Shown piece after piece: positions 1 through 64,000 of a stretch of 64,000 nucleotides of DNA. The notes beneath the pieces are model-generated. The model was not told where the DNA came from and ran no database searches. It saw only the letters and a list, made by a program, of their open reading frames with translations. Each line of letters opens with the position of its first letter. The first letter of the stretch is position 1. A program made the translations under genes and the position numbers. This DNA is from Nitrospira sp. Its GTDB lineage: Bacteria > Nitrospirota > Nitrospiria > Nitrospirales > Nitrospiraceae. The stretch spans positions 620,001 through 684,000 of the forward strand of contig JARFXR010000002.1 of NCBI GenBank assembly GCA_029194535.1. The letters are read 5' to 3'.

Positions 1-1163
1 TCCCGAGCGCTTTTCAGGAAGTGCGCCAGGAAAGCCGGTCCTTGACATCGCTGCCACGCGACTTTCGCCGCCCGGTGATGATTCACCAGACGGCGGACTT
101 CAGGAGCGTGAGCCCGGATGAGATCGGCCCAATCGCGGCCGAATGCGGTGTCTGCCAGATCGCGTTCCAGCGCCATCACAGGCTCAAGCACAGGCTCAAG
201 GAACCGGCCTTCAGGAATCCCGACAAGCGGAATGGCTCCAGGCGTCCCCGTGACGGGGAAATCCATCTTGAATAGGTCCATGACGTCGGCAATATGGCTC
301 CCCTTGGCGATTCCGGCGTCGGTTCCCGTGTGATTGAGCCCCACGATCCGCCGGGTCGCTTCCTCGACATAGACGGAACCGGAGTCGCCGTGATCGCTCA
401 TCTTGTCGAATCCGGGCTCTGGCGCCACGCGAATCTGATGATCGAAATGCGCGTGGTCGTCATCTCTGTCGATCGTGTCGTCGTCATCGGTAACCCGTCC
501 TCGCGTAAAGCCCGTCCGGTGTCCGTACTTGACGACGATCATTCCGATCGTCGCGACACCCGTGCCGCGTATTGCGCCGACGCCGAGAATGTCGTGGCTG
601 AAGCGCACCTCCGGGTGGAGTGTGCCGACCGCGCCGTCGACTCGATTCGTCAGTCCGGCGTCGGTCAGTCGGCCGATATCACAGCACTCACAACACCACG
701 AATCACAGATGTTCCCGTGACCGACGACGTCGCCGACACTATGAGCCACGTGATGATTCGTGAGCAGGAGCGGCGTGTTCGCCGAGACGTGGGTATTGCC
801 CGCCGTCGCCAATCCGATTGCGCCGAGTGTCCCGTACTTCCCGCACCAGGTATCTTGCGTTATGTGCATGCCACCGCAGATGACGTCGTGCCGGACATCG
901 CGCTCGCGGCCAATCACGTCGGTCGCAATTCCGGCAATCTCCGTCGGGATTCGATCGGTGGAAGCAATGTCCGCCGAAGGCCGCTTCCGGGCCACGTATA
1001 CCCGGAAGACGACCTGCTGAGTCGCCTTTCCTCCAGTCTCCTTGAGGCCCACTCGAACATCGAACACACCAGGAATCCGCAACAGTTTCACGCGAGCGTC
1101 CGCCAGCTTCGCCTTTGCATGCTGAATCTCGATGTCGAACTGCTCCTTCGTCTTTTCGGGCAT
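1..1163 (-). CDS. Trypsin-fold serine peptidase with C-terminal accessory domain (3' end cut by window edge)
   Basis: The reading frame is open from the ATG at 1163 to the left edge (387 codons visible), so the gene is partial. The catalytic triad of a chymotrypsin-fold peptidase can be read: His138 (TNHHVA), Asp176 (RVDGAV) and Ser261 in GDSGSV. A cysteine cluster (Cys153, 157, 158, 160, 161) lies between His and Asp. No signal peptide is visible, so it is probably cytoplasmic. After the peptidase domain a segment at about 360-387 (RRLVN, then VAWQRCQGPAF) matches the separate small protein encoded just upstream. The start is 3 nt after that gene's stop, so the three genes form an operon. 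The overall layout resembles the trypsin-like Nal1-type families; substrate is unknown. Confidence 0.8.
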   Translation of the reverse strand, partial: MPEKTKEQFDIEIQHAKAKLADARVKLLRIPGVFDVRVGLKETGGKATQQVVFRVYVARKRPSADIASTDRIPTEIAGIATDVIGRERDVRHDVICGGMHITQDTWCGKYGTLGAIGLATAGNTHVSANTPLLLTNHHVAHSVGDVVGHGNICDSWCCECCDIGRLTDAGLTNRVDGAVGTLHPEVRFSHDILGVGAIRGTGVATIGMIVVKYGHRTGFTRGRVTDDDDTIDRDDDHAHFDHQIRVAPEPGFDKMSDHGDSGSVYVEEATRRIVGLNHTGTDAGIAKGSHIADVMDLFKMDFPVTGTPGAIPLVGIPEGRFLEPVLEPVMALERDLADTAFGRDWADLIRAHAPEVRRLVNHHRAAKVAWQRCQGPAFLAHFLKSAR

Positions 1164-1166
1164 GGG

Positions 1167-1559
1167 TTACGGTCCCGCACCTCGAATGCCCGCCAGGCTG
1201 CAGCGCTCGCGCGCCAGGCGAAAAATCCGCAGGGCATGCTCGGCTATCGCCGAACGCAATCCCTGTGAACCGTGTCGCTGCAGCACGTCGGCCATCTGCA
1301 ACATCAACATTTCCAGGGAGACACCCTCGACCTCCTCGGGAATGGAGATGTCCGCGCAAGCGCGTTGCTGTACCGCGGCTCGAACGAAGAGCGGGCCCTT
1401 GTAACGCTGCCAGACCACGCCCACACGGCGGTTGGTGTTGACCAGACCGATCACTTCCTCGATATGCTTCTGGAACGCGTCGGCCAGCGCTGGGCCGTCA
1501 GGGAGCCGGTACAAGGCTGCTTCGAACGGCTCGAGTTTCATGCGAGGCTGATCGCTCAT
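1167..1559 (-). CDS. Small partner protein, detached C-terminal domain of the neighbouring peptidase
   Basis: A 130-residue soluble protein with no signal or membrane segment. Its middle (VIGLVN, then VVWQRYKGPLF) aligns with the end of the adjacent peptidase (VRRLVN, then VAWQRCQGPAF), so a domain fused to one peptidase occurs here as a separate chain. The ATG at 1559 overlaps the stop of the upstream peptidase as ATGA, which argues for translational coupling and for this start over a GTG two codons earlier. The rest is alpha-helical in character. Function is unknown; a regulatory or substrate-recruiting partner for the peptidase encoded immediately upstream is inferred from the arrangement only. 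Confidence 0.75.
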   Translation of the reverse strand: MSDQPRMKLEPFEAALYRLPDGPALADAFQKHIEEVIGLVNTNRRVGVVWQRYKGPLFVRAAVQQRACADISIPEEVEGVSLEMLMLQMADVLQRHGSQGLRSAIAEHALRIFRLARERCSLAGIRGAGP

Positions 1560-2533
1560 GGGCACCCCGTGGCCGGAATATCGAGCCCGGCATCAGCCTG
1601 TCCAGCGATGACGATTTGCAAGTCCCGCATCACAGGACCGATATGGTTCGCTACCCCCCTCGTGCGGGTGGCCGAATCGACCGCCCACAGCAGGCCGATG
1701 ACCTGCTTGGCGCTGTTCACAATGACGGAGCCGGAATCGCCGAGGTCGGCGAAGGTGGCGGGAGCAGTCGGGGCTGCCGGTTCGATCAGGATTTGCGAGC
1801 CTTCAAACAACACATCGATGACGCGTCCCGTGGTCAAACCGGTGTTGATGCCGCGTTTGGTGACGGTTTCGAAGCAGACCGCCTGAGCCGCTCCGGTCAA
1901 CGTCCCGATTTCCTCGATCTCGTTGACGCCATCCGCCGATTCGATCTCGTTGGCAATATCGTCGTCCAGTTGGACAACTGCGCAGTCGATTCTGTCGTTC
2001 TTGGTGGCTCGGAACAGCGTCCCGATCGCGTTGTACGTGCAACAACAGCACGATACGACATACTTCGGCTGACCGACATTCACACCGAGCGATGCCTGTC
2101 CCGCCGTCATCACGTGCTGGCAGGTCAGCGCCATGACTCTCAAATCCGCGACGGCCTTCACCAGGCATCCGAGGGTGCCGGCCAGCGTCCGCTCACCCTC
2201 CTGCACGAATTCGTTCTTGACGGAAGTGCCTCCCCGGAGCGGCCGCACTTTCCGGGTATCCACAATCGCCTCTGTGGATCCCGCGGGTATCACGTCGGTC
2301 GGCACGCCCTGGATGTGAGGCGGGATTCTCCATTGGGGTGCAACGTCTGCGCGCGGCAACTTCATAGAGACGTAGAGGCGAAATGCGAAATCGTCCGTCG
2401 TCTCACCGGCTACTTCTTTCGCGCCGATGCCGATATTGGCAATGACCGGTATGTGCTGCAGACGTTCGCGGACCTCCGGCAACAGGTCCACCAGCTTGGC
2501 CTGCTCCCTCATCAGCTCCGCACGCGATCGCAT
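1556..2533 (-). CDS. Trypsin-fold serine peptidase (paralogue without C-terminal domain)
   Basis: A 325-residue protein with an intact triad: His140 (TCQHVM), Asp183 (RIDCAV) and Ser267 in GDSGSV. Four consecutive cysteines (162-165) sit in the same His-Asp interval as the cluster of the paralogue at 1-1163. The N-terminal 110 residues (LLPEVRERL, then IANIGIGAKE, with FRLYVSMKLP) also match that paralogue (FRVYVARKRP). There is no signal peptide. The ATG at 2533 is preceded by GGAGTGAGAACGAG, which favours it over an upstream GTG at 2626. It is first in a three-gene operon. The peptidase domain ends where the paralogue continues; the missing domain is the next gene. Role unknown. Confidence 0.8.
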   Translation of the reverse strand: MRSRAELMREQAKLVDLLPEVRERLQHIPVIANIGIGAKEVAGETTDDFAFRLYVSMKLPRADVAPQWRIPPHIQGVPTDVIPAGSTEAIVDTRKVRPLRGGTSVKNEFVQEGERTLAGTLGCLVKAVADLRVMALTCQHVMTAGQASLGVNVGQPKYVVSCCCCTYNAIGTLFRATKNDRIDCAVVQLDDDIANEIESADGVNEIEEIGTLTGAAQAVCFETVTKRGINTGLTTGRVIDVLFEGSQILIEPAAPTAPATFADLGDSGSVIVNSAKQVIGLLWAVDSATRTRGVANHIGPVMRDLQIVIAGQADAGLDIPATGCP

Positions 2534-2552
2534 CTCGTTCTCACTCCACAGT

Positions 2553-2573
2553 GTCTCGGACCCCGTCCGAGAC
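2553..2573. repeat. 9-bp hairpin upstream of the peptidase operon start
   Basis: GTCTCGGAC, CCC, GTCCGAGAC: a perfect 9-bp stem with a 3-nt loop, 20 to 40 nt upstream of the ATG at 2533. It lies in the likely 5' leader of the leftward operon, so it could be an operator, an attenuator or an mRNA-stabilising stem. No T-tract follows on the minus strand, so a simple terminator is unlikely. Confidence 0.55.
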
Positions 2574-2841
2574 GGATGAGACGGACGAAAGGATTCTTCC
2601 GCTTGCCGTGCGCCGCCGAACATCACGCGGCACGCTTCTCGTTTACGACAAGAGGAGAGGAAAATCTCCCCCTACGAAGGAATGAAGTTGTGAAGCGCTA
2701 GGAAGACCCCTAGTTCATGACATCTGCGCAGCCTGTCGGTGATTACAGCCGCCTTCGCGAACTCACGCCATCCGACAGATCGGATACGAGCAATGCTCTT
2801 CTGTATCAGATCGAAGCACTCGTGGCGGAGGTATTTTTGCC

Positions 2842-2883
2842 ATAGGGACATCCGGCCTCGTTGGCGAGGCCATTCGTCCCTAT
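2842..2883. repeat. Long two-part inverted repeat
   Basis: ATAGGGAC pairs with GTCCCTAT (8 bp) and GGCCTCG with CGAGGCC (7 bp). The two stems are separated by a symmetrical 4x4 internal loop (ATCC/ATTC) and capped by a TTGG tetraloop. The element is nearly its own reverse complement and has no T-tract on either side. It lies in the 3' region of the lipoprotein gene. It could be a transcript-end stabilising structure or a small palindromic repeat. Confidence 0.6.
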
Positions 2884-3013
2884 CGCGCAGCGGCCTGCCG
2901 CGGCGATCATTTTCACACCGGTGAGGATGACCTGTGGTCAGGAAATCAGGAGTTGTGTTCTGGTTTCGAGGTGATTCACGCCGGGCTGCTCGCGCCCGGG
3001 AAGTTACTGGCGC

Positions 3014-4438
3014 CTACTTGACCGCCATATCCTGGTAGGGGCGGATGGCGGCGGCTTTTGTGAGCGCATATCGCACCAACAAGAACGCCAGGACAAAGAT
3101 CGTGAGGATGGAAGCCCCGACGAGAATGACCGCGCGGCGAAATGAGAAGTCAACCAACCCGGTTCCTTGCTTGCCGACAACGTCGATGGCATTGAGCAGT
3201 TCCGGCATACGTTCTTTCCATCCTGGAGAATTGAGGATCTGCTCCAGGATCAGGGCAAGCTTCTGGGCCTCGCGAACGGTGTCGGTGACTCCACTGACGG
3301 TGTCCTGATACTCCTTGATATCGAATGGCTTCTGATCGGCTCCAGGGAGCGCGTGAGATCCGGACGGATCCTGAGCTGGAACATACTTGCCGGCAAAGGA
3401 TTCAACGGACATGATCAACTTGTTTGCTTCCACAAGCGTCTCGCGCAGATTCGTCAGCACGCCTCGAAGGCGCTCTTCGTGAGGAACGATCTCAGTCAGA
3501 AAATCGTTCCGTTCCTTGGCAATGATGGCGCTGACTTGCGACAGGGTCGCATTCCGCTCGGTAGGAAGTCGCTCCAACATCGTCGCATAACGTTCCGTAG
3601 ACGTGGTGAGACGGTCCAGGTCGGAGAACATCTGTTCGAAGGCGGGTTCCGCGAGGATGTCGCTGAGAGTCGCCTCTGCTTGATACTGCGAGAGCGGCAG
3701 CATGGCCTTCATCAGGAATATGAGACGCTCCGAGAGAAGGCGGACTTCATCAACGGCATCGTTCGCTCGTTGCATCTGTCCCAACAGCCCGCCTGGCTTC
3801 TGCATGTCGGCGAGACGCGAATTACCCGCTTGTGGGGCAATGTTCCCGAATCGAACGCCCGTCACCATGTGGACGTCAGGATTGTGCTCGCGCCATTTCA
3901 CGATGACACCGCGCAATTCCTCGCGCTGCTCGGGATCGAGGACTCGAGCTCCGACGCTCCAGATATCCTCCTCCATGTCTCGAAACGCCTTGGTGAGGAT
4001 ACCTCCCTGTTCAGTGAAGACGGTTGGAACCCAGTAGTCCTCCATCAGCATCCGAGACAACGTGACATACACCATCATATCGATGAGGTTCAATTCAGGG
4101 TTTGGTCCTATTGCGATGTCCACTGCCGACCATGTATTGGAGAATTTCATCCGCTGCACCACCTTGCGTACGCCGGGTGGGCTGTTCGCCCCGCCGACAG
4201 TCCGCAATGGCTCGTTCACATGGGTGACAAACCGATAGGCGAATCGCTGAACTTCATCACGCAGTTCTCCCAGAGTCATCACCTGCGTATGTCCTCCGTC
4301 GATATTCTGGATCTTCTTGATCGATGCCGTTGATTCCTCCTTTCGCTGCGTGGAGAGCGAGGTGCAGGACGACAAGATAGCGAGCCCGGCCGTCGCACAC
4401 AGTACGAGAACGAAGTGCTTCTTTGACGGTACCATCAT
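3014..4438 (-). CDS. Lipoprotein with C-terminal membrane anchor, unknown function
   Basis: A 474-residue protein. The ATG at 4438 (or the adjacent one at 4435) follows GGAGGTGAGG, a strong ribosome binding site, so the longer frame is rejected. The N-terminus is a lipoprotein signal (hydrophobic run ending LAILSSC). The body is helix-rich and charged with no recognised motif. A hydrophobic segment near the C-terminus (about residues 437-460, AVILVGASILTIFVLAFLLV) is a likely transmembrane helix followed by a short cytoplasmic tail. A protein with both a lipid anchor and a C-terminal inner-membrane helix would lie mostly in the periplasm. It stands alone, downstream of the isoamylase gene on the same strand. 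Confidence 0.7.
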   Translation of the reverse strand: MMVPSKKHFVLVLCATAGLAILSSCTSLSTQRKEESTASIKKIQNIDGGHTQVMTLGELRDEVQRFAYRFVTHVNEPLRTVGGANSPPGVRKVVQRMKFSNTWSAVDIAIGPNPELNLIDMMVYVTLSRMLMEDYWVPTVFTEQGGILTKAFRDMEEDIWSVGARVLDPEQREELRGVIVKWREHNPDVHMVTGVRFGNIAPQAGNSRLADMQKPGGLLGQMQRANDAVDEVRLLSERLIFLMKAMLPLSQYQAEATLSDILAEPAFEQMFSDLDRLTTSTERYATMLERLPTERNATLSQVSAIIAKERNDFLTEIVPHEERLRGVLTNLRETLVEANKLIMSVESFAGKYVPAQDPSGSHALPGADQKPFDIKEYQDTVSGVTDTVREAQKLALILEQILNSPGWKERMPELLNAIDVVGKQGTGLVDFSFRRAVILVGASILTIFVLAFLLVRYALTKAAAIRPYQDMAVK

Positions 4439-4736
4439 CCTCACCTCCGCTCTAGACTCGTTCATTCCGTGGACCTTGGCACCGGACTCGATGGGCCGCG
4501 CTGGCATAAGAGCTAAGCGTCATTCTAGCCGAACCGGATGCACACTCACAGTGAGAAGCTGATTTCGATGAAAGCTGCCGGGGATGATGGCTGTGTGGAT
4601 GCTCCTGATATGAGCCTGGATGGAGCTGGCTTGTCCGGCTCTGGTCGCAGATGAGGATGAACGGGACCGGAGAGATGTTTGAGAAACGCGGGGCGTGATC
4701 CGACAGCTTGGCGGCGCGCTAGCGGGAATGGCCCAT

Positions 4737-7070
4737 TTACTTTGCGATCAACAACAGTACGGCTCTGCCTTTCAAATTATAGGTTATGCCTCCTCCTCCA
4801 AGCATGGTCTCCGAGCCCGGCGTGGCCACTGTGTTCGGGCCCTCATTCCAGGCCGACGTATCCATCACTCGATACCACCTCTTGTTGTTGCCGGCCTGAG
4901 GCAATGTAAAAGCGACCTCCCCGGACCATCCGTTGTATCCGACATAGATCGCGCTTGCCGGATCAGCAAATTCCGTTCCGTCAATTCGATATGCGATCGC
5001 ATAGTTCTCTTCATTGTTCCAATAGGCGTCATCCACCATATTCCCATCCGGCCTATGCCAGCTCAGCTGTGCCATACCGTTTCCGTTGGTGTCATCGCCG
5101 CGATAAAACTCTGACGGTCGCAGGGCAGGATGGTCCTTTCTAAATTGAACGAGCCGTTTGACGAAGGAATGAAATGTCTTCTGTATGGGATCCCAATTGT
5201 AGGAGAGCCAATTGGCACTGGAATCTAAATTGTACGGGTTATTGTTGCAGTGGAGACTGCGCAAAAATTCGTCGCCGCCGGTCATCATAGGAGTGCCGGC
5301 GCTCAACATCAGTAAGGCAAGACCATTCCGCGCGGCCTTTCGTTGATCAGCCGGGTTTCCGCCTTGATCCCAGCTCATATTATTGTTTTCGCCCCCGTCC
5401 GAGGGCCCGAACGGCCAAGCCAGGTCATTGTGTTTGAGATTGCAGGCGTACAGGTCGTTCAACGTCAATCCGTCATGCGCGACGATAAAATTGATCGAGT
5501 TCCATGGTTTTCTGGTATCACCACCGTCCAGGTAGAGATCAGGGGACCCGGACAGACGCCTCGCCAACTCACCCGGCGTAATCGTAGTCAAGCCGACCTT
5601 ATTTTGATGCCGGCGTATGACATCACGGTACTTCCCATTCCATTCCGACCAATGGGACGGAAAATTGCCGACTTGATAATTGTTGTTCCCACTGTATGCC
5701 CATGGCTCAGCGATCAGATCTGCGCCCTCCCCCCCCATGGTCGGACGAGGGGTTATCTCCCGCGGAATCCTATTGAGCGCTGTACCGGAATCAAGAAGAT
5801 CGTACTCATAATCGTCATGTTCATATTTATTGCCCAAGACTGACGCGAGATCGAACCGAAACCCATCGACCCCCAGAACATCGCGCCAATAGGCCAATGA
5901 ATCGACGATGAGGTTTTGCGCGATTGGATTATGCGAATTATAATTCCCACCGACTCCCGTGTTGTCATAGGAATATGTGTTTCCGCTGAGCGAATAGTAT
6001 GTCGGATTGTCGAGACCCCGCCAACTTCTCACGTTATAGGTCAAAGGATCCGATGATCTCCATGCGTACCCTTCACCCGTATGGTTATAGACCACATCGA
6101 TGAAGACTTTCATACCGGCATCATGAAAGGCCTTCACCATGGCTTTGAATTCTTTTGTAGGCCCTCCCGGCGTCTTACTGTACGAATAGCGTCGATCCGG
6201 GGAAAAATAGTTGTGCGTATCATAACCCCAATACCCGTCCCCACTTCCGCTATCGGGATCAACATCATTCATATCGTTCTGGCTCTCCTGAACCGGCAGC
6301 AATTCCACAGCCGTCACGCCGAGGCTTTTCAAGTAAGGAACCTTCAATGCGGCGCCACGATAGGTCCCCCGATATTTTGGCGGGATGTCTGTGTTGCTGT
6401 CGTGCTTGGTCAAACCCCTGAGATGAACCTCATAGATAATATCGTCTTTCAAGGCACGGGTCGGCTTTGTGCCTGTTGAGGTGGTATCGGGCCGCAGGAC
6501 GATTCCTTTTGGAGCCTGTTGTCCCGAATCCAGGCAACGATAGTCCGGTCCGGTCGCATACCGTTGTCCTTCCTTGTATGCGGCATTCTGAGGATCATGA
6601 CTGACTTCCAATGCATACGGGTCTAGGAGTACCTTGTTCGGATTGAAGCGGTTACCTTCGTTGTCCACATCGCAATCACCCACACACCCAGCGCAACTGC
6701 CTTTGGTCCACGTTGCCCGGTACGGCCAATTGGGTCCCCAGGCCCGATAACCGTAATAGACGGGACCTGATATGTGGTAGTCACTCACGAGGGTAGTCGT
6801 CGGGATCGTCACGCTCCAAACGCCCTCGCCGTCCTTGACGAGCGGCAGCGACCCCGCCTCGTCGACGCTTTGCGGCTTCTGATACAGATACAGCTCGATC
6901 CTTTCCGCCCGCGCTGAAAACACGCGGAATTGGACATTCGAACCGGACGCGTCATATCGCGCGCCTAACTTCATTGAATCGATAGCCCCACGCGCCTCAC
7001 CAAGCGAGGCAAGCGGCCATACAAGACAGGCGACCACTGCAATGTTGTGGTATTTCGAGTTCTGCCACAT
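4737..7070 (-). CDS. Secreted isoamylase-type glycogen debranching enzyme (GH13)
   Basis: A 777-residue protein. The ATG at 7070 starts directly with a signal peptide (positively charged MWQNSKYHN, then a hydrophobic core ending LGEARG), so the TTG 45 nt upstream is not needed. An N-terminal CBM48-like beta domain precedes the GH13 barrel. The four GH13 regions are visible: DVVYNHT (about 325), GFRFDLA with the nucleophile Asp (about 408), IAEPW with the acid Glu (about 455) and VAHDG (about 530). Isoamylases hydrolyse alpha-1,6 branches of glycogen and starch. Export suggests action on external or periplasmic alpha-glucan rather than on the cell's own store. No other glycogen gene is near. 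Confidence 0.85.
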   Translation of the reverse strand: MWQNSKYHNIAVVACLVWPLASLGEARGAIDSMKLGARYDASGSNVQFRVFSARAERIELYLYQKPQSVDEAGSLPLVKDGEGVWSVTIPTTTLVSDYHISGPVYYGYRAWGPNWPYRATWTKGSCAGCVGDCDVDNEGNRFNPNKVLLDPYALEVSHDPQNAAYKEGQRYATGPDYRCLDSGQQAPKGIVLRPDTTSTGTKPTRALKDDIIYEVHLRGLTKHDSNTDIPPKYRGTYRGAALKVPYLKSLGVTAVELLPVQESQNDMNDVDPDSGSGDGYWGYDTHNYFSPDRRYSYSKTPGGPTKEFKAMVKAFHDAGMKVFIDVVYNHTGEGYAWRSSDPLTYNVRSWRGLDNPTYYSLSGNTYSYDNTGVGGNYNSHNPIAQNLIVDSLAYWRDVLGVDGFRFDLASVLGNKYEHDDYEYDLLDSGTALNRIPREITPRPTMGGEGADLIAEPWAYSGNNNYQVGNFPSHWSEWNGKYRDVIRRHQNKVGLTTITPGELARRLSGSPDLYLDGGDTRKPWNSINFIVAHDGLTLNDLYACNLKHNDLAWPFGPSDGGENNNMSWDQGGNPADQRKAARNGLALLMLSAGTPMMTGGDEFLRSLHCNNNPYNLDSSANWLSYNWDPIQKTFHSFVKRLVQFRKDHPALRPSEFYRGDDTNGNGMAQLSWHRPDGNMVDDAYWNNEENYAIAYRIDGTEFADPASAIYVGYNGWSGEVAFTLPQAGNNKRWYRVMDTSAWNEGPNTVATPGSETMLGGGGITYNLKGRAVLLLIAK

Positions 7071-7220
7071 GACTTGAGTTTTCACATCAGGCAAGACAAA
7101 GGCCGCCGGCCTCAACCGGCCCTATTGCGACGAGTGACGCGCCCTGTTCAGTCGAGGGCCTTGTGTCTTGTAACGTCTGTAGAAACGAGAGGTCCGATGA
7201 CCTGTTCAGACATCATCCGA

Positions 7221-8342
7221 CTACGCGAATACAGCATCCAGAAACTTGACCCAGCCCGGCCCGGTTGCAGAGAAATCCATAGCCACATACTTGCCGCGAA
7301 ACGCGAGGTATTGGGTTTTCTCCGGCGGATACCAGATCGTGACACCGTTCGAATTCGCCACGGAACCACCCTCGCAATCGCTGACCACGATGCAGCGCGC
7401 CGCGGCCTTCGCGAACGCCTGCGCGCGCGAACGCAACACTGGGATAGTCGTTCCATCCGCAATCAGCTTCGCGAAATGGATCGCATCCACGTAGTCCGGG
7501 AACTCGTAGGATTGAACCTTCGTTCGCGCGAGATCGACGACAGACCGCTCTCTTGGCAACGACGCCGCCAGGGCGTCCCCAAAGCGGCTCCACGCGAGCA
7601 CGGCCGCCTCCGTACGATCAGTCCGTATCGCACTCTGGGTGATGTTGCTGTCACCGACCACACGATACGATCGCATGTACTCGCGCACGATGGCCTTCGC
7701 CATGGCTTGCGGAGTCGGCTTGCGGTTCATGGCCTTGAGAACCTTGTCATACGGCCAACCGTCGCCGGGCTCTGTTTCCTGCGAACCGACGACATACTGG
7801 GCCAGATGGCGCAGGTGATGGGCAATCTCGAGCATGTTCATCAGACAGGCGTCGAAGCCCAAGATGGCTAATTTCTTCTTCTTGCCAAGCCCGGCGCGCA
7901 TGAATGCCGTCTTCAGTTCATTCATGTCGAGTGAGGTCCCATAATCGTCATAGGCAATATCCCGGCGCACGGTGCGGAAACCGGCTCCATGATTCCACAC
8001 CACCGTGATGGTGTTTTTCGCCGGATACCGCTCCAATCCCCAGTTCAAGAAATTCAAAAGAATCTCGGGATTGCCGGAGTCGCTCTCCGGCAGCCGTTCA
8101 ATGACGAGTCTATGAGCCTGACCGGTCACATCGGGCTCGGAAATTTCATATCGTACGGAGCCATCATGCTCGCCCTGTGTATCGATCTGGACCCCGGCAT
8201 AGGATGATGGGGCTGTGCCCACGGCCGTCATCTCGGCGATGTCTTCAATGCCGTTGTCGCTCAGGTTGTTGTCGCCGGCAATGTATGCGAGGAACGTCCA
8301 TTGCCTGGGTGAAAGCGATTTCTTCTTCTTTCGTGTGGCCAT
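7221..8342 (-). CDS. Clostripain-family (C11) cysteine peptidase
   Basis: A 373-residue protein with the C11 dyad: His in VVWNHGAGF and Cys in LGFDACLMNMLEIA. The start codon follows GGGAGATACG. The N-terminus (MATRKKKKSLS) is basic but has no hydrophobic core, so it is predicted to be cytoplasmic, unlike secreted clostripains. C11 enzymes cleave after Arg or Lys and usually self-activate. Several KKKK and KR sites between the His and Cys regions (for example LGKKKKLAIL just before FDACL) could be processing points. The neighbouring isoamylase is on the same strand, 150 bp downstream, without clear coupling. Substrate unknown. Confidence 0.85.
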   Translation of the reverse strand: MATRKKKKSLSPRQWTFLAYIAGDNNLSDNGIEDIAEMTAVGTAPSSYAGVQIDTQGEHDGSVRYEISEPDVTGQAHRLVIERLPESDSGNPEILLNFLNWGLERYPAKNTITVVWNHGAGFRTVRRDIAYDDYGTSLDMNELKTAFMRAGLGKKKKLAILGFDACLMNMLEIAHHLRHLAQYVVGSQETEPGDGWPYDKVLKAMNRKPTPQAMAKAIVREYMRSYRVVGDSNITQSAIRTDRTEAAVLAWSRFGDALAASLPRERSVVDLARTKVQSYEFPDYVDAIHFAKLIADGTTIPVLRSRAQAFAKAAARCIVVSDCEGGSVANSNGVTIWYPPEKTQYLAFRGKYVAMDFSATGPGWVKFLDAVFA

Positions 8343-8557
8343 CGTATCTCCCGTTAGGTAGTGGAGCGTCGCATAGGCTTACCGGGATGTCCGTCCACCA
8401 ACTGTGATCCTGCTATCTCTCCGCTCGCGATCGTCACGATACGTCCCGACAGCGCTCGGGTCAATAGACAAAACGCTTGATGGATGTATCCGGCTGCTCA
8501 ATGAGGAAGTGAGGAAATCTGCGCCCGAATAGCCGCCGGAACGCACGAAGTGCGGTT

Positions 8558-8590
8558 TGGAGCCGGCGACCCGGATTGAACGGAGCAACC
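8558..8590 (-). pseudogene. tRNA 3'-end remnant
   Basis: TGGAGCCGGCGAC at 8558-8570 is identical to 8745-8757 in the intact tRNA-Thr (CCA, discriminator and acceptor 3' strand). It continues with CCGGATTGAACGG, which on the minus strand reads as a degenerate T-arm with a TTCAATC loop. The rest of a tRNA is missing. It could be a decayed second tRNA gene or a duplicated attachment-site core left by an integrative element. Confidence 0.55.
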
Positions 8591-8622
8591 AGTCATCGGT
8601 TCGACTCTGAAGCTTGCCTCAC

Positions 8623-8694
8623 CGATTCCTACGAAGGGGGCCAAGCCCCCTTGTACGATTCCCACGAAGGGGACACATCCCCTTCGAAACCCCT
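8623..8694. repeat. Two tandem hairpin units
   Basis: Units starting CGATTCCTACGAAGGGG (8623) and CGATTCCCACGAAGGGG (8656) match at 16 of 17 bases, 33 bases apart. Each ends in a stem-loop: 8634-8641 pairs with 8645-8652 (8 bp, loop CAA), and 8665-8673 pairs with 8678-8686 (9 bp, loop CACA). Confidence 0.6.
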
Positions 8695-8722
8695 CAGGCC
8701 GCTGGTTCTTATCATTTGGCAA

Positions 8723-8751
8723 GGCTCCAAGTTGCGAAGCAACCTGGAGCC
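8723..8751 (-). terminator. Hairpin abutting the 3' end of tRNA-Thr
   Basis: GGCTCCA pairs with TGGAGCC and GTTGC with GCAAC around a GAA/TTC loop, with one A-C mismatch. On the minus strand the stem begins within the acceptor end and CCA of the tRNA. This makes it a candidate transcription stop or processing signal. There is no strong T-run, so a classic intrinsic terminator is not certain. Confidence 0.4.
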
Positions 8752-8820
8752 GGCGACTGGAATCGAACCAGCGACCTGCGGTTTACGAAACCGCTGCTCT
8801 ACCAACTGAGCTACGCCGGC
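8745..8820 (-). tRNA. tRNA-Thr (anticodon CGT)
   Basis: Read on the minus strand. The acceptor GCCGGCG pairs with CGCCGGC, the D-arm is GCTCAGTTGGTAGAGC, and the anticodon stem GCGGT/ACCGC encloses the loop TTCGTAA with anticodon CGT. The T-loop is GTTCGATTC. The discriminator is T and CCA is encoded (8745-8747). All arms pair well, so the gene appears functional. The CGT anticodon decodes ACG. Confidence 0.95.
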
Positions 8821-8974
8821 GCGACTGCATTTTCATTCGGTGGCGGCCCCACTGTCAACCCTATCTTGATCCCAATTGTCGGCTAAGCCATGATTCGAAC
8901 AAATGAACGTTCTTTTTAATAGGATCATCACGGACTGTGAGCTATTCTTACCCAAGCGAGACGAAGAACATTCA

Positions 8975-10345
8975 ATGCGCGACTCTTCTGGCGCTCCATC
9001 ACCGATAATGGACGATACAGATTCCCCTGTCGGACTGCGAAACGTCCTTGCGTCATACTGGCGTGACGTAGGTCTTGGGCTGGTCTTGAGCTTGGGGGTC
9101 GCATTCGCCCTCTACCACCTTTCCGGCTCCCTGCCGGCTTTCGTCGCGCACACCGATGATTTCTGGTTCCAGGCCGATCCGGAAAAAGTGTCTCAGGTCA
9201 TGACCTGGCGAGACACCAGATTTCACTACGGAAACCGGAGCCGCAAGCACCCGCTCTATCCGCTGTTCACGTTCGGGCCGGTCTATCTAATCAAACATGC
9301 GCTTTCCCTGGATCCGACGACGGCGGTGAGGGTCTTTAACGCGGCGGTGGTGTCGGTGTGGATTGCGGTCTTCTTCTCGTTGTTGAGGGTGATTGGATGC
9401 CGGCGACCGGATGCAGCGCTCTTCACCATGCTGGCGTCCGTCAGCGCATCCTCGATCTTCATGTTCGTGATCCCCGAGACGTATGGTTTGGGCTCGCTCA
9501 GCCTGTTATGCGCCTTCTTGTTGGTCGCCTTGGCTGAATGCAGGCCGTTCGCCCCCGGTTGGTACGTCGCGGCGAATGCCTTATCGCTGGCTGTCACGAC
9601 GACCAACTGGATGGCCGGAATTTTGGCTCTGTGGGTGACATATCCTTGGAAGCGTGTCTTGCGGCTCATGCTCTATTCATTGTGCCTGGTGATGGTGCTG
9701 TGGATCATCCAGAAGGCCTTGATTCCATCAAGGTCGTTTTTCTTCCCGAATGTCTCGAGCGAAGTCCAGTGGACTCTCCTTCCCGAGTCGGGAGGGGCAT
9801 TTCATGTTGCACGGGCCGCGTTCCTTCACTCGATCGTCATGCCGACTATTGTCGCCCACAGTCAACATGCGGCCTATGTCTGGGTAAATGGCCGTCAGCT
9901 GCTCCTGGGGCCACGTTTGACGATTCAGGGGTCATCAGCGGGATCGGGATCCGGGTGGGGACTGTTTGCCGTCGGGCTTTGGGTGGGGCTTCTCCTTCTG
10001 GGAGTGTGGGCGTGGGTTCAACTGAAAGCGCATGCGCGACTTCGCGTCATGTTGGGGCTCACGCTGCTCGGCCAGGTGATGCTGCACATCCCCTATGGCG
10101 ATGAGACCTTTCTTTACGGCTTGCATTTCATGCCCTTCTTGATCCTCGTTACCGCAGCCGGTACGCTCACTTCTGCGCGACCGGTTGCCCTGGCGCTCGG
10201 AGCCTTGCTCCTGCTCGCTGCTTCGATGAACAATACCATCCAGTTCCAACGGGCCATCTCGATGGCCCACGATTCATACCGGCAGTCCCAAGTACAGCAA
10301 GAATCGGGCTCCAACAGCCTTCCCAATAACAATCAACGCCCCTGA
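8975..10345 (+). CDS. Polytopic membrane protein, possible GT-C-type glycosyltransferase
   Basis: A 456-residue protein from the ATG at 8975 (an in-frame ATG at 8903 would add 24 non-conserved-looking residues; neither has a strong ribosome site). About ten to eleven hydrophobic helices are visible. After the first helix comes a loop with paired acidic residues (HTDDFWF), then HPLYPLF, a layout typical of GT-C membrane glycosyltransferases, where such an acidic motif in the first periplasmic loop is catalytic. The C-terminal tail is polar (QSQVQQESGSNSLPNNN). It stands alone between the tRNA and a convergent gene. Enzymatic activity and donor are inferred from topology only. Confidence 0.6.
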   Translation: MRDSSGAPSPIMDDTDSPVGLRNVLASYWRDVGLGLVLSLGVAFALYHLSGSLPAFVAHTDDFWFQADPEKVSQVMTWRDTRFHYGNRSRKHPLYPLFTFGPVYLIKHALSLDPTTAVRVFNAAVVSVWIAVFFSLLRVIGCRRPDAALFTMLASVSASSIFMFVIPETYGLGSLSLLCAFLLVALAECRPFAPGWYVAANALSLAVTTTNWMAGILALWVTYPWKRVLRLMLYSLCLVMVLWIIQKALIPSRSFFFPNVSSEVQWTLLPESGGAFHVARAAFLHSIVMPTIVAHSQHAAYVWVNGRQLLLGPRLTIQGSSAGSGSGWGLFAVGLWVGLLLLGVWAWVQLKAHARLRVMLGLTLLGQVMLHIPYGDETFLYGLHFMPFLILVTAAGTLTSARPVALALGALLLLAASMNNTIQFQRAISMAHDSYRQSQVQQESGSNSLPNNNQRP

Positions 10346-10406
10346 TGCTGCTTTCGGTGTTCGGCGCTCGTCACAGCTGCCGGAGACCTACCTCGGTTTG
10401 TGTCCG

Positions 10407-12362
10407 CTACTTGAGCTTGGCAACGGGCTGCAAGCGAACCATCGCCCCTTGTCCCGGCGGCGGAATACACAGCGGCTCCTGTTCGTTTCCGAATCGTTCC
10501 CGCGCCGACTTGAACACCCGCCCTTTCGCATAGGTGCAGAGTTCTCCGGCGAGCACGGTGCCGTCCTGATCGACATCCGCCGCCCCTCCCAAGCCCTTCA
10601 GGATTTCATAGGTAAACAGCCCATGTTGTCCGAGATCATAGGGGTGGGCCTCCTGGACAGCGCGATTCCCCACCATCCACATGATTCGTTCCTTCCCCTC
10701 GCCCGCCTGCTCCCACAGCGGAGGCACCGGCTCCACCCCGTCTTTCATCGCCACCCGTTCGAGCGAGAGATCGAGGATGACGATGGCGCGCCCAATCGGC
10801 GACTTCACCAGCGCCTCGTGCAAACGCCTCAAGGAGTAGAGTCTTGCCACAGAGGACGGAGTGCCGTCGAACGGGACCACCGACACGGCGCCGGTCGAAG
10901 CTTCCACCACCCCACGGCCGGACAGGTAGACATACGCCACCGCGGCGGAGTCCGCTTGCTTAGGCAGCCACTCTTCGAAGACGTCTGTCAGATCTCCCTT
11001 TAGCGCGTGCGAATCCGTCAACCGCCGCACCCGATCCGGAGGAATGCCGACGACCCCCTGCCAATAGGCCGCCACGACCTCCGCGTCGTGGGCGGCATAC
11101 CTCACCCGCTGAAGCCCGTCTTCCCGGAACTGGCCGATCCCGATTGCGATGCCGACGGCCTTCGGTTGTTTGATCTTGACGGTCCGCTTGGGCAACTGGT
11201 CCACGTCCACCGGCACAGCCGTCGCCTCCGGCGCCGTGTCCGGCTTCATGGCCACCGCAAACTTCTTTGCGGAAGGCAGCCGGTCCGACGGGGAACGGCT
11301 CCGTAGGGTCAACACCAACTCGGCCTGGATCTCTTCTTTGACCGCTCCGATCTTCCCGTCCAACGACATGCGCTTCACCTCGCCGGCCGGAAGCTCGCCG
11401 ACCGCCAAGACACCGGGAATCTGCTCGATCAGCTCCGGCGTGCCGCTGACCAGAATCTCCACGCCGGCTGCGTCACCCGGTCCTTCGTTCTTGACCTCGA
11501 TCTCGACGGAAAGGGCCTCGCCTGTGTGGAGCAATTGGTTGCGATTTTCATCGCGGATGATCGCCCGAAACGTGATGGTCGCGGGCTCCGCGGCCGGACT
11601 CGACGGGGCAACCGCCGCAGCCGGTGCCGAAGGCTGCGCGGCGACCGCCCCCGCCTGGCCTGCCGTCGCTGCCAGAGGCGAAGGAGGGGCTGAAGACGAG
11701 GCCGGTGGAGATCCGGTGGAGGCCGCGGTGCCGGCCTTTCTGGCGTCGGCAAAGACGGCCAGCTTGCTTGAGGTACCGAGCTGCTTGGCCATCCCGTCCG
11801 TGACGTTGTTGACGGCCTCCCGGGCGACCGAATCCAACCCGGTGACGTCGCAAGACGTGTCGGTCGTTTCCACCTCTCCCTTTCCGAGACTTTTCAATTT
11901 CTTGTTGTAGAGCACGGTCCCGTCTGCCGTGGTAAACGCGAAATCGAGGCCGATCTCCACCGTCGCGGGGTAGGACTTATTCGCCTTCCGATAGGCGTTG
12001 ACGTTCGCTTCGGCCAGTCCGAGCGAGACATCCTCGTAACCGTCCACCGCCACGGCCGCCGGCTGGTCGAAGACGACCTTTTCGAACACGCGGCCGGACC
12101 TTCGCTTGATCGCCGCGGTCAGCATCTCGCCGAAAGGCAACACTTTGTCGGCGCCACAGGCATCTTGATAGGAGAGTCGGGCCTCCTCGATCGTCGGAGC
12201 CATTCTCACCTGGACCGTGAGCGGAAGGTAGTAGCCGGATCCAAGACCGTCGCGGGAGGCGAACAGACCGCAGGAGCTGAGGGAGAGCAGCGAGAGCCAT
12301 GCCAATACTTGCCCGGTCGCGCGCGGGAGGGATACCCACGGTTCTCGCTGTGCCAATCGCAC
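10407..12362 (-). CDS. Lipoprotein with caspase-fold (C14) domain lacking the catalytic dyad
   Basis: A 651-residue protein with a lipoprotein signal (LSLLSLSSC). Residues 40-200 form a domain around a tandem-lipoprotein-like core, followed by an Ala/Pro/Ser linker (about 205-262), a beta-rich domain like CARDB or DUF11 (about 263-370), and a caspase p20/p10 fold (about 395-640). In the caspase domain the usual SGHG is SGRG (about 481), so His is replaced by Arg, and the usual DxCHSG is LDLSLER (about 529), so Cys is lost. The surrounding fold (PFDG, GLFTYEILKGL, DQDGTVLAGEL) is kept. A non-catalytic scaffold or binding role in the envelope is inferred. The start codon is GTG with no clear ribosome site. 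Confidence 0.75.
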   Translation of the reverse strand: MRLAQREPWVSLPRATGQVLAWLSLLSLSSCGLFASRDGLGSGYYLPLTVQVRMAPTIEEARLSYQDACGADKVLPFGEMLTAAIKRRSGRVFEKVVFDQPAAVAVDGYEDVSLGLAEANVNAYRKANKSYPATVEIGLDFAFTTADGTVLYNKKLKSLGKGEVETTDTSCDVTGLDSVAREAVNNVTDGMAKQLGTSSKLAVFADARKAGTAASTGSPPASSSAPPSPLAATAGQAGAVAAQPSAPAAAVAPSSPAAEPATITFRAIIRDENRNQLLHTGEALSVEIEVKNEGPGDAAGVEILVSGTPELIEQIPGVLAVGELPAGEVKRMSLDGKIGAVKEEIQAELVLTLRSRSPSDRLPSAKKFAVAMKPDTAPEATAVPVDVDQLPKRTVKIKQPKAVGIAIGIGQFREDGLQRVRYAAHDAEVVAAYWQGVVGIPPDRVRRLTDSHALKGDLTDVFEEWLPKQADSAAVAYVYLSGRGVVEASTGAVSVVPFDGTPSSVARLYSLRRLHEALVKSPIGRAIVILDLSLERVAMKDGVEPVPPLWEQAGEGKERIMWMVGNRAVQEAHPYDLGQHGLFTYEILKGLGGAADVDQDGTVLAGELCTYAKGRVFKSARERFGNEQEPLCIPPPGQGAMVRLQPVAKLK

Positions 12363-12453
12363 GATAATCGTTATACCGAAAAGTCTTGTTCGAGCACAAC
12401 AGACGCGGTGATTTGACAGGCCCAGACCGCTCGGCTATGGTCCCTTCGATCGG
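12363..12453. promoter_or_regulatory. Divergent promoter region
   Basis: 91 bases separate the leftward caspase-fold gene from the rightward ubiA, so both promoters must lie here or run into the genes. No confident -10/-35 pair or operator is identified. Confidence 0.4.
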
Positions 12454-13362
12454 ATGACTCCCTTGACCGACTGCCATCCCCAGCCGAACGCCGAACGTCA
12501 GGTGCCGCGGCTCTCGTGGTCCGCGGTCGCCCGCCTCATCCGCCTGCACAGCCAGACGGGAACATGGCTGTTGCTGCTGCCGACACTGTGGTCTCTCGTC
12601 CTGGCCGCCCGAGGTTTTCCTCCGGTGAGCTTGATCGTCATATTTTCTGCCGGTTCTTTCCTGATGCGGAGCGCGGGGGTCGTGCTCAATGACTTGGCGG
12701 ATCGAACCGTCGATCGGGAGGTGGCGAGGACAACTTCTCGACCGTTGGCCTCCGGAGAACTGTCGTTCCGCCATGCCTGCTTGCTGGCCAGTCTGCTGCT
12801 CGGTGCGGCGTCGGCCCTGGTCCTGACGCTCAATCAGCTGACGCTGCTGTTGAGCCCCGTCGCCGTGCTGTTGGCTGCCCTCTATCCGTTCGCCAAGCGG
12901 GTCGTCCATGTTCCGCAAGCGATACTGGGCCTCGCCTTCGGCTGGGGGACGATCATGGCCTGGGCCGCGTCACGCGGGGCGGTGGAGAGCCCGGCATGGC
13001 TGCTCTTCGGCGCCACGATCTGTTGGGCAATCGGCTACGACACCATCTATGCGCTGCAGGACCGGGAGGACGATCGGCGAATCGGGGTGAAATCCTCCGC
13101 GCTGTTCTTCGACCGATGGACCTGGCTCGCGGTGGCCACGTCGCTCGGGGGGATGTTGAGCTTCATGACGCTTGCCGGCCGGCTTACAGGGATTGGATGG
13201 AGCTACTACGCCTCGCTCGCTATCGCCGCCGGCCTGTTCGCCATACAGATTGTGGAATTGACGGGATCGATCTCGCCCGCGCGAGCCTTCACGCTGTTTC
13301 ATCGGCACGTGTGGATCGGGTCGGGAATTCTGGTCGGAATGCTCGCAGGATTTCTCTGGTGA
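12454..13362 (+). CDS. ubiA: UbiA-family prenyltransferase (4-hydroxybenzoate polyprenyltransferase-like)
   Basis: A 302-residue membrane protein with about eight helices. The two Asp-rich motifs of UbiA enzymes are present: NDLADRTVDR in the first half and YDTIYALQDREDD in the second. They bind the Mg-diphosphate of the prenyl donor. The typical RPLASGELS follows the first motif. UbiA attaches a polyprenyl chain to 4-hydroxybenzoate in ubiquinone synthesis; related enzymes act on other aromatics, and the substrate is not certain from sequence alone. It is placed beside the respiratory cluster on the opposite strand and ends 90 bp from the convergent cytochrome c gene, consistent with quinone supply but not linked as an operon. 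Confidence 0.85.
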   Translation: MTPLTDCHPQPNAERQVPRLSWSAVARLIRLHSQTGTWLLLLPTLWSLVLAARGFPPVSLIVIFSAGSFLMRSAGVVLNDLADRTVDREVARTTSRPLASGELSFRHACLLASLLLGAASALVLTLNQLTLLLSPVAVLLAALYPFAKRVVHVPQAILGLAFGWGTIMAWAASRGAVESPAWLLFGATICWAIGYDTIYALQDREDDRRIGVKSSALFFDRWTWLAVATSLGGMLSFMTLAGRLTGIGWSYYASLAIAAGLFAIQIVELTGSISPARAFTLFHRHVWIGSGILVGMLAGFLW

Positions 13363-13452
13363 GCAGATGCACGTCAGACGGCAAGTCCGGCCATCCGCCA
13401 TGCGACACGGCGCCGGGTGAGGCGGACCAGGGTTGTCGCCTCTTGAGTGGTC

Positions 13453-14469
13453 TCAGCTGCCCGGCTTGTCGCTCGGAGGTTCGGTCTTCGGCGCACGCAA
13501 CGTGTTGAGGTACATGACCACGGCCTTGGCATCCGCGTCACTCAACCCCAGTGCCGGCATTCTGGTTTCCGGCTTCATGGCTTGCGGATTCTTCACCCAG
13601 CGATAGACCCACGTGCCGTTGAGACGGAAGCCCGCGCGATCCAATGCCGGACCGACCTTTCCGCCTTCCTCTGCGAGGCTGTGGCAACCGTTGCAGCCGT
13701 ATTTGTTTGCATACAAGTTCTTGCCGACCTCCGCCAACTTCGCGATCTGATCAGGCTTCACCGTCAAGTCCGGCCTCGGCACGTTGACGCCCTTACCGGG
13801 CCTGGTCGAGAAGTTGTTCAGCGCGACCTGTGCGTTGTCGAGATCCTTTTTCGCCTGGGTCATCGCGGCCTGTTCCTTCGCATAGGAGGACTCGTCGACA
13901 TCCACGTCCTTCTTCAATTGCGCGCTCTTTTTTTCAGCCTCGTCGCTCGCCTTCTTTTCGGCGGCATCGTAGGCTTGCTTGGCTTGATCGAACTTGGACT
14001 GCGCGGCTTGTAGCGCGTCTGCAAGTTCCTTCTTGCGTTCCTCGACTTTGAACTCCAGCTTCATGCCGTGCAGGGTGCGGACATAGCCCACGATGGCCCA
14101 GATTTCATCTTCCGAGAGCGTGTACTTGAACGTCGGCATGGTCGGGACGGCGAATTCGTCGTCGCCGATCTTGTCGCCGCCCGGACTCGTGTCCTTCATG
14201 TCGCGTGAAATGGTATTGAAGATATCCTCGTCCTTGAATGTTCCCATCTCGGATTTATTGGACAGGTCCTTCGGCTTGGGATCGGGCATGGAGGACCAGT
14301 TGAAGCCTTCGTTCTGACGGCCGTGTTCGCCGTGACAGTGCAGGCAGTAGTGGGCATAGAGCTCCTGCCCTTTCTTCTGCTGCTCGCTCGCGCATCCGCC
14401 GGCCACCAGAGCCCAGACCCCCATCAGGCCGGCCACCGCTCCCATGACTTGCAGCCTTGCCGACTTCAT
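13453..14469 (-). CDS. Dihaem c-type cytochrome lipoprotein with coiled-coil linker
   Basis: A 338-residue protein. The lipobox ends LVAGGC. Haem site 1 is CLHCH (Cys42, Cys45, His46) and site 2 is CNGCH (Cys259, Cys262, His263). Between the two cytochrome domains, residues 140-220 are a long Lys/Glu/Ala-rich helix with heptad character (KAYDAAEKKASDEAEKK-type), an unusual spacer that could span a distance between redox partners. The ATG at 14469 overlaps the stop of the upstream gene as ATGA. It is last in the respiratory cluster. Periplasmic, lipid-anchored electron carrier; partner unknown. Confidence 0.88.
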   Translation of the reverse strand: MKSARLQVMGAVAGLMGVWALVAGGCASEQQKKGQELYAHYCLHCHGEHGRQNEGFNWSSMPDPKPKDLSNKSEMGTFKDEDIFNTISRDMKDTSPGGDKIGDDEFAVPTMPTFKYTLSEDEIWAIVGYVRTLHGMKLEFKVEERKKELADALQAAQSKFDQAKQAYDAAEKKASDEAEKKSAQLKKDVDVDESSYAKEQAAMTQAKKDLDNAQVALNNFSTRPGKGVNVPRPDLTVKPDQIAKLAEVGKNLYANKYGCNGCHSLAEEGGKVGPALDRAGFRLNGTWVYRWVKNPQAMKPETRMPALGLSDADAKAVVMYLNTLRAPKTEPPSDKPGS

Positions 14470-15299
14470 GCTGACTGCCCTTTCTTGAGTTTTCGGATCA
14501 GGACGAACTGGAATCCAACGGCCAGCGCGATGGCCATCGCCGCGTAGAGATAGCCGGAATAGTCGGCGGGCGGCTCGGCTCGGAAATACCACCAGGACGA
14601 GACGGCCTTCTGCGACCCCTTCTCACGCAATTCTCCGCTCGCGTCCTTTTGTCCGTCCCAGACGGCGAACGCGATGTTGATGAATTCGCCGGGCTTCACC
14701 TGCGCGTCTTCGTCGGGATGCTCGGTCGCCAGCGGACGTGAAAACACCACCTTCCAGGTGCCGTTCGCATAGACGCCCTTGGCTTTGACATCCTGATGCG
14801 GTTGCGCCTTCAACGTGCCGAAGCCCATGGCGCTCATGTCGACGGCCTTGTTCTCTTTGTTCTTCCAGAACCAGATGTTGACCGGCCCCCCTTCGACCTG
14901 AGCCATCGGCTGGCCGTGCGCGAAGTGCGCCTTCTTGTCGCCGACCATGAATTCCAGGGCGGCCGCGTCGTCCGGATCCTGCGTGGGATCGGCATATTCC
15001 AGGAGAAACGCCACCTGCGTTCCATCGTGCAGCGCGCGAATCTTGACGTCTTTCACCGTCGCTTCCTGGATGCGGTTCTGCCAATGGACCTGCGGGGACA
15101 TCGGAAATTGCGAAACCGGTGCGCTGGTCCAGACGGCTGAGTCCGGATCTTCCGCCGGAAGCGTGCCCTTGACCATCGGAGCCCGTACCGCCACGCTTTC
15201 CTGGGCGAAACCTACCGTCGCGCCGCACAGGACCATGACGGCCGCAAGCAGCGCCGCCTCGCCCTTGTGCCACTGTGTCTTCCGCTTTGCCGATTTCAT
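14466..15299 (-). CDS. NxrC / ethylbenzene-dehydrogenase-gamma-like haem b protein with membrane anchor
   Basis: A 277-residue protein with a signal peptide (VMVLCGATVGFAQ) and a beta-rich domain of the type found in gamma subunits of type II DMSO reductases (ethylbenzene dehydrogenase, nitrite oxidoreductase NxrC), which bind a single haem b. Family hallmarks seen are VKIRALHDGTQVAFLLEY, a central AHGQPMAQ segment and the final KVVFSRPL and FAVWDG strands. A C-terminal transmembrane helix (about 249-270, YLYAAMAIALAVGFQFVLI) ties it to the membrane. The ATG at 15299 follows CGAGGACAGC. No nxrA or nxrB gene is near; here it sits among cytochromes, so it may relay electrons within this complex. 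Confidence 0.75.
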   Translation of the reverse strand: MKSAKRKTQWHKGEAALLAAVMVLCGATVGFAQESVAVRAPMVKGTLPAEDPDSAVWTSAPVSQFPMSPQVHWQNRIQEATVKDVKIRALHDGTQVAFLLEYADPTQDPDDAAALEFMVGDKKAHFAHGQPMAQVEGGPVNIWFWKNKENKAVDMSAMGFGTLKAQPHQDVKAKGVYANGTWKVVFSRPLATEHPDEDAQVKPGEFINIAFAVWDGQKDASGELREKGSQKAVSSWWYFRAEPPADYSGYLYAAMAIALAVGFQFVLIRKLKKGQSA

Positions 15300-15334
15300 G
15301 CTGTCCTCGTTTCGCGGCAGCCGGAGCCGCCGGT

Positions 15335-16054
15335 CTATTCCCAGGTACGAGGCGATTGATGCGCCCCGTCGTACTCGCCCATGATGATCTTCCAGATCCA
15401 TTCGTCCGGGAGCTCGACTTCCCAGCGCGGCATGGCGGACTTCCAGGGCATCCCTTCAATGGGAAGCCCCACCCCGCCCTTCTTGATGCGCCAGAACAAG
15501 TAGCTCTCCTGCAACATCGCGATCGTCGTCGGATCCGAAAAATTCGCCGGAGGCGGATTGAAGCCACGGGCCGCCGGTCCTTTGCCGTCGAATTGTCCCC
15601 CGTGACAGGGGGAGCAGAAGGCGGCATAAAAGCCCTTACCCTGCATGATGTTTTCCGGGGTCTTGGGAACCGGGTTCGACAAGCCCGTATACTCGCCGGG
15701 CGGAGCGGGGTGAATCGTCCGGTTCTCGGCAGGCGGCTGATCGCTCGGCGCCGTGCTGCCGTAGGTCTGCCATCCGACCAGGAGCGGAAAGAGAATGAGA
15801 ATGCCGTAGCGAAGCATCTGCAGCCCGCCGATGTTCTCTCCGGTCAGAAACCGCTGGATCGGCCCCCAAAATGCGTCCTTCGACTCTCCGCTGAGCGTCG
15901 CAAAAATCACGATCCCGGAACTCACCAGCATCAGATAGAGGAAAATGAGACTGGACGGCAGCGGAGCCGAGCCCGGCATGTTGGGCACGATGAACTTCAG
16001 CACCAGATAGACCGCGACCAGCAGGATGATTGGCTTGACCAGCGCCCCTCCCAT
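15335..16054 (-). CDS. Membrane-anchored monohaem cytochrome c
   Basis: A 239-residue protein. There are three hydrophobic N-terminal helices (about 7-24, 35-53 and 81-97), then a periplasmic cytochrome c domain with CSPCH (Cys147, Cys150, His151) and a downstream Met-containing GMPWKSAMP loop that could give the sixth ligand. It ends 35 bp upstream of the NxrC-like gene and starts 10 bp after the next upstream cytochrome gene, so these are co-transcribed. Predicted electron carrier fixed to the inner membrane beside the bd-like and b6-type proteins. Confidence 0.85.
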   Translation of the reverse strand: MGGALVKPIILLVAVYLVLKFIVPNMPGSAPLPSSLIFLYLMLVSSGIVIFATLSGESKDAFWGPIQRFLTGENIGGLQMLRYGILILFPLLVGWQTYGSTAPSDQPPAENRTIHPAPPGEYTGLSNPVPKTPENIMQGKGFYAAFCSPCHGGQFDGKGPAARGFNPPPANFSDPTTIAMLQESYLFWRIKKGGVGLPIEGMPWKSAMPRWEVELPDEWIWKIIMGEYDGAHQSPRTWE

Positions 16055-16063
16055 AATGCCTCC

Positions 16064-16687
16064 TCAGTGCGCTTTCGCGACGGCGACAGGATCCGATTCC
16101 CCGGCCTTGACGGGAGCCGCGGGAGCCTGTCCCGGCACTTCGAGTTCGGACGGATTTACGGAAATCGGTTCTCCGCTCATCTGCTGCAGGAACGCGATGA
16201 CGGACAGAATCTCATTTTTCGTCAGACCGATGGGATTCCGGTTGATATAGGGCATTCTCGCCGGATACTCCTTCGGCAGGCCCTCATGCCGATAGTCCAG
16301 ATAGATGTAGGCCTGCGGCTGCGTCAAGCTCTCGAAGATGAACTCCCGGCTCAGCTTGGCTCCGATTCCCTTGAGGTCCGGGCAACGGGCCGATTCGCTG
16401 GGGCCGATCGAGTGGCAGAGCGCGCACTGCCCCTTGCTGAAGAAGATCTTCTGGCCGATGGCCGCCATGTCCGTCGGGGTCTTGACGGTCGCGATGTCGA
16501 ATTTCTCTTCCGCGGGCGGCAACGAAGCCATTTGCGGAACGGCGAGCGCGACCAGCGAGAAGAGCCCGAGGACGATCGCCACGAACCCGATGACGCGGGC
16601 GAATTGCGCGCGGACAAAGAGCAGGATAACGATCCCCACCCCGACGACGCTCAGACCGATCAACTGCAGCTTGACTACTTCACTCAT
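16064..16687 (-). CDS. Membrane-anchored monohaem cytochrome c
   Basis: A 207-residue protein. Two N-terminal helices (about 8-26 and 31-51) are followed by a cytochrome c domain with CALCH (Cys88, Cys91, His92), a central RMPYIN segment that may supply the Met ligand, and a Pro/Ala-rich tail. It differs from the adjacent cytochrome in sequence and topology, so it is not a simple duplication. A conspicuous AT-rich inverted repeat lies between its start and the upstream oxidase gene and may reduce or modulate read-through. Confidence 0.85.
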   Translation of the reverse strand: MSEVVKLQLIGLSVVGVGIVILLFVRAQFARVIGFVAIVLGLFSLVALAVPQMASLPPAEEKFDIATVKTPTDMAAIGQKIFFSKGQCALCHSIGPSESARCPDLKGIGAKLSREFIFESLTQPQAYIYLDYRHEGLPKEYPARMPYINRNPIGLTKNEILSVIAFLQQMSGEPISVNPSELEVPGQAPAAPVKAGESDPVAVAKAH

Positions 16688-16711
16688 AGAGTCCCCGAAT
16701 TTTTAGTGTTT

Positions 16712-16752
16712 AGTTTTTAGTTCTCAGTTTTTCGAACTCAGAACTAAAAACT
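16712..16752 (-). repeat. AT-rich 13-bp inverted repeat inside the respiratory cluster
   Basis: AGTTTTTAGTTCT (16712-16724) pairs perfectly with AGAACTAAAAACT (16740-16752) around a 15-nt loop. Shorter AGTTTT-type copies flank it on both sides. It is far more AT-rich than its surroundings and lies between two genes of one transcription direction. Confidence 0.7.
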
Positions 16753-16770
16753 CAAAACTCGTCACTCTCA

Positions 16771-18624
16771 TCACCCGCGCTCCGAGTGATGAGGCGATCC
16801 GCCTGCCATCGCCGGCATACCGTGCGGCAACGCTCCTTTGGCCGCCTCGCCCTGTCCTCCGGCCTTGCCCTTGTCCCCCATCGTCGCGACCCAGAAGATG
16901 AAGGCCACGAGAAGACAGAACAAGAACGTGTTCAACGCCATGAAGGCCGCGGCATAGCCGAGGGCCGGAGAAAAGGCGTATTGAGACGAATCCCGCATGA
17001 CACCGTAGATGTGCCAGTGCACTCTGGAGGACGACCGGGCATAGCCCATCAGCGTCATGAGCAGGATGACCATCACCGCGTTCAAGACCAACGCGTAGCC
17101 CGCGCGCGGAGGCATGCGGCCCCATACCATTTCGGTGGTGGTCTTGGCGCTTTTCAGCAGGAGCGCGGTCAAGGGCGTGATCGTCAGCATGACGAACAGC
17201 ACGATGAGCACCTGCGAGGTCGAAAAGTAATTGATGCGGATGATCGCCGGCACGAAATAGCCCCATACGCCGAGTACGATTACGGCAATACCTGCAAGCA
17301 CGAGCACTCCACCCATGACCGACTTCGCCACCTTGGCCCACGTGGCCGTTTCCTGTTTTCCCGCCCGCCAATACATAATAAAACTCATGAATGTGACAAG
17401 AATCATGAGATTGGCCACCGTCATCTTGGCCGACATGACGCCGAACACCCCGAGCAGCGGATGGTGCGTGCCGCCCATTTTGCGGGCTTCTTCCAAGCTG
17501 GCGACGAGCGAGTGCGGTGTCATCCACACTCCCAAACACAGGAGCAGGATGACCAGCATCGTCATGATGGGTTTGCGGTACCTCATTTCCGAACCAGGGA
17601 TGCGGTGCGTAATACCGAGCCAGAAATAATAGTTGGAGCCAAGGAACAGAACCCCGATCAACATGGCCTGTAGAATAAACAGCCAGGAGAGGAATCCGCC
17701 CATCAGGGTGATGCCCATCTGCTGGTTGTATTGGTAGATTTCCCGCATCAGCCAATAGCCGGCGAACGGAAGGGGCAGCAGTCCGAAGACTCCGATGAAG
17801 TTGCCGACATAGCCCATCCAGTCGTAGTGGTCACGCTCTTCCGCATTCCGGGCCGCCAGATACCGGATGCCGGCGTAGGCGCCGCAAATGTACCCCCCGA
17901 GCACGACGTTGGCGATCAACCGGTGGATGTTCACGGGCCACCAGGTGGGATTCCAGGTGGCAGCCCAGGCGCGCTGCAGGTCCGTCCCTTCGGAGATCAC
18001 GACGGGGCTCGCTTGGAAGGTCGCCCAGGAATTGGGGACGATCATGATGAAAAACGCGAAAAGATTGAGCAGGAAACCGAGGAAAATATGAAACGTCTTC
18101 TTCCCGCCGTCCTGCATCGCATCCCAACCGTACCAGTAGAGGTACAGGGTCGCGGTCTCCAGCAGGAACAGGATGCAGTAGAAAATGAAGGAGGGGAAAA
18201 AGATATCCGTCAGGTAGTTCATCAACTTCGGGTAGAACGCGATGAGCAGGAACAAGAGGATGCCCCCGAACAGCGCCGTAGTCGCGTAGGAGGAGGTCAA
18301 CAGTTTGGTGAATTCCTTGGCCAGCTTATCGTACCGCTTTTCCCCGCTCTTCCAGCCGACGACTTCGCAGAGCCAGGCAAAAATCGGCACGCCTAACACG
18401 AAGCCGGCGAGCAGAAGATGGAGTTGCGCGATGACCCAGACGATGTTGCGGCTCCCGATGCCGGGTATGTCCCTGTACTCGGTCGCCGCCGCCGGAGTAT
18501 CCGCCGCGACCCCGAACGAAGGAAGGGCCAGGAGGCCCACGGCGACCATGAGCCCGGCGAGGACTCCGCGAAGACCACCGGTGGTCCGAAGGACCCGCTG
18601 AATCGATGCGCCGCCGAATTGCAT
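16771..18624 (-). CDS. Cytochrome bd-like oxidase subunit I (copy 1)
   Basis: A 617-residue membrane protein, longer than E. coli CydA (about 520). A signal-like segment (residues 20-41) is followed by about 13 transmembrane helices. CydA-type features are His69 in the first helix (AQLHLLLAGF), a helix-3 Glu (LLETATLYLY) and His234 (NIHRLIANV), consistent with haem ligands and the proton-path Glu of bd oxidases. The C-terminus is extended (Gly/Ala/His-rich). The ATG at 18624 is preceded by GAGGTGAGTGCC. No CydB-type partner is encoded nearby. Such bd-like proteins are known in Nitrospira, but whether this one reduces oxygen or handles quinol is not settled by sequence. Confidence 0.8.
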   Translation of the reverse strand: MQFGGASIQRVLRTTGGLRGVLAGLMVAVGLLALPSFGVAADTPAAATEYRDIPGIGSRNIVWVIAQLHLLLAGFVLGVPIFAWLCEVVGWKSGEKRYDKLAKEFTKLLTSSYATTALFGGILLFLLIAFYPKLMNYLTDIFFPSFIFYCILFLLETATLYLYWYGWDAMQDGGKKTFHIFLGFLLNLFAFFIMIVPNSWATFQASPVVISEGTDLQRAWAATWNPTWWPVNIHRLIANVVLGGYICGAYAGIRYLAARNAEERDHYDWMGYVGNFIGVFGLLPLPFAGYWLMREIYQYNQQMGITLMGGFLSWLFILQAMLIGVLFLGSNYYFWLGITHRIPGSEMRYRKPIMTMLVILLLCLGVWMTPHSLVASLEEARKMGGTHHPLLGVFGVMSAKMTVANLMILVTFMSFIMYWRAGKQETATWAKVAKSVMGGVLVLAGIAVIVLGVWGYFVPAIIRINYFSTSQVLIVLFVMLTITPLTALLLKSAKTTTEMVWGRMPPRAGYALVLNAVMVILLMTLMGYARSSSRVHWHIYGVMRDSSQYAFSPALGYAAAFMALNTFLFCLLVAFIFWVATMGDKGKAGGQGEAAKGALPHGMPAMAGGSPHHSERG

Positions 18625-18650
18625 GGCACTCACCTCATCTCTGGGAATCA

Positions 18651-19640
18651 TTACGGTTTCTTCGCAGGTGACGCGTCCTTGTCCTTCCCTGCCTTGCCTT
18701 TTGCTTTGCCTTTATCCGCTTCCGCTTCGGCCTTCTCGGTCTTCTGCTTTTCCAACGCGTCGACCTGTGCCGAGAGCTGGGCGATGACTTTTTCGTTCTT
18801 GGCCAAGCTCTCGAGCGGCCTCAAGGGCGGCTCGACCTTGACCTCCGGCTTCTTGCAGCATTCGTGAGGATGAGGAGTCGTAACGGGCAATGCCGCCCAG
18901 AACAGCACCGACAAGACCGCGCCGGCGCCGGTCAATGCCGTCAGCATCAAGCCCTGATCGGCCGGGACGCGCATCAAATCCCATCGCGTAATCAGCCCCT
19001 GGTAATTTTCTGAAACGGATGGGGTCGCCTGGGCCATGCCCCGGATCAATCGACCGACGAGGGACACGCCGATCAGCAACAGGATGATCAGTACCGCGCT
19101 CGCGACCGAGCCCCACAAGGCCAGCTCGATGCTGATCCGCTCGGCCACGGGTACCGCTTTCAGCAATTCCAGCTCCATGAGGGCATGCGCGATCGCAATG
19201 CTCGTCGAGGTGACGGCGCTCACGATCATCCAGAGAATCGGAAGGAACACCGCCCCGACCAGCGCGCTCTTCCACCAGAGCGTCATGCCCAGACTGTCCG
19301 GCGGCTCACGCCGGAGTCGTTCCAGGAAAAAGGTGCGGCCGACGACGCCGAGGGCCCAGATGTCGATGGGAATGGAGAGCAGGAACAGCAGACCGATTCC
19401 GGCGCCCTCGCCGATGTGCGAATCGAGCCCCATCGTAATGATCGGAAGGGCAAGAACCGTCACAGGGCTGGCCAGCAGCATGATGAACGCCAGGCCGAGG
19501 CGCCCTTCGAAATGCATCAAGCCCATGGCCAGGAACACCAGCACAAAGGCCAGCTTGAAGGGAAGCGCGGTCCAGAATGCCGGCCACAGGACCCCAAGCC
19601 CGATTTTCGTTGGAGACAAAGATTCGCGTTCGTCGGCCAT
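18651..19640 (-). CDS. Unknown membrane protein of the respiratory cluster
   Basis: A 329-residue protein with about six transmembrane helices in the first 255 residues and no haem-binding CxxCH. After the last helix comes [10 protein letters not shown] and then a coiled-coil-like, Lys/Ala/Glu-rich tail (about 270-329). The ATG at 19640 is chosen because upstream codons in the frame look non-coding. It lies between cytochrome b (24 bp) and the bd-like subunit (26 bp) on the same strand, so it is very likely part of the same complex or its assembly. It could be a scaffold or a divergent CydB-position subunit; I see no sequence motif to decide. Confidence 0.75.
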
Positions 19641-19663
19641 GGTAGCTCGTGGGACTGACAGGC

Positions 19664-20776
19664 TCAGTCCAAAAATTCCCGGTTGATGATGGCGGAGACT
19701 GTAAACAGCAGAATGGACACCATGACGACGATCCAGCCGATCAAGGCGATCGGACGCTTGAAGATATTGCGCTCCGGGTCCCTGTCGATGAAGGGCAAGG
19801 CGGCCAGCAAGGCCATGAAGGCCCCCGGCAAGGCGATGGCGCCCAGAAACTGTCCGAACTCCCCTGCGAAGATTTTCAGCCTGAGCAATTGGAACAGGAA
19901 CAGGAAGTACCACTCCGGCTCCGGATGGTAATCGCCGGGATCAGGGGTCGCCTCCTCAAGCAAGACCACCGGCTCCCAGAAGGCCAACGCACAGATACTG
20001 GCGAATACCACCGCCATCCCGACGATGTCCTTCCAGATTTGGCGGGGAAAGAAATAGTCCGTCTTCGCCTTGAGCTCTTCCGGGGTGCCCCGAAACGGCC
20101 CGGCCGGTCCCGCCGACCTGAAGAGGAACAGATGAAGCCCGGCAAGCCCCATCAAGGCGGCAGGCAGGATCATGACGTGAATAACGAAGAACCGGCTCAA
20201 GGTCATCTGTCCGGGGGTCGGCCCTCCCTTGAGAAAGCGCGCCATGAAATCGCCGAGGAGCGGCGTCTTGTCCATGATCTCCACGCCAACGGTCGTCGCC
20301 CAATACGCGCGCTGGTCCCAGGGCAACAGATAGCCGGTGAACCCGAACCCCATGACGATCCCGAAGAGAGCCAAACCGACCAGCCAAATCATTTCACGCG
20401 GGCTCTTATAGGCGCCCCAGAGAAACACCTGCGACATGTGCGCGAAGACACAGACGACCATCGCGGTCGAACCCCAGAAGTGATAGCTCAGAAGGAACCA
20501 GCCGTAATCGACGTCATGAATGATGTACTGGGTGCTGGCATAGGCGTGATCGGCGGTGGGGACGTAATAGAACATCAGCAGAATGCCGGTCACCGCCTGC
20601 ATGATGAAGATGAAGAGCAAGACCGATCCGAACACGTAGGCCCAGCGCGAACCGCCTGGAACCGGCTCGTTCAGCATCTTGGCCTGCAACTGCTTCAACC
20701 CGACGCGCTCGTCGATGAAGGCCACGACTTTTTCGATGGCGGTCGGCTGGCTGCTGGGTAGAGAGGAGTGTGCCAT
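19664..20776 (-). CDS. petB: Cytochrome b of a bc/b6f-type complex
   Basis: A 370-residue membrane protein carrying both N-terminal (haem) and C-terminal (subunit IV) halves. Haem ligands are His99/His113 (spacing 14) and His200/His215 (spacing 15); the 14/15 pattern is that of cytochrome b6, while bc1-type proteins use 14/14. The quinol-site PEWY motif is at 287-290. Gene fusion of both halves in one chain is like bc1, so the protein is a mixed type. It follows the Rieske gene by 2 nt, so the two are coupled. It would oxidise quinol, or run in reverse to reduce quinone, in the inner membrane. Confidence 0.93.
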
Positions 20777-20778
20777 GG

Positions 20779-21711
20779 TCAGATGATCCGGATTTGTGAT
20801 TTCGTGCCGGCCTTGAATTCCATATCGATGATTTGGACCTCCCCCCCCGCCGACACGCGGATCGGCAAGGCGTCCAGAGACCGGGGCGCCGGTCCATCGA
20901 GAACCTTTCCGGAGGCATCGTAGATGCTCAGATGGCAGGGACACAAGAAGACCTGTCCGAGCACCTTATGCTGCCGCCACTTGTACCCGCAACCGAGATG
21001 GGGACACTTGCCCGAGAAGGCGACGTAGGGAATCTCTTTCTTGTTGGTCCAGATCGGCTTGCCCAAGGCGTCGCGAAATTCCATGTCCTTGCCTTGATAA
21101 ACTTTCTCGAGGACGGCCGGCGTGCCTTTGAGAATCCAGACGTTCTTCTCGATCTCGGATTCCGGCATGTACGCTTCCTTGACCTTCTTCTTGTACTTGA
21201 ACTGGACCCCGATGTCGTCCTGTTTGATCTTGCCGATATTCCCGATGCTCAACCAGCCGTTGTCGAAGGGGGCATACATGGGCTTCATCAGGTAGCGCAG
21301 CACAGGAAAGGCGATCGGCAGCCCGATCAAAAAGCCGATCGCATGGGTGAAGTTCATGAAGAAGGTTCGGCGCTTGACGCTCTTCTCCAGTTCAGGAAGA
21401 GGGACCAGCACCTCGCCGGGAGTGACGTGGACACTATCCTCCAGATGAGGGATTTCGACTTCGTGATTGGTCACGTACTCGTCGCGCTTGAACGCCGGCA
21501 ACGCCACGACCTCGGAGGACGTGGTCCTCAACTGGACGGCGCCCTCCGTCACGCTCTGCACCTGGCCCATCGCCACCTGGCGTTCGCCGTGGCCGTTCAT
21601 GGACACGACGATGTGACTGATTTGGCGCGACAGCGGATCGACGATGACGCTCGCCACCTCTCCGACTTCGCGATCCGAGCAATGAACTTTCGACTTGAGT
21701 TTGGGCTGCAT
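20779..21711 (-). CDS. petC: Rieske iron-sulfur protein with N-terminal PRC-barrel-like domain
   Basis: A 310-residue protein. Residues 1-80 resemble a PRC-barrel (GEVASVIVDP, ISHIVVSMNG, then ALPAF). A single transmembrane helix lies at about 122-140 (AIGFLIGLPIAFPVLRYL), and the Rieske fold follows with CPHLGC (Cys236, His238, Cys241) and CPCH (Cys257, Cys259, His260) binding a [2Fe-2S] cluster. Typical Rieske subunits are under 200 residues and lack the N-terminal domain, which by topology would be cytoplasmic. It is coupled to cytochrome b (2 nt) and to the upstream cytochrome c (1 nt). Transfers electrons from quinol to cytochrome c. Confidence 0.92.
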   Translation of the reverse strand: MQPKLKSKVHCSDREVGEVASVIVDPLSRQISHIVVSMNGHGERQVAMGQVQSVTEGAVQLRTTSSEVVALPAFKRDEYVTNHEVEIPHLEDSVHVTPGEVLVPLPELEKSVKRRTFFMNFTHAIGFLIGLPIAFPVLRYLMKPMYAPFDNGWLSIGNIGKIKQDDIGVQFKYKKKVKEAYMPESEIEKNVWILKGTPAVLEKVYQGKDMEFRDALGKPIWTNKKEIPYVAFSGKCPHLGCGYKWRQHKVLGQVFLCPCHLSIYDASGKVLDGPAPRSLDALPIRVSAGGEVQIIDMEFKAGTKSQIRII

Positions 21712-21712
21712 G

Positions 21713-22519
21713 CTATTTTTTCTTGATCGGCTTCGGTGTATTGACCGAGGTGTTCTTGAAGGTGACCAACCAGGTCGCCAACGCCACGACGTCCTTTTCC
21801 TCCATCAGGTCCTTGTACTTGTCCGGCATCTTGCCCTTTTCATACTCCTTCTCGAAACCCTCGGCCATCCAGCTCTTGGGATCGAGAATCTTCTGCTTGA
21901 TCTCATCGGCCGACAGAAGATTACCGATGTTGTCGAGCTCGGGACCGCGCTTCTTTCCGCCTTCGCCGCGCAGCTTGTGGCAGTTGTAGCACTCCTGAAG
22001 CTGCCATTGGTCCTCACCGACTTTCAACACGTCACCCCCTGCCGCACCGGTCGTCGCCGGAGGCGCCCCGGGTCCGCCGGCGGACTGCGAGGCGGTGGCT
22101 TGATCCCCACCCAATGCCTTGATGCGCGCCGACAAGGCCTTGGCTTGCTCGTCGAGCGCCTTGGCTCTGGCTAGCAGCTCGTCGGCCTTCCCTTGCTCGG
22201 TCGCGGCCCGCTTGGGTTTTAGAATTTTTTCGATCTTCCCCTTCTCGTCCTCCGGATCGTACTGCGGCCAGAGCGAGGCGCCGGCGATGTAGACGACGCA
22301 AAGTACGACATAGAACCCCACCAGGGCGGCCAGCGCCTTCACACCGCTCAGGGGCTTGAGGGACGGAGCATCAAGCAAGATGAATACGGCCGTACCCAGC
22401 AGCGCATAGGCCGCGAACATCATTTGGAACACAGAGGGGAAGTCCAGCGCGTTCGTAATGCCGAACAACGCCCCCGCCACCACCAACCCGACCACTAGTT
22501 TCTTGATCACATTACCCAT
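21713..22519 (-). CDS. Membrane-anchored monohaem cytochrome c next to the Rieske gene
   Basis: A 268-residue protein. Three N-terminal helices (about 5-24, 31-50 and 60-82) are followed by an Ala/Lys/Glu coiled-coil stretch (95-138), a Gly/Pro linker, and a cytochrome c domain with CYNCH (Cys177, Cys180, His181). Its place directly before Rieske and cytochrome b suggests it is the cytochrome c1/f equivalent of this complex, although it is unrelated in layout to either. It shares the coiled-coil-plus-haem design with the dihaem cytochrome at the end of the cluster. Confidence 0.87.
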   Translation of the reverse strand: MGNVIKKLVVGLVVAGALFGITNALDFPSVFQMMFAAYALLGTAVFILLDAPSLKPLSGVKALAALVGFYVVLCVVYIAGASLWPQYDPEDEKGKIEKILKPKRAATEQGKADELLARAKALDEQAKALSARIKALGGDQATASQSAGGPGAPPATTGAAGGDVLKVGEDQWQLQECYNCHKLRGEGGKKRGPELDNIGNLLSADEIKQKILDPKSWMAEGFEKEYEKGKMPDKYKDLMEEKDVVALATWLVTFKNTSVNTPKPIKKK

Positions 22520-22558
22520 AAAAGCGGTCCTTTTCCGTTAGCAGGTCCTTCGATCAGT

Positions 22559-24262
22559 TCACTTCGCTCCCGCGGGCGCGGGGCTGCCTTCGGACACGTG
22601 CCCCTTGGCCTCTGTGGGTCTGAGCGTGACGAGAATGGCGAAACTGACGACGACGAAAAACGCGACGGTAATGCCCGTAATCCACCAGGCCGAGTAGGAC
22701 AACGTGGGGGTGAAGGATTCGGCCGTGAAGTCCGGCAGCAGATTGTAGGTGTGGAAATATTTCCGCAGCAACGAACGGACCGCGCCCATCAGGCCCATCG
22801 TCCAGATCGCGCTGAAGGCCAGGAACACCAGGACGAACTGGGACGCAAAATCGATCTTGCCCCACACGATCGTGCCCTGGTTGATCGCTCGATTATAGAT
22901 GATGTAGTTCACGATCGTGACGAACACCAACGTGAATGCCGCGGAGTTCTTCGCCGGCATGAGCGCGAGGAAATTCCAATCGGACGGAAGCTCCAGGTCG
23001 GCCACCAACTTGGCCCCGGTCGGCACGAACCCGTGCGGGGTGAGCCAGATCGCGTCGCCCACCACGACCATCAAAAATCCCACCTTGATCACCGTGCGAG
23101 AGGAGACGGTGATGGGGATGAACCGGCCGAGCACCATGGGCAGCAGGGCGAGAGGCACCAAAATCGCCAGCGACGTGGGATCGGGCACGGGGAAGATGGT
23201 CCAGACGTAGGTCATGACGAACGGAAGCGCCACCATCACGAGCGGAGCAAAGATGGTCATCCTCACCCGCTCCACCCCTTCGATCCGCTTCATGCTCAAC
23301 CAGATGTAGTAATTGCTGGCGAGGAAGATCAGCCCGACCATGGCGCCCTGCATCTCGAAGAACATCGACAGCTGGTCCGCCATCATGTAGGGACAAATCG
23401 AGGCGTCGTAGTCACACAATTCGTACGCCAACAGATAGCCCATGAACGGAAGAAACAGCAGCGCGCCGACACCGATCAAATTCCCGACAAAGCCCATCCA
23501 ATCGTAATACGACCGGTCTTCTTCCTTCTTGGACGCCATATACATGTAGGCCGCGACCAGTCCGGTGATGAATCCGCCGAACGTGACATTGCCGACGAGC
23601 CGGTGCAGATTCATCGGCATCCAGCTGTAGTTATAGATCTTGTCCCATAGCGTTGCCGTGGCCAGAAACTCGGCCGGTGAGACACCCTCTGCCTTGACCG
23701 GCGTGTTCATGAACGAGGTCGGTCCGTCGATCACGAACAGCGTGATGGTGCCGATCAGGTTGAGCAGCACTCCCAAGGCGATGTGGCGGGACTTCTTTGC
23801 TCCCTTCCAGGCATCCCACGAATAGAAGTACATGTAGAGGAGAATCGTCTCACCGATGAACAGGAGCGGATAAATGACGGCGAACAGCAGGAAGAAGTGA
23901 TTGATCAGCCACGTGGTGAATTGAGGATAGGTCGCCAACAGCACGAAGATGAACAGTCCGCCGGTGAGGGCCGTCATGCTGTAGAGGATGACGGTGACCT
24001 TCATGACCTCCTTGGCCAGGCGATCATAGCGTGGGTCCTGCTTGCGATACCCCAGCCATTCGGACGTCACGACAAAGATAGGAGCGCCCAGGATGAAGGC
24101 GGCGAACAGGATGTGCAATTGCGCGACGATCCACACGGCGGTCCGGTTCCCCGTATACGGAAACTCCACCGGCGGAGCGCCCGGGGCCTGTGCGTAGGCG
24201 ACGCCTCCGCACAGCGCTAGAAGCGCAAAGAAGGCCAACAGACCTCGCTGCCATGTTTTCAT
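22559..24262 (-). CDS. Cytochrome bd-like oxidase subunit I (copy 2)
   Basis: A 567-residue paralogue of the protein at 16771-18624. A signal peptide (LLALCGGVAYAQ) is followed by about 12 to 13 helices. The same marks are kept: His50 in helix 1 (AQLHILFAAF), a helix-3 Glu (FIGETILLYMY), His220 (NLHRLVGNV) and a shared YYDWMGFVGNLIGV segment. A loop with ELCDYDASICPYM adds two cysteines that copy 1 lacks (copy 1 reads EIYQYN). The ATG at 24262 begins the signal peptide. It lies between two cytochrome c genes, upstream of the Rieske/cytochrome b pair. Two divergent bd-like subunits in one locus suggest a complex containing both, or two alternative modules. Confidence 0.8.
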   Translation of the reverse strand: MKTWQRGLLAFFALLALCGGVAYAQAPGAPPVEFPYTGNRTAVWIVAQLHILFAAFILGAPIFVVTSEWLGYRKQDPRYDRLAKEVMKVTVILYSMTALTGGLFIFVLLATYPQFTTWLINHFFLLFAVIYPLLFIGETILLYMYFYSWDAWKGAKKSRHIALGVLLNLIGTITLFVIDGPTSFMNTPVKAEGVSPAEFLATATLWDKIYNYSWMPMNLHRLVGNVTFGGFITGLVAAYMYMASKKEEDRSYYDWMGFVGNLIGVGALLFLPFMGYLLAYELCDYDASICPYMMADQLSMFFEMQGAMVGLIFLASNYYIWLSMKRIEGVERVRMTIFAPLVMVALPFVMTYVWTIFPVPDPTSLAILVPLALLPMVLGRFIPITVSSRTVIKVGFLMVVVGDAIWLTPHGFVPTGAKLVADLELPSDWNFLALMPAKNSAAFTLVFVTIVNYIIYNRAINQGTIVWGKIDFASQFVLVFLAFSAIWTMGLMGAVRSLLRKYFHTYNLLPDFTAESFTPTLSYSAWWITGITVAFFVVVSFAILVTLRPTEAKGHVSEGSPAPAGAK

Positions 24263-24315
24263 GATGCTCGCCGCCCTCCTCACCGTTCCGAGTGTTCGAT
24301 CCAGCCGAAGTCCGT

Positions 24316-24831
24316 TTACTTGGCTGCGTCGGCCGCCGCGACCTTGATCTCGCCGGAGTCCGCCCACTGTTTCTTGTCGGCGTCCCATGTCTTGCCGGCG
24401 AGGCCGAAACTCCTCTCGAAGAGCACGAGCTTCCAACGGTCTTCATCGGAGAGCTTGCTCTTCCAGGCCTTCATCTTCGTATTGGGCACCCCCTCCGAGA
24501 TACGCCAGAACCAGACGGAATCGGAATACAGCTTCATCCGTTCGCCGTTACGGAAGTCGCGGGCGCCGGCCTTAACGGGCTTCCCGTCTTTGCCGTGGCA
24601 GCTTGCGCAATTCACGTCGGGGTTCGTCTCACCGATAAACAATTTTCGTCCCTCTTCCACTTTCCCGGCGTCGGTCCACCAGCCGGCCGGCATGTGCTTG
24701 TCCGCATACTCGGCAGGAGCCGGAGGAGGAGGCACGACCGGTCCTTCCCCGCCGCCTTCTCCACCGCATGCGGCAACCAGCAGCCCCATGGCGAACAGAA
24801 TCCCCGCCTGTCCGATTTTCATCTGCTTCAT
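24316..24831 (-). CDS. Monohaem cytochrome c lipoprotein
   Basis: A 171-residue protein. The lipobox ends LLVAAC (Cys22), followed by a flexible Gly/Pro linker and a cytochrome c domain with CASCH (Cys75, Cys78, His79). A later Met-containing segment (VPNTKMKAW) may provide the axial ligand. It is the first gene of the leftward respiratory cluster, 53 bp before bd-like copy 2; an AGGAG lies a little far upstream of the ATG. A lipid-anchored periplasmic electron carrier feeding or draining the complex. Confidence 0.87.
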   Translation of the reverse strand: MKQMKIGQAGILFAMGLLVAACGGEGGGEGPVVPPPPAPAEYADKHMPAGWWTDAGKVEEGRKLFIGETNPDVNCASCHGKDGKPVKAGARDFRNGERMKLYSDSVWFWRISEGVPNTKMKAWKSKLSDEDRWKLVLFERSFGLAGKTWDADKKQWADSGEIKVAAADAAK

Positions 24832-25045
24832 AACTGTTCCAAGCTCCTTTCTTCCTGTCTCAATCCCGATGACGCCAAAAGAAACAGACGCCAATATCAA
24901 AGGCGAAAAAAAGACGCTTTTACTGAGGCTGCATCCCCCGCAAAAGCGTCAATGACAACAAAAATTCTCCTCACCCACGCGCATCTCCCGCCAAGTCAAC
25001 CGACCGATTCGGCGGGGTGCACGGACGCGCCACGAACCGCCTCGG

Positions 25046-25564
25046 CTATTTTTTCCGCTTATCCTGCGACTTCCCCCGTTTCTGCCCCTGCTTCCTCCGC
25101 GAACGGATCAGCCTCGCTCCGACGAACCCACCCAGCGCGATCGCACCAGCTCCCAATCCCGCATAAACCCAGGTCGGAGGACGAGTCACGTCCCGGACGC
25201 ACCCGCTGCCGAAATTGACCTGGATCTTCCTCTCCGCCTCCAGGTCCTTCGGATCAAACTGCACCTTTTCGTTCCGCTGCTCTCCCTTGGCCTCAATGAG
25301 CAGGGGATCGCCGAGATTGTCGTTATGCAGATGAAACGTCGCCTTGTAGTACCCTTCACCGTCGGTCTTGACGACCTGGCCGTACGACACTCTCGTGTCT
25401 TTGACCATGACGTCGACGTTCGGGCTGCCTTGTCCATCGGCTCCGCAGACAAACCCTTCAACCGTAAACCGGTGATCGGCCTCATGGGTGGCCAGAACAA
25501 GCCCCGGAGACATCACCACCACAGCTGCCAGGGTACGGCTCCACCCGAGCGGTTTCGATCTCAT
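25046..25564 (-). CDS. Secreted carboxypeptidase-regulatory-like domain protein with C-terminal anchor
   Basis: A 172-residue protein from the ATG at 25564, which begins a signal peptide (WSRTLAAVVVMSPGLVLA). Residues 30-110 read as a beta-sandwich of the carboxypeptidase-regulatory/transthyretin-like type (VEGFVCGADGQGSPNVDVMV, then TDGEGYYKATFHL). A C-terminal helix (about 137-158) and a strongly basic tail follow, giving an inner-membrane anchor. It lies upstream of the respiratory cluster on the same strand, 214 bp away, and may be co-regulated. No enzymatic motif is seen. Confidence 0.7.
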   Translation of the reverse strand: MRSKPLGWSRTLAAVVVMSPGLVLATHEADHRFTVEGFVCGADGQGSPNVDVMVKDTRVSYGQVVKTDGEGYYKATFHLHNDNLGDPLLIEAKGEQRNEKVQFDPKDLEAERKIQVNFGSGCVRDVTRPPTWVYAGLGAGAIALGGFVGARLIRSRRKQGQKRGKSQDKRKK

Positions 25565-25855
25565 ACCCACATCGCCGTGACGTCTCGGAAGCCCGGAACC
25601 GACGCGCTTTTCGTTGCCTGATCCGCGGCACCGGACGCCTGCAACGTCACGTTTGCTGAGACCGAGCGAACCCAATTTTGAGGTCGCCCTTTTAACACAG
25701 GGCCCCTGCTTTGTCAACGACAAGACAAGGATTTCAATCGAAAAGACGAATGGCTTTCCACTTACTTGCGCTGGAAAAATGTGAGGCGGCGCGCCGGCTG
25801 CCGCTTCGGATGACGGTAGAGGAGAATGTGTCGGGTGGAGACAGGACAGGGCCGG

Positions 25856-26251
25856 CTAGAGATGCCCTCTGGCTTTGGCGTCGGCGGCGATCCGCTCGAT
25901 TTCCGCCCTACGTTCGGAGTCCTTCTTCGCGACCCATGCCTCCCATGATCTCCCAGTGGCTGTATCTTCGCCGGTAAAGGCGATGGACCGGATGTCGGAG
26001 TAGAGGATGTGTCGAACGCCGGGGTCAACCGTGGGAAAAAGCTCGACAGCGGGAGCAGGACCGCCGGTGTTCCGATTGAACACATAGCCTTCCAGCCGTT
26101 CGCCGGACGTCAGTTCAATGGTCACGTCGCCGCGATAGTCGAACGCCAACTCAATCGCTTCGACCAGCTCGGACGGAGAAGCAGGAAGGAACCGGCGGCC
26201 TTCGAGCGAGCCGGATCGGTCTCCGTCGCTATGGTTTTTCGTATCCGTCAT
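25856..26251 (-). CDS. Conserved-looking hypothetical protein next to hpnH
   Basis: A 131-residue soluble protein from the ATG at 26251 (MTDTKNH); the longer frame adds a poor-looking N-terminus. A small beta-rich core (VTIELTSGERLEGYVFNR, then HILYSDIRSIAF) has the look of an SH3/Sm-like barrel, and the C-terminus is a charged helix (AWVAKKDSERRAEIERIAAD). It starts 88 bp downstream of hpnH on the same strand, so it may be in that transcript. I do not recognise a family. Confidence 0.6.
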   Translation of the reverse strand: MTDTKNHSDGDRSGSLEGRRFLPASPSELVEAIELAFDYRGDVTIELTSGERLEGYVFNRNTGGPAPAVELFPTVDPGVRHILYSDIRSIAFTGEDTATGRSWEAWVAKKDSERRAEIERIAADAKARGHL

Positions 26252-26339
26252 TGGGAGGCTGTTGCTCGTGAAGCGGATCTCGTATCTCGCAGACTGCTTC
26301 TGTAAGCGATGAGAAGCGAGCAACGCTTTACGCGACGTG

Positions 26340-27356
26340 TCATCGTGAGGTGGGCAAGAGCGTCAGTTTCACGGTGCGGCTGAACCCTGATACGGTGCCG
26401 AACGTATCCTGAACCGCGGAAGCCTCATAGCCGCAATGCACCATGCAGTCGGCGCATTTCTCGTTCTTCGTGCTTCCATATTCGTCCCAGGCCGTCGTCT
26501 CCATCAGTTCACGGAAAGTCTTGGCATAGCCTTCCTGGAGAAGATAGCAGGGCTTCTGCCATCCGAACACGTTGTAGGTCGGATTACCCCACGGTGTGCA
26601 GTGGTATTCCCGGCGTCCCATGAGGAAGTCCAGAAACAACGGGGATTGATTGAACTGCCAACCCGCCTTGGGCTTGCTGAGGATACGCGTAAAAAGTTCT
26701 CGCGTCCTCGCCCGCTTGAGAAAGTGCTGTTGATCCGGAGCCTTCTGATAACTGTACCCCGGTGAAATCATCATCCCCTCCACTCCAAGCGCCATCATCT
26801 CGTCGAAAAACTTTCGGACCCGCTCTGGATTGGCATCGTCGAAGAGAGTGGTATTGGTCGTCACGCGGTGCCCGCGCTTGAGGGCCGCCTTGATCGCCTT
26901 GACCGCCACGTCATAGACGCCGTCTCGACACACAGCCAGATCATGTTCGTCCCGCAGCCCGTCCATATGGATGCTGAAGGTGAGGAACTTGCTCGGCTTG
27001 TACTCATCCAGCTTTCGTTCCAGGAGGATCGCGTTGGTGCACAGATAGACATACCGCTGTTGGGCGACCAGGCCCTCGACGATTTTGGCGATTTCAGGAT
27101 GAATCAGCGGCTCGCCGCCGGGAATGCTGACGATCGGCGCCCCGCATTCTTCCGCCGCCGCCCAACATTGCTCGGGCGTGAGCCGTTTATCGAGCACGTG
27201 GTCAGGATACTGAATCTTCCCGCAACCCGCGCAGGCCAGGTTGCAGCGGAACAGCGGCTCCAACATCAGCACCAAGGGATACCGCGCCACGCCTTTGAGC
27301 CGTTGCATGAGCACATACTTGGTCACAGTCAACATTTGAGAAACCGGAACGGCCAT
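26340..27356 (-). CDS. hpnH: Adenosylhopane synthase (radical SAM)
   Basis: A 338-residue radical SAM enzyme with CNLACAGC (Cys38, Cys42, Cys45), the CxxxCxxC cluster site, and a SPASM-like C-terminal cysteine set (HCTPWGN, EKCADCMVHCGYE). The length and the sequence IPGGEPLIHPEI fit HpnH, which joins an adenosyl group to diploptene as the first step of extended (C35) hopanoid synthesis. The neighbourhood agrees: ispG and dxs lie just upstream, and hpnG and shc further on the same strand. Membrane-associated cytoplasmic enzyme. Confidence 0.93.
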   Translation of the reverse strand: MAVPVSQMLTVTKYVLMQRLKGVARYPLVLMLEPLFRCNLACAGCGKIQYPDHVLDKRLTPEQCWAAAEECGAPIVSIPGGEPLIHPEIAKIVEGLVAQQRYVYLCTNAILLERKLDEYKPSKFLTFSIHMDGLRDEHDLAVCRDGVYDVAVKAIKAALKRGHRVTTNTTLFDDANPERVRKFFDEMMALGVEGMMISPGYSYQKAPDQQHFLKRARTRELFTRILSKPKAGWQFNQSPLFLDFLMGRREYHCTPWGNPTYNVFGWQKPCYLLQEGYAKTFRELMETTAWDEYGSTKNEKCADCMVHCGYEASAVQDTFGTVSGFSRTVKLTLLPTSR

Positions 27357-27648
27357 TCCCGCTCTCCTTGTCCGCGAGGCTTATTTAGTAATTAGCTGTG
27401 AACACTGCCGGATTTGAACCCTGGAAAACCTAAAAATCTTAGCATCCGAGATTCCACGCGTCAATTTCGAGAGAGCAGAACCAGAATCAATTCTTCTCAT
27501 TTCGAGCGAGCTTCTCCCTCCTGGACGCTCACGACTGACCAATCGACAGCACCTGTCATCCGGGAAGCACGATCGAATTCACTGAATGAAGTGAACCATC
27601 CGCGCACACATTTTCGAAGGTGCGCAGTCGAGCATGCTCGGTTCGGTA

Positions 27649-27724
27649 TGGAGGCGCCGAGCGGGTTCGAACCGCTGCATCGCAGTTTTGCAGACTGCTC
27701 CCTTAGCCACTTGGGTACGGCGCC
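27649..27724 (-). tRNA. tRNA-Cys (anticodon GCA)
   Basis: Read on the minus strand. The acceptor GGCGCCG pairs with CGGCGCC, the anticodon stem GCAGT/ACTGC encloses the loop CTGCAAA with anticodon GCA, and the T-loop is GTTCGAACC. The discriminator is T and CCA is encoded (27649-27651). It lies between hpnH and ispG, so it probably has its own promoter or is processed from the isoprenoid transcript. Confidence 0.95.
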
Positions 27725-27801
27725 ACGCGCGCATTATAGCGGGCCTTCCTGATGCATCTCAACCGACCGGTCTCGGTCGTCCTGTAGGTGGAACTCGCGC
27801 G

Positions 27802-28983
27802 TCAGCGATTGGGGAGAACGGGGATCTCCCGTCCGAGCGTCGAGGGTTGGTCCGAATGGGGACCGAGCGGTTCCCATCGTTCGTCGGCAGGACCGCGAGC
27901 GTCACTGCTGCCTTCGGCTTCTTTCTCCTTGGCCAGCAACTCGACCTCTTGGATCAGAGTATCCATGAGTTCTTCGATGGGCACTTTGCGGACCAACTTG
28001 CCTTTCTTGAAGAGAATACCTTTTCCTTCGCCGCCGGCGATCCCGATGTCCGCTTCCTTTCCTTCCCCGATGCCGTTGACGACGCACCCGAGCACGGAGA
28101 CGTTGAGCGGAGTCTTGATATGGCTGAGCTTTTTCTCCAGCTCATTGGCCATACGGACCACGTCGATCTCGACCCGCCCGCATGTGGGACAGGCGATGAC
28201 GTTGATGCCCCGGTGACGAAGTTCGAGCGATTTCAGGATTTCAAAACCGACCTTGACCTCTTCGACCGGATCGGCCGCGAGCGAGACGCGCATCGTGTCG
28301 CCGATGCCTTGGGAGAGCAGGTATCCAAGCCCCATTGCCGACTTGACCGCTCCCGTCATCGCGGTACCGGCTTCCGTGATGCCGATGTGCAAGGGATAGT
28401 TCGATTGATGAGCGAACAGCCAGTAGGCGTCGATGGCATGGTGGACGTCGGACGCCTTGAGCGACACCTTCATGTTGGTAAAGCCCACGTCTTCCAGCGC
28501 ATGGACGGCATTGAGCGCCGATTCCGCCAGTGCCTCGGGGGACGGCCATCCGTATTTGTCGAGCAGCGGGCGCTCCAGCGAGCCGCCGTTGACACCGACA
28601 CGCAGGGGAATACCCCGGTCATTGACGGCCTTGATGACTTCTTCGACTTTCCACCAGGCGCCGATGTTGCCGGGATTGATCCTGACACAATCCACGATCT
28701 TGGCCGCCTGCAGCGCCAACCGATGATCGAAATGGATGTCGGCGATCAGGGGCACGGTCATCGCGGCCTTGATCTCCGGCAAGGCCGCCGCGGCCTCTTC
28801 ATCTGGAACGGCAACGCGAATGAGCTCGCAACCCGCCGCTTCCAACTGCCGAATCTGCTCTACCGTGGCCGCCACGTTTCGAGTGTCGGTCGAACACATG
28901 GATTGGACGGAAACGGGCGCATCGCCTCCGACCTTGACCTTGCCGACTTGAATCTGCCGTGTCTTCCGTCTTGTAATATGCAT
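27802..28983 (-). CDS. ispG: 4-hydroxy-3-methylbut-2-en-1-yl diphosphate synthase
   Basis: A 393-residue enzyme of the MEP pathway, reducing MEcPP to HMBPP with a [4Fe-4S] cluster. The cluster cysteines are in IACPTCGR and VLGCVVNG. The N-terminal TIM barrel is typical (ADIHFDHRLAL, NPGNIG). The last 45 residues (SSDARGPADERWEPLG onward) extend beyond most IspG proteins and are likely disordered. The gene starts 23 bp after dxs on the same strand, so dxs-ispG is one unit. It supplies C5 units for hopanoids, quinones and undecaprenol. Confidence 0.95.
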   Translation of the reverse strand: MHITRRKTRQIQVGKVKVGGDAPVSVQSMCSTDTRNVAATVEQIRQLEAAGCELIRVAVPDEEAAAALPEIKAAMTVPLIADIHFDHRLALQAAKIVDCVRINPGNIGAWWKVEEVIKAVNDRGIPLRVGVNGGSLERPLLDKYGWPSPEALAESALNAVHALEDVGFTNMKVSLKASDVHHAIDAYWLFAHQSNYPLHIGITEAGTAMTGAVKSAMGLGYLLSQGIGDTMRVSLAADPVEEVKVGFEILKSLELRHRGINVIACPTCGRVEIDVVRMANELEKKLSHIKTPLNVSVLGCVVNGIGEGKEADIGIAGGEGKGILFKKGKLVRKVPIEELMDTLIQEVELLAKEKEAEGSSDARGPADERWEPLGPHSDQPSTLGREIPVLPNR

Positions 28984-29006
28984 GAGGTCTTCTCGCGTCT
29001 GCGCGG

Positions 29007-30956
29007 CTAGCTGCCCTGCTCGTCGCCGTGAGGCAAATGGGTCAACGACACGGATAGTGCGCCTTCCTTCACAGCCTGTCCCGTCCCGACGCCGATCAGA
29101 TCTTTGACGCTGCCGTAGATCCCCTCGGCCGTCAGGCCGTATCGCTCACGCAGAAGATCCTGCGGTCCCTGCTCGATGTACCAATCCGGCAGGCCGAGAA
29201 TTTTGGTCCTGACGCCCGTCACGCCGGCATCCGACAACGCTTCAAGTACCGCCGATCCAAATCCGCCCATCTTGCAGCCTTCCTCGACAGTCACGACATA
29301 CCGGACCCGTTTGGCTACGCTCACGATCAGCTCTTGGTCCAGCGGCTTGACGAACCGCGCATTGACCACTGCTGTCGAAATCCCTTCTTCAGCCAGCCGC
29401 TCCGCCGCCTTGGCCGCCTGCCAAACTGCAACGCCGACCGCCACGATGGCAACGTCGTCGCCGTCTCGCAGCAGCTCGCCCTTCCCGATCGGCAACGCGG
29501 CAGGAGCCGGGTCCATCGGCACGCCGAGACTCACGCCCCGAGGATACCGCACCGAGGCGGGACCGTCGTACTGAAGACAGGTCTTGAGCATGTGTTGCAA
29601 TTCATTTTCGTCCTTGGGAGCCATCACGACCATGTTGGGCATGTGCCGCAGATACGCGAAGTCGAAGGCCCCATGGTGCGTCGTCCCATCCTCCGCGACC
29701 AGACCCCCACGATCGATGCAGAACGTTACAGGCAAGTTTTGCGTGGCGACGTCATGAACGACCTGATCGTAGGCGCGCTGCAGAAACGTGGCATACATCG
29801 CGACTACCGGACGCATGCCTTCGGCAGCCAGTCCCGCGGCAAAGGTCACCGCGTGCTGTTCGGCAATGCCCACGTCGTATAGGCGTTCGGGGAATTCCTT
29901 CTCAAACGCGTTGAGCCCCGTGCCCTCGCACATCGCCGCCGTGATCGCGACGATCCGGCTGTCCTGTCGGGCCAACTTCACGAGGGAATCGATGGCGATC
30001 TGGGTGTAAGACGGGCGCGCCGCCTTTTTGGCCGGAACTCCGCTTTCGCGGACGAACGGCGGGCACGCATGGAACCAGACGGGATTTTGCACGGCCGGTT
30101 CATAACCGAGTCCCTTCTTGGTGATGACGTGGAGCAGGACCGGGCCTTTCATACGCAACACGTTCTCCAACGTCGGCAGCAGATGCTCGAAGTTGTGTCC
30201 ATCAATCGGACCGGCATAACGGAACCCGAGTTCCTCGAACAACAGTCCGGGCAGAATCGCGCCCCGCGCCAGCTCTTCTGCGCGACGCGCCAGCTTCTGC
30301 ATATCCTGACCGATGTGGGGAATCTTGCTCAGCAGCTGTTCGGTTTCCTCGCGCATCTTGGTATAGAACTCGCCGGTGAAGGTCCGGTTCAAGTAGGACG
30401 AGATGGCTCCGACGTTCTTCGAAATCGACATTTGATTGTCGTTCAGGATCACCACGAAGTCTTTATTCAGCCCTCCTGCATGATGAAGGGCTTCGAGGGT
30501 CATACCCGCCGTCATGGCCCCGTCACCGACGACACAGACGACCTTGTGCTTGTGTCCCAGTTGCTCCCTGGCTTCGACCATCCCGTATGCCGCGGAAACG
30601 CCGGTGCCGGCGTGTCCCGCGTTGAACGTGTCATAGGCGCTCTCCTCGCGCTTGCAAAATCCGCTGAGGCCTCCGTACTGCCGCAGCGTATGGAACTGCT
30701 CCCGACGGCCCGTCAGCAGCTTGTGGGCGTAGGCTTGGTTGCTGGTGTCCCAGACGATCTTATCTTCGGGTGTGTCCAACAGGTAATGCAAGGCGACGGT
30801 GAGTTCGATGACTCCGAGATTGGAGGCAAGGTGCCCCCCGACGCTGGACACCACACCGATGATCTGCTCGCGTAATTCCCGGCACAGGGCCGGAAACTTC
30901 GAAGGTGGAAGCCGTTTCAGATCGGCGGGACTGTGAATCGTCTTCAAGATCGACAT
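29007..30956 (-). CDS. dxs: 1-deoxy-D-xylulose-5-phosphate synthase
   Basis: A 649-residue thiamine-diphosphate enzyme, first step of the MEP pathway (pyruvate plus glyceraldehyde 3-phosphate to DXP). Visible marks are SVGGHLASNLGVIELTVALH, the ThDP motif GDGAMTAGM, and the transketolase domain with DRGGLVAEDGTTHHG. The ATG at 30956 follows AAAGGAGC at good spacing, so the longer frame is rejected. It leads the dxs-ispG unit. A 186-bp gap separates it from the outer-membrane barrel gene upstream, so it may have its own promoter. Confidence 0.96.
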   Translation of the reverse strand: MSILKTIHSPADLKRLPPSKFPALCRELREQIIGVVSSVGGHLASNLGVIELTVALHYLLDTPEDKIVWDTSNQAYAHKLLTGRREQFHTLRQYGGLSGFCKREESAYDTFNAGHAGTGVSAAYGMVEAREQLGHKHKVVCVVGDGAMTAGMTLEALHHAGGLNKDFVVILNDNQMSISKNVGAISSYLNRTFTGEFYTKMREETEQLLSKIPHIGQDMQKLARRAEELARGAILPGLLFEELGFRYAGPIDGHNFEHLLPTLENVLRMKGPVLLHVITKKGLGYEPAVQNPVWFHACPPFVRESGVPAKKAARPSYTQIAIDSLVKLARQDSRIVAITAAMCEGTGLNAFEKEFPERLYDVGIAEQHAVTFAAGLAAEGMRPVVAMYATFLQRAYDQVVHDVATQNLPVTFCIDRGGLVAEDGTTHHGAFDFAYLRHMPNMVVMAPKDENELQHMLKTCLQYDGPASVRYPRGVSLGVPMDPAPAALPIGKGELLRDGDDVAIVAVGVAVWQAAKAAERLAEEGISTAVVNARFVKPLDQELIVSVAKRVRYVVTVEEGCKMGGFGSAVLEALSDAGVTGVRTKILGLPDWYIEQGPQDLLRERYGLTAEGIYGSVKDLIGVGTGQAVKEGALSVSLTHLPHGDEQGS

Positions 30957-31142
30957 AAGCAGATGCTCCTTTTGCGTGAAGTCGTGCTCAACGCGAATAG
31001 GCGGATAGAGAGGCTCGGGCGAAGCAGTCAACCGGCTTGCATGCTAGCGTTTGTCAGTGTCCCATAGAATCCCTCTAGTGTCAAGCAGTTAGCTCGCTAT
31101 CTCGACAACCGGCTCCGCCTGCAATTCGTCCGGAGAGACCGA

Positions 31143-32345
31143 TCAATAGGGGAAATCCAGACCGGCGAAGATGGCCCCTCCTTCCTTGCTGTATCCGTAG
31201 TCGATGCGGCCGACGACGTTCGGCCGGACGATGCCGCGAAACCCCATCCCCGGTGTCATCCGATAATCCTTGAAACTGACGTCCTTGAAGCTGTCGAAGA
31301 CCTGGCCGGTGTCCAAAAACGGCGCGACTTCGAAATCCGCCGTCACCCCCGCCACTTTCATTCTGATCAGGTGGATGCGCTCCTCCAGACTGAGTGCGAC
31401 GAGATTCTTGTCGATGTAGCGATCCACCCCGTACCCCCGCAAATTGTTCTGCCCCCCCAACGAGCTTTGTTCGAAGAACGGAACCTGCTCACCGATCGTC
31501 GCCTGCAGATCGGCCCGCACGACCAGGATCGCGCGCTTCGATTCACTGGGAAACAATTTCTTGACCTCGAATTCATACCGCGAATAGATCGGGTGATCAC
31601 CGTTGCGGAAATTATTGTTGAGTTCCGCATAGGCCATTACGGCCATGCCGTCGGTCGGGGATATGAGGCTGTTACGCGTATCGTAATAAAAAGTGGCGCG
31701 GTTCCCGAGAATATACGTCTCCCCTTGGACGCCGGGAACCGTGGGGTAGACGTCTCCTGTAAAAGGCAGGTCGGTCGCACCCAGTTGAAGTTGCACCGCG
31801 CGAAATCGCTGGCTGATGGCGATCTGGGTCACTTCGTTGGCGTAGATGCCGAAGCGCCAGTTGGCGCGACTTTCCTTTGCCGTGTAGTTGGTTTGGTCAC
31901 CCTCCGTCGTCGTCTGCCCGAGCCCGAAAAAACGGGCCGTCGCGTTCTTGAAGTAGGTGGCTCCGACGTTCAAAAAGTATCTCCCATTGCTGAACGCCGG
32001 ATCCGTGTAATTGAAGTAGAGCTTCCGTTCGATCTTCTCGGAAATCGACGCGATGAAGTGCAGCTGCCGTCCACCCGTATCGTAGCGGAACATGTTGACG
32101 GTCCCCTGCCAACCGACGATGGAATTTCGGATCAGCATGGGGGCCATGAGATACTTGAGTTCGCCGTCCGGATCGGTGACCAGGATGGGAACGATCAACC
32201 CCGCGCTGTTTCCGTCGTTCTTGGTCGTAGAAACGGAGGGAATGGGAAAGAGCTGGGTGTCCGCACTGGCTGGATCAACCCGGACGACTGCGGCTCCCGC
32301 GAGCAGATATGCACAGAACACCACAATGCCGCGCAGGGTCGTCAT
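31143..32345 (-). CDS. Outer-membrane beta-barrel protein of the BamA/TamA (Omp85) type
   Basis: A 400-residue protein with a signal peptide (LLAGAAVVRVDPASA) and no obvious POTRA domains, so it is mainly a 16-strand-type barrel. LGGQNNLRGY carries the conserved loop-6 RGY of Omp85 proteins, and FFGLGQTT and the GMGFRGIVRPNVVGRIDYGYS strands are typical of surface-antigen D15 domains. The final residues are aromatic (LDFPY). It begins 20 bp after mlaC, so it is co-transcribed with the Mla-type transporter. It could be the outer-membrane exit or entry point for the lipid carried by MlaC. Confidence 0.82.
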   Translation of the reverse strand: MTTLRGIVVFCAYLLAGAAVVRVDPASADTQLFPIPSVSTTKNDGNSAGLIVPILVTDPDGELKYLMAPMLIRNSIVGWQGTVNMFRYDTGGRQLHFIASISEKIERKLYFNYTDPAFSNGRYFLNVGATYFKNATARFFGLGQTTTEGDQTNYTAKESRANWRFGIYANEVTQIAISQRFRAVQLQLGATDLPFTGDVYPTVPGVQGETYILGNRATFYYDTRNSLISPTDGMAVMAYAELNNNFRNGDHPIYSRYEFEVKKLFPSESKRAILVVRADLQATIGEQVPFFEQSSLGGQNNLRGYGVDRYIDKNLVALSLEERIHLIRMKVAGVTADFEVAPFLDTGQVFDSFKDVSFKDYRMTPGMGFRGIVRPNVVGRIDYGYSKEGGAIFAGLDFPY

Positions 32346-32365
32346 GAGCGTTCGACAGCGAACCG

Positions 32366-33004
32366 CTATGAGGTTCGGATTTTTTCCGACTTCTTCCGAA
32401 GCTGGTCGATGAGCTCGCCAAAGGTTCCATTCTTGAGGATCTTGCTGAACTGGCCGCGATAATTGTTGACGAGACTGATTCCATCCACCACGACGTCGTA
32501 GACCCGCCAGACGGAATCTCGGTACAGCAATCGATAGTCCAGCGGTATCTCCGTCTTCCCGGTCAGGACCTTGGTCCGTACCTCGGCATAGTCCTTCTCC
32601 ATGCGTTCGTTGATGTAGTGGACGCCTTCACCGGAATACGTTTCGACTTTCTCGGCGTAGGTATTGACCAACAGGGTCTGGAAGAGATCGACGAACTCCT
32701 CCCGTTCGGCGGCGGACAAACCCGTCCACGTGGCCCCCAGCGACCGCCTGGACATCTCGCCATAGTCAAACCGGTCGCCGACGACCTTTTCCAGCATCTT
32801 CCGCCGCTGCGCGGCTTTCTCCGGCTGCTTGAGTTCCTTGTCCCCCAGGATCTTCAGCACCTCGTCGATCGTCGATTTCATGGCTTCGGTGGCGCCCCCG
32901 GCCGCAGCAGGACGGAGACCGACTCCGACGACCATGGCCGTCAGCGCGACGCTCAGCCCCATCACGAAACCGATTCTCCTCAACCGCTCTATGAAATGTG
33001 GCAT
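32366..33004 (-). CDS. mlaC: Periplasmic phospholipid-binding protein MlaC family
   Basis: A 212-residue protein with a signal peptide (LSVALTAMVVGVGLRPAAAGG) followed by the Ttg2/MlaC domain (ATWTGLSAAEREEFVDLFQTLL, then YRLLYRDSVWRVYDVVVDGISLV). MlaC shuttles lipid between membranes. The ATG at 33004 is chosen since GGAG lies 11 nt ahead; the longer frame would overlap mlaD. It follows mlaD by 52 bp. Confidence 0.9.
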   Translation of the reverse strand: MPHFIERLRRIGFVMGLSVALTAMVVGVGLRPAAAGGATEAMKSTIDEVLKILGDKELKQPEKAAQRRKMLEKVVGDRFDYGEMSRRSLGATWTGLSAAEREEFVDLFQTLLVNTYAEKVETYSGEGVHYINERMEKDYAEVRTKVLTGKTEIPLDYRLLYRDSVWRVYDVVVDGISLVNNYRGQFSKILKNGTFGELIDQLRKKSEKIRTS

Positions 33005-33056
33005 GTGGTCCGTCTCCATCTGCGCGACCGCTTCGCCGGAATATCCTGGCGACGTC

Positions 33057-33500
33057 TCAGTTGACCTTCCCGTGCACATACTGGCTGACCAGTTCTTCCA
33101 AGTCCAGTCCGGACTCCGTATCGCGGATCGTGTCTCCCGCCTTCAAGGCATCACCGCCGCCGCCGGGTGACAGCGCGAGAAACTTCTCGCCGATGATGCC
33201 CCTGGTCTTGATGGACGCGATCGTATCGCTGTACAGCTTAACATCGTCATGAACCGCCAAGGTGACCGACGCGCGATCGTCTTGCAGGACGATGCTGCGC
33301 ACTCTCCCGACTTCGACGCCGGCGATTTCGACGGCCGATCCCGGCTTCAGTCCCGATGCGGAATTGAACTGCGCCACGACCTCATAGACGTTTCCGCCGA
33401 CCAATTCCAACTTCCCTAGTTTGATCGACAGATAGCCGAGGCAGACGATCCCTATCAGTACAAATACTCCCACGACCAGTTCGAGCTTGGCTTTCTCCAT
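33057..33500 (-). CDS. mlaD: MCE-domain protein MlaD
   Basis: A 147-residue protein. One N-terminal transmembrane helix (about 8-25, LVVGVFVLIGIVCLGYLS) precedes a single MCE domain (FNSASGLKPGSAVEIAGVEVGRV; IKTRGIIGEKFLALS). MlaD forms a hexameric ring on MlaE that binds lipid in the periplasm. The length is typical. The gene lies 20 bp after mlaF on the same strand. Confidence 0.95.
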   Translation of the reverse strand: MEKAKLELVVGVFVLIGIVCLGYLSIKLGKLELVGGNVYEVVAQFNSASGLKPGSAVEIAGVEVGRVRSIVLQDDRASVTLAVHDDVKLYSDTIASIKTRGIIGEKFLALSPGGGGDALKAGDTIRDTESGLDLEELVSQYVHGKVN

Positions 33501-33520
33501 GGGACGCGTACTCCTCCGTC

Positions 33521-34276
33521 TTATCCGGCCACCGCCTTCGGCAAGGCCAGGGTGCCTCCGGCGGTGATGAACTCCTGAATCTCCTGATCGTCGGTCCGTA
33601 CAAACTCCGCAGCCGGAGCCATGGCGGCGATTTTCCCCCGCTGCAGCATTGCAACCCAGTCGGAAATGCCGAAGACTTCCGGAATCTCATGGCTGACCAT
33701 GACGGCCGTGAACCGGAACCGGCGTTGCATCGAGACGATGAGGTCATGAATGGATTTCGCCATCAACGGATCGAGGCCGGTCGTCGGTTCATCGAACAGA
33801 ATGATCTCCGGCTCCATGACCAGGGCACGCGCGAGCCCGGCCCGTTTCCTCATGCCGCCGCTGAGTTCGGCCGGATATTTGTGCCCCATGCCTTTCAACC
33901 CGACCTGCTCCAATTTCTCCTCGACCCGCCGGGACACCTCCGGTCCCTTCATCTGGAGCTTCTCCCTGAGGGGAAAGGCGACATTCTCGAAGACGGAGAG
34001 GGAGTCGAACAAGGCCGCGCCCTGAAAGAGCATGGAAAATCGCTTCCGGACGTCGTTCAACCGTTTGCCTTTCAAGCGGGAAATTTCCACATCTCCCACC
34101 CAGACTTCGCCTCGATCCGGCTGCATCAATCCGATCATGTGCTTGAGAAGCACGCTTTTACCTTCTCCGCTGCGCCCGATCACCGTCGTGAGCTGTCCCT
34201 CCGGCACGGAGAAGTCGAGGCCCTGCAGGACCCGCTGTCCGCCCAACGTCTTTTCCACCCCGACGAGTCTGATCAT
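33521..34276 (-). CDS. mlaF: ABC transporter ATPase MlaF
   Basis: A 251-residue ABC ATPase with Walker A GRSGEGKS, signature LSGGMRKRAGLARAL and Walker B IILFDEPTTGLDP. These together with PREKLQMKG-type spacing match the MlaF/Ttg2A family that powers the MlaE permease. The gene is 40 bp after mlaE and 20 bp before mlaD. Inner-membrane cytoplasmic face. Confidence 0.95.
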   Translation of the reverse strand: MIRLVGVEKTLGGQRVLQGLDFSVPEGQLTTVIGRSGEGKSVLLKHMIGLMQPDRGEVWVGDVEISRLKGKRLNDVRKRFSMLFQGAALFDSLSVFENVAFPLREKLQMKGPEVSRRVEEKLEQVGLKGMGHKYPAELSGGMRKRAGLARALVMEPEIILFDEPTTGLDPLMAKSIHDLIVSMQRRFRFTAVMVSHEIPEVFGISDWVAMLQRGKIAAMAPAAEFVRTDDQEIQEFITAGGTLALPKAVAG

Positions 34277-34316
34277 CTCTCACGCAAGCGGATCGCCGGA
34301 ACCGCCCGGCGACCCA

Positions 34317-35087
34317 TCACAACAACACCGAGGTCAAGAAGTAATCCCATACCAGAATCAACACGGAAGAGAGGACCACCGCCTCCGTCGTCGCCGAGCC
34401 TAACCCTTCGGCGCTGTGCCTGGTGAAAAATCCCTTGTAACAGCAAATCCAACTCACGATCAGCCCGAAGCTGATCGACTTCAGGATGCCTCCGTACACA
34501 TCTTTCCATTCGACGGCGGACTCGATCGAGTTCCAGTACGCGCCGCCGTTACCCCCCAGCAACTCCACACCGACCAGATATCCGCCGTAAATCCCCACCA
34601 CGTCGAAAATCGCGACGAGCAACGGGACGCCGATCAGACCGGCCAGCAGCTTCGGAGCGATCAAGTATTGGAGCGGATTGATGGCCATCGTATCCATCGC
34701 GTCAATCTGCTCGGTGATCCTCATGATGCCGATCTCGGCGGTCATCGCGGAACCGGCCCGCGCCGTAACCATCAAGGCGGCCAGCACCGGTCCCAGTTCA
34801 CGGATCATGCTGAGCGCGACGGCGGAGCCGAGCAATCCTTCCGAGCCGAACTTACGCAAGGTGTAGTACCCCTGCAGGGCCAACACCATGCCCGTGAAGC
34901 CCGCGGTCAACACAACGACGAACATGGACTTGTATCCGACGAAGTGCAGCTGCTTGACGACTTGTATCGGCCGAAACGGCGGCCTAGCGAGCCACGCAAA
35001 GGACGAAGTCACGAAGAGCAGCATGCGGCCCATTTCACCGACCATCGCCAGTGCTCGGGCTCCCATCCGTTCGACCAAGCGGTTCAC
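34317..35087 (-). CDS. mlaE: ABC transporter permease MlaE
   Basis: A 256-residue permease with about five helices and the MlaE marks SMIRELGPVLAALMVTARAGSAMTAEIG (written here only in part as ELGPVLAALMV) and EQIDAMDTMAINP. The GTG at 35087 is chosen because it overlaps the stop of hpnG as GTGA, and the encoded N-terminus (VNRLVERMG) is a plausible start; the longer frame lies inside hpnG. The overlap couples translation of the lipid permease to a hopanoid gene. Confidence 0.9.
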   Translation of the reverse strand: MNRLVERMGARALAMVGEMGRMLLFVTSSFAWLARPPFRPIQVVKQLHFVGYKSMFVVVLTAGFTGMVLALQGYYTLRKFGSEGLLGSAVALSMIRELGPVLAALMVTARAGSAMTAEIGIMRITEQIDAMDTMAINPLQYLIAPKLLAGLIGVPLLVAIFDVVGIYGGYLVGVELLGGNGGAYWNSIESAVEWKDVYGGILKSISFGLIVSWICCYKGFFTRHSAEGLGSATTEAVVLSSVLILVWDYFLTSVLL

Positions 35088-35863
35088 GAGAGGGTCTCGA
35101 TTTTCCGGCTGTGAGGTCGGCTGGCCGCGTAGCGGACAAAGAGAGCGGTGAGTCTCTCCGCCGCCAGACCGCTCTGTTTTCTCAGCCGATTCAGGCCGGC
35201 AAGACTGCCGGGATGGGCGAGCACCTGTCGCAATCCCTTGGGCCATCCCAGCGGTCTGAGAAACTGATTGAAGTCGAGCGGGAGATCCTCATCGAGAAGA
35301 TCGGACACTGTCCGGATGATGGCAAACGGGACACCTCGTTGCCACGCCACGGCGCCGAGCGCCTGGCTCTCCATATCGAGGGCGACCGCATCCGCCGATC
35401 GAGAAAGGCGGCGCTTCTCCTGGGCTTGCCCCACCACGATCGGCACCGAGACGAACCGGCCGGTCTGTACGGGCAGGCCCGCTTCCCGCGCCAGCGCGCG
35501 CATCCGCTCTTTCAACTCGTCATCGCAGGCAATGACGTTGTTCTGGACCTCCCAGTTGTCTTTCGAGCGCGCAGAAACGCTTTGTGTGCCGATCATAAGA
35601 TCTCCGACCTGAGCCGGCACCAACGCGCAGGCAAATCCGGCGGAAATGATCGATTCCATCGCTTGTGCGTCCATGACGGCCTTGGCAACCCTTGTGGCCG
35701 ACTCAGGCCCGACCCCGGTTTGAATGAGCCGATACGAGTGACCAGCCCGTTCGTCCGCTAAACAGCGTAGGCCGGCGAGGGTGGCAGCGCGGGCGGTCGG
35801 AAAGGCACGATGGATGGCGCGGAGTTCCCATCGAGTTGCAGCAAAAATTGCGACGGGCTTCAC
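35084..35863 (-). CDS. hpnG: Hopanoid-associated nucleoside phosphorylase
   Basis: A 259-residue protein of the purine/uridine phosphorylase fold. Marks are IQTGVGPESA, ISAGFACALVPAQVGDLMI and VALDMESQALG (the MES motif of the active site). HpnG removes adenine from adenosylhopane to give phosphoribosylhopane, the step after HpnH. It starts 51 bp after the squalene-hopene cyclase gene and its stop overlaps the mlaE start by 4 nt. Confidence 0.92.
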   Translation of the reverse strand: MKPVAIFAATRWELRAIHRAFPTARAATLAGLRCLADERAGHSYRLIQTGVGPESATRVAKAVMDAQAMESIISAGFACALVPAQVGDLMIGTQSVSARSKDNWEVQNNVIACDDELKERMRALAREAGLPVQTGRFVSVPIVVGQAQEKRRLSRSADAVALDMESQALGAVAWQRGVPFAIIRTVSDLLDEDLPLDFNQFLRPLGWPKGLRQVLAHPGSLAGLNRLRKQSGLAAERLTALFVRYAASRPHSRKIETLS

Positions 35864-35914
35864 GATGCACCCGGACAGGAGCGTTCACGACCGACGGCCA
35901 CCGCTTCGTGGTGA

Positions 35915-38092
35915 TCACATATGGGACCGATAGGACCCGTGAGACAGCACGTGCTGTCTGACTTCATCGGCCCGCATTTTTCCCCGTGTCCGGAGATTGC
36001 GATACATCGCCAAGGCCCACAGGGGAAAATATTGGCAATACCAGTGATATCGAAGATAGAACACGCGAGGGAATCCCGTGCCGGTATGACACACCTCCTC
36101 CCATGAACCGTCTTTCGACTGGTGCCGGAGCAGGTATTGAATACCTCTGGCGACACTGAACGAATCGGTCATACCGACGGACATCAGGCCCATAACGGCC
36201 CAGGCAGTCTGCGAGGGAGTGCTGTCACCTCTGCCGGCCGACGCCTCCTCAGCATACGAGAGGCAGGATTCTCCCCACCCTCCGTCCGGATTCTGCTTGG
36301 ATTCCAGCCACGCCACCGCGCGACGGATGTATGGCTGTGAAAGATCTTCTCCGATGGCTCGAAGGCCGGCCAGCACCGACCAGGTTCCGTAGATGTAATT
36401 GACACCCCATCGGCCGTACCAACTCCCGTCTTGTTCTTGCTCCCGCTTGAGGAAGGCCAGCGCCGGTGCGACGGCCGGATGGGATTGGTCGTAGCCCAGG
36501 GCTCCGAGCATTTCGAGGCACCGTCCGGTCAAATCCGACGTGCTCGGATCCAATAAGGCATGGTGATCGGCAAACGGAATGTAATTGAAGACAATGCGGT
36601 TGTTGTCCTTGTCGTACGCACCCCAACCTCCATCCGATCCCTGCATGGCCAGAACCCACGACGCCCCGCGCTTGATGGAATTCTCGAGGTCGGCGGCTTC
36701 GGGAATGCGGACTTTCGCCAGCGCCATGAGCACAACCGCAGAATCGTCCACGTCCGGGTACAGCTCGTTCTCGTGCTGAAAATACCAACCGCCCGGCTCT
36801 GCGTAGGGCGAGGAGAACTTCCAATCGCCCACCGTCTTCGTCTGCCGGGACATGAGATACCGCGCCGCGCGCTGCAACGGAAGGTGGTCCGGCGCCATTC
36901 CGCTTTCAATCAGCGCATTCATCAACAGCGACGTATCCCAGATGGGTGAGTGGCAAGGCTGCAGATGCATGGCGTCGACGCGTTGTTCACTCACCGTCAC
37001 CGAATCGTGAATTTCCAGTTCCTCGATCTCGCGCAGCGCCTTCTGAATCAGCGGATCGTCGACCTGGTATCCGAGGCATCGCAACGCGACGATCGAATTC
37101 GCCATCGCCGGGTAGATCGCCCCCAATCCTCCGCTTCCCTTCATGTGCTCCAACATCCAACCGGCCGCGCGGTGCAACGCTTTCTCTCGCACCCACGCGA
37201 GGGGCATCCGGTCATAGAGTTTCAAGACGGCGTCGAGGACGACGAACACGTTATGCGGAGTGAACCATCCTTGATCCTTGTTGAAGGGAGGAAACTGCCG
37301 GTACCGGATGGCGGGACGAGGCGTGACGAACAGTTCGTCAATACCCTGTTCCTTGGGAAGGCGGCAAACCGGCTGATGGGCAAAGACGATCAACAGGGGA
37401 ATGAGCACGGCGCGCGACCAATAGGAAATGGCATAGATGCTGAAATAGAACCGTTTCGGCAGGAGCATAATCTCCGGCGGCATGCTCGGAACTCCCTGCC
37501 AATCGTACTGATCGAACAAGGCCAACGTGATTTTGGTGAACACATTCGCCTGCACCACGCCGCCCATTGCCAGAATGCGGTTCCGAGCCCGAATCATGTA
37601 CGGCTCTTCGGCGGAGACTCCGGACATCTTGAGGGCAAAATATGCCTTGACGGATGCGCTGATTTCCGACGGTCCGCCGTGGTAGATCGGCCAGCCGCCG
37701 TCGGACAACTGCGCGGAACGCAGATAGCGCACGGCCTTGCGCTCGCGCTCCGGATCGACGCGATCAAGAAACCGCCGCAACATCAGGTATTCGGACGTCA
37801 GCGTCGTATCCGCTTCGAGCTCCGCGACCCAATACCCTTCCGACGGGTGTTGTCGCGAGAGGAACCAACTCTGACTGCGCTTGATCGCCTCGTCGAGCGC
37901 ATCCAGCTGGCTTCCGGTTTGACCGGCCATGCGCCGGCCGAACGTGTCCGTAGCTGATGCGGGCATCGACTTGTCGGAAATGAGCCGCAATGGCGGCGTC
38001 GAGGAGAGGTCTCGCGCGAGCCCGATCTTCTCCGGTACGGAGATGAACAGACTATCAGAGAGGCGATCCAGTAACGTGCGAAGAATGTTCAT
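35915..38092 (-). CDS. shc: Squalene-hopene cyclase
   Basis: A 725-residue protein (an in-frame GTG at 38116 would add 8 residues; neither start has a clear ribosome site). The catalytic DVDD (family DxDD) is at about 447. QW repeats are visible, for example QGSDGGWGAYD, QEQDGSWYGRWG and QNPDGGWGE. The enzyme cyclises squalene to hopene and diplopterol at the inner membrane. It heads the minus-strand run shc-hpnG-mlaE-F-D-C-barrel. No squalene-forming hpnCDE gene is in the window. Confidence 0.95.
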   Translation of the reverse strand: MNILRTLLDRLSDSLFISVPEKIGLARDLSSTPPLRLISDKSMPASATDTFGRRMAGQTGSQLDALDEAIKRSQSWFLSRQHPSEGYWVAELEADTTLTSEYLMLRRFLDRVDPERERKAVRYLRSAQLSDGGWPIYHGGPSEISASVKAYFALKMSGVSAEEPYMIRARNRILAMGGVVQANVFTKITLALFDQYDWQGVPSMPPEIMLLPKRFYFSIYAISYWSRAVLIPLLIVFAHQPVCRLPKEQGIDELFVTPRPAIRYRQFPPFNKDQGWFTPHNVFVVLDAVLKLYDRMPLAWVREKALHRAAGWMLEHMKGSGGLGAIYPAMANSIVALRCLGYQVDDPLIQKALREIEELEIHDSVTVSEQRVDAMHLQPCHSPIWDTSLLMNALIESGMAPDHLPLQRAARYLMSRQTKTVGDWKFSSPYAEPGGWYFQHENELYPDVDDSAVVLMALAKVRIPEAADLENSIKRGASWVLAMQGSDGGWGAYDKDNNRIVFNYIPFADHHALLDPSTSDLTGRCLEMLGALGYDQSHPAVAPALAFLKREQEQDGSWYGRWGVNYIYGTWSVLAGLRAIGEDLSQPYIRRAVAWLESKQNPDGGWGESCLSYAEEASAGRGDSTPSQTAWAVMGLMSVGMTDSFSVARGIQYLLRHQSKDGSWEEVCHTGTGFPRVFYLRYHWYCQYFPLWALAMYRNLRTRGKMRADEVRQHVLSHGSYRSHM

Positions 38093-38296
38093 CGTGGTTG
38101 TGTCAGGGAAATACACCCGGCGGGCCCGGTATGACCGCTCATCACCCTACGAACTGCCCACCGGACCGCCTACACGTAGGTTGAAGACTCAATGGTTGCG
38201 GATATAACAGACGCCCCAGGCGAAGTCAAGCAACAGACGACCGAAGTGCTCTGAAGTACGAATGTTTTCAGCGAATTTCTTCTCCGGATTTCAACC

Positions 38297-41200
38297 TCAT
38301 GCCGGCTGCAAATCCGCCAGTCGGACTGAGACAAGCTTCGAGATCCCCGGCTCTTCCATCGTCACGCCGAAGAGCGAATCGGCGATCGCCATGGTTCGCT
38401 TGTTGTGAGTAATGACCATGAATTGCGCTTCCCGAGCCAGCTCCCGCAGAACGCCGGTAAATCGTCCGATGTTTTCCTCGTCGAGCGGCGCGTCGATTTC
38501 GTCCAGAATGCAGAATGGCGTCGGCCTGATCAGAAAGCTCGCGAACAACAGGGCCATCGCCGTCAGCGTCTTCTCTCCTCCCGACAACATCGTGATGTTT
38601 TTCAAACGTTTCCCGGGCGGCTGGGCGACGATCTCCACGCCGGGATCATCCGGCGGTCTCTTTTCGTCCGTTCCCTCGCCTATCGTCGCATCGACCAACT
38701 GCAGCTCCGCCCGGCCGCCCGGAAAGAACTTGGAGAAGACCACACCAAATTGCTCCTGTAATTCCGCGAACGTCGAAGCGAACATGTCTTTGGTCGTACG
38801 GTTGATCCGTTGGATGATTTCCTTCAACGACGCCATAGAGGTCGACAGATCCTGCTCTTGGGTCGAAAGAAATTGATGCCGTGTTTCCAGCTCCTCGTGC
38901 TCGCTGATCGCAGCCAGATTGATCGGCCCCATGCGATCGAGTCGTTCTCGAATCTTTTTCAGCTGCTGCCTGAGGTCGTCGTCGGAGCCGACAGCCGCTG
39001 GTTGCGAAGCGGTACCCTCCTCCGCTGCCGGAATGGGCTCGGAGAGCGTGGACAGATCTACTTGGTAAGTCCCGGCCAGCGTGGACTCGACCGTCCCCAG
39101 CTGAGTACGGACCTCGGCACGCCTCACCTCGCTCGCCAGACGGCTTTCGCGCAGCGACGCCATGACTTCACGCACGCGCTCCAGATCCACTTCGATATCA
39201 TGCGCGTGCGCCAGGTTTTGCGCTTGCTGTTCCTGTGCCTGTACGACGTCCGCCTTCACTCGGTCGACCGCCCCGCCCAGCTCACGGCAGAGTTCCTCGT
39301 ACCGCAGCCGCTCCTCCCGGCTCTGGGTCAGTGACGCTTCGAGCGAAGCCAATTGTTGAACGAAGCTCTCGATGCGGGCAAGCCCTTCCTGCCGTTGTTG
39401 TCGAATCCGCTGCAGGTCCCGCCGATGATGATCACCGGTCGTGCGATTGCCTTGCACGGAGAGCTGCGCCGCCGTCAGTCGCTGTTGAAGTCCTTGTACA
39501 TCCTCCTCGATGTGCACGAGGCGAGCCCGAACCTGCGCAAGGCTGCGCTCCTGACCGGCCTTTTCCGCCATCCACTGTTGCAGCTGCGCGGCGCCCACCC
39601 GCGCTTCCTGCTGGAGTCGCTGCACTTCGCCCGAATTCCGCTGAGCCTCCTCGGTGAGCGCCTCGATGCGGCGAATCAGATCTCCGAGGACCTGCTCCAG
39701 TCCCGCCTCATCCTTCTGGAGGGAAAGGCCGCTCATTTCGGCCTCTCGCAGCAAATCGGCCAGGCGTCTGGCTTCATCGCGCAACTGCTGCCCTTCCGTG
39801 ACGAGTTGCTCCCGCCGCTGCCGCCCCTCCTCCACGGCCTGGGTCAATTCGGCCCGGCGAGCTTCCAGGTTCAACACCTCGCGGCGGCGCTGCAACAGAC
39901 CGCCCGTCGGACCCGTTTGACCTCCGGTGATGGCTCCGGCGGCATCCACTATCTCGCCCGCCTTGGTGACGAACACCGGCCCGCCGCTCTCTGCAGCGAG
40001 CGCGTCCCACTGGCTCAGCGCATCCTGCAGGGTTTCCACGAAGACCACACGGTCGAACAGGTAATCGCGTGCCGCCGCACGGGACGGCTGCACCGAGATC
40101 AGATCCGCTGCGCGGCCGATGACACCTCTCCGGCCCGCCAGGGCCTGCCACCAGTCATCGGCAGACGCCCTCCATCGCGGGGAGTGCGGAATAAACGTGC
40201 CTCGCCCGAGGTCCTTTCCCGATAGAAATTCAATGGCCCGACAGGCGGCGGCGGGACCGTCCACCAACCACCCGCGCACGCGCTCTCCCAGCCACGCTTC
40301 CACGGCGCGATCCAATTCCGCCGGAATTTCCAACCACTCCGCAATCGCCTCATGCACACCCTCGCAGGCCTTCAAGGCCGTCGCTTCTTCGTCTCCCGAT
40401 CGGCCATAGCCCATGTCTTCGCGCAATACCCCTTGCAGGGCGCGCCAATGGGAGTCCGCGGCAGCCAATTCCTCCGATTCGCGCGACAGGTGCTGATCAA
40501 CGTCCACCAGCGACGCGGCACTGCGTGCGACCGCTTCCTCCACCGCCCGCTGCTGTTCCCGCAGCGCGCCCACCGTGTGCTTTGCCTCCTCGCAGGATTC
40601 GAGAAGCAGTCGACGTTTCTGCGCGGCAACCTGACGTTGGCCGTCCAGTTCCTCACGCTCCCGGCCCAAGCGATGTTCCCGTTGAGCGATCTCCTCGCTT
40701 CGCACCGTCAGCTGAGACAGAGTTTGCTCGGCGTTCGCCACCAGTACGGCAAGGTTCATGACGTCCACACGCGCCCGCTCTTCCTCTTGAACCGTCCCTG
40801 TGCGCTGGTGCGTCAGAGCCTTCATCTCTTGATCGACGCCCGCGAGGGTCTGCTCCTGTTCGAGCAGTTCCCGGGCCAGCGTCTCGAGCGTGTGCTCCAG
40901 AGCCGTCTCGGCGGACACCAGATGCTCCTGCTCCTGCTTGACGCGCTCCAGCTCGGAGGCGCCGTGCGTTCGCTGCTGCTCATAGAGCTCGCTACGATGG
41001 CGCTCGACTTCCGCGGACGTCAGAGCCTGAGCCTGTTGTTGCTCGAGACGAGCCAACTCTTCCCTGAGCCGGTTTGCGCCGTCGCCGGCCTCAGCCATCG
41101 CCAGTCTGACGCGCTCCAACTCCACGTTGAGCTTTGCTTGTTCCGAGGCCTGTTCGGATTCCCGCTCGGTCAACAGACCCAGTTCCTTCTCAATATCGGC

Positions 41201-41950
41201 AATCACGGTCCGCAACGCGCGGTATTCGTTCGTGAGCAACGCGATTTCCAGCGAGCGCGCCTCCTGCTGCAAGACCTGATAGGAGCGAGCTTGCCGGGCC
41301 TGCCGCTCCAGCGAGTTCAATTGCTTCTTGACTTCGCCGATGATGTCTCGGACGCGCAACAGATTCTGCTGGGTCGCCTCGAGTTTGCGCAGCGCCTCCG
41401 CCTTCTGCTTCTTGTAGCGGACGATCCCGGCCGTTTCCTCGATCAACTCCCTGCGGTCCTGCGGAGAAGCATTGAGAATCTGGTCGATCTGTCCCTGAGC
41501 GATGACCGTATGGCCTTTGGTTCCCGCCCTCGTATCGAGCAGCGCGCTGCGAATGTCCTTCAGACGGCATGCCGTTTTGTTGATCAAATATTCGCTGTCA
41601 CCGTTTCGATACAAGCGACGCGTGATCATCAACTCCTGATATTCCGCGAGTTGACTAGTGAGTCCCGAGAGCGGATCCACCTTGATGTGGTCGAGTCCGC
41701 CGATCACCAGCGAGACCTCCGCCATGCCCAACGGCTTCCGCAACTCCGTTCCGTTGAAAATGACATCCTCCATTTTTTCGCTTCGGAGGGTCTTTGTGCT
41801 CTGCTCGCCCAACACCCACAGGATGGCGTCGACCACGTTGCTCTTCCCGCTTCCGTTCGGCCCGACGATGGCGGTCACCCCCTCAGGAAACTCAATCTTC
41901 GCCTCCGCGAAGGACTTGAACCCCGACATCTCAAGCGACTTGAGATACAT
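38297..41950 (-). CDS. smc: Chromosome segregation protein SMC
   Basis: A 1217-residue protein of standard length. Walker A GPNGSGKS and VIVDAILWVLGEQSTKTLRS-type N-terminal head, two long coiled coils around a hinge (about 520-680), and the C-terminal head with signature LSGGEKTLTAMALLFASFL and Walker B CILDEIDAPLD. It organises the chromosome with ScpA/ScpB, not encoded here. Monocistronic by spacing: 180 bp before the shc start and 170 bp after ispH. Confidence 0.97.
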   Translation of the reverse strand: MYLKSLEMSGFKSFAEAKIEFPEGVTAIVGPNGSGKSNVVDAILWVLGEQSTKTLRSEKMEDVIFNGTELRKPLGMAEVSLVIGGLDHIKVDPLSGLTSQLAEYQELMITRRLYRNGDSEYLINKTACRLKDIRSALLDTRAGTKGHTVIAQGQIDQILNASPQDRRELIEETAGIVRYKKQKAEALRKLEATQQNLLRVRDIIGEVKKQLNSLERQARQARSYQVLQQEARSLEIALLTNEYRALRTVIADIEKELGLLTERESEQASEQAKLNVELERVRLAMAEAGDGANRLREELARLEQQQAQALTSAEVERHRSELYEQQRTHGASELERVKQEQEHLVSAETALEHTLETLARELLEQEQTLAGVDQEMKALTHQRTGTVQEEERARVDVMNLAVLVANAEQTLSQLTVRSEEIAQREHRLGREREELDGQRQVAAQKRRLLLESCEEAKHTVGALREQQRAVEEAVARSAASLVDVDQHLSRESEELAAADSHWRALQGVLREDMGYGRSGDEEATALKACEGVHEAIAEWLEIPAELDRAVEAWLGERVRGWLVDGPAAACRAIEFLSGKDLGRGTFIPHSPRWRASADDWWQALAGRRGVIGRAADLISVQPSRAAARDYLFDRVVFVETLQDALSQWDALAAESGGPVFVTKAGEIVDAAGAITGGQTGPTGGLLQRRREVLNLEARRAELTQAVEEGRQRREQLVTEGQQLRDEARRLADLLREAEMSGLSLQKDEAGLEQVLGDLIRRIEALTEEAQRNSGEVQRLQQEARVGAAQLQQWMAEKAGQERSLAQVRARLVHIEEDVQGLQQRLTAAQLSVQGNRTTGDHHRRDLQRIRQQRQEGLARIESFVQQLASLEASLTQSREERLRYEELCRELGGAVDRVKADVVQAQEQQAQNLAHAHDIEVDLERVREVMASLRESRLASEVRRAEVRTQLGTVESTLAGTYQVDLSTLSEPIPAAEEGTASQPAAVGSDDDLRQQLKKIRERLDRMGPINLAAISEHEELETRHQFLSTQEQDLSTSMASLKEIIQRINRTTKDMFASTFAELQEQFGVVFSKFFPGGRAELQLVDATIGEGTDEKRPPDDPGVEIVAQPPGKRLKNITMLSGGEKTLTAMALLFASFLIRPTPFCILDEIDAPLDEENIGRFTGVLRELAREAQFMVITHNKRTMAIADSLFGVTMEEPGISKLVSVRLADLQPA

Positions 41951-42122
41951 GCCCTGCTCCTTCTGTGAGTGATGTGTCCGATGGCCTGGGAGATCGCACG
42001 GGTCAGCGTTGTATCACAGCCACCCGATGGAATCAAAGAAAAACACCGCCTGTAGTGGGCGTCCGAGGACGTCCCCACAAGATTTGGGAGAGCATGAGGA
42101 AGGCGAGGGAGGCAGACAAGGA

Positions 42123-43085
42123 CTATCTGGTGGAAGCCGTGACCGATGGCTTGGAGGACTCAATCGTGATCAGTTCCTTGGGCAACAAGAATTCCACGTC
42201 TTCCTCAATCACGGTCAGATCTTCGACTTCCGCAGTCCCGTAGGTCTTCAAATAGGCGACGACTTCGGCGACCAGCACTTCCGGCGCGGACGCACCGGCC
42301 GTAATGCCCACGGCCTTGACGCCGTCGAGCCAGGCCGGATTGATGTCGGAAGCGGAGTCGATCAGATAGGAGGCGATCCCGCAATGCTCACCCAACTCAC
42401 GTAGACGATTGGAATTGGAGCTGTTGGGCGAGCCGATCACCAGAATCACGTCCACCAGCTTGGACAGTTCCTTGACGGCGTTCTGCCGGTTCTGGGTAGC
42501 ATAACAGATATCTTCCTGATGCGGTCCCTTGATATGAGGAAATCGGCGGTGCAACGCTCCCACGATGTCGCGGCATTCATCGACGCTCAACGTGGTCTGT
42601 GTGACGTAGGACAGGGAGTGGACGTTGTCCACCTGAAGCTTCTCGACATCTTCGACCGACGAGACCAGGTGGAATTTGTCCGGAATCTGACCCAATGTAC
42701 CGATCACTTCCGGATGCCCCGCATGGCCGATCAGGATCAAATCGTACCCCTGCGTATAGTCCCGATTCACCTCATTGTGGACCTTGATGACCAATGGACA
42801 GGTGGCATCGATGACGTGGAGACGCCGCCGATTGGCTTCCTCCCACACGGATTTGGCCACGCCGTGGGCGCTGAAGATCACCACGGAGCCCTCGGGCACT
42901 TCGTTCAGTTCCTCGACAAAGACCGCGCCTTTCTGGCGTAACGAGTTCACGACATGCCGGCTATGGACGATTTCGTGGCGGACATAGATCGGCGCCCCGT
43001 ATTTGCGCAACGACAGATCGACGATGTCGATCGCCCGATCGACGCCGGCGCAGAACCCACGTGGATTAGCCAGATAAATTTTCAT
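42123..43085 (-). CDS. ispH: 4-hydroxy-3-methylbut-2-enyl diphosphate reductase
   Basis: A 320-residue enzyme with the [4Fe-4S] cysteines in GFCAGV (Cys12), DATCPLV (about 95) and EDICYAT (about 195). Other marks are FSAHGV and GSPNSSNS. It makes IPP and DMAPP from HMBPP, the last step of the MEP pathway. With dxs and ispG in this window, three MEP genes lie close together. The ATG at 43085 is the family start. Divergent from phoB; 178 bp between. Confidence 0.96.
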
Positions 43086-43263
43086 GACCGTGCCTGCTCC
43101 TTCACGCGCAACCGAACGATATAAGCCCCTCTGCACCATACGTCAGAGGTCGGGCGGTCGTCAACAGATATGGCGTGAGATCTCTCGTCTCATCCTCGAG
43201 GATTCGGCTCCCTATCCCACCTTGACAGGCTTACCCCTCCCCCGTAGGCTGAGCCCATTTCCC

Positions 43264-43965
43264 ATGGCCCAAGCCACCCCCAGAAAGATTCTCATCGTCG
43301 AGGACGAAAAAGACATACTCCAGCTGGTCAAGCTCTATCTCGACAAGGAGGGGTTCCGTACCCTGACCGCGGCGACGGGAACGGATGCCCTGAAGTCCGT
43401 GAAACAGGAAAAGCCCGATCTGGTGGTGCTCGATCTGATGCTGCCGGAGATCGACGGACTTGAGGTCTGCAAGAGACTCCGTTCCGCACCGGACACGGCG
43501 ATGGTCCCGATCATTATGCTCACGGCCAAAGCGGAGGAATCCGACACCGTCATCGGTCTCGAACTGGGCGCCGACGACTACGTGACGAAACCCTTCAGTC
43601 CCAAAGCACTCGTGGCGCGGATCAAGGCCTTGTTCCGCCGTCTCGACCGCAGCCAGAATCAGCACGAGACCGTCTATCGCTACGGCAATGTGGTCATGGA
43701 CCTGGCGCGGCACGAGGTGACCAACGACGACAGGGAAGTGCCGCTCACCGCCAAGGAGTTCGGCTTGTTGGAACATCTGCTTCGGAATCCGGGTCGCGTG
43801 CTGACGAGAGAGGTGCTGCTGAACACGGTGTGGGGCTACGATTACTTCGGCACGACCAGAACCGTCGACGTCCACATCCGGCGCCTCAAACAGAAGATCC
43901 CGCTGCTCGACCAGGCGATCCTGTCCGTCAAGTCCCTCGGCTACAAATTGAGAGAGGAAGACTGA
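43264..43965 (+). CDS. phoB: PhoB-type response regulator
   Basis: A 233-residue regulator with an N-terminal receiver (phospho-acceptor Asp57 in VVLDLMLPE; Lys in YVTKPFSP) and a C-terminal OmpR-type winged helix (LTAKEFGLLEHLL, TVDVHIRRLKQKI). The ATG at 43264 begins MAQATPRKIL; the upstream extension is not conserved-looking. The sensor kinase follows by 50 bp. Predicted to control the phosphate-starvation response. Confidence 0.9.
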   Translation: MAQATPRKILIVEDEKDILQLVKLYLDKEGFRTLTAATGTDALKSVKQEKPDLVVLDLMLPEIDGLEVCKRLRSAPDTAMVPIIMLTAKAEESDTVIGLELGADDYVTKPFSPKALVARIKALFRRLDRSQNQHETVYRYGNVVMDLARHEVTNDDREVPLTAKEFGLLEHLLRNPGRVLTREVLLNTVWGYDYFGTTRTVDVHIRRLKQKIPLLDQAILSVKSLGYKLREED

Positions 43966-44015
43966 GGGTACTCCATGGAGATGAAGCGGCTCCACCGGCG
44001 TGTGCCGCCGCCACT

Positions 44016-45878
44016 ATGAACCTTTCCATCCGATGGAAAGTCACGCTCGCCACGCTGTTCGCCCTGGCCTGCGGCTTTGCGATGGCGGGGGCCCTGGCTG
44101 AGCGGTCGCTCGAGCGGCAGGAACTGGCGCAATCCTACAGAAATCTCGACGTCCGCTCCGAGCTGGTAGCCCACGAATTGCGGCCTTTGCTGCTGTCCCC
44201 TGCCCTGGATTTCACCGATCCGTCGTTCCAAGCCCTCATTCGGGAATTGGGCGTCGAGGCTGTGGCACGGATTACGCTGATCGCTCCCGACGGCCGAGTG
44301 CTGGCCGACAGTGTGGTTTCTAGCGAAAGCCTGCCGGGAGTCGAGAACCATCGGACCAGACCGGAAGTCGAACAGGCTCTGGCTCAGGGGAGCGGCAGCG
44401 ATCTGCGTACAAGCCAGACCACCGGAGAACGCACGCTATATCACGCGATCCTGCTCACCGAACGCGACGGCAAAACCTCGGTCGTGCTCCGCCTCGGGCT
44501 TCCGATCGCGACGCTGGAAGGGGAGTTCTCGCAGCTCCGACACCATCTGATGTTGGCTTTCGGGAGCGCCTTTCTGGTCGCCGTTGGAGTGAGCCTCCTG
44601 CTGGCACGCAGCTTGACGAAACCCCTATCGGATATGGCAGCCGCGGCCCGCCGAATGGCGGACGGCGATGCAGCCGCCCGCATTCAGGTCACCTCACGTG
44701 ACGAAGCGGGGCTGCTTGGCGAAACGCTCAATCACATGGCGGACGAATTACGCGCGAAGATCGAAGAAGTGTCGGAAGACCGCTCCCAGCTCCTTGCCAT
44801 GTTGACGTCGATGGTGGAAGGGGTCATGGTCCTGGACTACCGAGGACGGGTGCTCCAAGTTAACCCCGCGCTGGAGCGTATGTTCAACGTCACCAGAGCG
44901 GAAGCCAGGGGACGTGAATTTTCCGACGTGTTCGGCCATCCTCACCTGGCGGTGTTGGTGTCCACCGTGTTGAACACCAGGATCGGACAGGAGGATGAAA
45001 TTCTCTTGAGTCCCAACGGGCGCTGCCTGCACATCGAAGCGTCCGTGGCCGGGGGCGAGCAGGAAAACGAAGCCTGCGCCGTCTTGGTGTTTCACGACAT
45101 CACCGAACTCAGGCGGCTCGAAAAGATCCGCAAGGACTTCGTGGCCAATGTGTCCCACGAACTGCGGACCCCACTGACGTCGATCAAAGGCTACGTCGAA
45201 GCGTTGCTGGACGGCGGAAAGGACGATCCGGACACCAGCGCCAAGTTTCTGGATATCATCCTGAAGCAAAGCGACCGTCTGAACCTGATTTTGGACGACT
45301 TGCTGCAATTGTCGAAAATCGAGTCCGGACAGGTGCTCCTCCGGCACGAGCCCTTGCAAGTCGAGGCGATCGTCGAGCGCACGATGGCCATGATGCGTCC
45401 CCTCGCCGGCAAGAAGGGGCATCGCCTCGTGCTGGACATTCCTTCCGGACTCCCCCTGGTCAACGGCGATGAAGAACGGTTGGGTCAAGTCCTGTCGAAT
45501 CTGCTCGATAACGCCATCAAGTACACACCGGAAGGAGGGAGCATCACGGTCGCCGCCCGCCGCATCGCGTCCGGCGAACCGCCGACGGGCGTGAAATCCG
45601 AGAGTCTCGAGATTAGCGTCGCAGACAGCGGTATCGGTATTCCGGAGTCGGATCGGCCCCGGGTGTTCGAGCGCTTCTATCGCGTCGATAAAGCCCGTTC
45701 ACGGGAGATGGGAGGCACCGGACTCGGCTTGGCGATCGCGAGACACATCGTCGAAGGGCATGGAGGGCAGGTATGGGCCGAGGGAAACCGTCCGTGCGGC
45801 AGCCGGTTCGTCGTCCGCCTTCCGGTCCAGCCTACGGACCGGTCGACGAGTCATCCCAATCTCGCCCCCACTAAGTAA
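44016..45878 (+). CDS. phoR: PhoR-type sensor histidine kinase
   Basis: A 620-residue membrane kinase. Two transmembrane helices (about 9-28 and 180-198) flank a periplasmic sensor domain; then HAMP, PAS (about 260-365), HisKA with the phospho-acceptor His in VSHELRTPL (about 380), and HATPase_c with N-box NLLDNAIKYTP and G boxes DSGIGIP and GTGLGLAI. The periplasmic domain is larger than that of E. coli PhoR. Its last 28 bp overlap the end of the convergent phosphate transporter gene, which fits shared phosphate regulation. Confidence 0.9.
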   Translation: MNLSIRWKVTLATLFALACGFAMAGALAERSLERQELAQSYRNLDVRSELVAHELRPLLLSPALDFTDPSFQALIRELGVEAVARITLIAPDGRVLADSVVSSESLPGVENHRTRPEVEQALAQGSGSDLRTSQTTGERTLYHAILLTERDGKTSVVLRLGLPIATLEGEFSQLRHHLMLAFGSAFLVAVGVSLLLARSLTKPLSDMAAAARRMADGDAAARIQVTSRDEAGLLGETLNHMADELRAKIEEVSEDRSQLLAMLTSMVEGVMVLDYRGRVLQVNPALERMFNVTRAEARGREFSDVFGHPHLAVLVSTVLNTRIGQEDEILLSPNGRCLHIEASVAGGEQENEACAVLVFHDITELRRLEKIRKDFVANVSHELRTPLTSIKGYVEALLDGGKDDPDTSAKFLDIILKQSDRLNLILDDLLQLSKIESGQVLLRHEPLQVEAIVERTMAMMRPLAGKKGHRLVLDIPSGLPLVNGDEERLGQVLSNLLDNAIKYTPEGGSITVAARRIASGEPPTGVKSESLEISVADSGIGIPESDRPRVFERFYRVDKARSREMGGTGLGLAIARHIVEGHGGQVWAEGNRPCGSRFVVRLPVQPTDRSTSHPNLAPTK

Positions 45879-46846
45879 ATCACTGAGGAGAGGATGGCGG
45901 CGCCGGGCAACGTGAAGAGCCAGGCATAGAGGATGCGCCGAGTCACCCCCCAACGAACCGCGGACAGACGTTTGATAGCTCCGACTCCCATCACCGACGA
46001 GGTGATGGTATGGGTCGTACTCACAGGTAAGCCGATGTGGGCTGTGACCATGAGGACCGCGGCCGCCCCCGTTTCCGCCGCGAATCCATGCACCGGCTCC
46101 AACTTGACGATGCCCATCCCGAGAGTACGGACGATTCTCCAGCCGCCTGCGGCCGTTCCCAGCCCCATGGCCACTGCACAGGTGCCGATGACCCAGCCGG
46201 GCACCTCGTGGGATTGGATCTGACCGGCCGAAAGCAGCGCGAGCGTGATGATGCCCATCGCTTTTTGCGCATCATTCGCGCCGTGGCTGAACGCCATGAA
46301 ACAGGCCGACAGTAGTTGCAGGCGTTTGAAAATCTTGGTCGCCATTCCCCGAGGAACACGAAAAAACAGCCAGCTGATCAGGACCATCAGCGAGAGGCCG
46401 ATGGCAAAGCCGAAGAAGGGAGACAGGACCATGGCCTCCAGCACGGATCGAAGACCCGAGAGTTTGACGGTGTCCCACCCGCCGTGCGTCACAGCCGCTC
46501 CCACCATGCCGCCGATCAAAGCGTGGGACGAACTGGTGGGCAGCCCGAGCAACAAGGTGAATAGGTTCCACAAGATGGCGCCGGCCAGCGCCGACGCCAC
46601 CATCTGCTGCGTGACCGTCGAGGGATCCACGATGCCCGAGCCGACCATCTTGGCGACGGCGGTGGACATGAACGCGCCGGCGATATTCAGGATGCCGGCT
46701 CCGATGACCGCGACAAGCGGACTCACCACTCTGGTGGAAACGACCGTGGCGATGGCGTTGGCGCTGTCGTGCCACCCGTTCGAAAAGTCGAACAGCAGCG
46801 CGAGCAGGACGACCAGGAGCAACATTCCGTTGAGTTCCAGCATCAT
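45851..46846 (-). CDS. pit: Low-affinity inorganic phosphate transporter, Pit family
   Basis: A 331-residue membrane protein with about ten helices. The repeated PiT signature is visible twice: NGWHDSANAIATVVSTR near the N-terminus and FSHGANDAQKAMGI in the middle, plus GLPTSSSHALIGG and GLPVSTTHTITSS. It moves phosphate with protons or as a metal-phosphate complex. DUF47 partner gene upstream by 257 bp on the same strand. Confidence 0.93.
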   Translation of the reverse strand: MMLELNGMLLLVVLLALLFDFSNGWHDSANAIATVVSTRVVSPLVAVIGAGILNIAGAFMSTAVAKMVGSGIVDPSTVTQQMVASALAGAILWNLFTLLLGLPTSSSHALIGGMVGAAVTHGGWDTVKLSGLRSVLEAMVLSPFFGFAIGLSLMVLISWLFFRVPRGMATKIFKRLQLLSACFMAFSHGANDAQKAMGIITLALLSAGQIQSHEVPGWVIGTCAVAMGLGTAAGGWRIVRTLGMGIVKLEPVHGFAAETGAAAVLMVTAHIGLPVSTTHTITSSVMGVGAIKRLSAVRWGVTRRILYAWLFTLPGAAILSSVIYLVGARLG

Positions 46847-47103
46847 GACGTCGTCAGGGGGGAGGTCAGGCGATCGGGGTGGCTTCTATCATCGCGCGCA
46901 TCACGGTCCGTGGTTGATCTAGGAGTCCGTCCGAGTAATGCCATTCTACTGCGGCAAACGATCTGCAGGCATCTGCATCGTGCTCGGCCCGAAAAAATCC
47001 TCAATGTATTCCAGCGAATACGCCTCCGGTTTTTCCGGGCCTGCGGCCTTGCATCTGCCCGCACCTCCTTTGCCCCGCTACGAAGGATTACTCGGACAGA
47101 CTC

Positions 47104-47721
47104 CTAGTGGTGTTTCAATGAGATCCGTTCCAGAATGTTGGCTACGTCTTCGCAGCGGTCGGTGCCGGCCTCGAATCCTTCATAGATCTCTTTCCATTTG
47201 ATGACGGCTATCGGATCCGTTTCTTTGTCGAACAGCTCGGAGATGGCGTCGCGGGAGACGCGGTCCGCTTCGTTCTCCAGACTGTTGACCTGCACGCTGC
47301 ATTCCTTCACGTCCGGATGAGCCATCCCAAGCCGGTCTACACCCTGCCCGACCGCCACCGACGCCTGGTACAAGATGTCGGCCAGCTTGACGGCCATCTC
47401 GGTCGGCTTGGTCACCTTGTAGAGGACGAAGCGGTCGGCGATCGCTTCGGCCACATCAAGAATGTCGTCCAGCGCACTGGCGAGATCATGGATATCCTCG
47501 CGGTCGATCGGCGTAATGAACGTCTGGTTGAGGCGGAGCGCAATATCGTGCGTAATGCCGTCTCCGACATGCTCGACTTCTTTGATGCGCCTGGCCTGCT
47601 CGACCGGCGAACGCAGGTCCTTCATCATCGCGGCCAAGAGCCGGCTCCCCTCGATCATGTTGTGCGCCGCCTTCTTGAATAGCTCGAAGAAGGCTTCCTC
47701 CCGTGGAATCAGTCCGAACAT
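47104..47721 (-). CDS. DUF47 family (PhoU-like) Pit accessory protein
   Basis: A 205-residue helical protein starting MFGLIPREEAFFELF, the usual opening of the DUF47 family. Acidic metal-site motifs are EVEHVGDGITHDI and ENEADRVSRDA, as in PhoU. DUF47 genes commonly precede pit genes and modulate uptake. The upstream region to 47817 is short, without a recognised Pho box. Confidence 0.88.
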   Translation of the reverse strand: MFGLIPREEAFFELFKKAAHNMIEGSRLLAAMMKDLRSPVEQARRIKEVEHVGDGITHDIALRLNQTFITPIDREDIHDLASALDDILDVAEAIADRFVLYKVTKPTEMAVKLADILYQASVAVGQGVDRLGMAHPDVKECSVQVNSLENEADRVSRDAISELFDKETDPIAVIKWKEIYEGFEAGTDRCEDVANILERISLKHH

Positions 47722-47817
47722 AGCTGGTCCGCTCCTCCGCTGATCAATCGCCGTCGCCCGCTCAGAATACCTTCCCCTCGACTCGACGAGAATGCGGCCG
47801 TCGCCTCCCGCTGTCGG

Positions 47818-48810
47818 CTACCACCGAATCAGTCCCGTCGCCCATGTGATTCCGCCGCCAAAACTTCCCAGCACGACCAAATCCTGTGGCGCGATTCGAC
47901 CGGCACGGACGGCATGATCCAGCGCGATCGGCACCGAGGCGGATGAGGTATTGCCCAGACGCTCGATCACCGAGCAGATTTTCGAAGCCGGGAGCCCAAG
48001 CTTGGCCGTGAGGCTGGACAGGATCCGCCCGTTTGCCTGGTGCAGGACCAGGTAGGCCACGTCGTCCAGAGTCACACCGAATTCCTTCAGTAAGTCCCGG
48101 ATCGCCTGGTCCAATTTCTTGACGGCCAACCGGAACAGCGGACCTCCTCGCATGCGGAGCGTCGTGCCCGGCCTGCTGAAGGTCGCCTCCGTCGCCGGCA
48201 TGCGCGAACCGCCAACCGGTATCCGAATCAAGTCATGCTGGGCGCCTTCGGCATGTATCCGCAGGCCCTGGATGCCTCGGTCGGGTCGGCTTGCGCCATG
48301 CTCGGCTCGCACCACGACCGCACCGGCTCCGTCGCCGAACAGAAGTGCCGTGTGGGCATCGTCGGGATCAAGGGTCCGTGACTTGACCTCGGCCGCTACG
48401 ACCAAGCATTGGGTCAGTTGGCCGCTTCGAATCATGGCATCCCCCATCGACAGACCATAGAGAAAGCCCGAGCAGGAGGCAGACAGATCAAAGGCGGGTC
48501 CTCCTGGGCAGCCCAGCTTGCGTTGCAGCAGGCAGGCGGTCGAGGGGAAAGCCATATCCGGTGAAGTCGTCGAGAGAACAATGGCTTCGATCGCAGACTG
48601 GTTGATCCCCGCAGCGTCCATCGCCCGCCGGCAGGCCTCCACAGCTAGGTCCGACGATGCCTGGGATGGATCGGCCCATCGTCGCTCGACGATGCCGGTG
48701 AGGCGGGTGACCATGGAGGGGGCAATTCCGAGCGTACCAGCTGCCTCCGCATTCGATACCACCCGCTCGGGCAGGTAAGAGCCGGTTCCGACAATCCTGG
48801 TGCGGATCAT
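47818..48810 (-). CDS. fabH: Beta-ketoacyl-ACP synthase III
   Basis: A 330-residue thiolase-fold enzyme with the Cys-His-Asn triad: Cys in LSASCSGFLYG, His in LVLHQANGRIL and Asn in RLGNTSSASVP. The Gly-rich end (GSFGGGITWA) is typical. FabH condenses acetyl-CoA with malonyl-ACP to begin fatty acid synthesis. It lies away from other fab genes, so a specialised KAS III (for example for branched or quinolone-type products) is possible. The ATG at 48810 matches the family; divergent from the BamD-like gene. Confidence 0.88.
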   Translation of the reverse strand: MIRTRIVGTGSYLPERVVSNAEAAGTLGIAPSMVTRLTGIVERRWADPSQASSDLAVEACRRAMDAAGINQSAIEAIVLSTTSPDMAFPSTACLLQRKLGCPGGPAFDLSASCSGFLYGLSMGDAMIRSGQLTQCLVVAAEVKSRTLDPDDAHTALLFGDGAGAVVVRAEHGASRPDRGIQGLRIHAEGAQHDLIRIPVGGSRMPATEATFSRPGTTLRMRGGPLFRLAVKKLDQAIRDLLKEFGVTLDDVAYLVLHQANGRILSSLTAKLGLPASKICSVIERLGNTSSASVPIALDHAVRAGRIAPQDLVVLGSFGGGITWATGLIRW

Positions 48811-48972
48811 GACTCGCCGCGATTGTATGGAAGGCGTCGCATAAGCTGCGGGATTATAGGTCTCGGTGCCCAATGGGTCAACTCGTCTCACTTCGTTGCA
48901 ATTGACCAGATCTCCTGTTACAACGGACTTGTGTCAGGATCGGTGACAGAGCCTGACGGTACTGAGGTGCAG

Positions 48973-49911
48973 ATGCGACGATTGAGCAGCAATCTCCGTG
49001 GTTTGGCAGGTGATGGGCTACGGATCCTCTTTCCCGTCATCGTGGTCGGCCTGCTGGTGGGCTGTTCCAACTCGCCCAAGAACGGAGATCAGGCCGCGAA
49101 GAAGGCCATCAGCGGGACTGACGAGTCGATCTTTCTCGGGGATACGATCGAGAAGAATTACGATCCGAACGTGATCATGAAACGCGGCGAGGCCTTCTTT
49201 GAGAAGGAAGAATATGCCGAGGCAATCGTCGAGTATAACCACTTTCTCGACCTCCATCGGAACCATCAGTTGGCTTCCTATGCCGCATTCCGCATCGGTG
49301 AGAGTCAGATGAGGCGGGCCAAGGGCATCGAGCGCGACCCCGAACCGATCCAAAAGGCCATCGAATCCTTCGATCGATTACGCCGAGACTATCCGGGCAG
49401 CCGCTACGACAGCCAAGCCACGCAGAAGGTTCGGGAATGCCACGATCTTCTCGCCCAGATGCACCTGTTCGTCGGACAATTTTACTATCGCCGTGGTTCG
49501 TACTTGGCCGCCGCACATCGGTTTGAACAGATCATGCAGCTCTATCCCGATAAATCTGTCGCGCCGGATGCCCTCTATTTCCTCGCTCTGAGCTATCACG
49601 AAATGGGCGCCGACGATTGGGCCAGCGACAAGTTGACGCTGCTAGCGCAAAAGTATCCGAACGCTCAGCACTCGCGTGATGGCGCCAGCCTCCTGGCCAA
49701 GATCGGGACGCCGAAATCCGCTCCGGTGGTGGCCCAGAAACCGGCCTCCGCTTCTCCATCACCGGACGGTACGATCCCGACCGCCTCAGCAAGCTCCTCT
49801 GTTCTGGCCAACAGCCTCAGTTCCTCTCCTTCAGCCGGATCCATTCAGATCCCATCAGCCAGTTCGCTGACAGAGTCCTTCGTCAATTGTCGGCTCGGGG
49901 CCTGGTGCTAG
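48973..49911 (+). CDS. bamD: Outer-membrane assembly lipoprotein, BamD/YfiO type
   Basis: A 312-residue lipoprotein (lipobox LLVGC) with TPR-like repeats from about 65 to 240: YAEAIVEYNHFLDLHRNHQLASYAAFRIGES-type helices, then SFDRLRRDYPGSRY, FVGQFYYRRGSYLAAAHRFEQIM and DALYFLALSYHEMGADDWA (shown in short pieces). A Ser/Pro/Ala-rich tail (about 255-305) is unusual for BamD, which is about 245 residues. It would assist BamA in inserting outer-membrane barrels. The ATG at 48973 is preceded by AGGTGC. Confidence 0.87.
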   Translation: MRRLSSNLRGLAGDGLRILFPVIVVGLLVGCSNSPKNGDQAAKKAISGTDESIFLGDTIEKNYDPNVIMKRGEAFFEKEEYAEAIVEYNHFLDLHRNHQLASYAAFRIGESQMRRAKGIERDPEPIQKAIESFDRLRRDYPGSRYDSQATQKVRECHDLLAQMHLFVGQFYYRRGSYLAAAHRFEQIMQLYPDKSVAPDALYFLALSYHEMGADDWASDKLTLLAQKYPNAQHSRDGASLLAKIGTPKSAPVVAQKPASASPSPDGTIPTASASSSVLANSLSSSPSAGSIQIPSASSLTESFVNCRLGAWC

Positions 49912-50280
49912 CAGGTTGACCGAACAACTTGAACGTCGGCTCCTCTCTCGCTGCAGCCTTTTCGATCAAACGTTTGACTAGACCCTATCTCAAAATTCGT
50001 TCATGACGGGATGGGATCTGTTGTCGTCATTGCCGCGCCGGCGGGAATCCAGACTTTTCAGGTCACTCAGGATGCCCGTTTTCGCGGGCATGACCGGTTC
50101 TGACCGGAACACCCATCTTGAGAGAGGTTCTCGCGTGAAAGCACTCGTGAAGAGTTCTGAGGATTCATCGGAACGGAATCAAGAAGCGCTTCGGTGGTCT
50201 TGCGGATAAGCGGTGATTGAGGGAAGGATCGAGCGTCCGAGCGAGGTGAGAACGACACCGAAGATCTGTTTCAACACCCG
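49912..50280. other. Intergenic region with palindromic repeat-like element
   Basis: No gene supported. The stretch between bamD and the leftward ccdA holds a dispersed-repeat-like element (50028-50091, listed separately) and otherwise nothing recognised. Confidence 0.55.
50028..50091. repeat. REP-like palindromic element
   Basis: CGTCATTGCCGCGCCGGCGG is followed by GAATCCAG, a motif common to small dispersed palindromic elements of bacterial genomes. A second hairpin ATGCCCG-TTTTCG-CGGGCAT lies at 50072-50091. Two adjacent stem-loops with this wording suggest a decayed REP/BIME-type element. Confidence 0.45.
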
Positions 50281-51015
50281 TCACTGGCCGAGATACCAGC
50301 CGATGCCGTACCGCTCCAGAAAGCTGGTAATCATGGTCAGCGAATTCGCATAGATCATGACACCCACGACGACCAACAGCACACCGCTCACGGTGGAGAC
50401 TCCCCACAGATAGGCGCGCGCTTGTTTGAAATACGCAAGGAACCGGTCGACGCCCAGGGCCGTCAGAAATAAGGGAAGCCCCAGCCCCAACGAATAGCTG
50501 GTCAACAGCAACACGCCGGTCATGAGCGAGTCGGTGGTGCTCGCATAGAGAAGGATTGTGCCCAGCACCGGTCCGACGCAAGGAGTCCACCCGGCCGCAA
50601 AGGCGATCCCGATCAGGAAGGAGCCGGCATAGCCGACCGGCCGGTTGCGAAACTGAAAGCGATGTTCCATCTGAAGAAAATTGATGTTCAGGATGCCCAA
50701 CAGGTAGAGACCGAACACGACGATCAACACGCCGCCGATGCGCCGGATATGGTCCTGATACGTGATCAACAGTTGTCCGACGAAGCTCGCAGACGCCCCG
50801 AATGCGATAAAGACGACTGAAAAGCCCGCGATGAACAACAGGGCGTTGGCAACGATCGCCGTACGGAAACGAGATCTTGTGCCGGCATCGGTCAGTTGTT
50901 CGATTGAAAGCCCCGTGATGTAAGAAATATAGGAAGGCACCAGCGGCAAGACGCAGGGCGAGACGAAGGATAGGAGCCCGGCGGAGAAGGCCGCAATCAG
51001 CGAGATATTTGACAT
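50281..51015 (-). CDS. ccdA: Cytochrome c biogenesis protein CcdA
   Basis: A 244-residue membrane protein with six helices. The redox cysteines are in SPCVLPLVPSY (helix 1) and TPCVGPVLG (helix 4). CcdA carries reducing power across the membrane to extracytoplasmic thioredoxins that keep apocytochrome c reduced. It is last in a run of four to five maturation genes, 23 bp after the ResA-type thioredoxin. The ATG at 51015 is preferred over a TTG at 51027. Confidence 0.92.
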   Translation of the reverse strand: MSNISLIAAFSAGLLSFVSPCVLPLVPSYISYITGLSIEQLTDAGTRSRFRTAIVANALLFIAGFSVVFIAFGASASFVGQLLITYQDHIRRIGGVLIVVFGLYLLGILNINFLQMEHRFQFRNRPVGYAGSFLIGIAFAAGWTPCVGPVLGTILLYASTTDSLMTGVLLLTSYSLGLGLPLFLTALGVDRFLAYFKQARAYLWGVSTVSGVLLVVVGVMIYANSLTMITSFLERYGIGWYLGQ

Positions 51016-51038
51016 CGACTGGGACAAGGCAGCCCTGA

Positions 51039-51578
51039 CTATGCCTTCAGCAACATATCGATCAGCTGGTGGGCCTCAGGTGCGGCCCAGTCACGCGCGC
51101 CGAAGATTTGATGCCGCACGACCCCCTGACGATCGATCATGAACGTCATGGGAAGACTGCGTGCCCCGTACACAAGCCCTATACGATATTCGGCGTCGTG
51201 CAGAATGGGAAACGTCAATCGATTTTCCTGCTGGAACGGCCTGGTGACCGCCACGCCCTGAGGATCCGTGGAGACGGCCAAAATCTCGAAGTCATTGCGG
51301 GAATAGGACCGGTAGAGTTGTTCCATGGCCGGCATTTCCACCCGACACGGGCCGCACCACGTCGCCCAGAAATTGATAAGAACGACTTTCCCCCGCATGT
51401 CCGACAACGCCATCATCCGTCCCTCGAGATCCCGAAGCTGAAAATTCGGAGCCGCGTCCCCTGGCTTCACCAGGCTGCGCTTGGCGACCGGAACGACCGG
51501 GCCGGCGTCGGAACATAATGGTCCGGCGGCGGCAAACGCCAGCAGCATGAAGCTCAGCGATAAGGCAGTCCGTTTCAT
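51039..51578 (-). CDS. Extracytoplasmic thioredoxin, TlpA/ResA type (copy 1)
   Basis: A 179-residue protein with a signal peptide (LSFMLLAFAAAGPLCS) and a TlpA-fold domain with WCGPC (Cys75, Cys78). The cis-Pro region is SLPMTF. It would reduce the CxxCH thiols of apocytochrome c using electrons from CcdA. Its ATG overlaps the stop of the upstream paralogue as ATGA, so the two are coupled. The two copies differ in anchoring: this one is cleaved or lipid-free, the other keeps a membrane helix. Confidence 0.88.
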   Translation of the reverse strand: MKRTALSLSFMLLAFAAAGPLCSDAGPVVPVAKRSLVKPGDAAPNFQLRDLEGRMMALSDMRGKVVLINFWATWCGPCRVEMPAMEQLYRSYSRNDFEILAVSTDPQGVAVTRPFQQENRLTFPILHDAEYRIGLVYGARSLPMTFMIDRQGVVRHQIFGARDWAAPEAHQLIDMLLKA

Positions 51579-52198
51579 CCCTTCACGCTCGAAAGCCGGG
51601 CCGACCCGACAGCCGCCGCCTTGGGAGTGACATTGAGTAATTTCGTCAGCACCTGCAGGCTGTCCAGCCTCGTCCAATCTCTGGGTCCGATCACGATTTC
51701 CCGGATGATACCCTCTTGATCAATGATGAACGTCTCGGGCACCCCCATTCGCTTGTACGGTTTGTCGGTCTTGCCCCAGGAATCGATCAACACAGGAAAG
51801 GTCAGATTCAGTCCCTTGACGAACGGAGGGATTTCCCTCGTCGTCGTTACACGATCGATGCTCACGGCCAGAATGACCAGGCCGTCCTTCTCGAAATTCT
51901 TGTTGAGAATCTCCATGGAGGGCATTTCTTCCCGGCATGGTTTGCACCAGGTCGCCCAGAAATTCAGGAACACCACCTTCCCGCGAAAATCAGACAGCCG
52001 ATAGGGTTTATCATTGAGATCGGACAAAGCGAAGTCCGGAGCAGGCTTGCCCACGACCAGCAGTTCGTACTTCGCGCTCTGCAGCCAGACTATGGCGAAT
52101 GTCAGGACGAGAATCACCGTCCCTGCAATCAGAATCAACAGGCGCGGGGCACTCGGTTTGGCTATCGGCACGGGAGTCGGCTGATCAAGCAAGGGCAT
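51575..52198 (-). CDS. Membrane-anchored thioredoxin, TlpA/ResA type (copy 2)
   Basis: A 207-residue protein with an N-terminal transmembrane helix (about 20-40, LLILIAGTVILVLTFAIVWL) and a periplasmic TlpA domain with WCKPC (Cys85, Cys88) and cis-Pro VPETF. The ATG at 52198 (MPLLDQP) gives the cytoplasmic N-tail expected of ResA. Coupled to copy 1 through ATGA. Likely the ResA equivalent of the System II pathway. Confidence 0.88.
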   Translation of the reverse strand: MPLLDQPTPVPIAKPSAPRLLILIAGTVILVLTFAIVWLQSAKYELLVVGKPAPDFALSDLNDKPYRLSDFRGKVVFLNFWATWCKPCREEMPSMEILNKNFEKDGLVILAVSIDRVTTTREIPPFVKGLNLTFPVLIDSWGKTDKPYKRMGVPETFIIDQEGIIREIVIGPRDWTRLDSLQVLTKLLNVTPKAAAVGSARLSSVKG

Positions 52199-52320
52199 CC
52201 CTCCATGGTTCACCGGCGCGATGCGTGCGGACAAGCCGTCTTACCGGTGAGCTGACGTCCGCCATCAGAAAGAGTAGGCGACCGAGCGTGGTGCCGGCAG
52301 CCGGGATTCGTGTCCTGTCG

Positions 52321-53235
52321 CTACGCGTAGGCGTGCAATCCCGACAAGAGGAAGTTGACCCCCCAAAAACAGAAGATCACCATGAGGAACCCGAAGACCG
52401 CATAGATCGCGGCTCGTCGTCCTTCCCAACCTCGGGTCATGCGGGCATGAATGTAGGCGCCGTAGATGAGCCACACGATCAACGACCAGGTCTCTTTCGG
52501 ATCCCAACTCCAGTATCCGCCCCAGGCATAGTTGGCCCACATCGCCCCGAGGATGATGCCGAAGGCCAATAGTGGAAATCCGATCATGATCGCCTTGTAA
52601 CCCAGCTCATCGATGGTTTCCAAGTCTGGAAACGCGGCGTAAAACCGGGATCGGCTACCCCGGAGTTCCGCCCGCTCTTTGAACAGATACATCAACCCGA
52701 GGCCTCCGGCCATGGCAAACGCCGCATAGCTCGTCAGCGTCACGGAAACATGAATGTAAATCCAATAACTGTTGAGCGCCGGAACGAGCGGTTCGGCGGT
52801 TTGGTAGCGGTAGGGCAACAGCGAGGCCGCGCCCATGGCGATGAACCCGATTCCGACGACGAACGCTCCGATCGCCTTGATCTTATACCGCAGCTCCAAC
52901 AACACATAGCCGAGGATGATGGCCCATGAGACATAGGCCATCGCTTCGAACTGATTGGACCAGGGTGCGAAGGTGCCGGAATGCTCCAACCGTTCAAAGG
53001 CCCGGGTCAGCAATGCCGCCGTATTCACGAGCCATCCGAAGACGGTGACCAACGTAGCGACCTGACCCAACTGAGCGGCCCAGGCGCCGTCTCGGTCCTC
53101 AAACTCCTCCGACGGGTGGCCCGCAGGAGCTAAGGCCATGGCAGGACGTCTGGCAAAGAGATATGCCACATAGAGGGTCAGGGCCGCCAGGTAAAGCCAA
53201 AATGTCATGTCGAAAAGAAAGAGTGATCGGACCAT
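52321..53235 (-). CDS. ccsA: System II haem-handling protein CcsA/ResC
   Basis: A 304-residue membrane protein with about eight helices. The WWD haem-binding motif is in WGGYWSWDPKETW, and flanking His residues (YIHVSVTL; the HARMTRGW region) are the usual external haem ligands. With ResB it forms the cytochrome c synthase that attaches haem to CxxCH outside the cell. It begins 100 bp after resB on the same strand. Confidence 0.92.
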   Translation of the reverse strand: MVRSLFLFDMTFWLYLAALTLYVAYLFARRPAMALAPAGHPSEEFEDRDGAWAAQLGQVATLVTVFGWLVNTAALLTRAFERLEHSGTFAPWSNQFEAMAYVSWAIILGYVLLELRYKIKAIGAFVVGIGFIAMGAASLLPYRYQTAEPLVPALNSYWIYIHVSVTLTSYAAFAMAGGLGLMYLFKERAELRGSRSRFYAAFPDLETIDELGYKAIMIGFPLLAFGIILGAMWANYAWGGYWSWDPKETWSLIVWLIYGAYIHARMTRGWEGRRAAIYAVFGFLMVIFCFWGVNFLLSGLHAYA

Positions 53236-53335
53236 GCACAGCCTCCGTCTATCGAATCAACTCACGACGCTCTCGCCCATCATCAACCATCATGATACCC
53301 AAGAAGACAGCCGTTTGACTACTCCCCGTTGCGGC

Positions 53336-54763
53336 TCAGAACGTGCGGATTTTTTCCGTAAGCTTTCGAAATTCCTTCTGAAAATCGATCTGGCTCTTGT
53401 GCGTCGTTCCACCCACGTGGACCGTCGAACCCTGATCCGATGAGACGATCTTCGTCCACAACCTTCGGTGGTAGATAAAGGAGGACAATGTGATGCCGAC
53501 GACGATCATGGTGGATCCGAGCCAGACGATATTGATACCGGGATTCTTAGCGATTTGAAGCCCGGTATATTTCTTCGGCTTGTAGCCGATCAATTCGAAC
53601 TGATATTTCGAATCCTTGATATCGAAGAGATCAGGGAACTGATAGAAGATCCACGGAGTGGCTTCCACCGTACTTCGCTCGTTGACGGTCAGCTTGATCG
53701 CGGGATTGGCGTGCTCGACGGTCTTGGAATACACCTTCTTCTCGGTGGAGTTGAACGCAAAATCCGCGACGAAATCCGTAACCGCCAACTTCAATTTCAA
53801 GTCGTCGATCGCCTGTTCTTTCTGCCATTCAAGATCGACCGTCTTGATGATCTTGTCCGACTCCTTGTCCTTAATATTGAGCCGCGCAATCTCGATTTGA
53901 TCCCATGCGTCTCCATAACTGGACTGATAAAACCAGATGCCCTTATAGACCAGTGGATCGTTTACGGTAATCGTCTTAGTCAGCTGCTGCCGGCCGCCTT
54001 CGAGGACGGTCAGGGTACTGTTATAGGACTTGACCGACCCGTTTTCGTGGTAATCGATCCAGAACTTGTCGACCTTGAGATCGAAGTCTCCGCGCGGAAT
54101 GTGATACGTCTGACCTTCGAGGCAGACACCGAACTCCTGAAATCCGTAGTAGCTGCCTAGCAGGCCGCCCACGACAATCACCGTAGCGCTCAAATGTGCC
54201 ATATGCGCGCCGACGCGTCCGAGCACGCCTTTGGTGGCGTACAACGTGACCTCTCTCGCGTCGTTCTTCGCCAAGACACGATAGCCTCGTTCGATGAAGT
54301 ACTGGGCCAATGACTGGGCAACCGTCTCCTTGTCACCCCGGACAGGAATCTCGGCCTGTTGCTTCAAGCCCTTGATGAAGGCCATTGACACGCTGACCTT
54401 GTCCTGCTTCATCGACCGCCAAACCGCAGGAAACCGCTTGTAGAAGCACGTCAAGGAGTTGACACAGAGCAGTCCAAGCAGGCCGGTGAACCACCACGTA
54501 TGGTAGACATCCGTGATACCGAGCCGCAGGAACCATCGATAGGCATTCTCACCGTATTCCTGAATGTAGGTCTCAGGTCGCTCACCCTGTTGAATGACTG
54601 TCCCGATCGTGGCTGTAATGGCGATGAAGAGGAACAGAAACATCGCCAGCTTGATCGACGCGAAAAATTCCACGAGTTCGCGTGAGAACTCTTCCCAACC
54701 AAGGCCCGGCGCAGGATTGCGGGGCGTTTCACGCTCGGCGGTGGCCTCAGGCTGACCGTTCAT
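53336..54763 (-). CDS. resB: System II cytochrome c synthase subunit ResB/Ccs1
   Basis: A 475-residue protein with three N-terminal helices (about 40-58, 89-108 and 176-194), a large periplasmic beta domain and a C-terminal helix (about 415-435, VWLGSTMIVVGITLSSFIY). Marks of ResB are GTVIQQGE and LGSYYGFQEFG. It is the CcsA partner in haem attachment. The ATG at 54763 is one of two close candidates; the other (54796) adds 11 residues. With ccdA, two thioredoxins and ccsA it completes a System II set for the cytochromes encoded at 13-25 kb. Confidence 0.9.
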   Translation of the reverse strand: MNGQPEATAERETPRNPAPGLGWEEFSRELVEFFASIKLAMFLFLFIAITATIGTVIQQGERPETYIQEYGENAYRWFLRLGITDVYHTWWFTGLLGLLCVNSLTCFYKRFPAVWRSMKQDKVSVSMAFIKGLKQQAEIPVRGDKETVAQSLAQYFIERGYRVLAKNDAREVTLYATKGVLGRVGAHMAHLSATVIVVGGLLGSYYGFQEFGVCLEGQTYHIPRGDFDLKVDKFWIDYHENGSVKSYNSTLTVLEGGRQQLTKTITVNDPLVYKGIWFYQSSYGDAWDQIEIARLNIKDKESDKIIKTVDLEWQKEQAIDDLKLKLAVTDFVADFAFNSTEKKVYSKTVEHANPAIKLTVNERSTVEATPWIFYQFPDLFDIKDSKYQFELIGYKPKKYTGLQIAKNPGINIVWLGSTMIVVGITLSSFIYHRRLWTKIVSSDQGSTVHVGGTTHKSQIDFQKEFRKLTEKIRTF

Positions 54764-55142
54764 CGTCTCACAAGTCCCATTTCCTTCACCAGACACACAA
54801 TCTTCTGGGGCCCAGACGCTACCACCCGATTGACAAGGACAATTACAAGCCGGAAGGAGATACCGTCACTGGCGATAGGTCCTTTGGTACAACCGCAAGG
54901 GAGGAAGGCCTCAACAGCGCCATCTTACAAGTGCCCGAAAAGTGGTGTCAAGCGAGCGGCCGGTGCCGGCGGCGCAAAGCTTACCATCTTGTCGAACAGC
55001 GCAAGTCCCTACTATTGAAGAGATAGACAACTCCACCCTATCTCCGCTAGTATCGCAGGAATTACGCATATTGCCGGCAACGCTGCTGTGAATGCGTTCA
55101 CGCCGGAAGGCCGGACAATCGTCCACCGAACTTGAGGAGCCC
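54764..55142. promoter_or_regulatory. Divergent region between resB and metK
   Basis: No gene supported. The 5' leader of metK ends with TTGAGGAGCCC before the ATG. I looked for SAM-I, SAM-II and SAH riboswitch cores upstream of metK and saw none I could defend. Confidence 0.4.
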
Positions 55143-56291
55143 ATGAGAAACAACTACCTGTTCACGTCGGAGTCCGTGACGGAAGGCCACCCCGACAAGA
55201 TCGCCGACCAGATTTCAGACGGTATCCTGGACGCCATCATCGCCCAGGACAAGTTTTCGCGCGTGGCATGCGAGACGATCCTGACGACCGGGATCGCCTT
55301 CGTCGCCGGCGAGATTTCCACCAAGGCCTACGTGGAGATCCCCGATATCATCCGCGACGTGATCAAGGACGTCGGCTACACCGACGCCTCATGGGGATTC
55401 GACTGTAATACCTGTTCGGTCCTGACGGCCATCCACCAGCAATCCGGCGACATCGCCATGGGAGTCGACTCCGGCGGAGCCGGTGACCAAGGACTGATGT
55501 TCGGCTACGCGACGAACGAAACGTCCGAGCTCATGCCGATGCCGATCGTTTTGGCTCACCGCCTCACCCGTCGTCTCGCCGAAGTCCGCAAGAAGAACAT
55601 CCTTCCCTGGGTGCGACCGGACGGCAAGTCGCAAGTCACCGTGGAATATCGGAACGGGAAGCCGATTCGTATCGACACGATCGTCGTCTCGACCCAACAC
55701 AGTCCCGAAGTCACGAACAGGCAGATCGAGCGCGGCATCATGGAGAAGGTGATTAAGCCGGTCATGCCGAAGGGCCTCTACGATCCGACGAGCGTTAAGC
55801 ACCACATCAATCCCACCGGCCGTTTCGTCGTCGGCGGTCCGATGGGGGACACCGGCCTGACCGGCCGGAAGATCATCGTGGACACCTACGGTGGGCACGG
55901 CAGCCACGGCGGCGGCGCCTTCTCCGGAAAGGATCCCACAAAAGTCGACCGCTCCGCCTCGTATATGGCGCGCTACATCGCGAAGAACCTCGTCGCAGCC
56001 GGCTTGGCAGACAAGTGCGAGGTGCAATTGGCGTACGCGATCGGCGTCGCCGATCCGGTCTCAGTCCTGGTCGACACGAAGAATACCGAGAAAGTCTCGG
56101 TCGACAACCTCGACAAGCTCGTGCGCAAACACTTCCCCATGACCCCGCGCGGCATCATCGATCACCTGAAACTTCGTCGTCCGATTTTCAGGAAAACGGC
56201 CGCCTACGGCCACTTCGGCCGGAGCGAACCGGAGTTTACCTGGGAAAAGACCGACAAGGCGAAAGTCCTGCGCAGAGAAGCAGGACTGTAG
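55143..56291 (+). CDS. metK: S-adenosylmethionine synthetase
   Basis: A 382-residue enzyme making SAM from methionine and ATP. Typical marks are the N-terminal [19 protein letters not shown], the flexible loop [10 protein letters not shown] and the phosphate-binding [16 protein letters not shown]. The ribosome site GAGGAG is close. It pairs with ahcY downstream, so synthesis of SAM and removal of its by-product are adjacent, but an intrinsic terminator separates the two genes. SAM also serves the radical SAM HpnH. Confidence 0.97.
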
Positions 56292-56319
56292 CATTGAGAT
56301 CAAGCTAGGCACAGAACTG

Positions 56320-57658
<1,339 letters not shown>

Positions 57659-58085
57659 TCGTGGGTCCTGTCGTCGATCATCGCTCGGTCCGGCCGCCTC
57701 ACCATCTCGGCAGCGCGCACAGGCGTGGCGCTTTTTATTCATCGCGCCGTGCGCCCTCTTACCCCGCCCGGTGTAGGGACCCCGCTGCGAGCGAGTGGCT
57801 GATCGACGCCACCCGCTGAAAGCCCTTTCCCAGTCTGCTTCGTGGAGTAGAACAAGAGGCCGCCTCAGCTGAGGCGGCCGTTGTTTTCTTGGCACCCGAC
57901 AAGCGCGCCGTTTTGGTTCAGCAAGAGCGGTGACCCGGCGCCGCCTTGATGGTCGTCCAAAGAGTCTTTCACCGTTCTCCGCTTGCGTGCGTGATATCGC
58001 TCTCGGTGGACTGGCGACAAGATCAGATCTACCCACTGATAAAGCACTGCAGGTAAGTAACCGAGATGATAAATCTCACTCGCTC
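57659..58085. other. Non-coding or degenerate stretch after ahcY
   Basis: No intact gene is supported. It contains a strong terminator-like palindrome (57851-57890). On the minus strand a 74-codon frame at 57865-58089 ends with GGAGSPLLLNQNGALVGCQE, which faintly recalls the serine-loop end of a trypsin-type protein, but it lacks any triad and reads like a remnant. Confidence 0.4.
57851..57890 (+). terminator. Intrinsic terminator-like palindrome after ahcY
   Basis: GGCCGCCTCAG/CTGAGGCGGCC is a perfect 22-bp palindrome, extended by AACAA/TTGTT with a small bulge and followed by TTTTCTT. Position and shape fit a terminator for the ahcY transcript, possibly bidirectional. Confidence 0.7.
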
Positions 58086-58259
58086 TCAACTGTTATTAGA
58101 CACGGGAATTTTTGATGCCCGCTCACGAGCTTCAGCCTCAAGCCTTTGAGAAGCTTCAGCGCCTAGAGCTTGGTAACCCTTCGGACTAGCGAAGCCTCGC
58201 TTAAAAACAGTATCTGCGATGTCCTCGCGTCCAAAAATTGCCCCGAGTAAATGAACGAG
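58086..58259 (-). pseudogene. 3' gene fragment, unknown
   Basis: A 57-codon minus-strand frame bounded upstream by TAA (58260-58262) and without a start codon. It reads LGAIFGREDIADTVFKRG, then SPKGYQALGAEASQRLEA and SKIPVSNNS, ending in TGA. Amphipathic, alpha-helical and natural-looking composition argues for a true C-terminus whose 5' part has been lost. I do not recognise the family. The surrounding DNA is lower in GC and carries no intact frame. Confidence 0.45.
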
Positions 58260-58526
58260 TTAGAAGAGGAAGCCACTGAAACAAGAACCATTGGTCTGTA
58301 TTACCTACACAAGAGTGGGTGGTCAGGCCTGCGGAAGCGAATGGAGCGGAAGCGAGGGCACTGCGCTTGCTGGAACGCTGTGGTCCGAAGCATGAGGACG
58401 GCGGCGCATGTTCGAAGTTCAGGTCTAACGGAGTGGGGCCTGAACAAGTTTGCGATGCCGAGCAGCCTGCGGCTTGCGCGGTCGAGTCGGAGCGATGAGC
58501 AGAGCAGGCCTGGCCGCCCCGTCTGC

Positions 58527-59390
58527 TTAACGAAGTACTTTGCCTTGAGGTACGACACCGATGATTCGCAGCGGCCCCCCGGTGCCGCCGGCGATTTTCA
58601 TCGGCAGAGCGATCACGTCAAATCCACGTTCTGGAAGTTGGCTGAGGCCGGCGAGGTTTTCGAACACCGGCACATTATTGGAGAGCAACGCCACGTGCGT
58701 TTCAAACTTGGTTGACTGTCCATAATCGATCGAGGCGGTATCGATCCCGACGGCCTTGACCCGTCGCTCGCGCACCAGCCACGTCGCCGCATCGGGATGT
58801 AAGCCGGGAAAATGCAGGGCTGCGACTCCCTCCAATCCTCTGAGTTCGGTTCCGAGATACTCCTTCCTGGACGGCCAATATCGACTCAAGCCCGTGTTGA
58901 ATAACACTATGGCATGGGCCGGTATCCGGCCGTGGGTGGATTCCCATCGCTCAAGGTCCTGGACCACGATGCGGTAATCGCGATCCCTGGCGCACCGCTC
59001 TGCGACGTCGACGCGAATCGCACTGCCGACCAGACGCTCGATGGGAACCTGATCGAGCGTCTGTTTCCCTCTGGAAAAATGAATCGGCGCGTCGATGTGG
59101 GTGCCGCCATGCTCGGGAAGCTCCAGGCGATTGGAGGCATAGTAATAGCCACGGGGCATGTCCTCTGCATGCTGCACGACCAGTTTGACGTCCTGCTCGG
59201 TGGGCCACACGATCGTCTCGCTTCCAAAGGCATGGGTCAGGTCGACCAACCGAGATTGCTGCAAAGCCAACGAATAGGGTTGGAGGAGGCTTTCCGCACA
59301 TCCAACGCTTGCCGTCATCACGAGTATGGCCAGGCTCCTCATCAATCCGCGTGGACGGTAATTCCTGTCGGACACACGCTTGCTCTCCAT
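58527..59390 (-). CDS. Cyclase-family (kynurenine-formamidase-like) secreted protein
   Basis: A 287-residue protein with the metal-binding HGGTHIDAPIHF motif and DLTHAFG at the start of the domain, as in the cyclase family (Pfam Cyclase; KynB-like amide hydrolases). A later GIDTASID segment is also typical. The ATG at 59390 follows AGGAGGAGTC, a strong ribosome site. The N-terminus has a hydrophobic run ending TASVGC, so it may be exported or lipid-anchored, which is unusual for this mostly cytoplasmic family. No kynurenine genes nearby; substrate not predicted. Confidence 0.8.
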   Translation of the reverse strand: MESKRVSDRNYRPRGLMRSLAILVMTASVGCAESLLQPYSLALQQSRLVDLTHAFGSETIVWPTEQDVKLVVQHAEDMPRGYYYASNRLELPEHGGTHIDAPIHFSRGKQTLDQVPIERLVGSAIRVDVAERCARDRDYRIVVQDLERWESTHGRIPAHAIVLFNTGLSRYWPSRKEYLGTELRGLEGVAALHFPGLHPDAATWLVRERRVKAVGIDTASIDYGQSTKFETHVALLSNNVPVFENLAGLSQLPERGFDVIALPMKIAGGTGGPLRIIGVVPQGKVLR

Positions 59391-59637
59391 GACTCCTCCT
59401 GGTTCGGTTTGGCTCTTGGAGAATATCTCCTATTGCGCTCAAAGATCCAACCACCAAGACTCGAGGTATTCCTGGGCACCTCTCAAGGAGATCGAGAAGG
59501 AAGCCGTCGGACGGCTCACGATCGGCACCCTGCCGGTGGCCCGTGGCTGCTACTGCAAAACCCCTCGTTTTGCTTTCTGGATTGGAAGAGCCATGCTAGG
59601 TTGATGGAGCACAGAGTTCCGACTAAGGGAGGGTTCC

Positions 59638-60006
59638 ATGCTGGAAACCATCATCGTTGCCGCGGCCCTGTATGTATGCCCAGGCGAAGTCTATACCGAT
59701 ACCCCTCGCGCCGGTTGCCAGCCGCTACAGGAATCAAATCGAGAAGGTTTCAGCACGATTCCCGAATCGCCGGAGTTCACTTCCAAATCGTCTGCTCCAG
59801 CCGGGGAGAGCATCAAATCCATGAGGGATGGGCAGTCCAGAATTCCTGCCGCTTCCGCCGAGGAATGCGCCATGTACGAGGAATGGGTCAAGCTCTCAAC
59901 CAAATCGAGCAGCCTGGGAGCTCGAGACCTCTCGCCGACCGAATTCGAACGATGGACGAACCTCAAACAGGTCTTTGGAAACAGTCCTCCGCCCAATTGC
60001 CGGTAG
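59638..60006 (+). CDS. Small secreted hypothetical protein
   Basis: A 122-residue protein. The ribosome site GGGAGGGTTCC precedes the ATG. A short signal (LETIIVAAALYVCPG) is followed by VYTDTPRAGCQPL, which resembles the start of DUF4124-type proteins, then a polar region with two further cysteines (EECAMY; PPPNCR). Likely a periplasmic protein with disulphide bonds. It stands alone; function unknown. Confidence 0.6.
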   Translation: MLETIIVAAALYVCPGEVYTDTPRAGCQPLQESNREGFSTIPESPEFTSKSSAPAGESIKSMRDGQSRIPAASAEECAMYEEWVKLSTKSSSLGARDLSPTEFERWTNLKQVFGNSPPPNCR

Positions 60007-60404
60007 TCTCCTCCCCTTCTGTTCGGAGGCCCCTGGCCGGTTGATGGTCTGCTCCCGAGACTACCCGGTCTTGGACATCGACGAGAATGTCCTGGGTCCA
60101 TCCTCACCGCCCGCCTCGGTTGAGTCCCTGCTCCCTCCTGCTCCGCTATATCGGTATCGGCAAAGATCTCGATGACATGGACTCGCCCGTCGTGCATGAC
60201 CTAGCTAGGCCGCACAGGAACCCGAAATGAACCACTCGGCGAGCGATCCGTTCAAATTCTTATGGATCGGTACAGGGTTCATCCTGTATCTATATGGATC
60301 TCGATAGGAATTTGAAATGCTTCGCCGGCCGCTCTCTTCGTGTCAGATCCGTAAACCATGTTTTGTCGAACGACCTCCCGTCGTGAAGTAAGGAAAGGAT
60401 CCTC
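60007..60404. other. Intergenic region with a possible micro-ORF
   Basis: No established gene. A 26-codon frame at 60227-60307 with a hydrophobic core is listed separately as a weak candidate. Upstream of the barrel gene at 60405 sits AAGGAAAGGATCCTC, a good ribosome site. Confidence 0.5.
60227..60307 (+). CDS. Possible 26-residue membrane microprotein (weak)
   Basis: ATG at 60227 with AGGAA eight bases upstream; the peptide reads MNHSASDPFKFLWIGTGF, then ILYLYGSR, with a short hydrophobic core. Such short frames arise by chance, so this is only a candidate. Confidence 0.2.
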   Translation: MNHSASDPFKFLWIGTGFILYLYGSR

Positions 60405-61073
60405 ATGATCTGCCGAGCTTTTGGTATCGCACTTGTCTGCCTCGTGGCTGTGCAACCTTGGGAGGGAGCTCAGGCTTTTACCCTGGGGCCGGCTGAAATC
60501 GAAGTTGAGCCCTATGCGAAAGGGGGAACGATCGCTTGGGATGAATTACAGGGGATCGGAGGGCATAAGTCCCTCGTCGCGTTGGGGATCAATGCCTTGG
60601 CGCGCTTCGATCGTCTTGGCGTCGGCTTCAACTTCGAGAATTGGTGGCTGGGAGAGAAGCTGGACGATGACGCAGGGATTATTCCCAATGAGGGACGCCG
60701 CTTCTATACCGATCTGCGCTATGGCTTTCGACCGACCGAAAGCCTTGAACTGTATCCCTTTGCCGGTGTGGGCTACGAGCATTGGAGCCGGGATGACGCA
60801 GTCAACTCCTGGACCTCCATCAATTTTCCCTATGCAGCAGTTGGCGGGGGAGCCGAATACGAGCATTGCTACGCGAAAATCGGATTGCTGATGCCCTTTG
60901 CTGCGACGGCCGATGTGGGACCGAACCCCACGTCACGGATCGGGGTTACGGCGGATGCCGGCCTCCGGTTGTTCAATTTCACCGTGGGAGTATTTTTCAG
61001 GTCGGTCGGGTTCGAAGATCCGGACGCCAAAATGGTTCAAGCCGGGGTGATGTTGGGTTACAGATTCCAGTAA
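60405..61073 (+). CDS. Outer-membrane beta-barrel protein
   Basis: A 222-residue protein with a signal peptide (LVCLVAVQPWEGAQA) and alternating hydrophobic strands ending in GYRFQ, an outer-membrane-type C-terminus with a terminal aromatic region. Length and strand count suggest an 8-stranded barrel of the OmpA-like/OmpW group. The ribosome site AAGGAAAGGATC is strong. Alone on its strand between small genes; ligand unknown. Confidence 0.75.
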   Translation: MICRAFGIALVCLVAVQPWEGAQAFTLGPAEIEVEPYAKGGTIAWDELQGIGGHKSLVALGINALARFDRLGVGFNFENWWLGEKLDDDAGIIPNEGRRFYTDLRYGFRPTESLELYPFAGVGYEHWSRDDAVNSWTSINFPYAAVGGGAEYEHCYAKIGLLMPFAATADVGPNPTSRIGVTADAGLRLFNFTVGVFFRSVGFEDPDAKMVQAGVMLGYRFQ

Positions 61074-61154
61074 TGCCGACCGTCAGCTGTCGGAGGGGTT
61101 GACTCGGTATCAGTCCGGTGTATAGCCTAAAAGAGCACGAAGGAGAGGCTGCTC

Positions 61155-61280
61155 ATGTCCGTCATGTGCTCCCTCGCAGTCTGTAAGGCGCAGGAAGGCC
61201 TCTGCAGTCATGAGAAGGCGATGCTCGGTCTCGCCTTGCTCACGGTCGCCGGTCTGGGCGCTTATTTCCTGATCGGTTGA
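61155..61280 (+). CDS. 41-residue membrane microprotein with N-terminal cysteines
   Basis: The ATG at 61155 has AAGGAGAGG seven bases upstream, a near-perfect ribosome site. The peptide begins MSVMCSLAVCKAQEGLCSHE (three cysteines), then KAMLGLALLTVAGLGAYFLIG, one transmembrane helix. Composition and start signal argue for a real small gene. The cysteines would lie on one side of the membrane and could bind metal. It follows the outer-membrane barrel gene by 81 bp on the same strand. Confidence 0.6.
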   Translation: MSVMCSLAVCKAQEGLCSHEKAMLGLALLTVAGLGAYFLIG

Positions 61281-61598
61281 TCGGAGCTGCGGATCAGCCG
61301 TAGTCAGCCGCGCGGGCGAAGAGCCGCCCCGAGGGTGTTGGTGTGGTCACGCAAGCGCGACGCTGAATTGCCGCTCCTCTCAAGTCAGCGCCATCAACCG
61401 ACAGTATCCACAGGTCGTGCTCCCCAACCGATCGCACCGGGTCCCATCGCGGTCCGCGCTCAATCCACGAAATCCATGTCCGGTTTAACCGGCAGCTACG
61501 GTGTAGCGAGGACACCGACCTGCGGGGTGCCTGAAGAAGCCGGATGACGGCGGCTTCGTTTTGGTCGACGTGAAAACAATTGAGGGAGGGAACCGCGT
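61281..61598. other. Intergenic region with a hairpin
   Basis: No gene supported. GAAGCCG (61536-61542) pairs with CGGCTTC (61551-61557), followed by GTTTTGG, a weak terminator shape that could end transcripts from either neighbour. Confidence 0.45.
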
Positions 61599-62429
61599 CT
61601 ACCCTGCGTTGACGGCCCGTTTGACCGTTCCCGAATGAGGAAGCTTGGAGACCATGGGCAGTCCCGCCATGGCTTGATTGATCGCCATCAGCAGGTCTTC
61701 ACGGCTGAATGGTTTCTGCAGACACAGGGCTCCTCCGACTTCGATGCCAAGCGCCTTCAGCGCCGCTTCATCATGACCCGACATGAACACCACATGGCAC
61801 TTTTTCCTAATACGGAGGATTTGCTCGATAAGGTCACACCCGTGAACGCGAGGATATTGCTCATGTCCGGACCTCAGTTGCAGAACCGGTGGACGCAGGA
61901 CGAGGTCGACCAACAGCAAATGAATCGGTCCACTATGGCTGGTACAGATCTGCAGGGCTTCCGAACTCCCTGGCGCTTTGAGGACCTTGCAGTCCACATC
62001 TTCGAGTGTGCGGGCGCACAGATGCAGCACGTCGGGGTCGTCCTCAACAACGAGGACCGTGCAGGGAGCCTTGCCTGCCTTCGGCTGAAGCGCCTGAGCC
62101 GAGACCTGCCGGTTGCTCTCGGCCGTGGCTCGACTGATGTACGGGAGGTCCTCGGCAGACCGTTGGATGAACTCCACCCCGAAGGATCCAGCCTGGACCC
62201 ATCTGACTCGAGCCATGCCGATCAGCACCGGATGGGGCGCCTTGGGAATGGCGAGCCGCAGCCGCACGTAACTTCCACGAGGCACGGGACTGCTGCTTTC
62301 AATCCGACAGCCGTTGATATTCAGATCGAGCGTATACCCCTTTCCTTTGATCGACACGTCTTCCGAAATGCCTTGGAATTCGACCTGAATCCTGATCAGG
62401 GTACGCGATCGTCTGGGAGCGCGGTGCAT
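61599..62429 (-). CDS. PilZ domain - receiver domain hybrid protein
   Basis: A 276-residue protein. Residues 1-100 are PilZ-like (YTLDLNINGCRIESSSPVP; RVRWVQAGSFGVEF), where the usual RxxxR is RRSRTLIR at the start, so c-di-GMP binding is possible. Residues 123-260 are a receiver with VLVVEDDPD, phospho-acceptor in LLLVDLVL and Lys in CLQKPFS. About 16 residues (RPPVLQLRSGHEQYPR) are inserted just after the acceptor Asp, before HGCDLIEQI, in the loop that normally reads PxxxG. No output domain follows. Links phosphorylation and c-di-GMP signals by design; partner kinase not nearby. Confidence 0.82.
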   Translation of the reverse strand: MHRAPRRSRTLIRIQVEFQGISEDVSIKGKGYTLDLNINGCRIESSSPVPRGSYVRLRLAIPKAPHPVLIGMARVRWVQAGSFGVEFIQRSAEDLPYISRATAESNRQVSAQALQPKAGKAPCTVLVVEDDPDVLHLCARTLEDVDCKVLKAPGSSEALQICTSHSGPIHLLLVDLVLRPPVLQLRSGHEQYPRVHGCDLIEQILRIRKKCHVVFMSGHDEAALKALGIEVGGALCLQKPFSREDLLMAINQAMAGLPMVSKLPHSGTVKRAVNAG

Positions 62430-62613
62430 CGCCGTGAAGCCTTTCGTACCGGTTCTATAGTTCTAATTGTTCTCTAAGTTTTCTATCGTAGTGCGGCGGC
62501 TTCGTCAAGAAAACCGGCGGAATAGACGATTCCGTGCGAGCACCGGCCAAGGCCTTGTCGACGGAACCGGAAGCTGTTCGCTATAATCTGTCGGTAATCG
62601 GTACTCACCCCCC

Positions 62614-63582
62614 ATGACACATCCCCATGGCTCGCACCATCCATCCCTGGCTCGAACTCTGATCTTGGATGAATTGTTCGATCTCTTCCTGTATCGCAAG
62701 CTCCGTGAGATCACGCGCGACCGTGACGCACAACAGACTCTGGACGCGCTGATCGCGATCGAGATCGACCACCTGGCATTCTGGAAACGATTCTTCTCAA
62801 TGGATATCGAGCACTTGGATCTGAGCCGATCCATCAAGCTGCAGCTTCTCATCCTCACCTGCCGCTGCTTCGGCATCACCGCCGTGCATCTGGTGCTGGA
62901 AGCCATTGAGGTTCACGGGGTTCGGAAGTACCTTGCGTTGTGGAAAGAGTTTCAGGACCAACCGTCGGGAGCGGCTCTCCGCGACGTTCTGATGGACGAG
63001 TTCAAGCATGAAGACGTGCTGGTGACCAGTCTGACCGAACGGAAGATCAATGCTGAGAAGGTCCGCAATATCTTCTTGGGTCTCAATGACGGTTTGGTGG
63101 AAATTCTCGGCGCCGTCAGCGGCTTCTTCGGAGCCTTCGGCAGCGCGACGCTGGTGCTGATCGCCTCATCGACGACCGCGGTGGCCGGTGCGCTTTCGAT
63201 GGCGGCGGGAGCCTTCCTGGCGCTCAATTCCGAACAGGAGGTCAGAGCGACCGAAAGCGCCAAGAAAATGTTTCTGGGGGAACCATTCGAATCGACGGTC
63301 ATGGCGGAGCAGCCGCTCGCATCGGCTGCCTTCGTAGGGATCGCCTACCTCTTCGGTGCGACCATCCCGGTGCTACCGGTGCTTCTCGGCGCGGCTGACG
63401 CCGTCTTGTCCGTGATCACAGCCGGCCTGATGGTCGTCGTGATCTCGGCCATCCTGTCTTTTCTGTCCGGTATGGACATCAAGCGGCGAATCCTGCTGAA
63501 CTTGGCGATCATTACCGTAGCCGTAAGCGTCAGTTACGGGATCGGGGTTCTCGCCAAGGGCATCTGGGGAATCGCCTTGTAG
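62614..63582 (+). CDS. VIT1/CCC1-family transporter with N-terminal ferritin-like domain
   Basis: A 322-residue protein. The first 145 residues are helical and rich in Glu/His pairs (IAIEIDHLAFW; MDEFKHEDVL), like the ferritin-like (rubrerythrin-type) domain fused to bacterial VIT1 homologues. The rest has five helices with GLNDGLVEILGAVSGFFGA and GALSMAAGAFLALNSEQE of the CCC1 family. It would carry Fe2+ or Mn2+ out of the cytoplasm, with the ferritin-like part capturing metal. Start with a weak upstream ribosome site. Monocistronic. Confidence 0.88.
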   Translation: MTHPHGSHHPSLARTLILDELFDLFLYRKLREITRDRDAQQTLDALIAIEIDHLAFWKRFFSMDIEHLDLSRSIKLQLLILTCRCFGITAVHLVLEAIEVHGVRKYLALWKEFQDQPSGAALRDVLMDEFKHEDVLVTSLTERKINAEKVRNIFLGLNDGLVEILGAVSGFFGAFGSATLVLIASSTTAVAGALSMAAGAFLALNSEQEVRATESAKKMFLGEPFESTVMAEQPLASAAFVGIAYLFGATIPVLPVLLGAADAVLSVITAGLMVVVISAILSFLSGMDIKRRILLNLAIITVAVSVSYGIGVLAKGIWGIAL

Positions 63583-63892
63583 GACATCGCCGACTCTCGT
63601 GAGGGATCTCGGGGTCACAGGCGGTACACTCTCCGTTATCACGCCCCCCGCGATCAGACCGTTGAGTTGCGCGGCACGAGGTAACGGCTGCCCAAGGATC
63701 CGATGGTCCAAGCATGGATGATGTCCACCCCTCTGACTTTCTGTTCGTCCAGAAAGTCCATCGGCAGATTACTCATCAGCACACCAGCCCCTCAGCGCCA
63801 GGCCGTGATTACGGCCTTCCTTAGCCGGAGCGGCTCGAGGATCACGGCAAAGTCTAGAACGGCCGTGGCGGGCGGGAGATCAGACGTGATGG
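63583..63892. other. Intergenic region, nothing recognised
   Basis: 310 bases between the convergent transporter and succinyl-CoA-ligase-type genes. I see no gene, repeat or clear terminator. Confidence 0.5.
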
Positions 63893-64000
63893 TTACTTGC
63901 CCAACGCCTTCTTCACCGCCCTGGCGATCTCGGCGGGATTCTTCACCACCTTCACGCCGGCTTGTTCGAGCGCCTTCATCTTTTCCGTGGCGGTGCCTTT
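63893..64000 (-). CDS. sucD: Succinyl-CoA ligase alpha subunit type protein (3' end only)
   Basis: The last 35 codons run in from the right edge to TAA at 63893. They read KGTATEKMKALEQAGVKVV, then KNPAEIARAVKKALGK, matching the end of SucD (GGKGTAxxKxxALExAGVxVxxxPxEI). The alpha subunit of ATP-citrate lyase has a similar end, so either is possible; both belong to the TCA or reverse TCA cycle used by Nitrospira. Partial gene. Confidence 0.75.
   Translation of the reverse strand, partial: KGTATEKMKALEQAGVKVVKNPAEIARAVKKALGK

Follow-up and report, generated by a model that had tools for sequence, protein, structure and literature searches.

A conserved Nitrospirales gene cluster joining bc-type and cytochrome bd-like proteins, with two modules of apparently separate descent

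An eleven-gene cluster that joins bc-type genes to genes for two cytochrome bd-like proteins, CydA1 and CydA2, is fixed in gene order across the Nitrospirales and two further families of the class, and comparison of its proteins with their relatives shows, at the level of sequence, that it consists of two modules of separate descent, module A (cA, CydA1 and cB) and module B (CydA2, cC, cD, an NxrC-like protein and cc). We studied the cluster in a window of 64 kb (the whole stretch of DNA that was analysed, C2:620001-684000) within a 3.98 Mb Nitrospira sp. genome. Our preferred explanation, to which we give a probability of roughly 55%, is that this is the complex III and terminal-oxidase locus of the Nitrospirales, in which CydA2 would be the oxidase and the bc proteins with CydA1 would provide the link to quinone. 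Nitrospira, to which the comammox bacteria belong, is one of the major groups of nitrite oxidisers, and its terminal oxidase has been proposed in the literature from genomes and transcripts only. The comparison of relatives splits the question, with CydA2 and its fused cytochrome c as the candidate oxidase and CydA1 as a candidate quinone-side subunit, and this modular reading narrows which bd-like protein likely reduces oxygen.

Gene content and layout of the cluster

The cluster occupies positions 13453-24831 of the window and, as the original prediction had it, comprises eleven open frames on a single strand (minus), running from cA (24831) to cc (13453), the family of every gene agreeing with the profile scans. 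The encoded proteins are a Rieske protein, a cytochrome b, two CydA-like proteins, five c-type cytochromes, an NxrC-like protein and one membrane protein without an assigned family:

24316..24831, minus strand: cA, mono-haem cytochrome c with lipoprotein-like N-terminus, module A (Cytochrome_CBB3 1.2e-8; one CxxCH; syntenic)
22559..24262, minus strand: CydA1, bd-like protein, 567 aa, module A (Cyt_bd_oxida_I 4.2e-16, first half only)
21713..22519, minus strand: cB, membrane-anchored mono-haem cytochrome c, module A (Cytochrom_C 7.7e-9; one CxxCH)
20779..21711, minus strand: Rieske iron-sulphur protein with N-terminal PRC-barrel-like domain (Rieske 3.7e-9; CPHLGC and CPCH motifs)
19664..20776, minus strand: cytochrome b, fused b6/subunit-IV type, 370 aa (PF00033, PF00032; b6 model 8e-63)
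18651..19640, minus strand: membrane protein, 329 aa (no Pfam or NCBIfam family; no fold match)
16771..18624, minus strand: CydA2, bd-like, putative terminal oxidase, 617 aa, module B (Cyt_bd_oxida_I 5.1e-14)
16064..16687, minus strand: cC, membrane-anchored mono-haem cytochrome c, module B (Cytochrom_C 1.2e-7)
15335..16054, minus strand: cD, membrane-anchored mono-haem cytochrome c, module B (Cytochrome_CBB3 2.1e-7; syntenic)
14466..15299, minus strand: NxrC-like haem-b protein (alt_NxrC_1 type), 277 aa, module B (EB_dh)
13453..14469, minus strand: cc, di-haem cytochrome c, lipoprotein-like, 338 aa, module B (two Cytochrome_CBB3 stretches, 8.7e-19; two CxxCH)

Given that the spacing between the eleven genes is -4 to +83 bp, the cluster looks like a single transcription unit; promoter-like sites in the region did not exceed the number expected by chance, and terminator-like sites were little above it. 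The six haems predicted for the five c-type cytochromes agree with the CxxCH counts (1+1+1+1+2). The absence of CydB from the cluster was likewise borne out, since the only CydB of the genome is at C2:548820, in a canonical CydAB outside the cluster (C2:548820-551150). No haem-copper oxidase had been predicted, and this held genome-wide: the one COX1 match scored 30.4 bits against a threshold of 34.8 and was rejected as a candidate for such an oxidase elsewhere in the genome.

The genome further contains two nxrA-like genes, a piece of one of which matched the solved nitrite oxidoreductase subunit A at 1e-181, and three cytochrome b loci, i.e., two besides the cluster. The bd-like_3/4 region (C1:1103914-1116637, L041) holds two more CydA-like genes, cytochromes and a 596-aa di-haem NxrC-like protein; the part with the module B-like layout described below spans C1:1105220-1116637. 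Downstream of the cluster, as judged by eye, lie a UbiA-like prenyltransferase frame on the plus strand (window 12454-13362) and a 651-aa caspase-like-looking protein on the minus strand (window 10407-12362).

Bc proteins, NxrC-like protein and membrane protein

The cytochrome b matched the N-terminal Pfam family at 1.4e-47 and the C-terminal family at 6e-9, and its haem histidines (99/113 and 200/215) together with PEWY at position 287 are features of a quinol site. Four haem histidines, PEWY and the Rieske cluster motifs, the set looked for in a bc/b6f-type pair, were all found, and the Rieske residues C236, H238, C257 and H260 were invariant in the family alignment. The PRC-barrel-like domain of the Rieske protein precedes its membrane helix, and PF05239 matched 18 of 30 family members (best 7.3e-5). 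The NxrC-like protein matched EB_dh above cut-off (about 2.3e-24 to 3.8e-24), and scored 114 bits (5.3e-33) with TIGR03477 against a curated cut-off of 169.85. For the 329-aa membrane protein, no Pfam or NCBIfam family was matched, and its AlphaFold model (pLDDT 77) had no PDB fold match under E 0.9. It is made up of a multi-helix N-terminal part specific to the Nitrospirales and an older single-helix C-terminal part. Two other families of the class have the C-terminal part only, as a separate protein of 91-126 aa (L064, 9761-10036; L065, 9662-10042); on this comparison the protein seems to have grown from its C-terminal part.

Conservation of gene order and relation to the known locus

The loss of synteny in most relatives that had been named as a danger to the original prediction did not appear, and gene order was kept. 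The eleven genes were found in the same order on one strand in 28 Nitrospirales loci (L044-L063, L066-L073), with two exceptions: L062 is cut off by its contig end ahead of the last gene, and an insert is present in L046. Two loci from two other families of the class (L064, L065) have the same order, but with a short protein in place of the 329-aa one. The order CydA1, Rieske, cytochrome b, CydA2 was seen in 55 of the 80 named loci found by CydA1, read in those 55 as far as the retrieved DNA goes, with the last gene outside the flank taken. The chromosomes of N. moscoviensis (L106) and Ca. N. defluvii (L130) share the gene order of the window. The 329-aa membrane protein was present in 168 of 175 family genomes and in 113 of the 114 good ones; loss of the cluster from the missing good genome (G199) was rejected, the contig breaking inside the cluster. 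In a MAG labelled Nitrospinota (L131, JADFRB010000117.1), CydA1 is nested among those of the Nitrospirales, through binning contamination or transfer.

The cluster in the window adds one more copy of a locus that is already known. Its N. moscoviensis counterpart, as given in Mundinger 2019 (PMC6606698), consists of complex III_1, bd-like_1, bd-like_2 and alt_nxrC_1, the same set as in the window with no essential difference, and that paper also proposes a III-IV supercomplex. The joint architecture, which the original prediction had held to be the point of interest, was therefore rejected as a novelty. According to the same paper, alt_nxrC_1 is separated from the putative complex IV by two cytochrome genes, bd-like_2 has a copper-like site, and transcription of the locus is strong while nitrite is being oxidised, with very weak expression of the canonical CydAB on nitrite. 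From this description and a histidine pair discussed below, CydA1 is probably bd-like_1 and CydA2 bd-like_2; the NIDE0901 type, matched through its literature description and the same pair, is probably CydA2. Modular origin, fusions and the PRC-like domain are not described in the available portion of that paper. Provisionally, since several key papers lie outside the comparison, we found no account in the papers compared of the modular descent, of the molybdoenzyme-linked CydA1 units or of the Mrp-bearing variants set out below.

Separate descent of the two bd-like proteins

In a maximum-likelihood tree of 47 proteins, CydA1 and CydA2 fell into two clades, each supported at 100/100, and the bd-like_3/4 paralogues of the same genome grouped with CydA2. 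Relatives of CydA1 from beyond the class share their operons with genes for a molybdopterin oxidoreductase and a 4Fe-4S subunit, and many of these operons include a TorD-like frame as well (L086, L087 and L088; L100 of Nitrospinota; and L171 of Deltaproteobacteria, where an NrfD-like protein also seems present). Only a few such loci, most of them from MAGs, make up this sample. In these loci cA and cB are separate or fused (fused in L086 and L088), and the CydA1-like protein and its cytochromes appear as if they were the membrane partner of the molybdoenzyme. At a further locus (L119), CydA1, cB and cA are present on a contig too short to reveal a molybdoenzyme. Some MAGs of other phyla, the majority of them groundwater-derived, also encode CydA1-like proteins (L151, L152, L154 and L169, Pseudomonadota/Acidobacteria; L166, L167, L172 and L173, Chloroflexi); some of the genes lie near radical-SAM and universal-stress-like frames, and bc genes were not found.

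Each bd-like protein also occurs without the other. One genome (G203, 94% complete) has CydA1 and no CydA2 orthologue, and the genomes of four families (f5, f8, f9 and f10) have CydA2 with cytochromes and the NxrC-like protein and no CydA1 orthologue. In f5, f8 and one f10 copy, CydA2 is fused to cC (about 775-836 aa). Among all loci compared, cC is joined to the C-terminus of CydA2 in L076, L078-L082, L046 and L178, the last two being from the window's own family; when an oxidase-like protein and a cytochrome c form one polypeptide, the sequence itself is direct evidence that they work together. The bd-like_3/4 set with alt_NxrC_2, which is conserved in anammox bacteria and Nitrospina, has the same CydA-like, cytochrome, cytochrome, NxrC-like layout as module B, but lacks bc genes.

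Haem-site residues and fold of CydA1 and CydA2

The Cyt_bd_oxida_I match spans only profile positions 3-243 of 418 in both proteins, and places CydA1, on sequence grounds, in the cytochrome bd superfamily. The haem-region residues of the canonical CydA of the same genome, which we take to be His19, Glu107 and His186 in E. coli numbering, correspond in the alignment to H50/E138/H220 in CydA1 and to H69/E156/H234 in CydA2. All six positions were invariant save for one CydA2 row at E156 (42/43); H69, H234, H371, H387, H388 and H538 of CydA2 were present in 43 of 43 rows, and further residues, including CydA2 H179 and H538, were invariant in nearly all bd-like rows. The His-His pair at 387-388 is thus found in every CydA2 row and in one relative on the CydA2 side (L094); in the paralogues of the same genome, bd-like_3/4, it is replaced by QH, and CydA1 has neither. 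The pair fits, without proving, the proposed copper site of bd-like_2. The Q-loop/GRQPW region and the equivalent of Met393 had no counterpart in the alignment for CydA1 or CydA2, and loss of the quinol site in bd-like oxidases has been reported (PMC3578206). Compared with the canonical CydAB, the bd-like proteins of the cluster share the CydA fold (CydA2 by its model, CydA1 by sequence) and the haem-region His/Glu/His, but the C-terminal half, with the Q-loop region, is unaligned and CydB is lacking.

A single-chain model of CydA2 (pLDDT 75) matched CydA structures with Z scores of 22-26 over about 350 residues (best match: Foldseek 1.2e-8; Z 25.7 over 348 residues, rmsd 3.5), confirming, at the level of a predicted model, that CydA2 has the CydA fold. 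Matches of the model to ActF/ActC and PsrC were lower (Z 14-18), and this resemblance may stem from a common helical arrangement.

Proposed function and alternatives

We propose that a periplasmic nitrite oxidoreductase would feed electrons to the cytochromes c, from which module B would hand them to the haems of CydA2 for the reduction of O2; CydA2 would oxidise cytochrome c, having the bd fold as its scaffold but no quinol site. The link between these cytochromes c and the quinone pool would be made by module A together with the Rieske protein and cytochrome b. Given potentials of about +0.43 V for nitrite, +0.82 V for O2 and about +0.1 V for quinone (PMC9040806), the quinone branch would run uphill at the expense of the proton motive force and supply electrons for CO2 fixation, and would run downhill when donors are of low potential. 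The 329-aa membrane protein, whose gene separates the bc genes from CydA2, may hold the two halves together. The evidence that we count in favour comprises the conserved order and tight spacing, the two clades, the CydA2-cC fusion without CydA1, CydA1 without CydA2 beside a molybdoenzyme, the His-His pair, the missing Q-loop, the want of a haem-copper oxidase, the CydA fold of CydA2, the canonical haem-site residues in both proteins, the quinol-site features of cytochrome b and the strong transcription of the N. moscoviensis locus on nitrite. CydA1 would more probably serve in electron transfer or on the quinone side than as another oxidase. Against our explanation, CydA1 retains all of the family-wide haem-site residues, so an O2 site may exist there as well; and the two further cytochrome b loci and the canonical CydAB could carry the same fluxes. 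A narrower form of the proposal, a branched machine that splits the electrons of nitrite between CydA2 (downhill to O2) and the bc proteins with CydA1 (uphill to quinone), with CydA1 as a non-oxidase bd-fold subunit that elsewhere partners molybdoenzymes in the membrane, we consider unlikely as a whole.

A different division of labour, which we hold to be possible and clearly less probable than our own, would make CydA1 and CydA2 a single heterodimeric CydAA' oxidase fed by cytochrome c, after the manner of CydA-CydB and archaeal CydAA', with the bc genes merely adjacent. The OR-N types of cytochrome bd were reportedly defined in Murali 2021. Their members are CydA-like, lack the quinol loop and are thought to use cytochrome c, in all of which they resemble, by description, the proteins of the window. 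A CydAA' of OR-N1 and OR-N2 has been proposed as the oxidase of Nitrospirales and Nitrospinota (PMC12342949, PMC10839748), and both proteins always occur together in families having the full cluster. Unlike an obligate pair, CydA1 and CydA2 can each occur in a genome that lacks the other, as f5, f8, f9, f10 and G203 show, although a singly occurring CydA1 or CydA2 could pair with other paralogues.

Doubtful to about the same degree is that no joint complex forms at all, the bc proteins, a CydA1 unit and a CydA2 oxidase being separate enzymes of a co-regulated operon linked by diffusing cytochrome c; this concerns assembly only and is compatible with the roles that we propose. Gene order speaks for co-regulation rather than co-assembly, which counts against our explanation, and each module exists apart elsewhere. 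However, co-regulation alone does not usually require that the order of eleven genes be kept exactly in two families and further afield, and co-assembly as one supercomplex is, on this sequence evidence, the likely prediction. The composite complex of the original prediction stands in part: a gene set joining quinone, cytochrome c and oxygen fits the conserved order, but the two bd-like proteins are not an inseparable pair, because they form two clades, each found elsewhere without the other.

It is improbable that the whole locus works mainly in reverse, as an energy-driven cytochrome c to quinone reductase with O2 reduced elsewhere, e.g., by CydAB: bd-like proteins have been suggested to serve reverse flow in the manner of an alternative complex III (PMC3578206) and the CydA2 model resembles ActF/ActC and PsrC, but middling Z scores are expected among helical folds, N. 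moscoviensis on nitrite strongly expresses this locus and only very weakly CydAB (PMC6606698), and without CydA2 or a paralogue the organism would have no oxidase at the level of cytochrome c.

Variants carrying Mrp-like genes

The TO_2 set of Ca. Manganitrophaceae, given as restricted to that family (PMC9040806), combines a bd-like protein, cytochromes and cytochrome b as in the window, and differs in having two MrpD-like subunits; no Mrp-like genes were matched within the 64-kb window. Two genomes of the window's own family do have such genes in the cluster. In L046 (G165:C79, 10527-17036), a fused CydA2-cC, a pair of Proton_antipo_M proteins (Mrp/NuoL-like antiporter subunits), a small protein of 80 aa and a divergent cD stand where CydA2 to cD would otherwise lie, and in L178 (G351:C332, 4235-10766) a Proton_antipo_M pair lies between the membrane protein without family and the CydA2-cC fusion. 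Both assemblies are fragmented, yet on each contig native cluster genes flank the insert on both sides. The f5 and f8 loci also carry a Proton_antipo_M pair, and these variants suggest that the respiratory unit can couple to ion pumps outside the manganese oxidisers.
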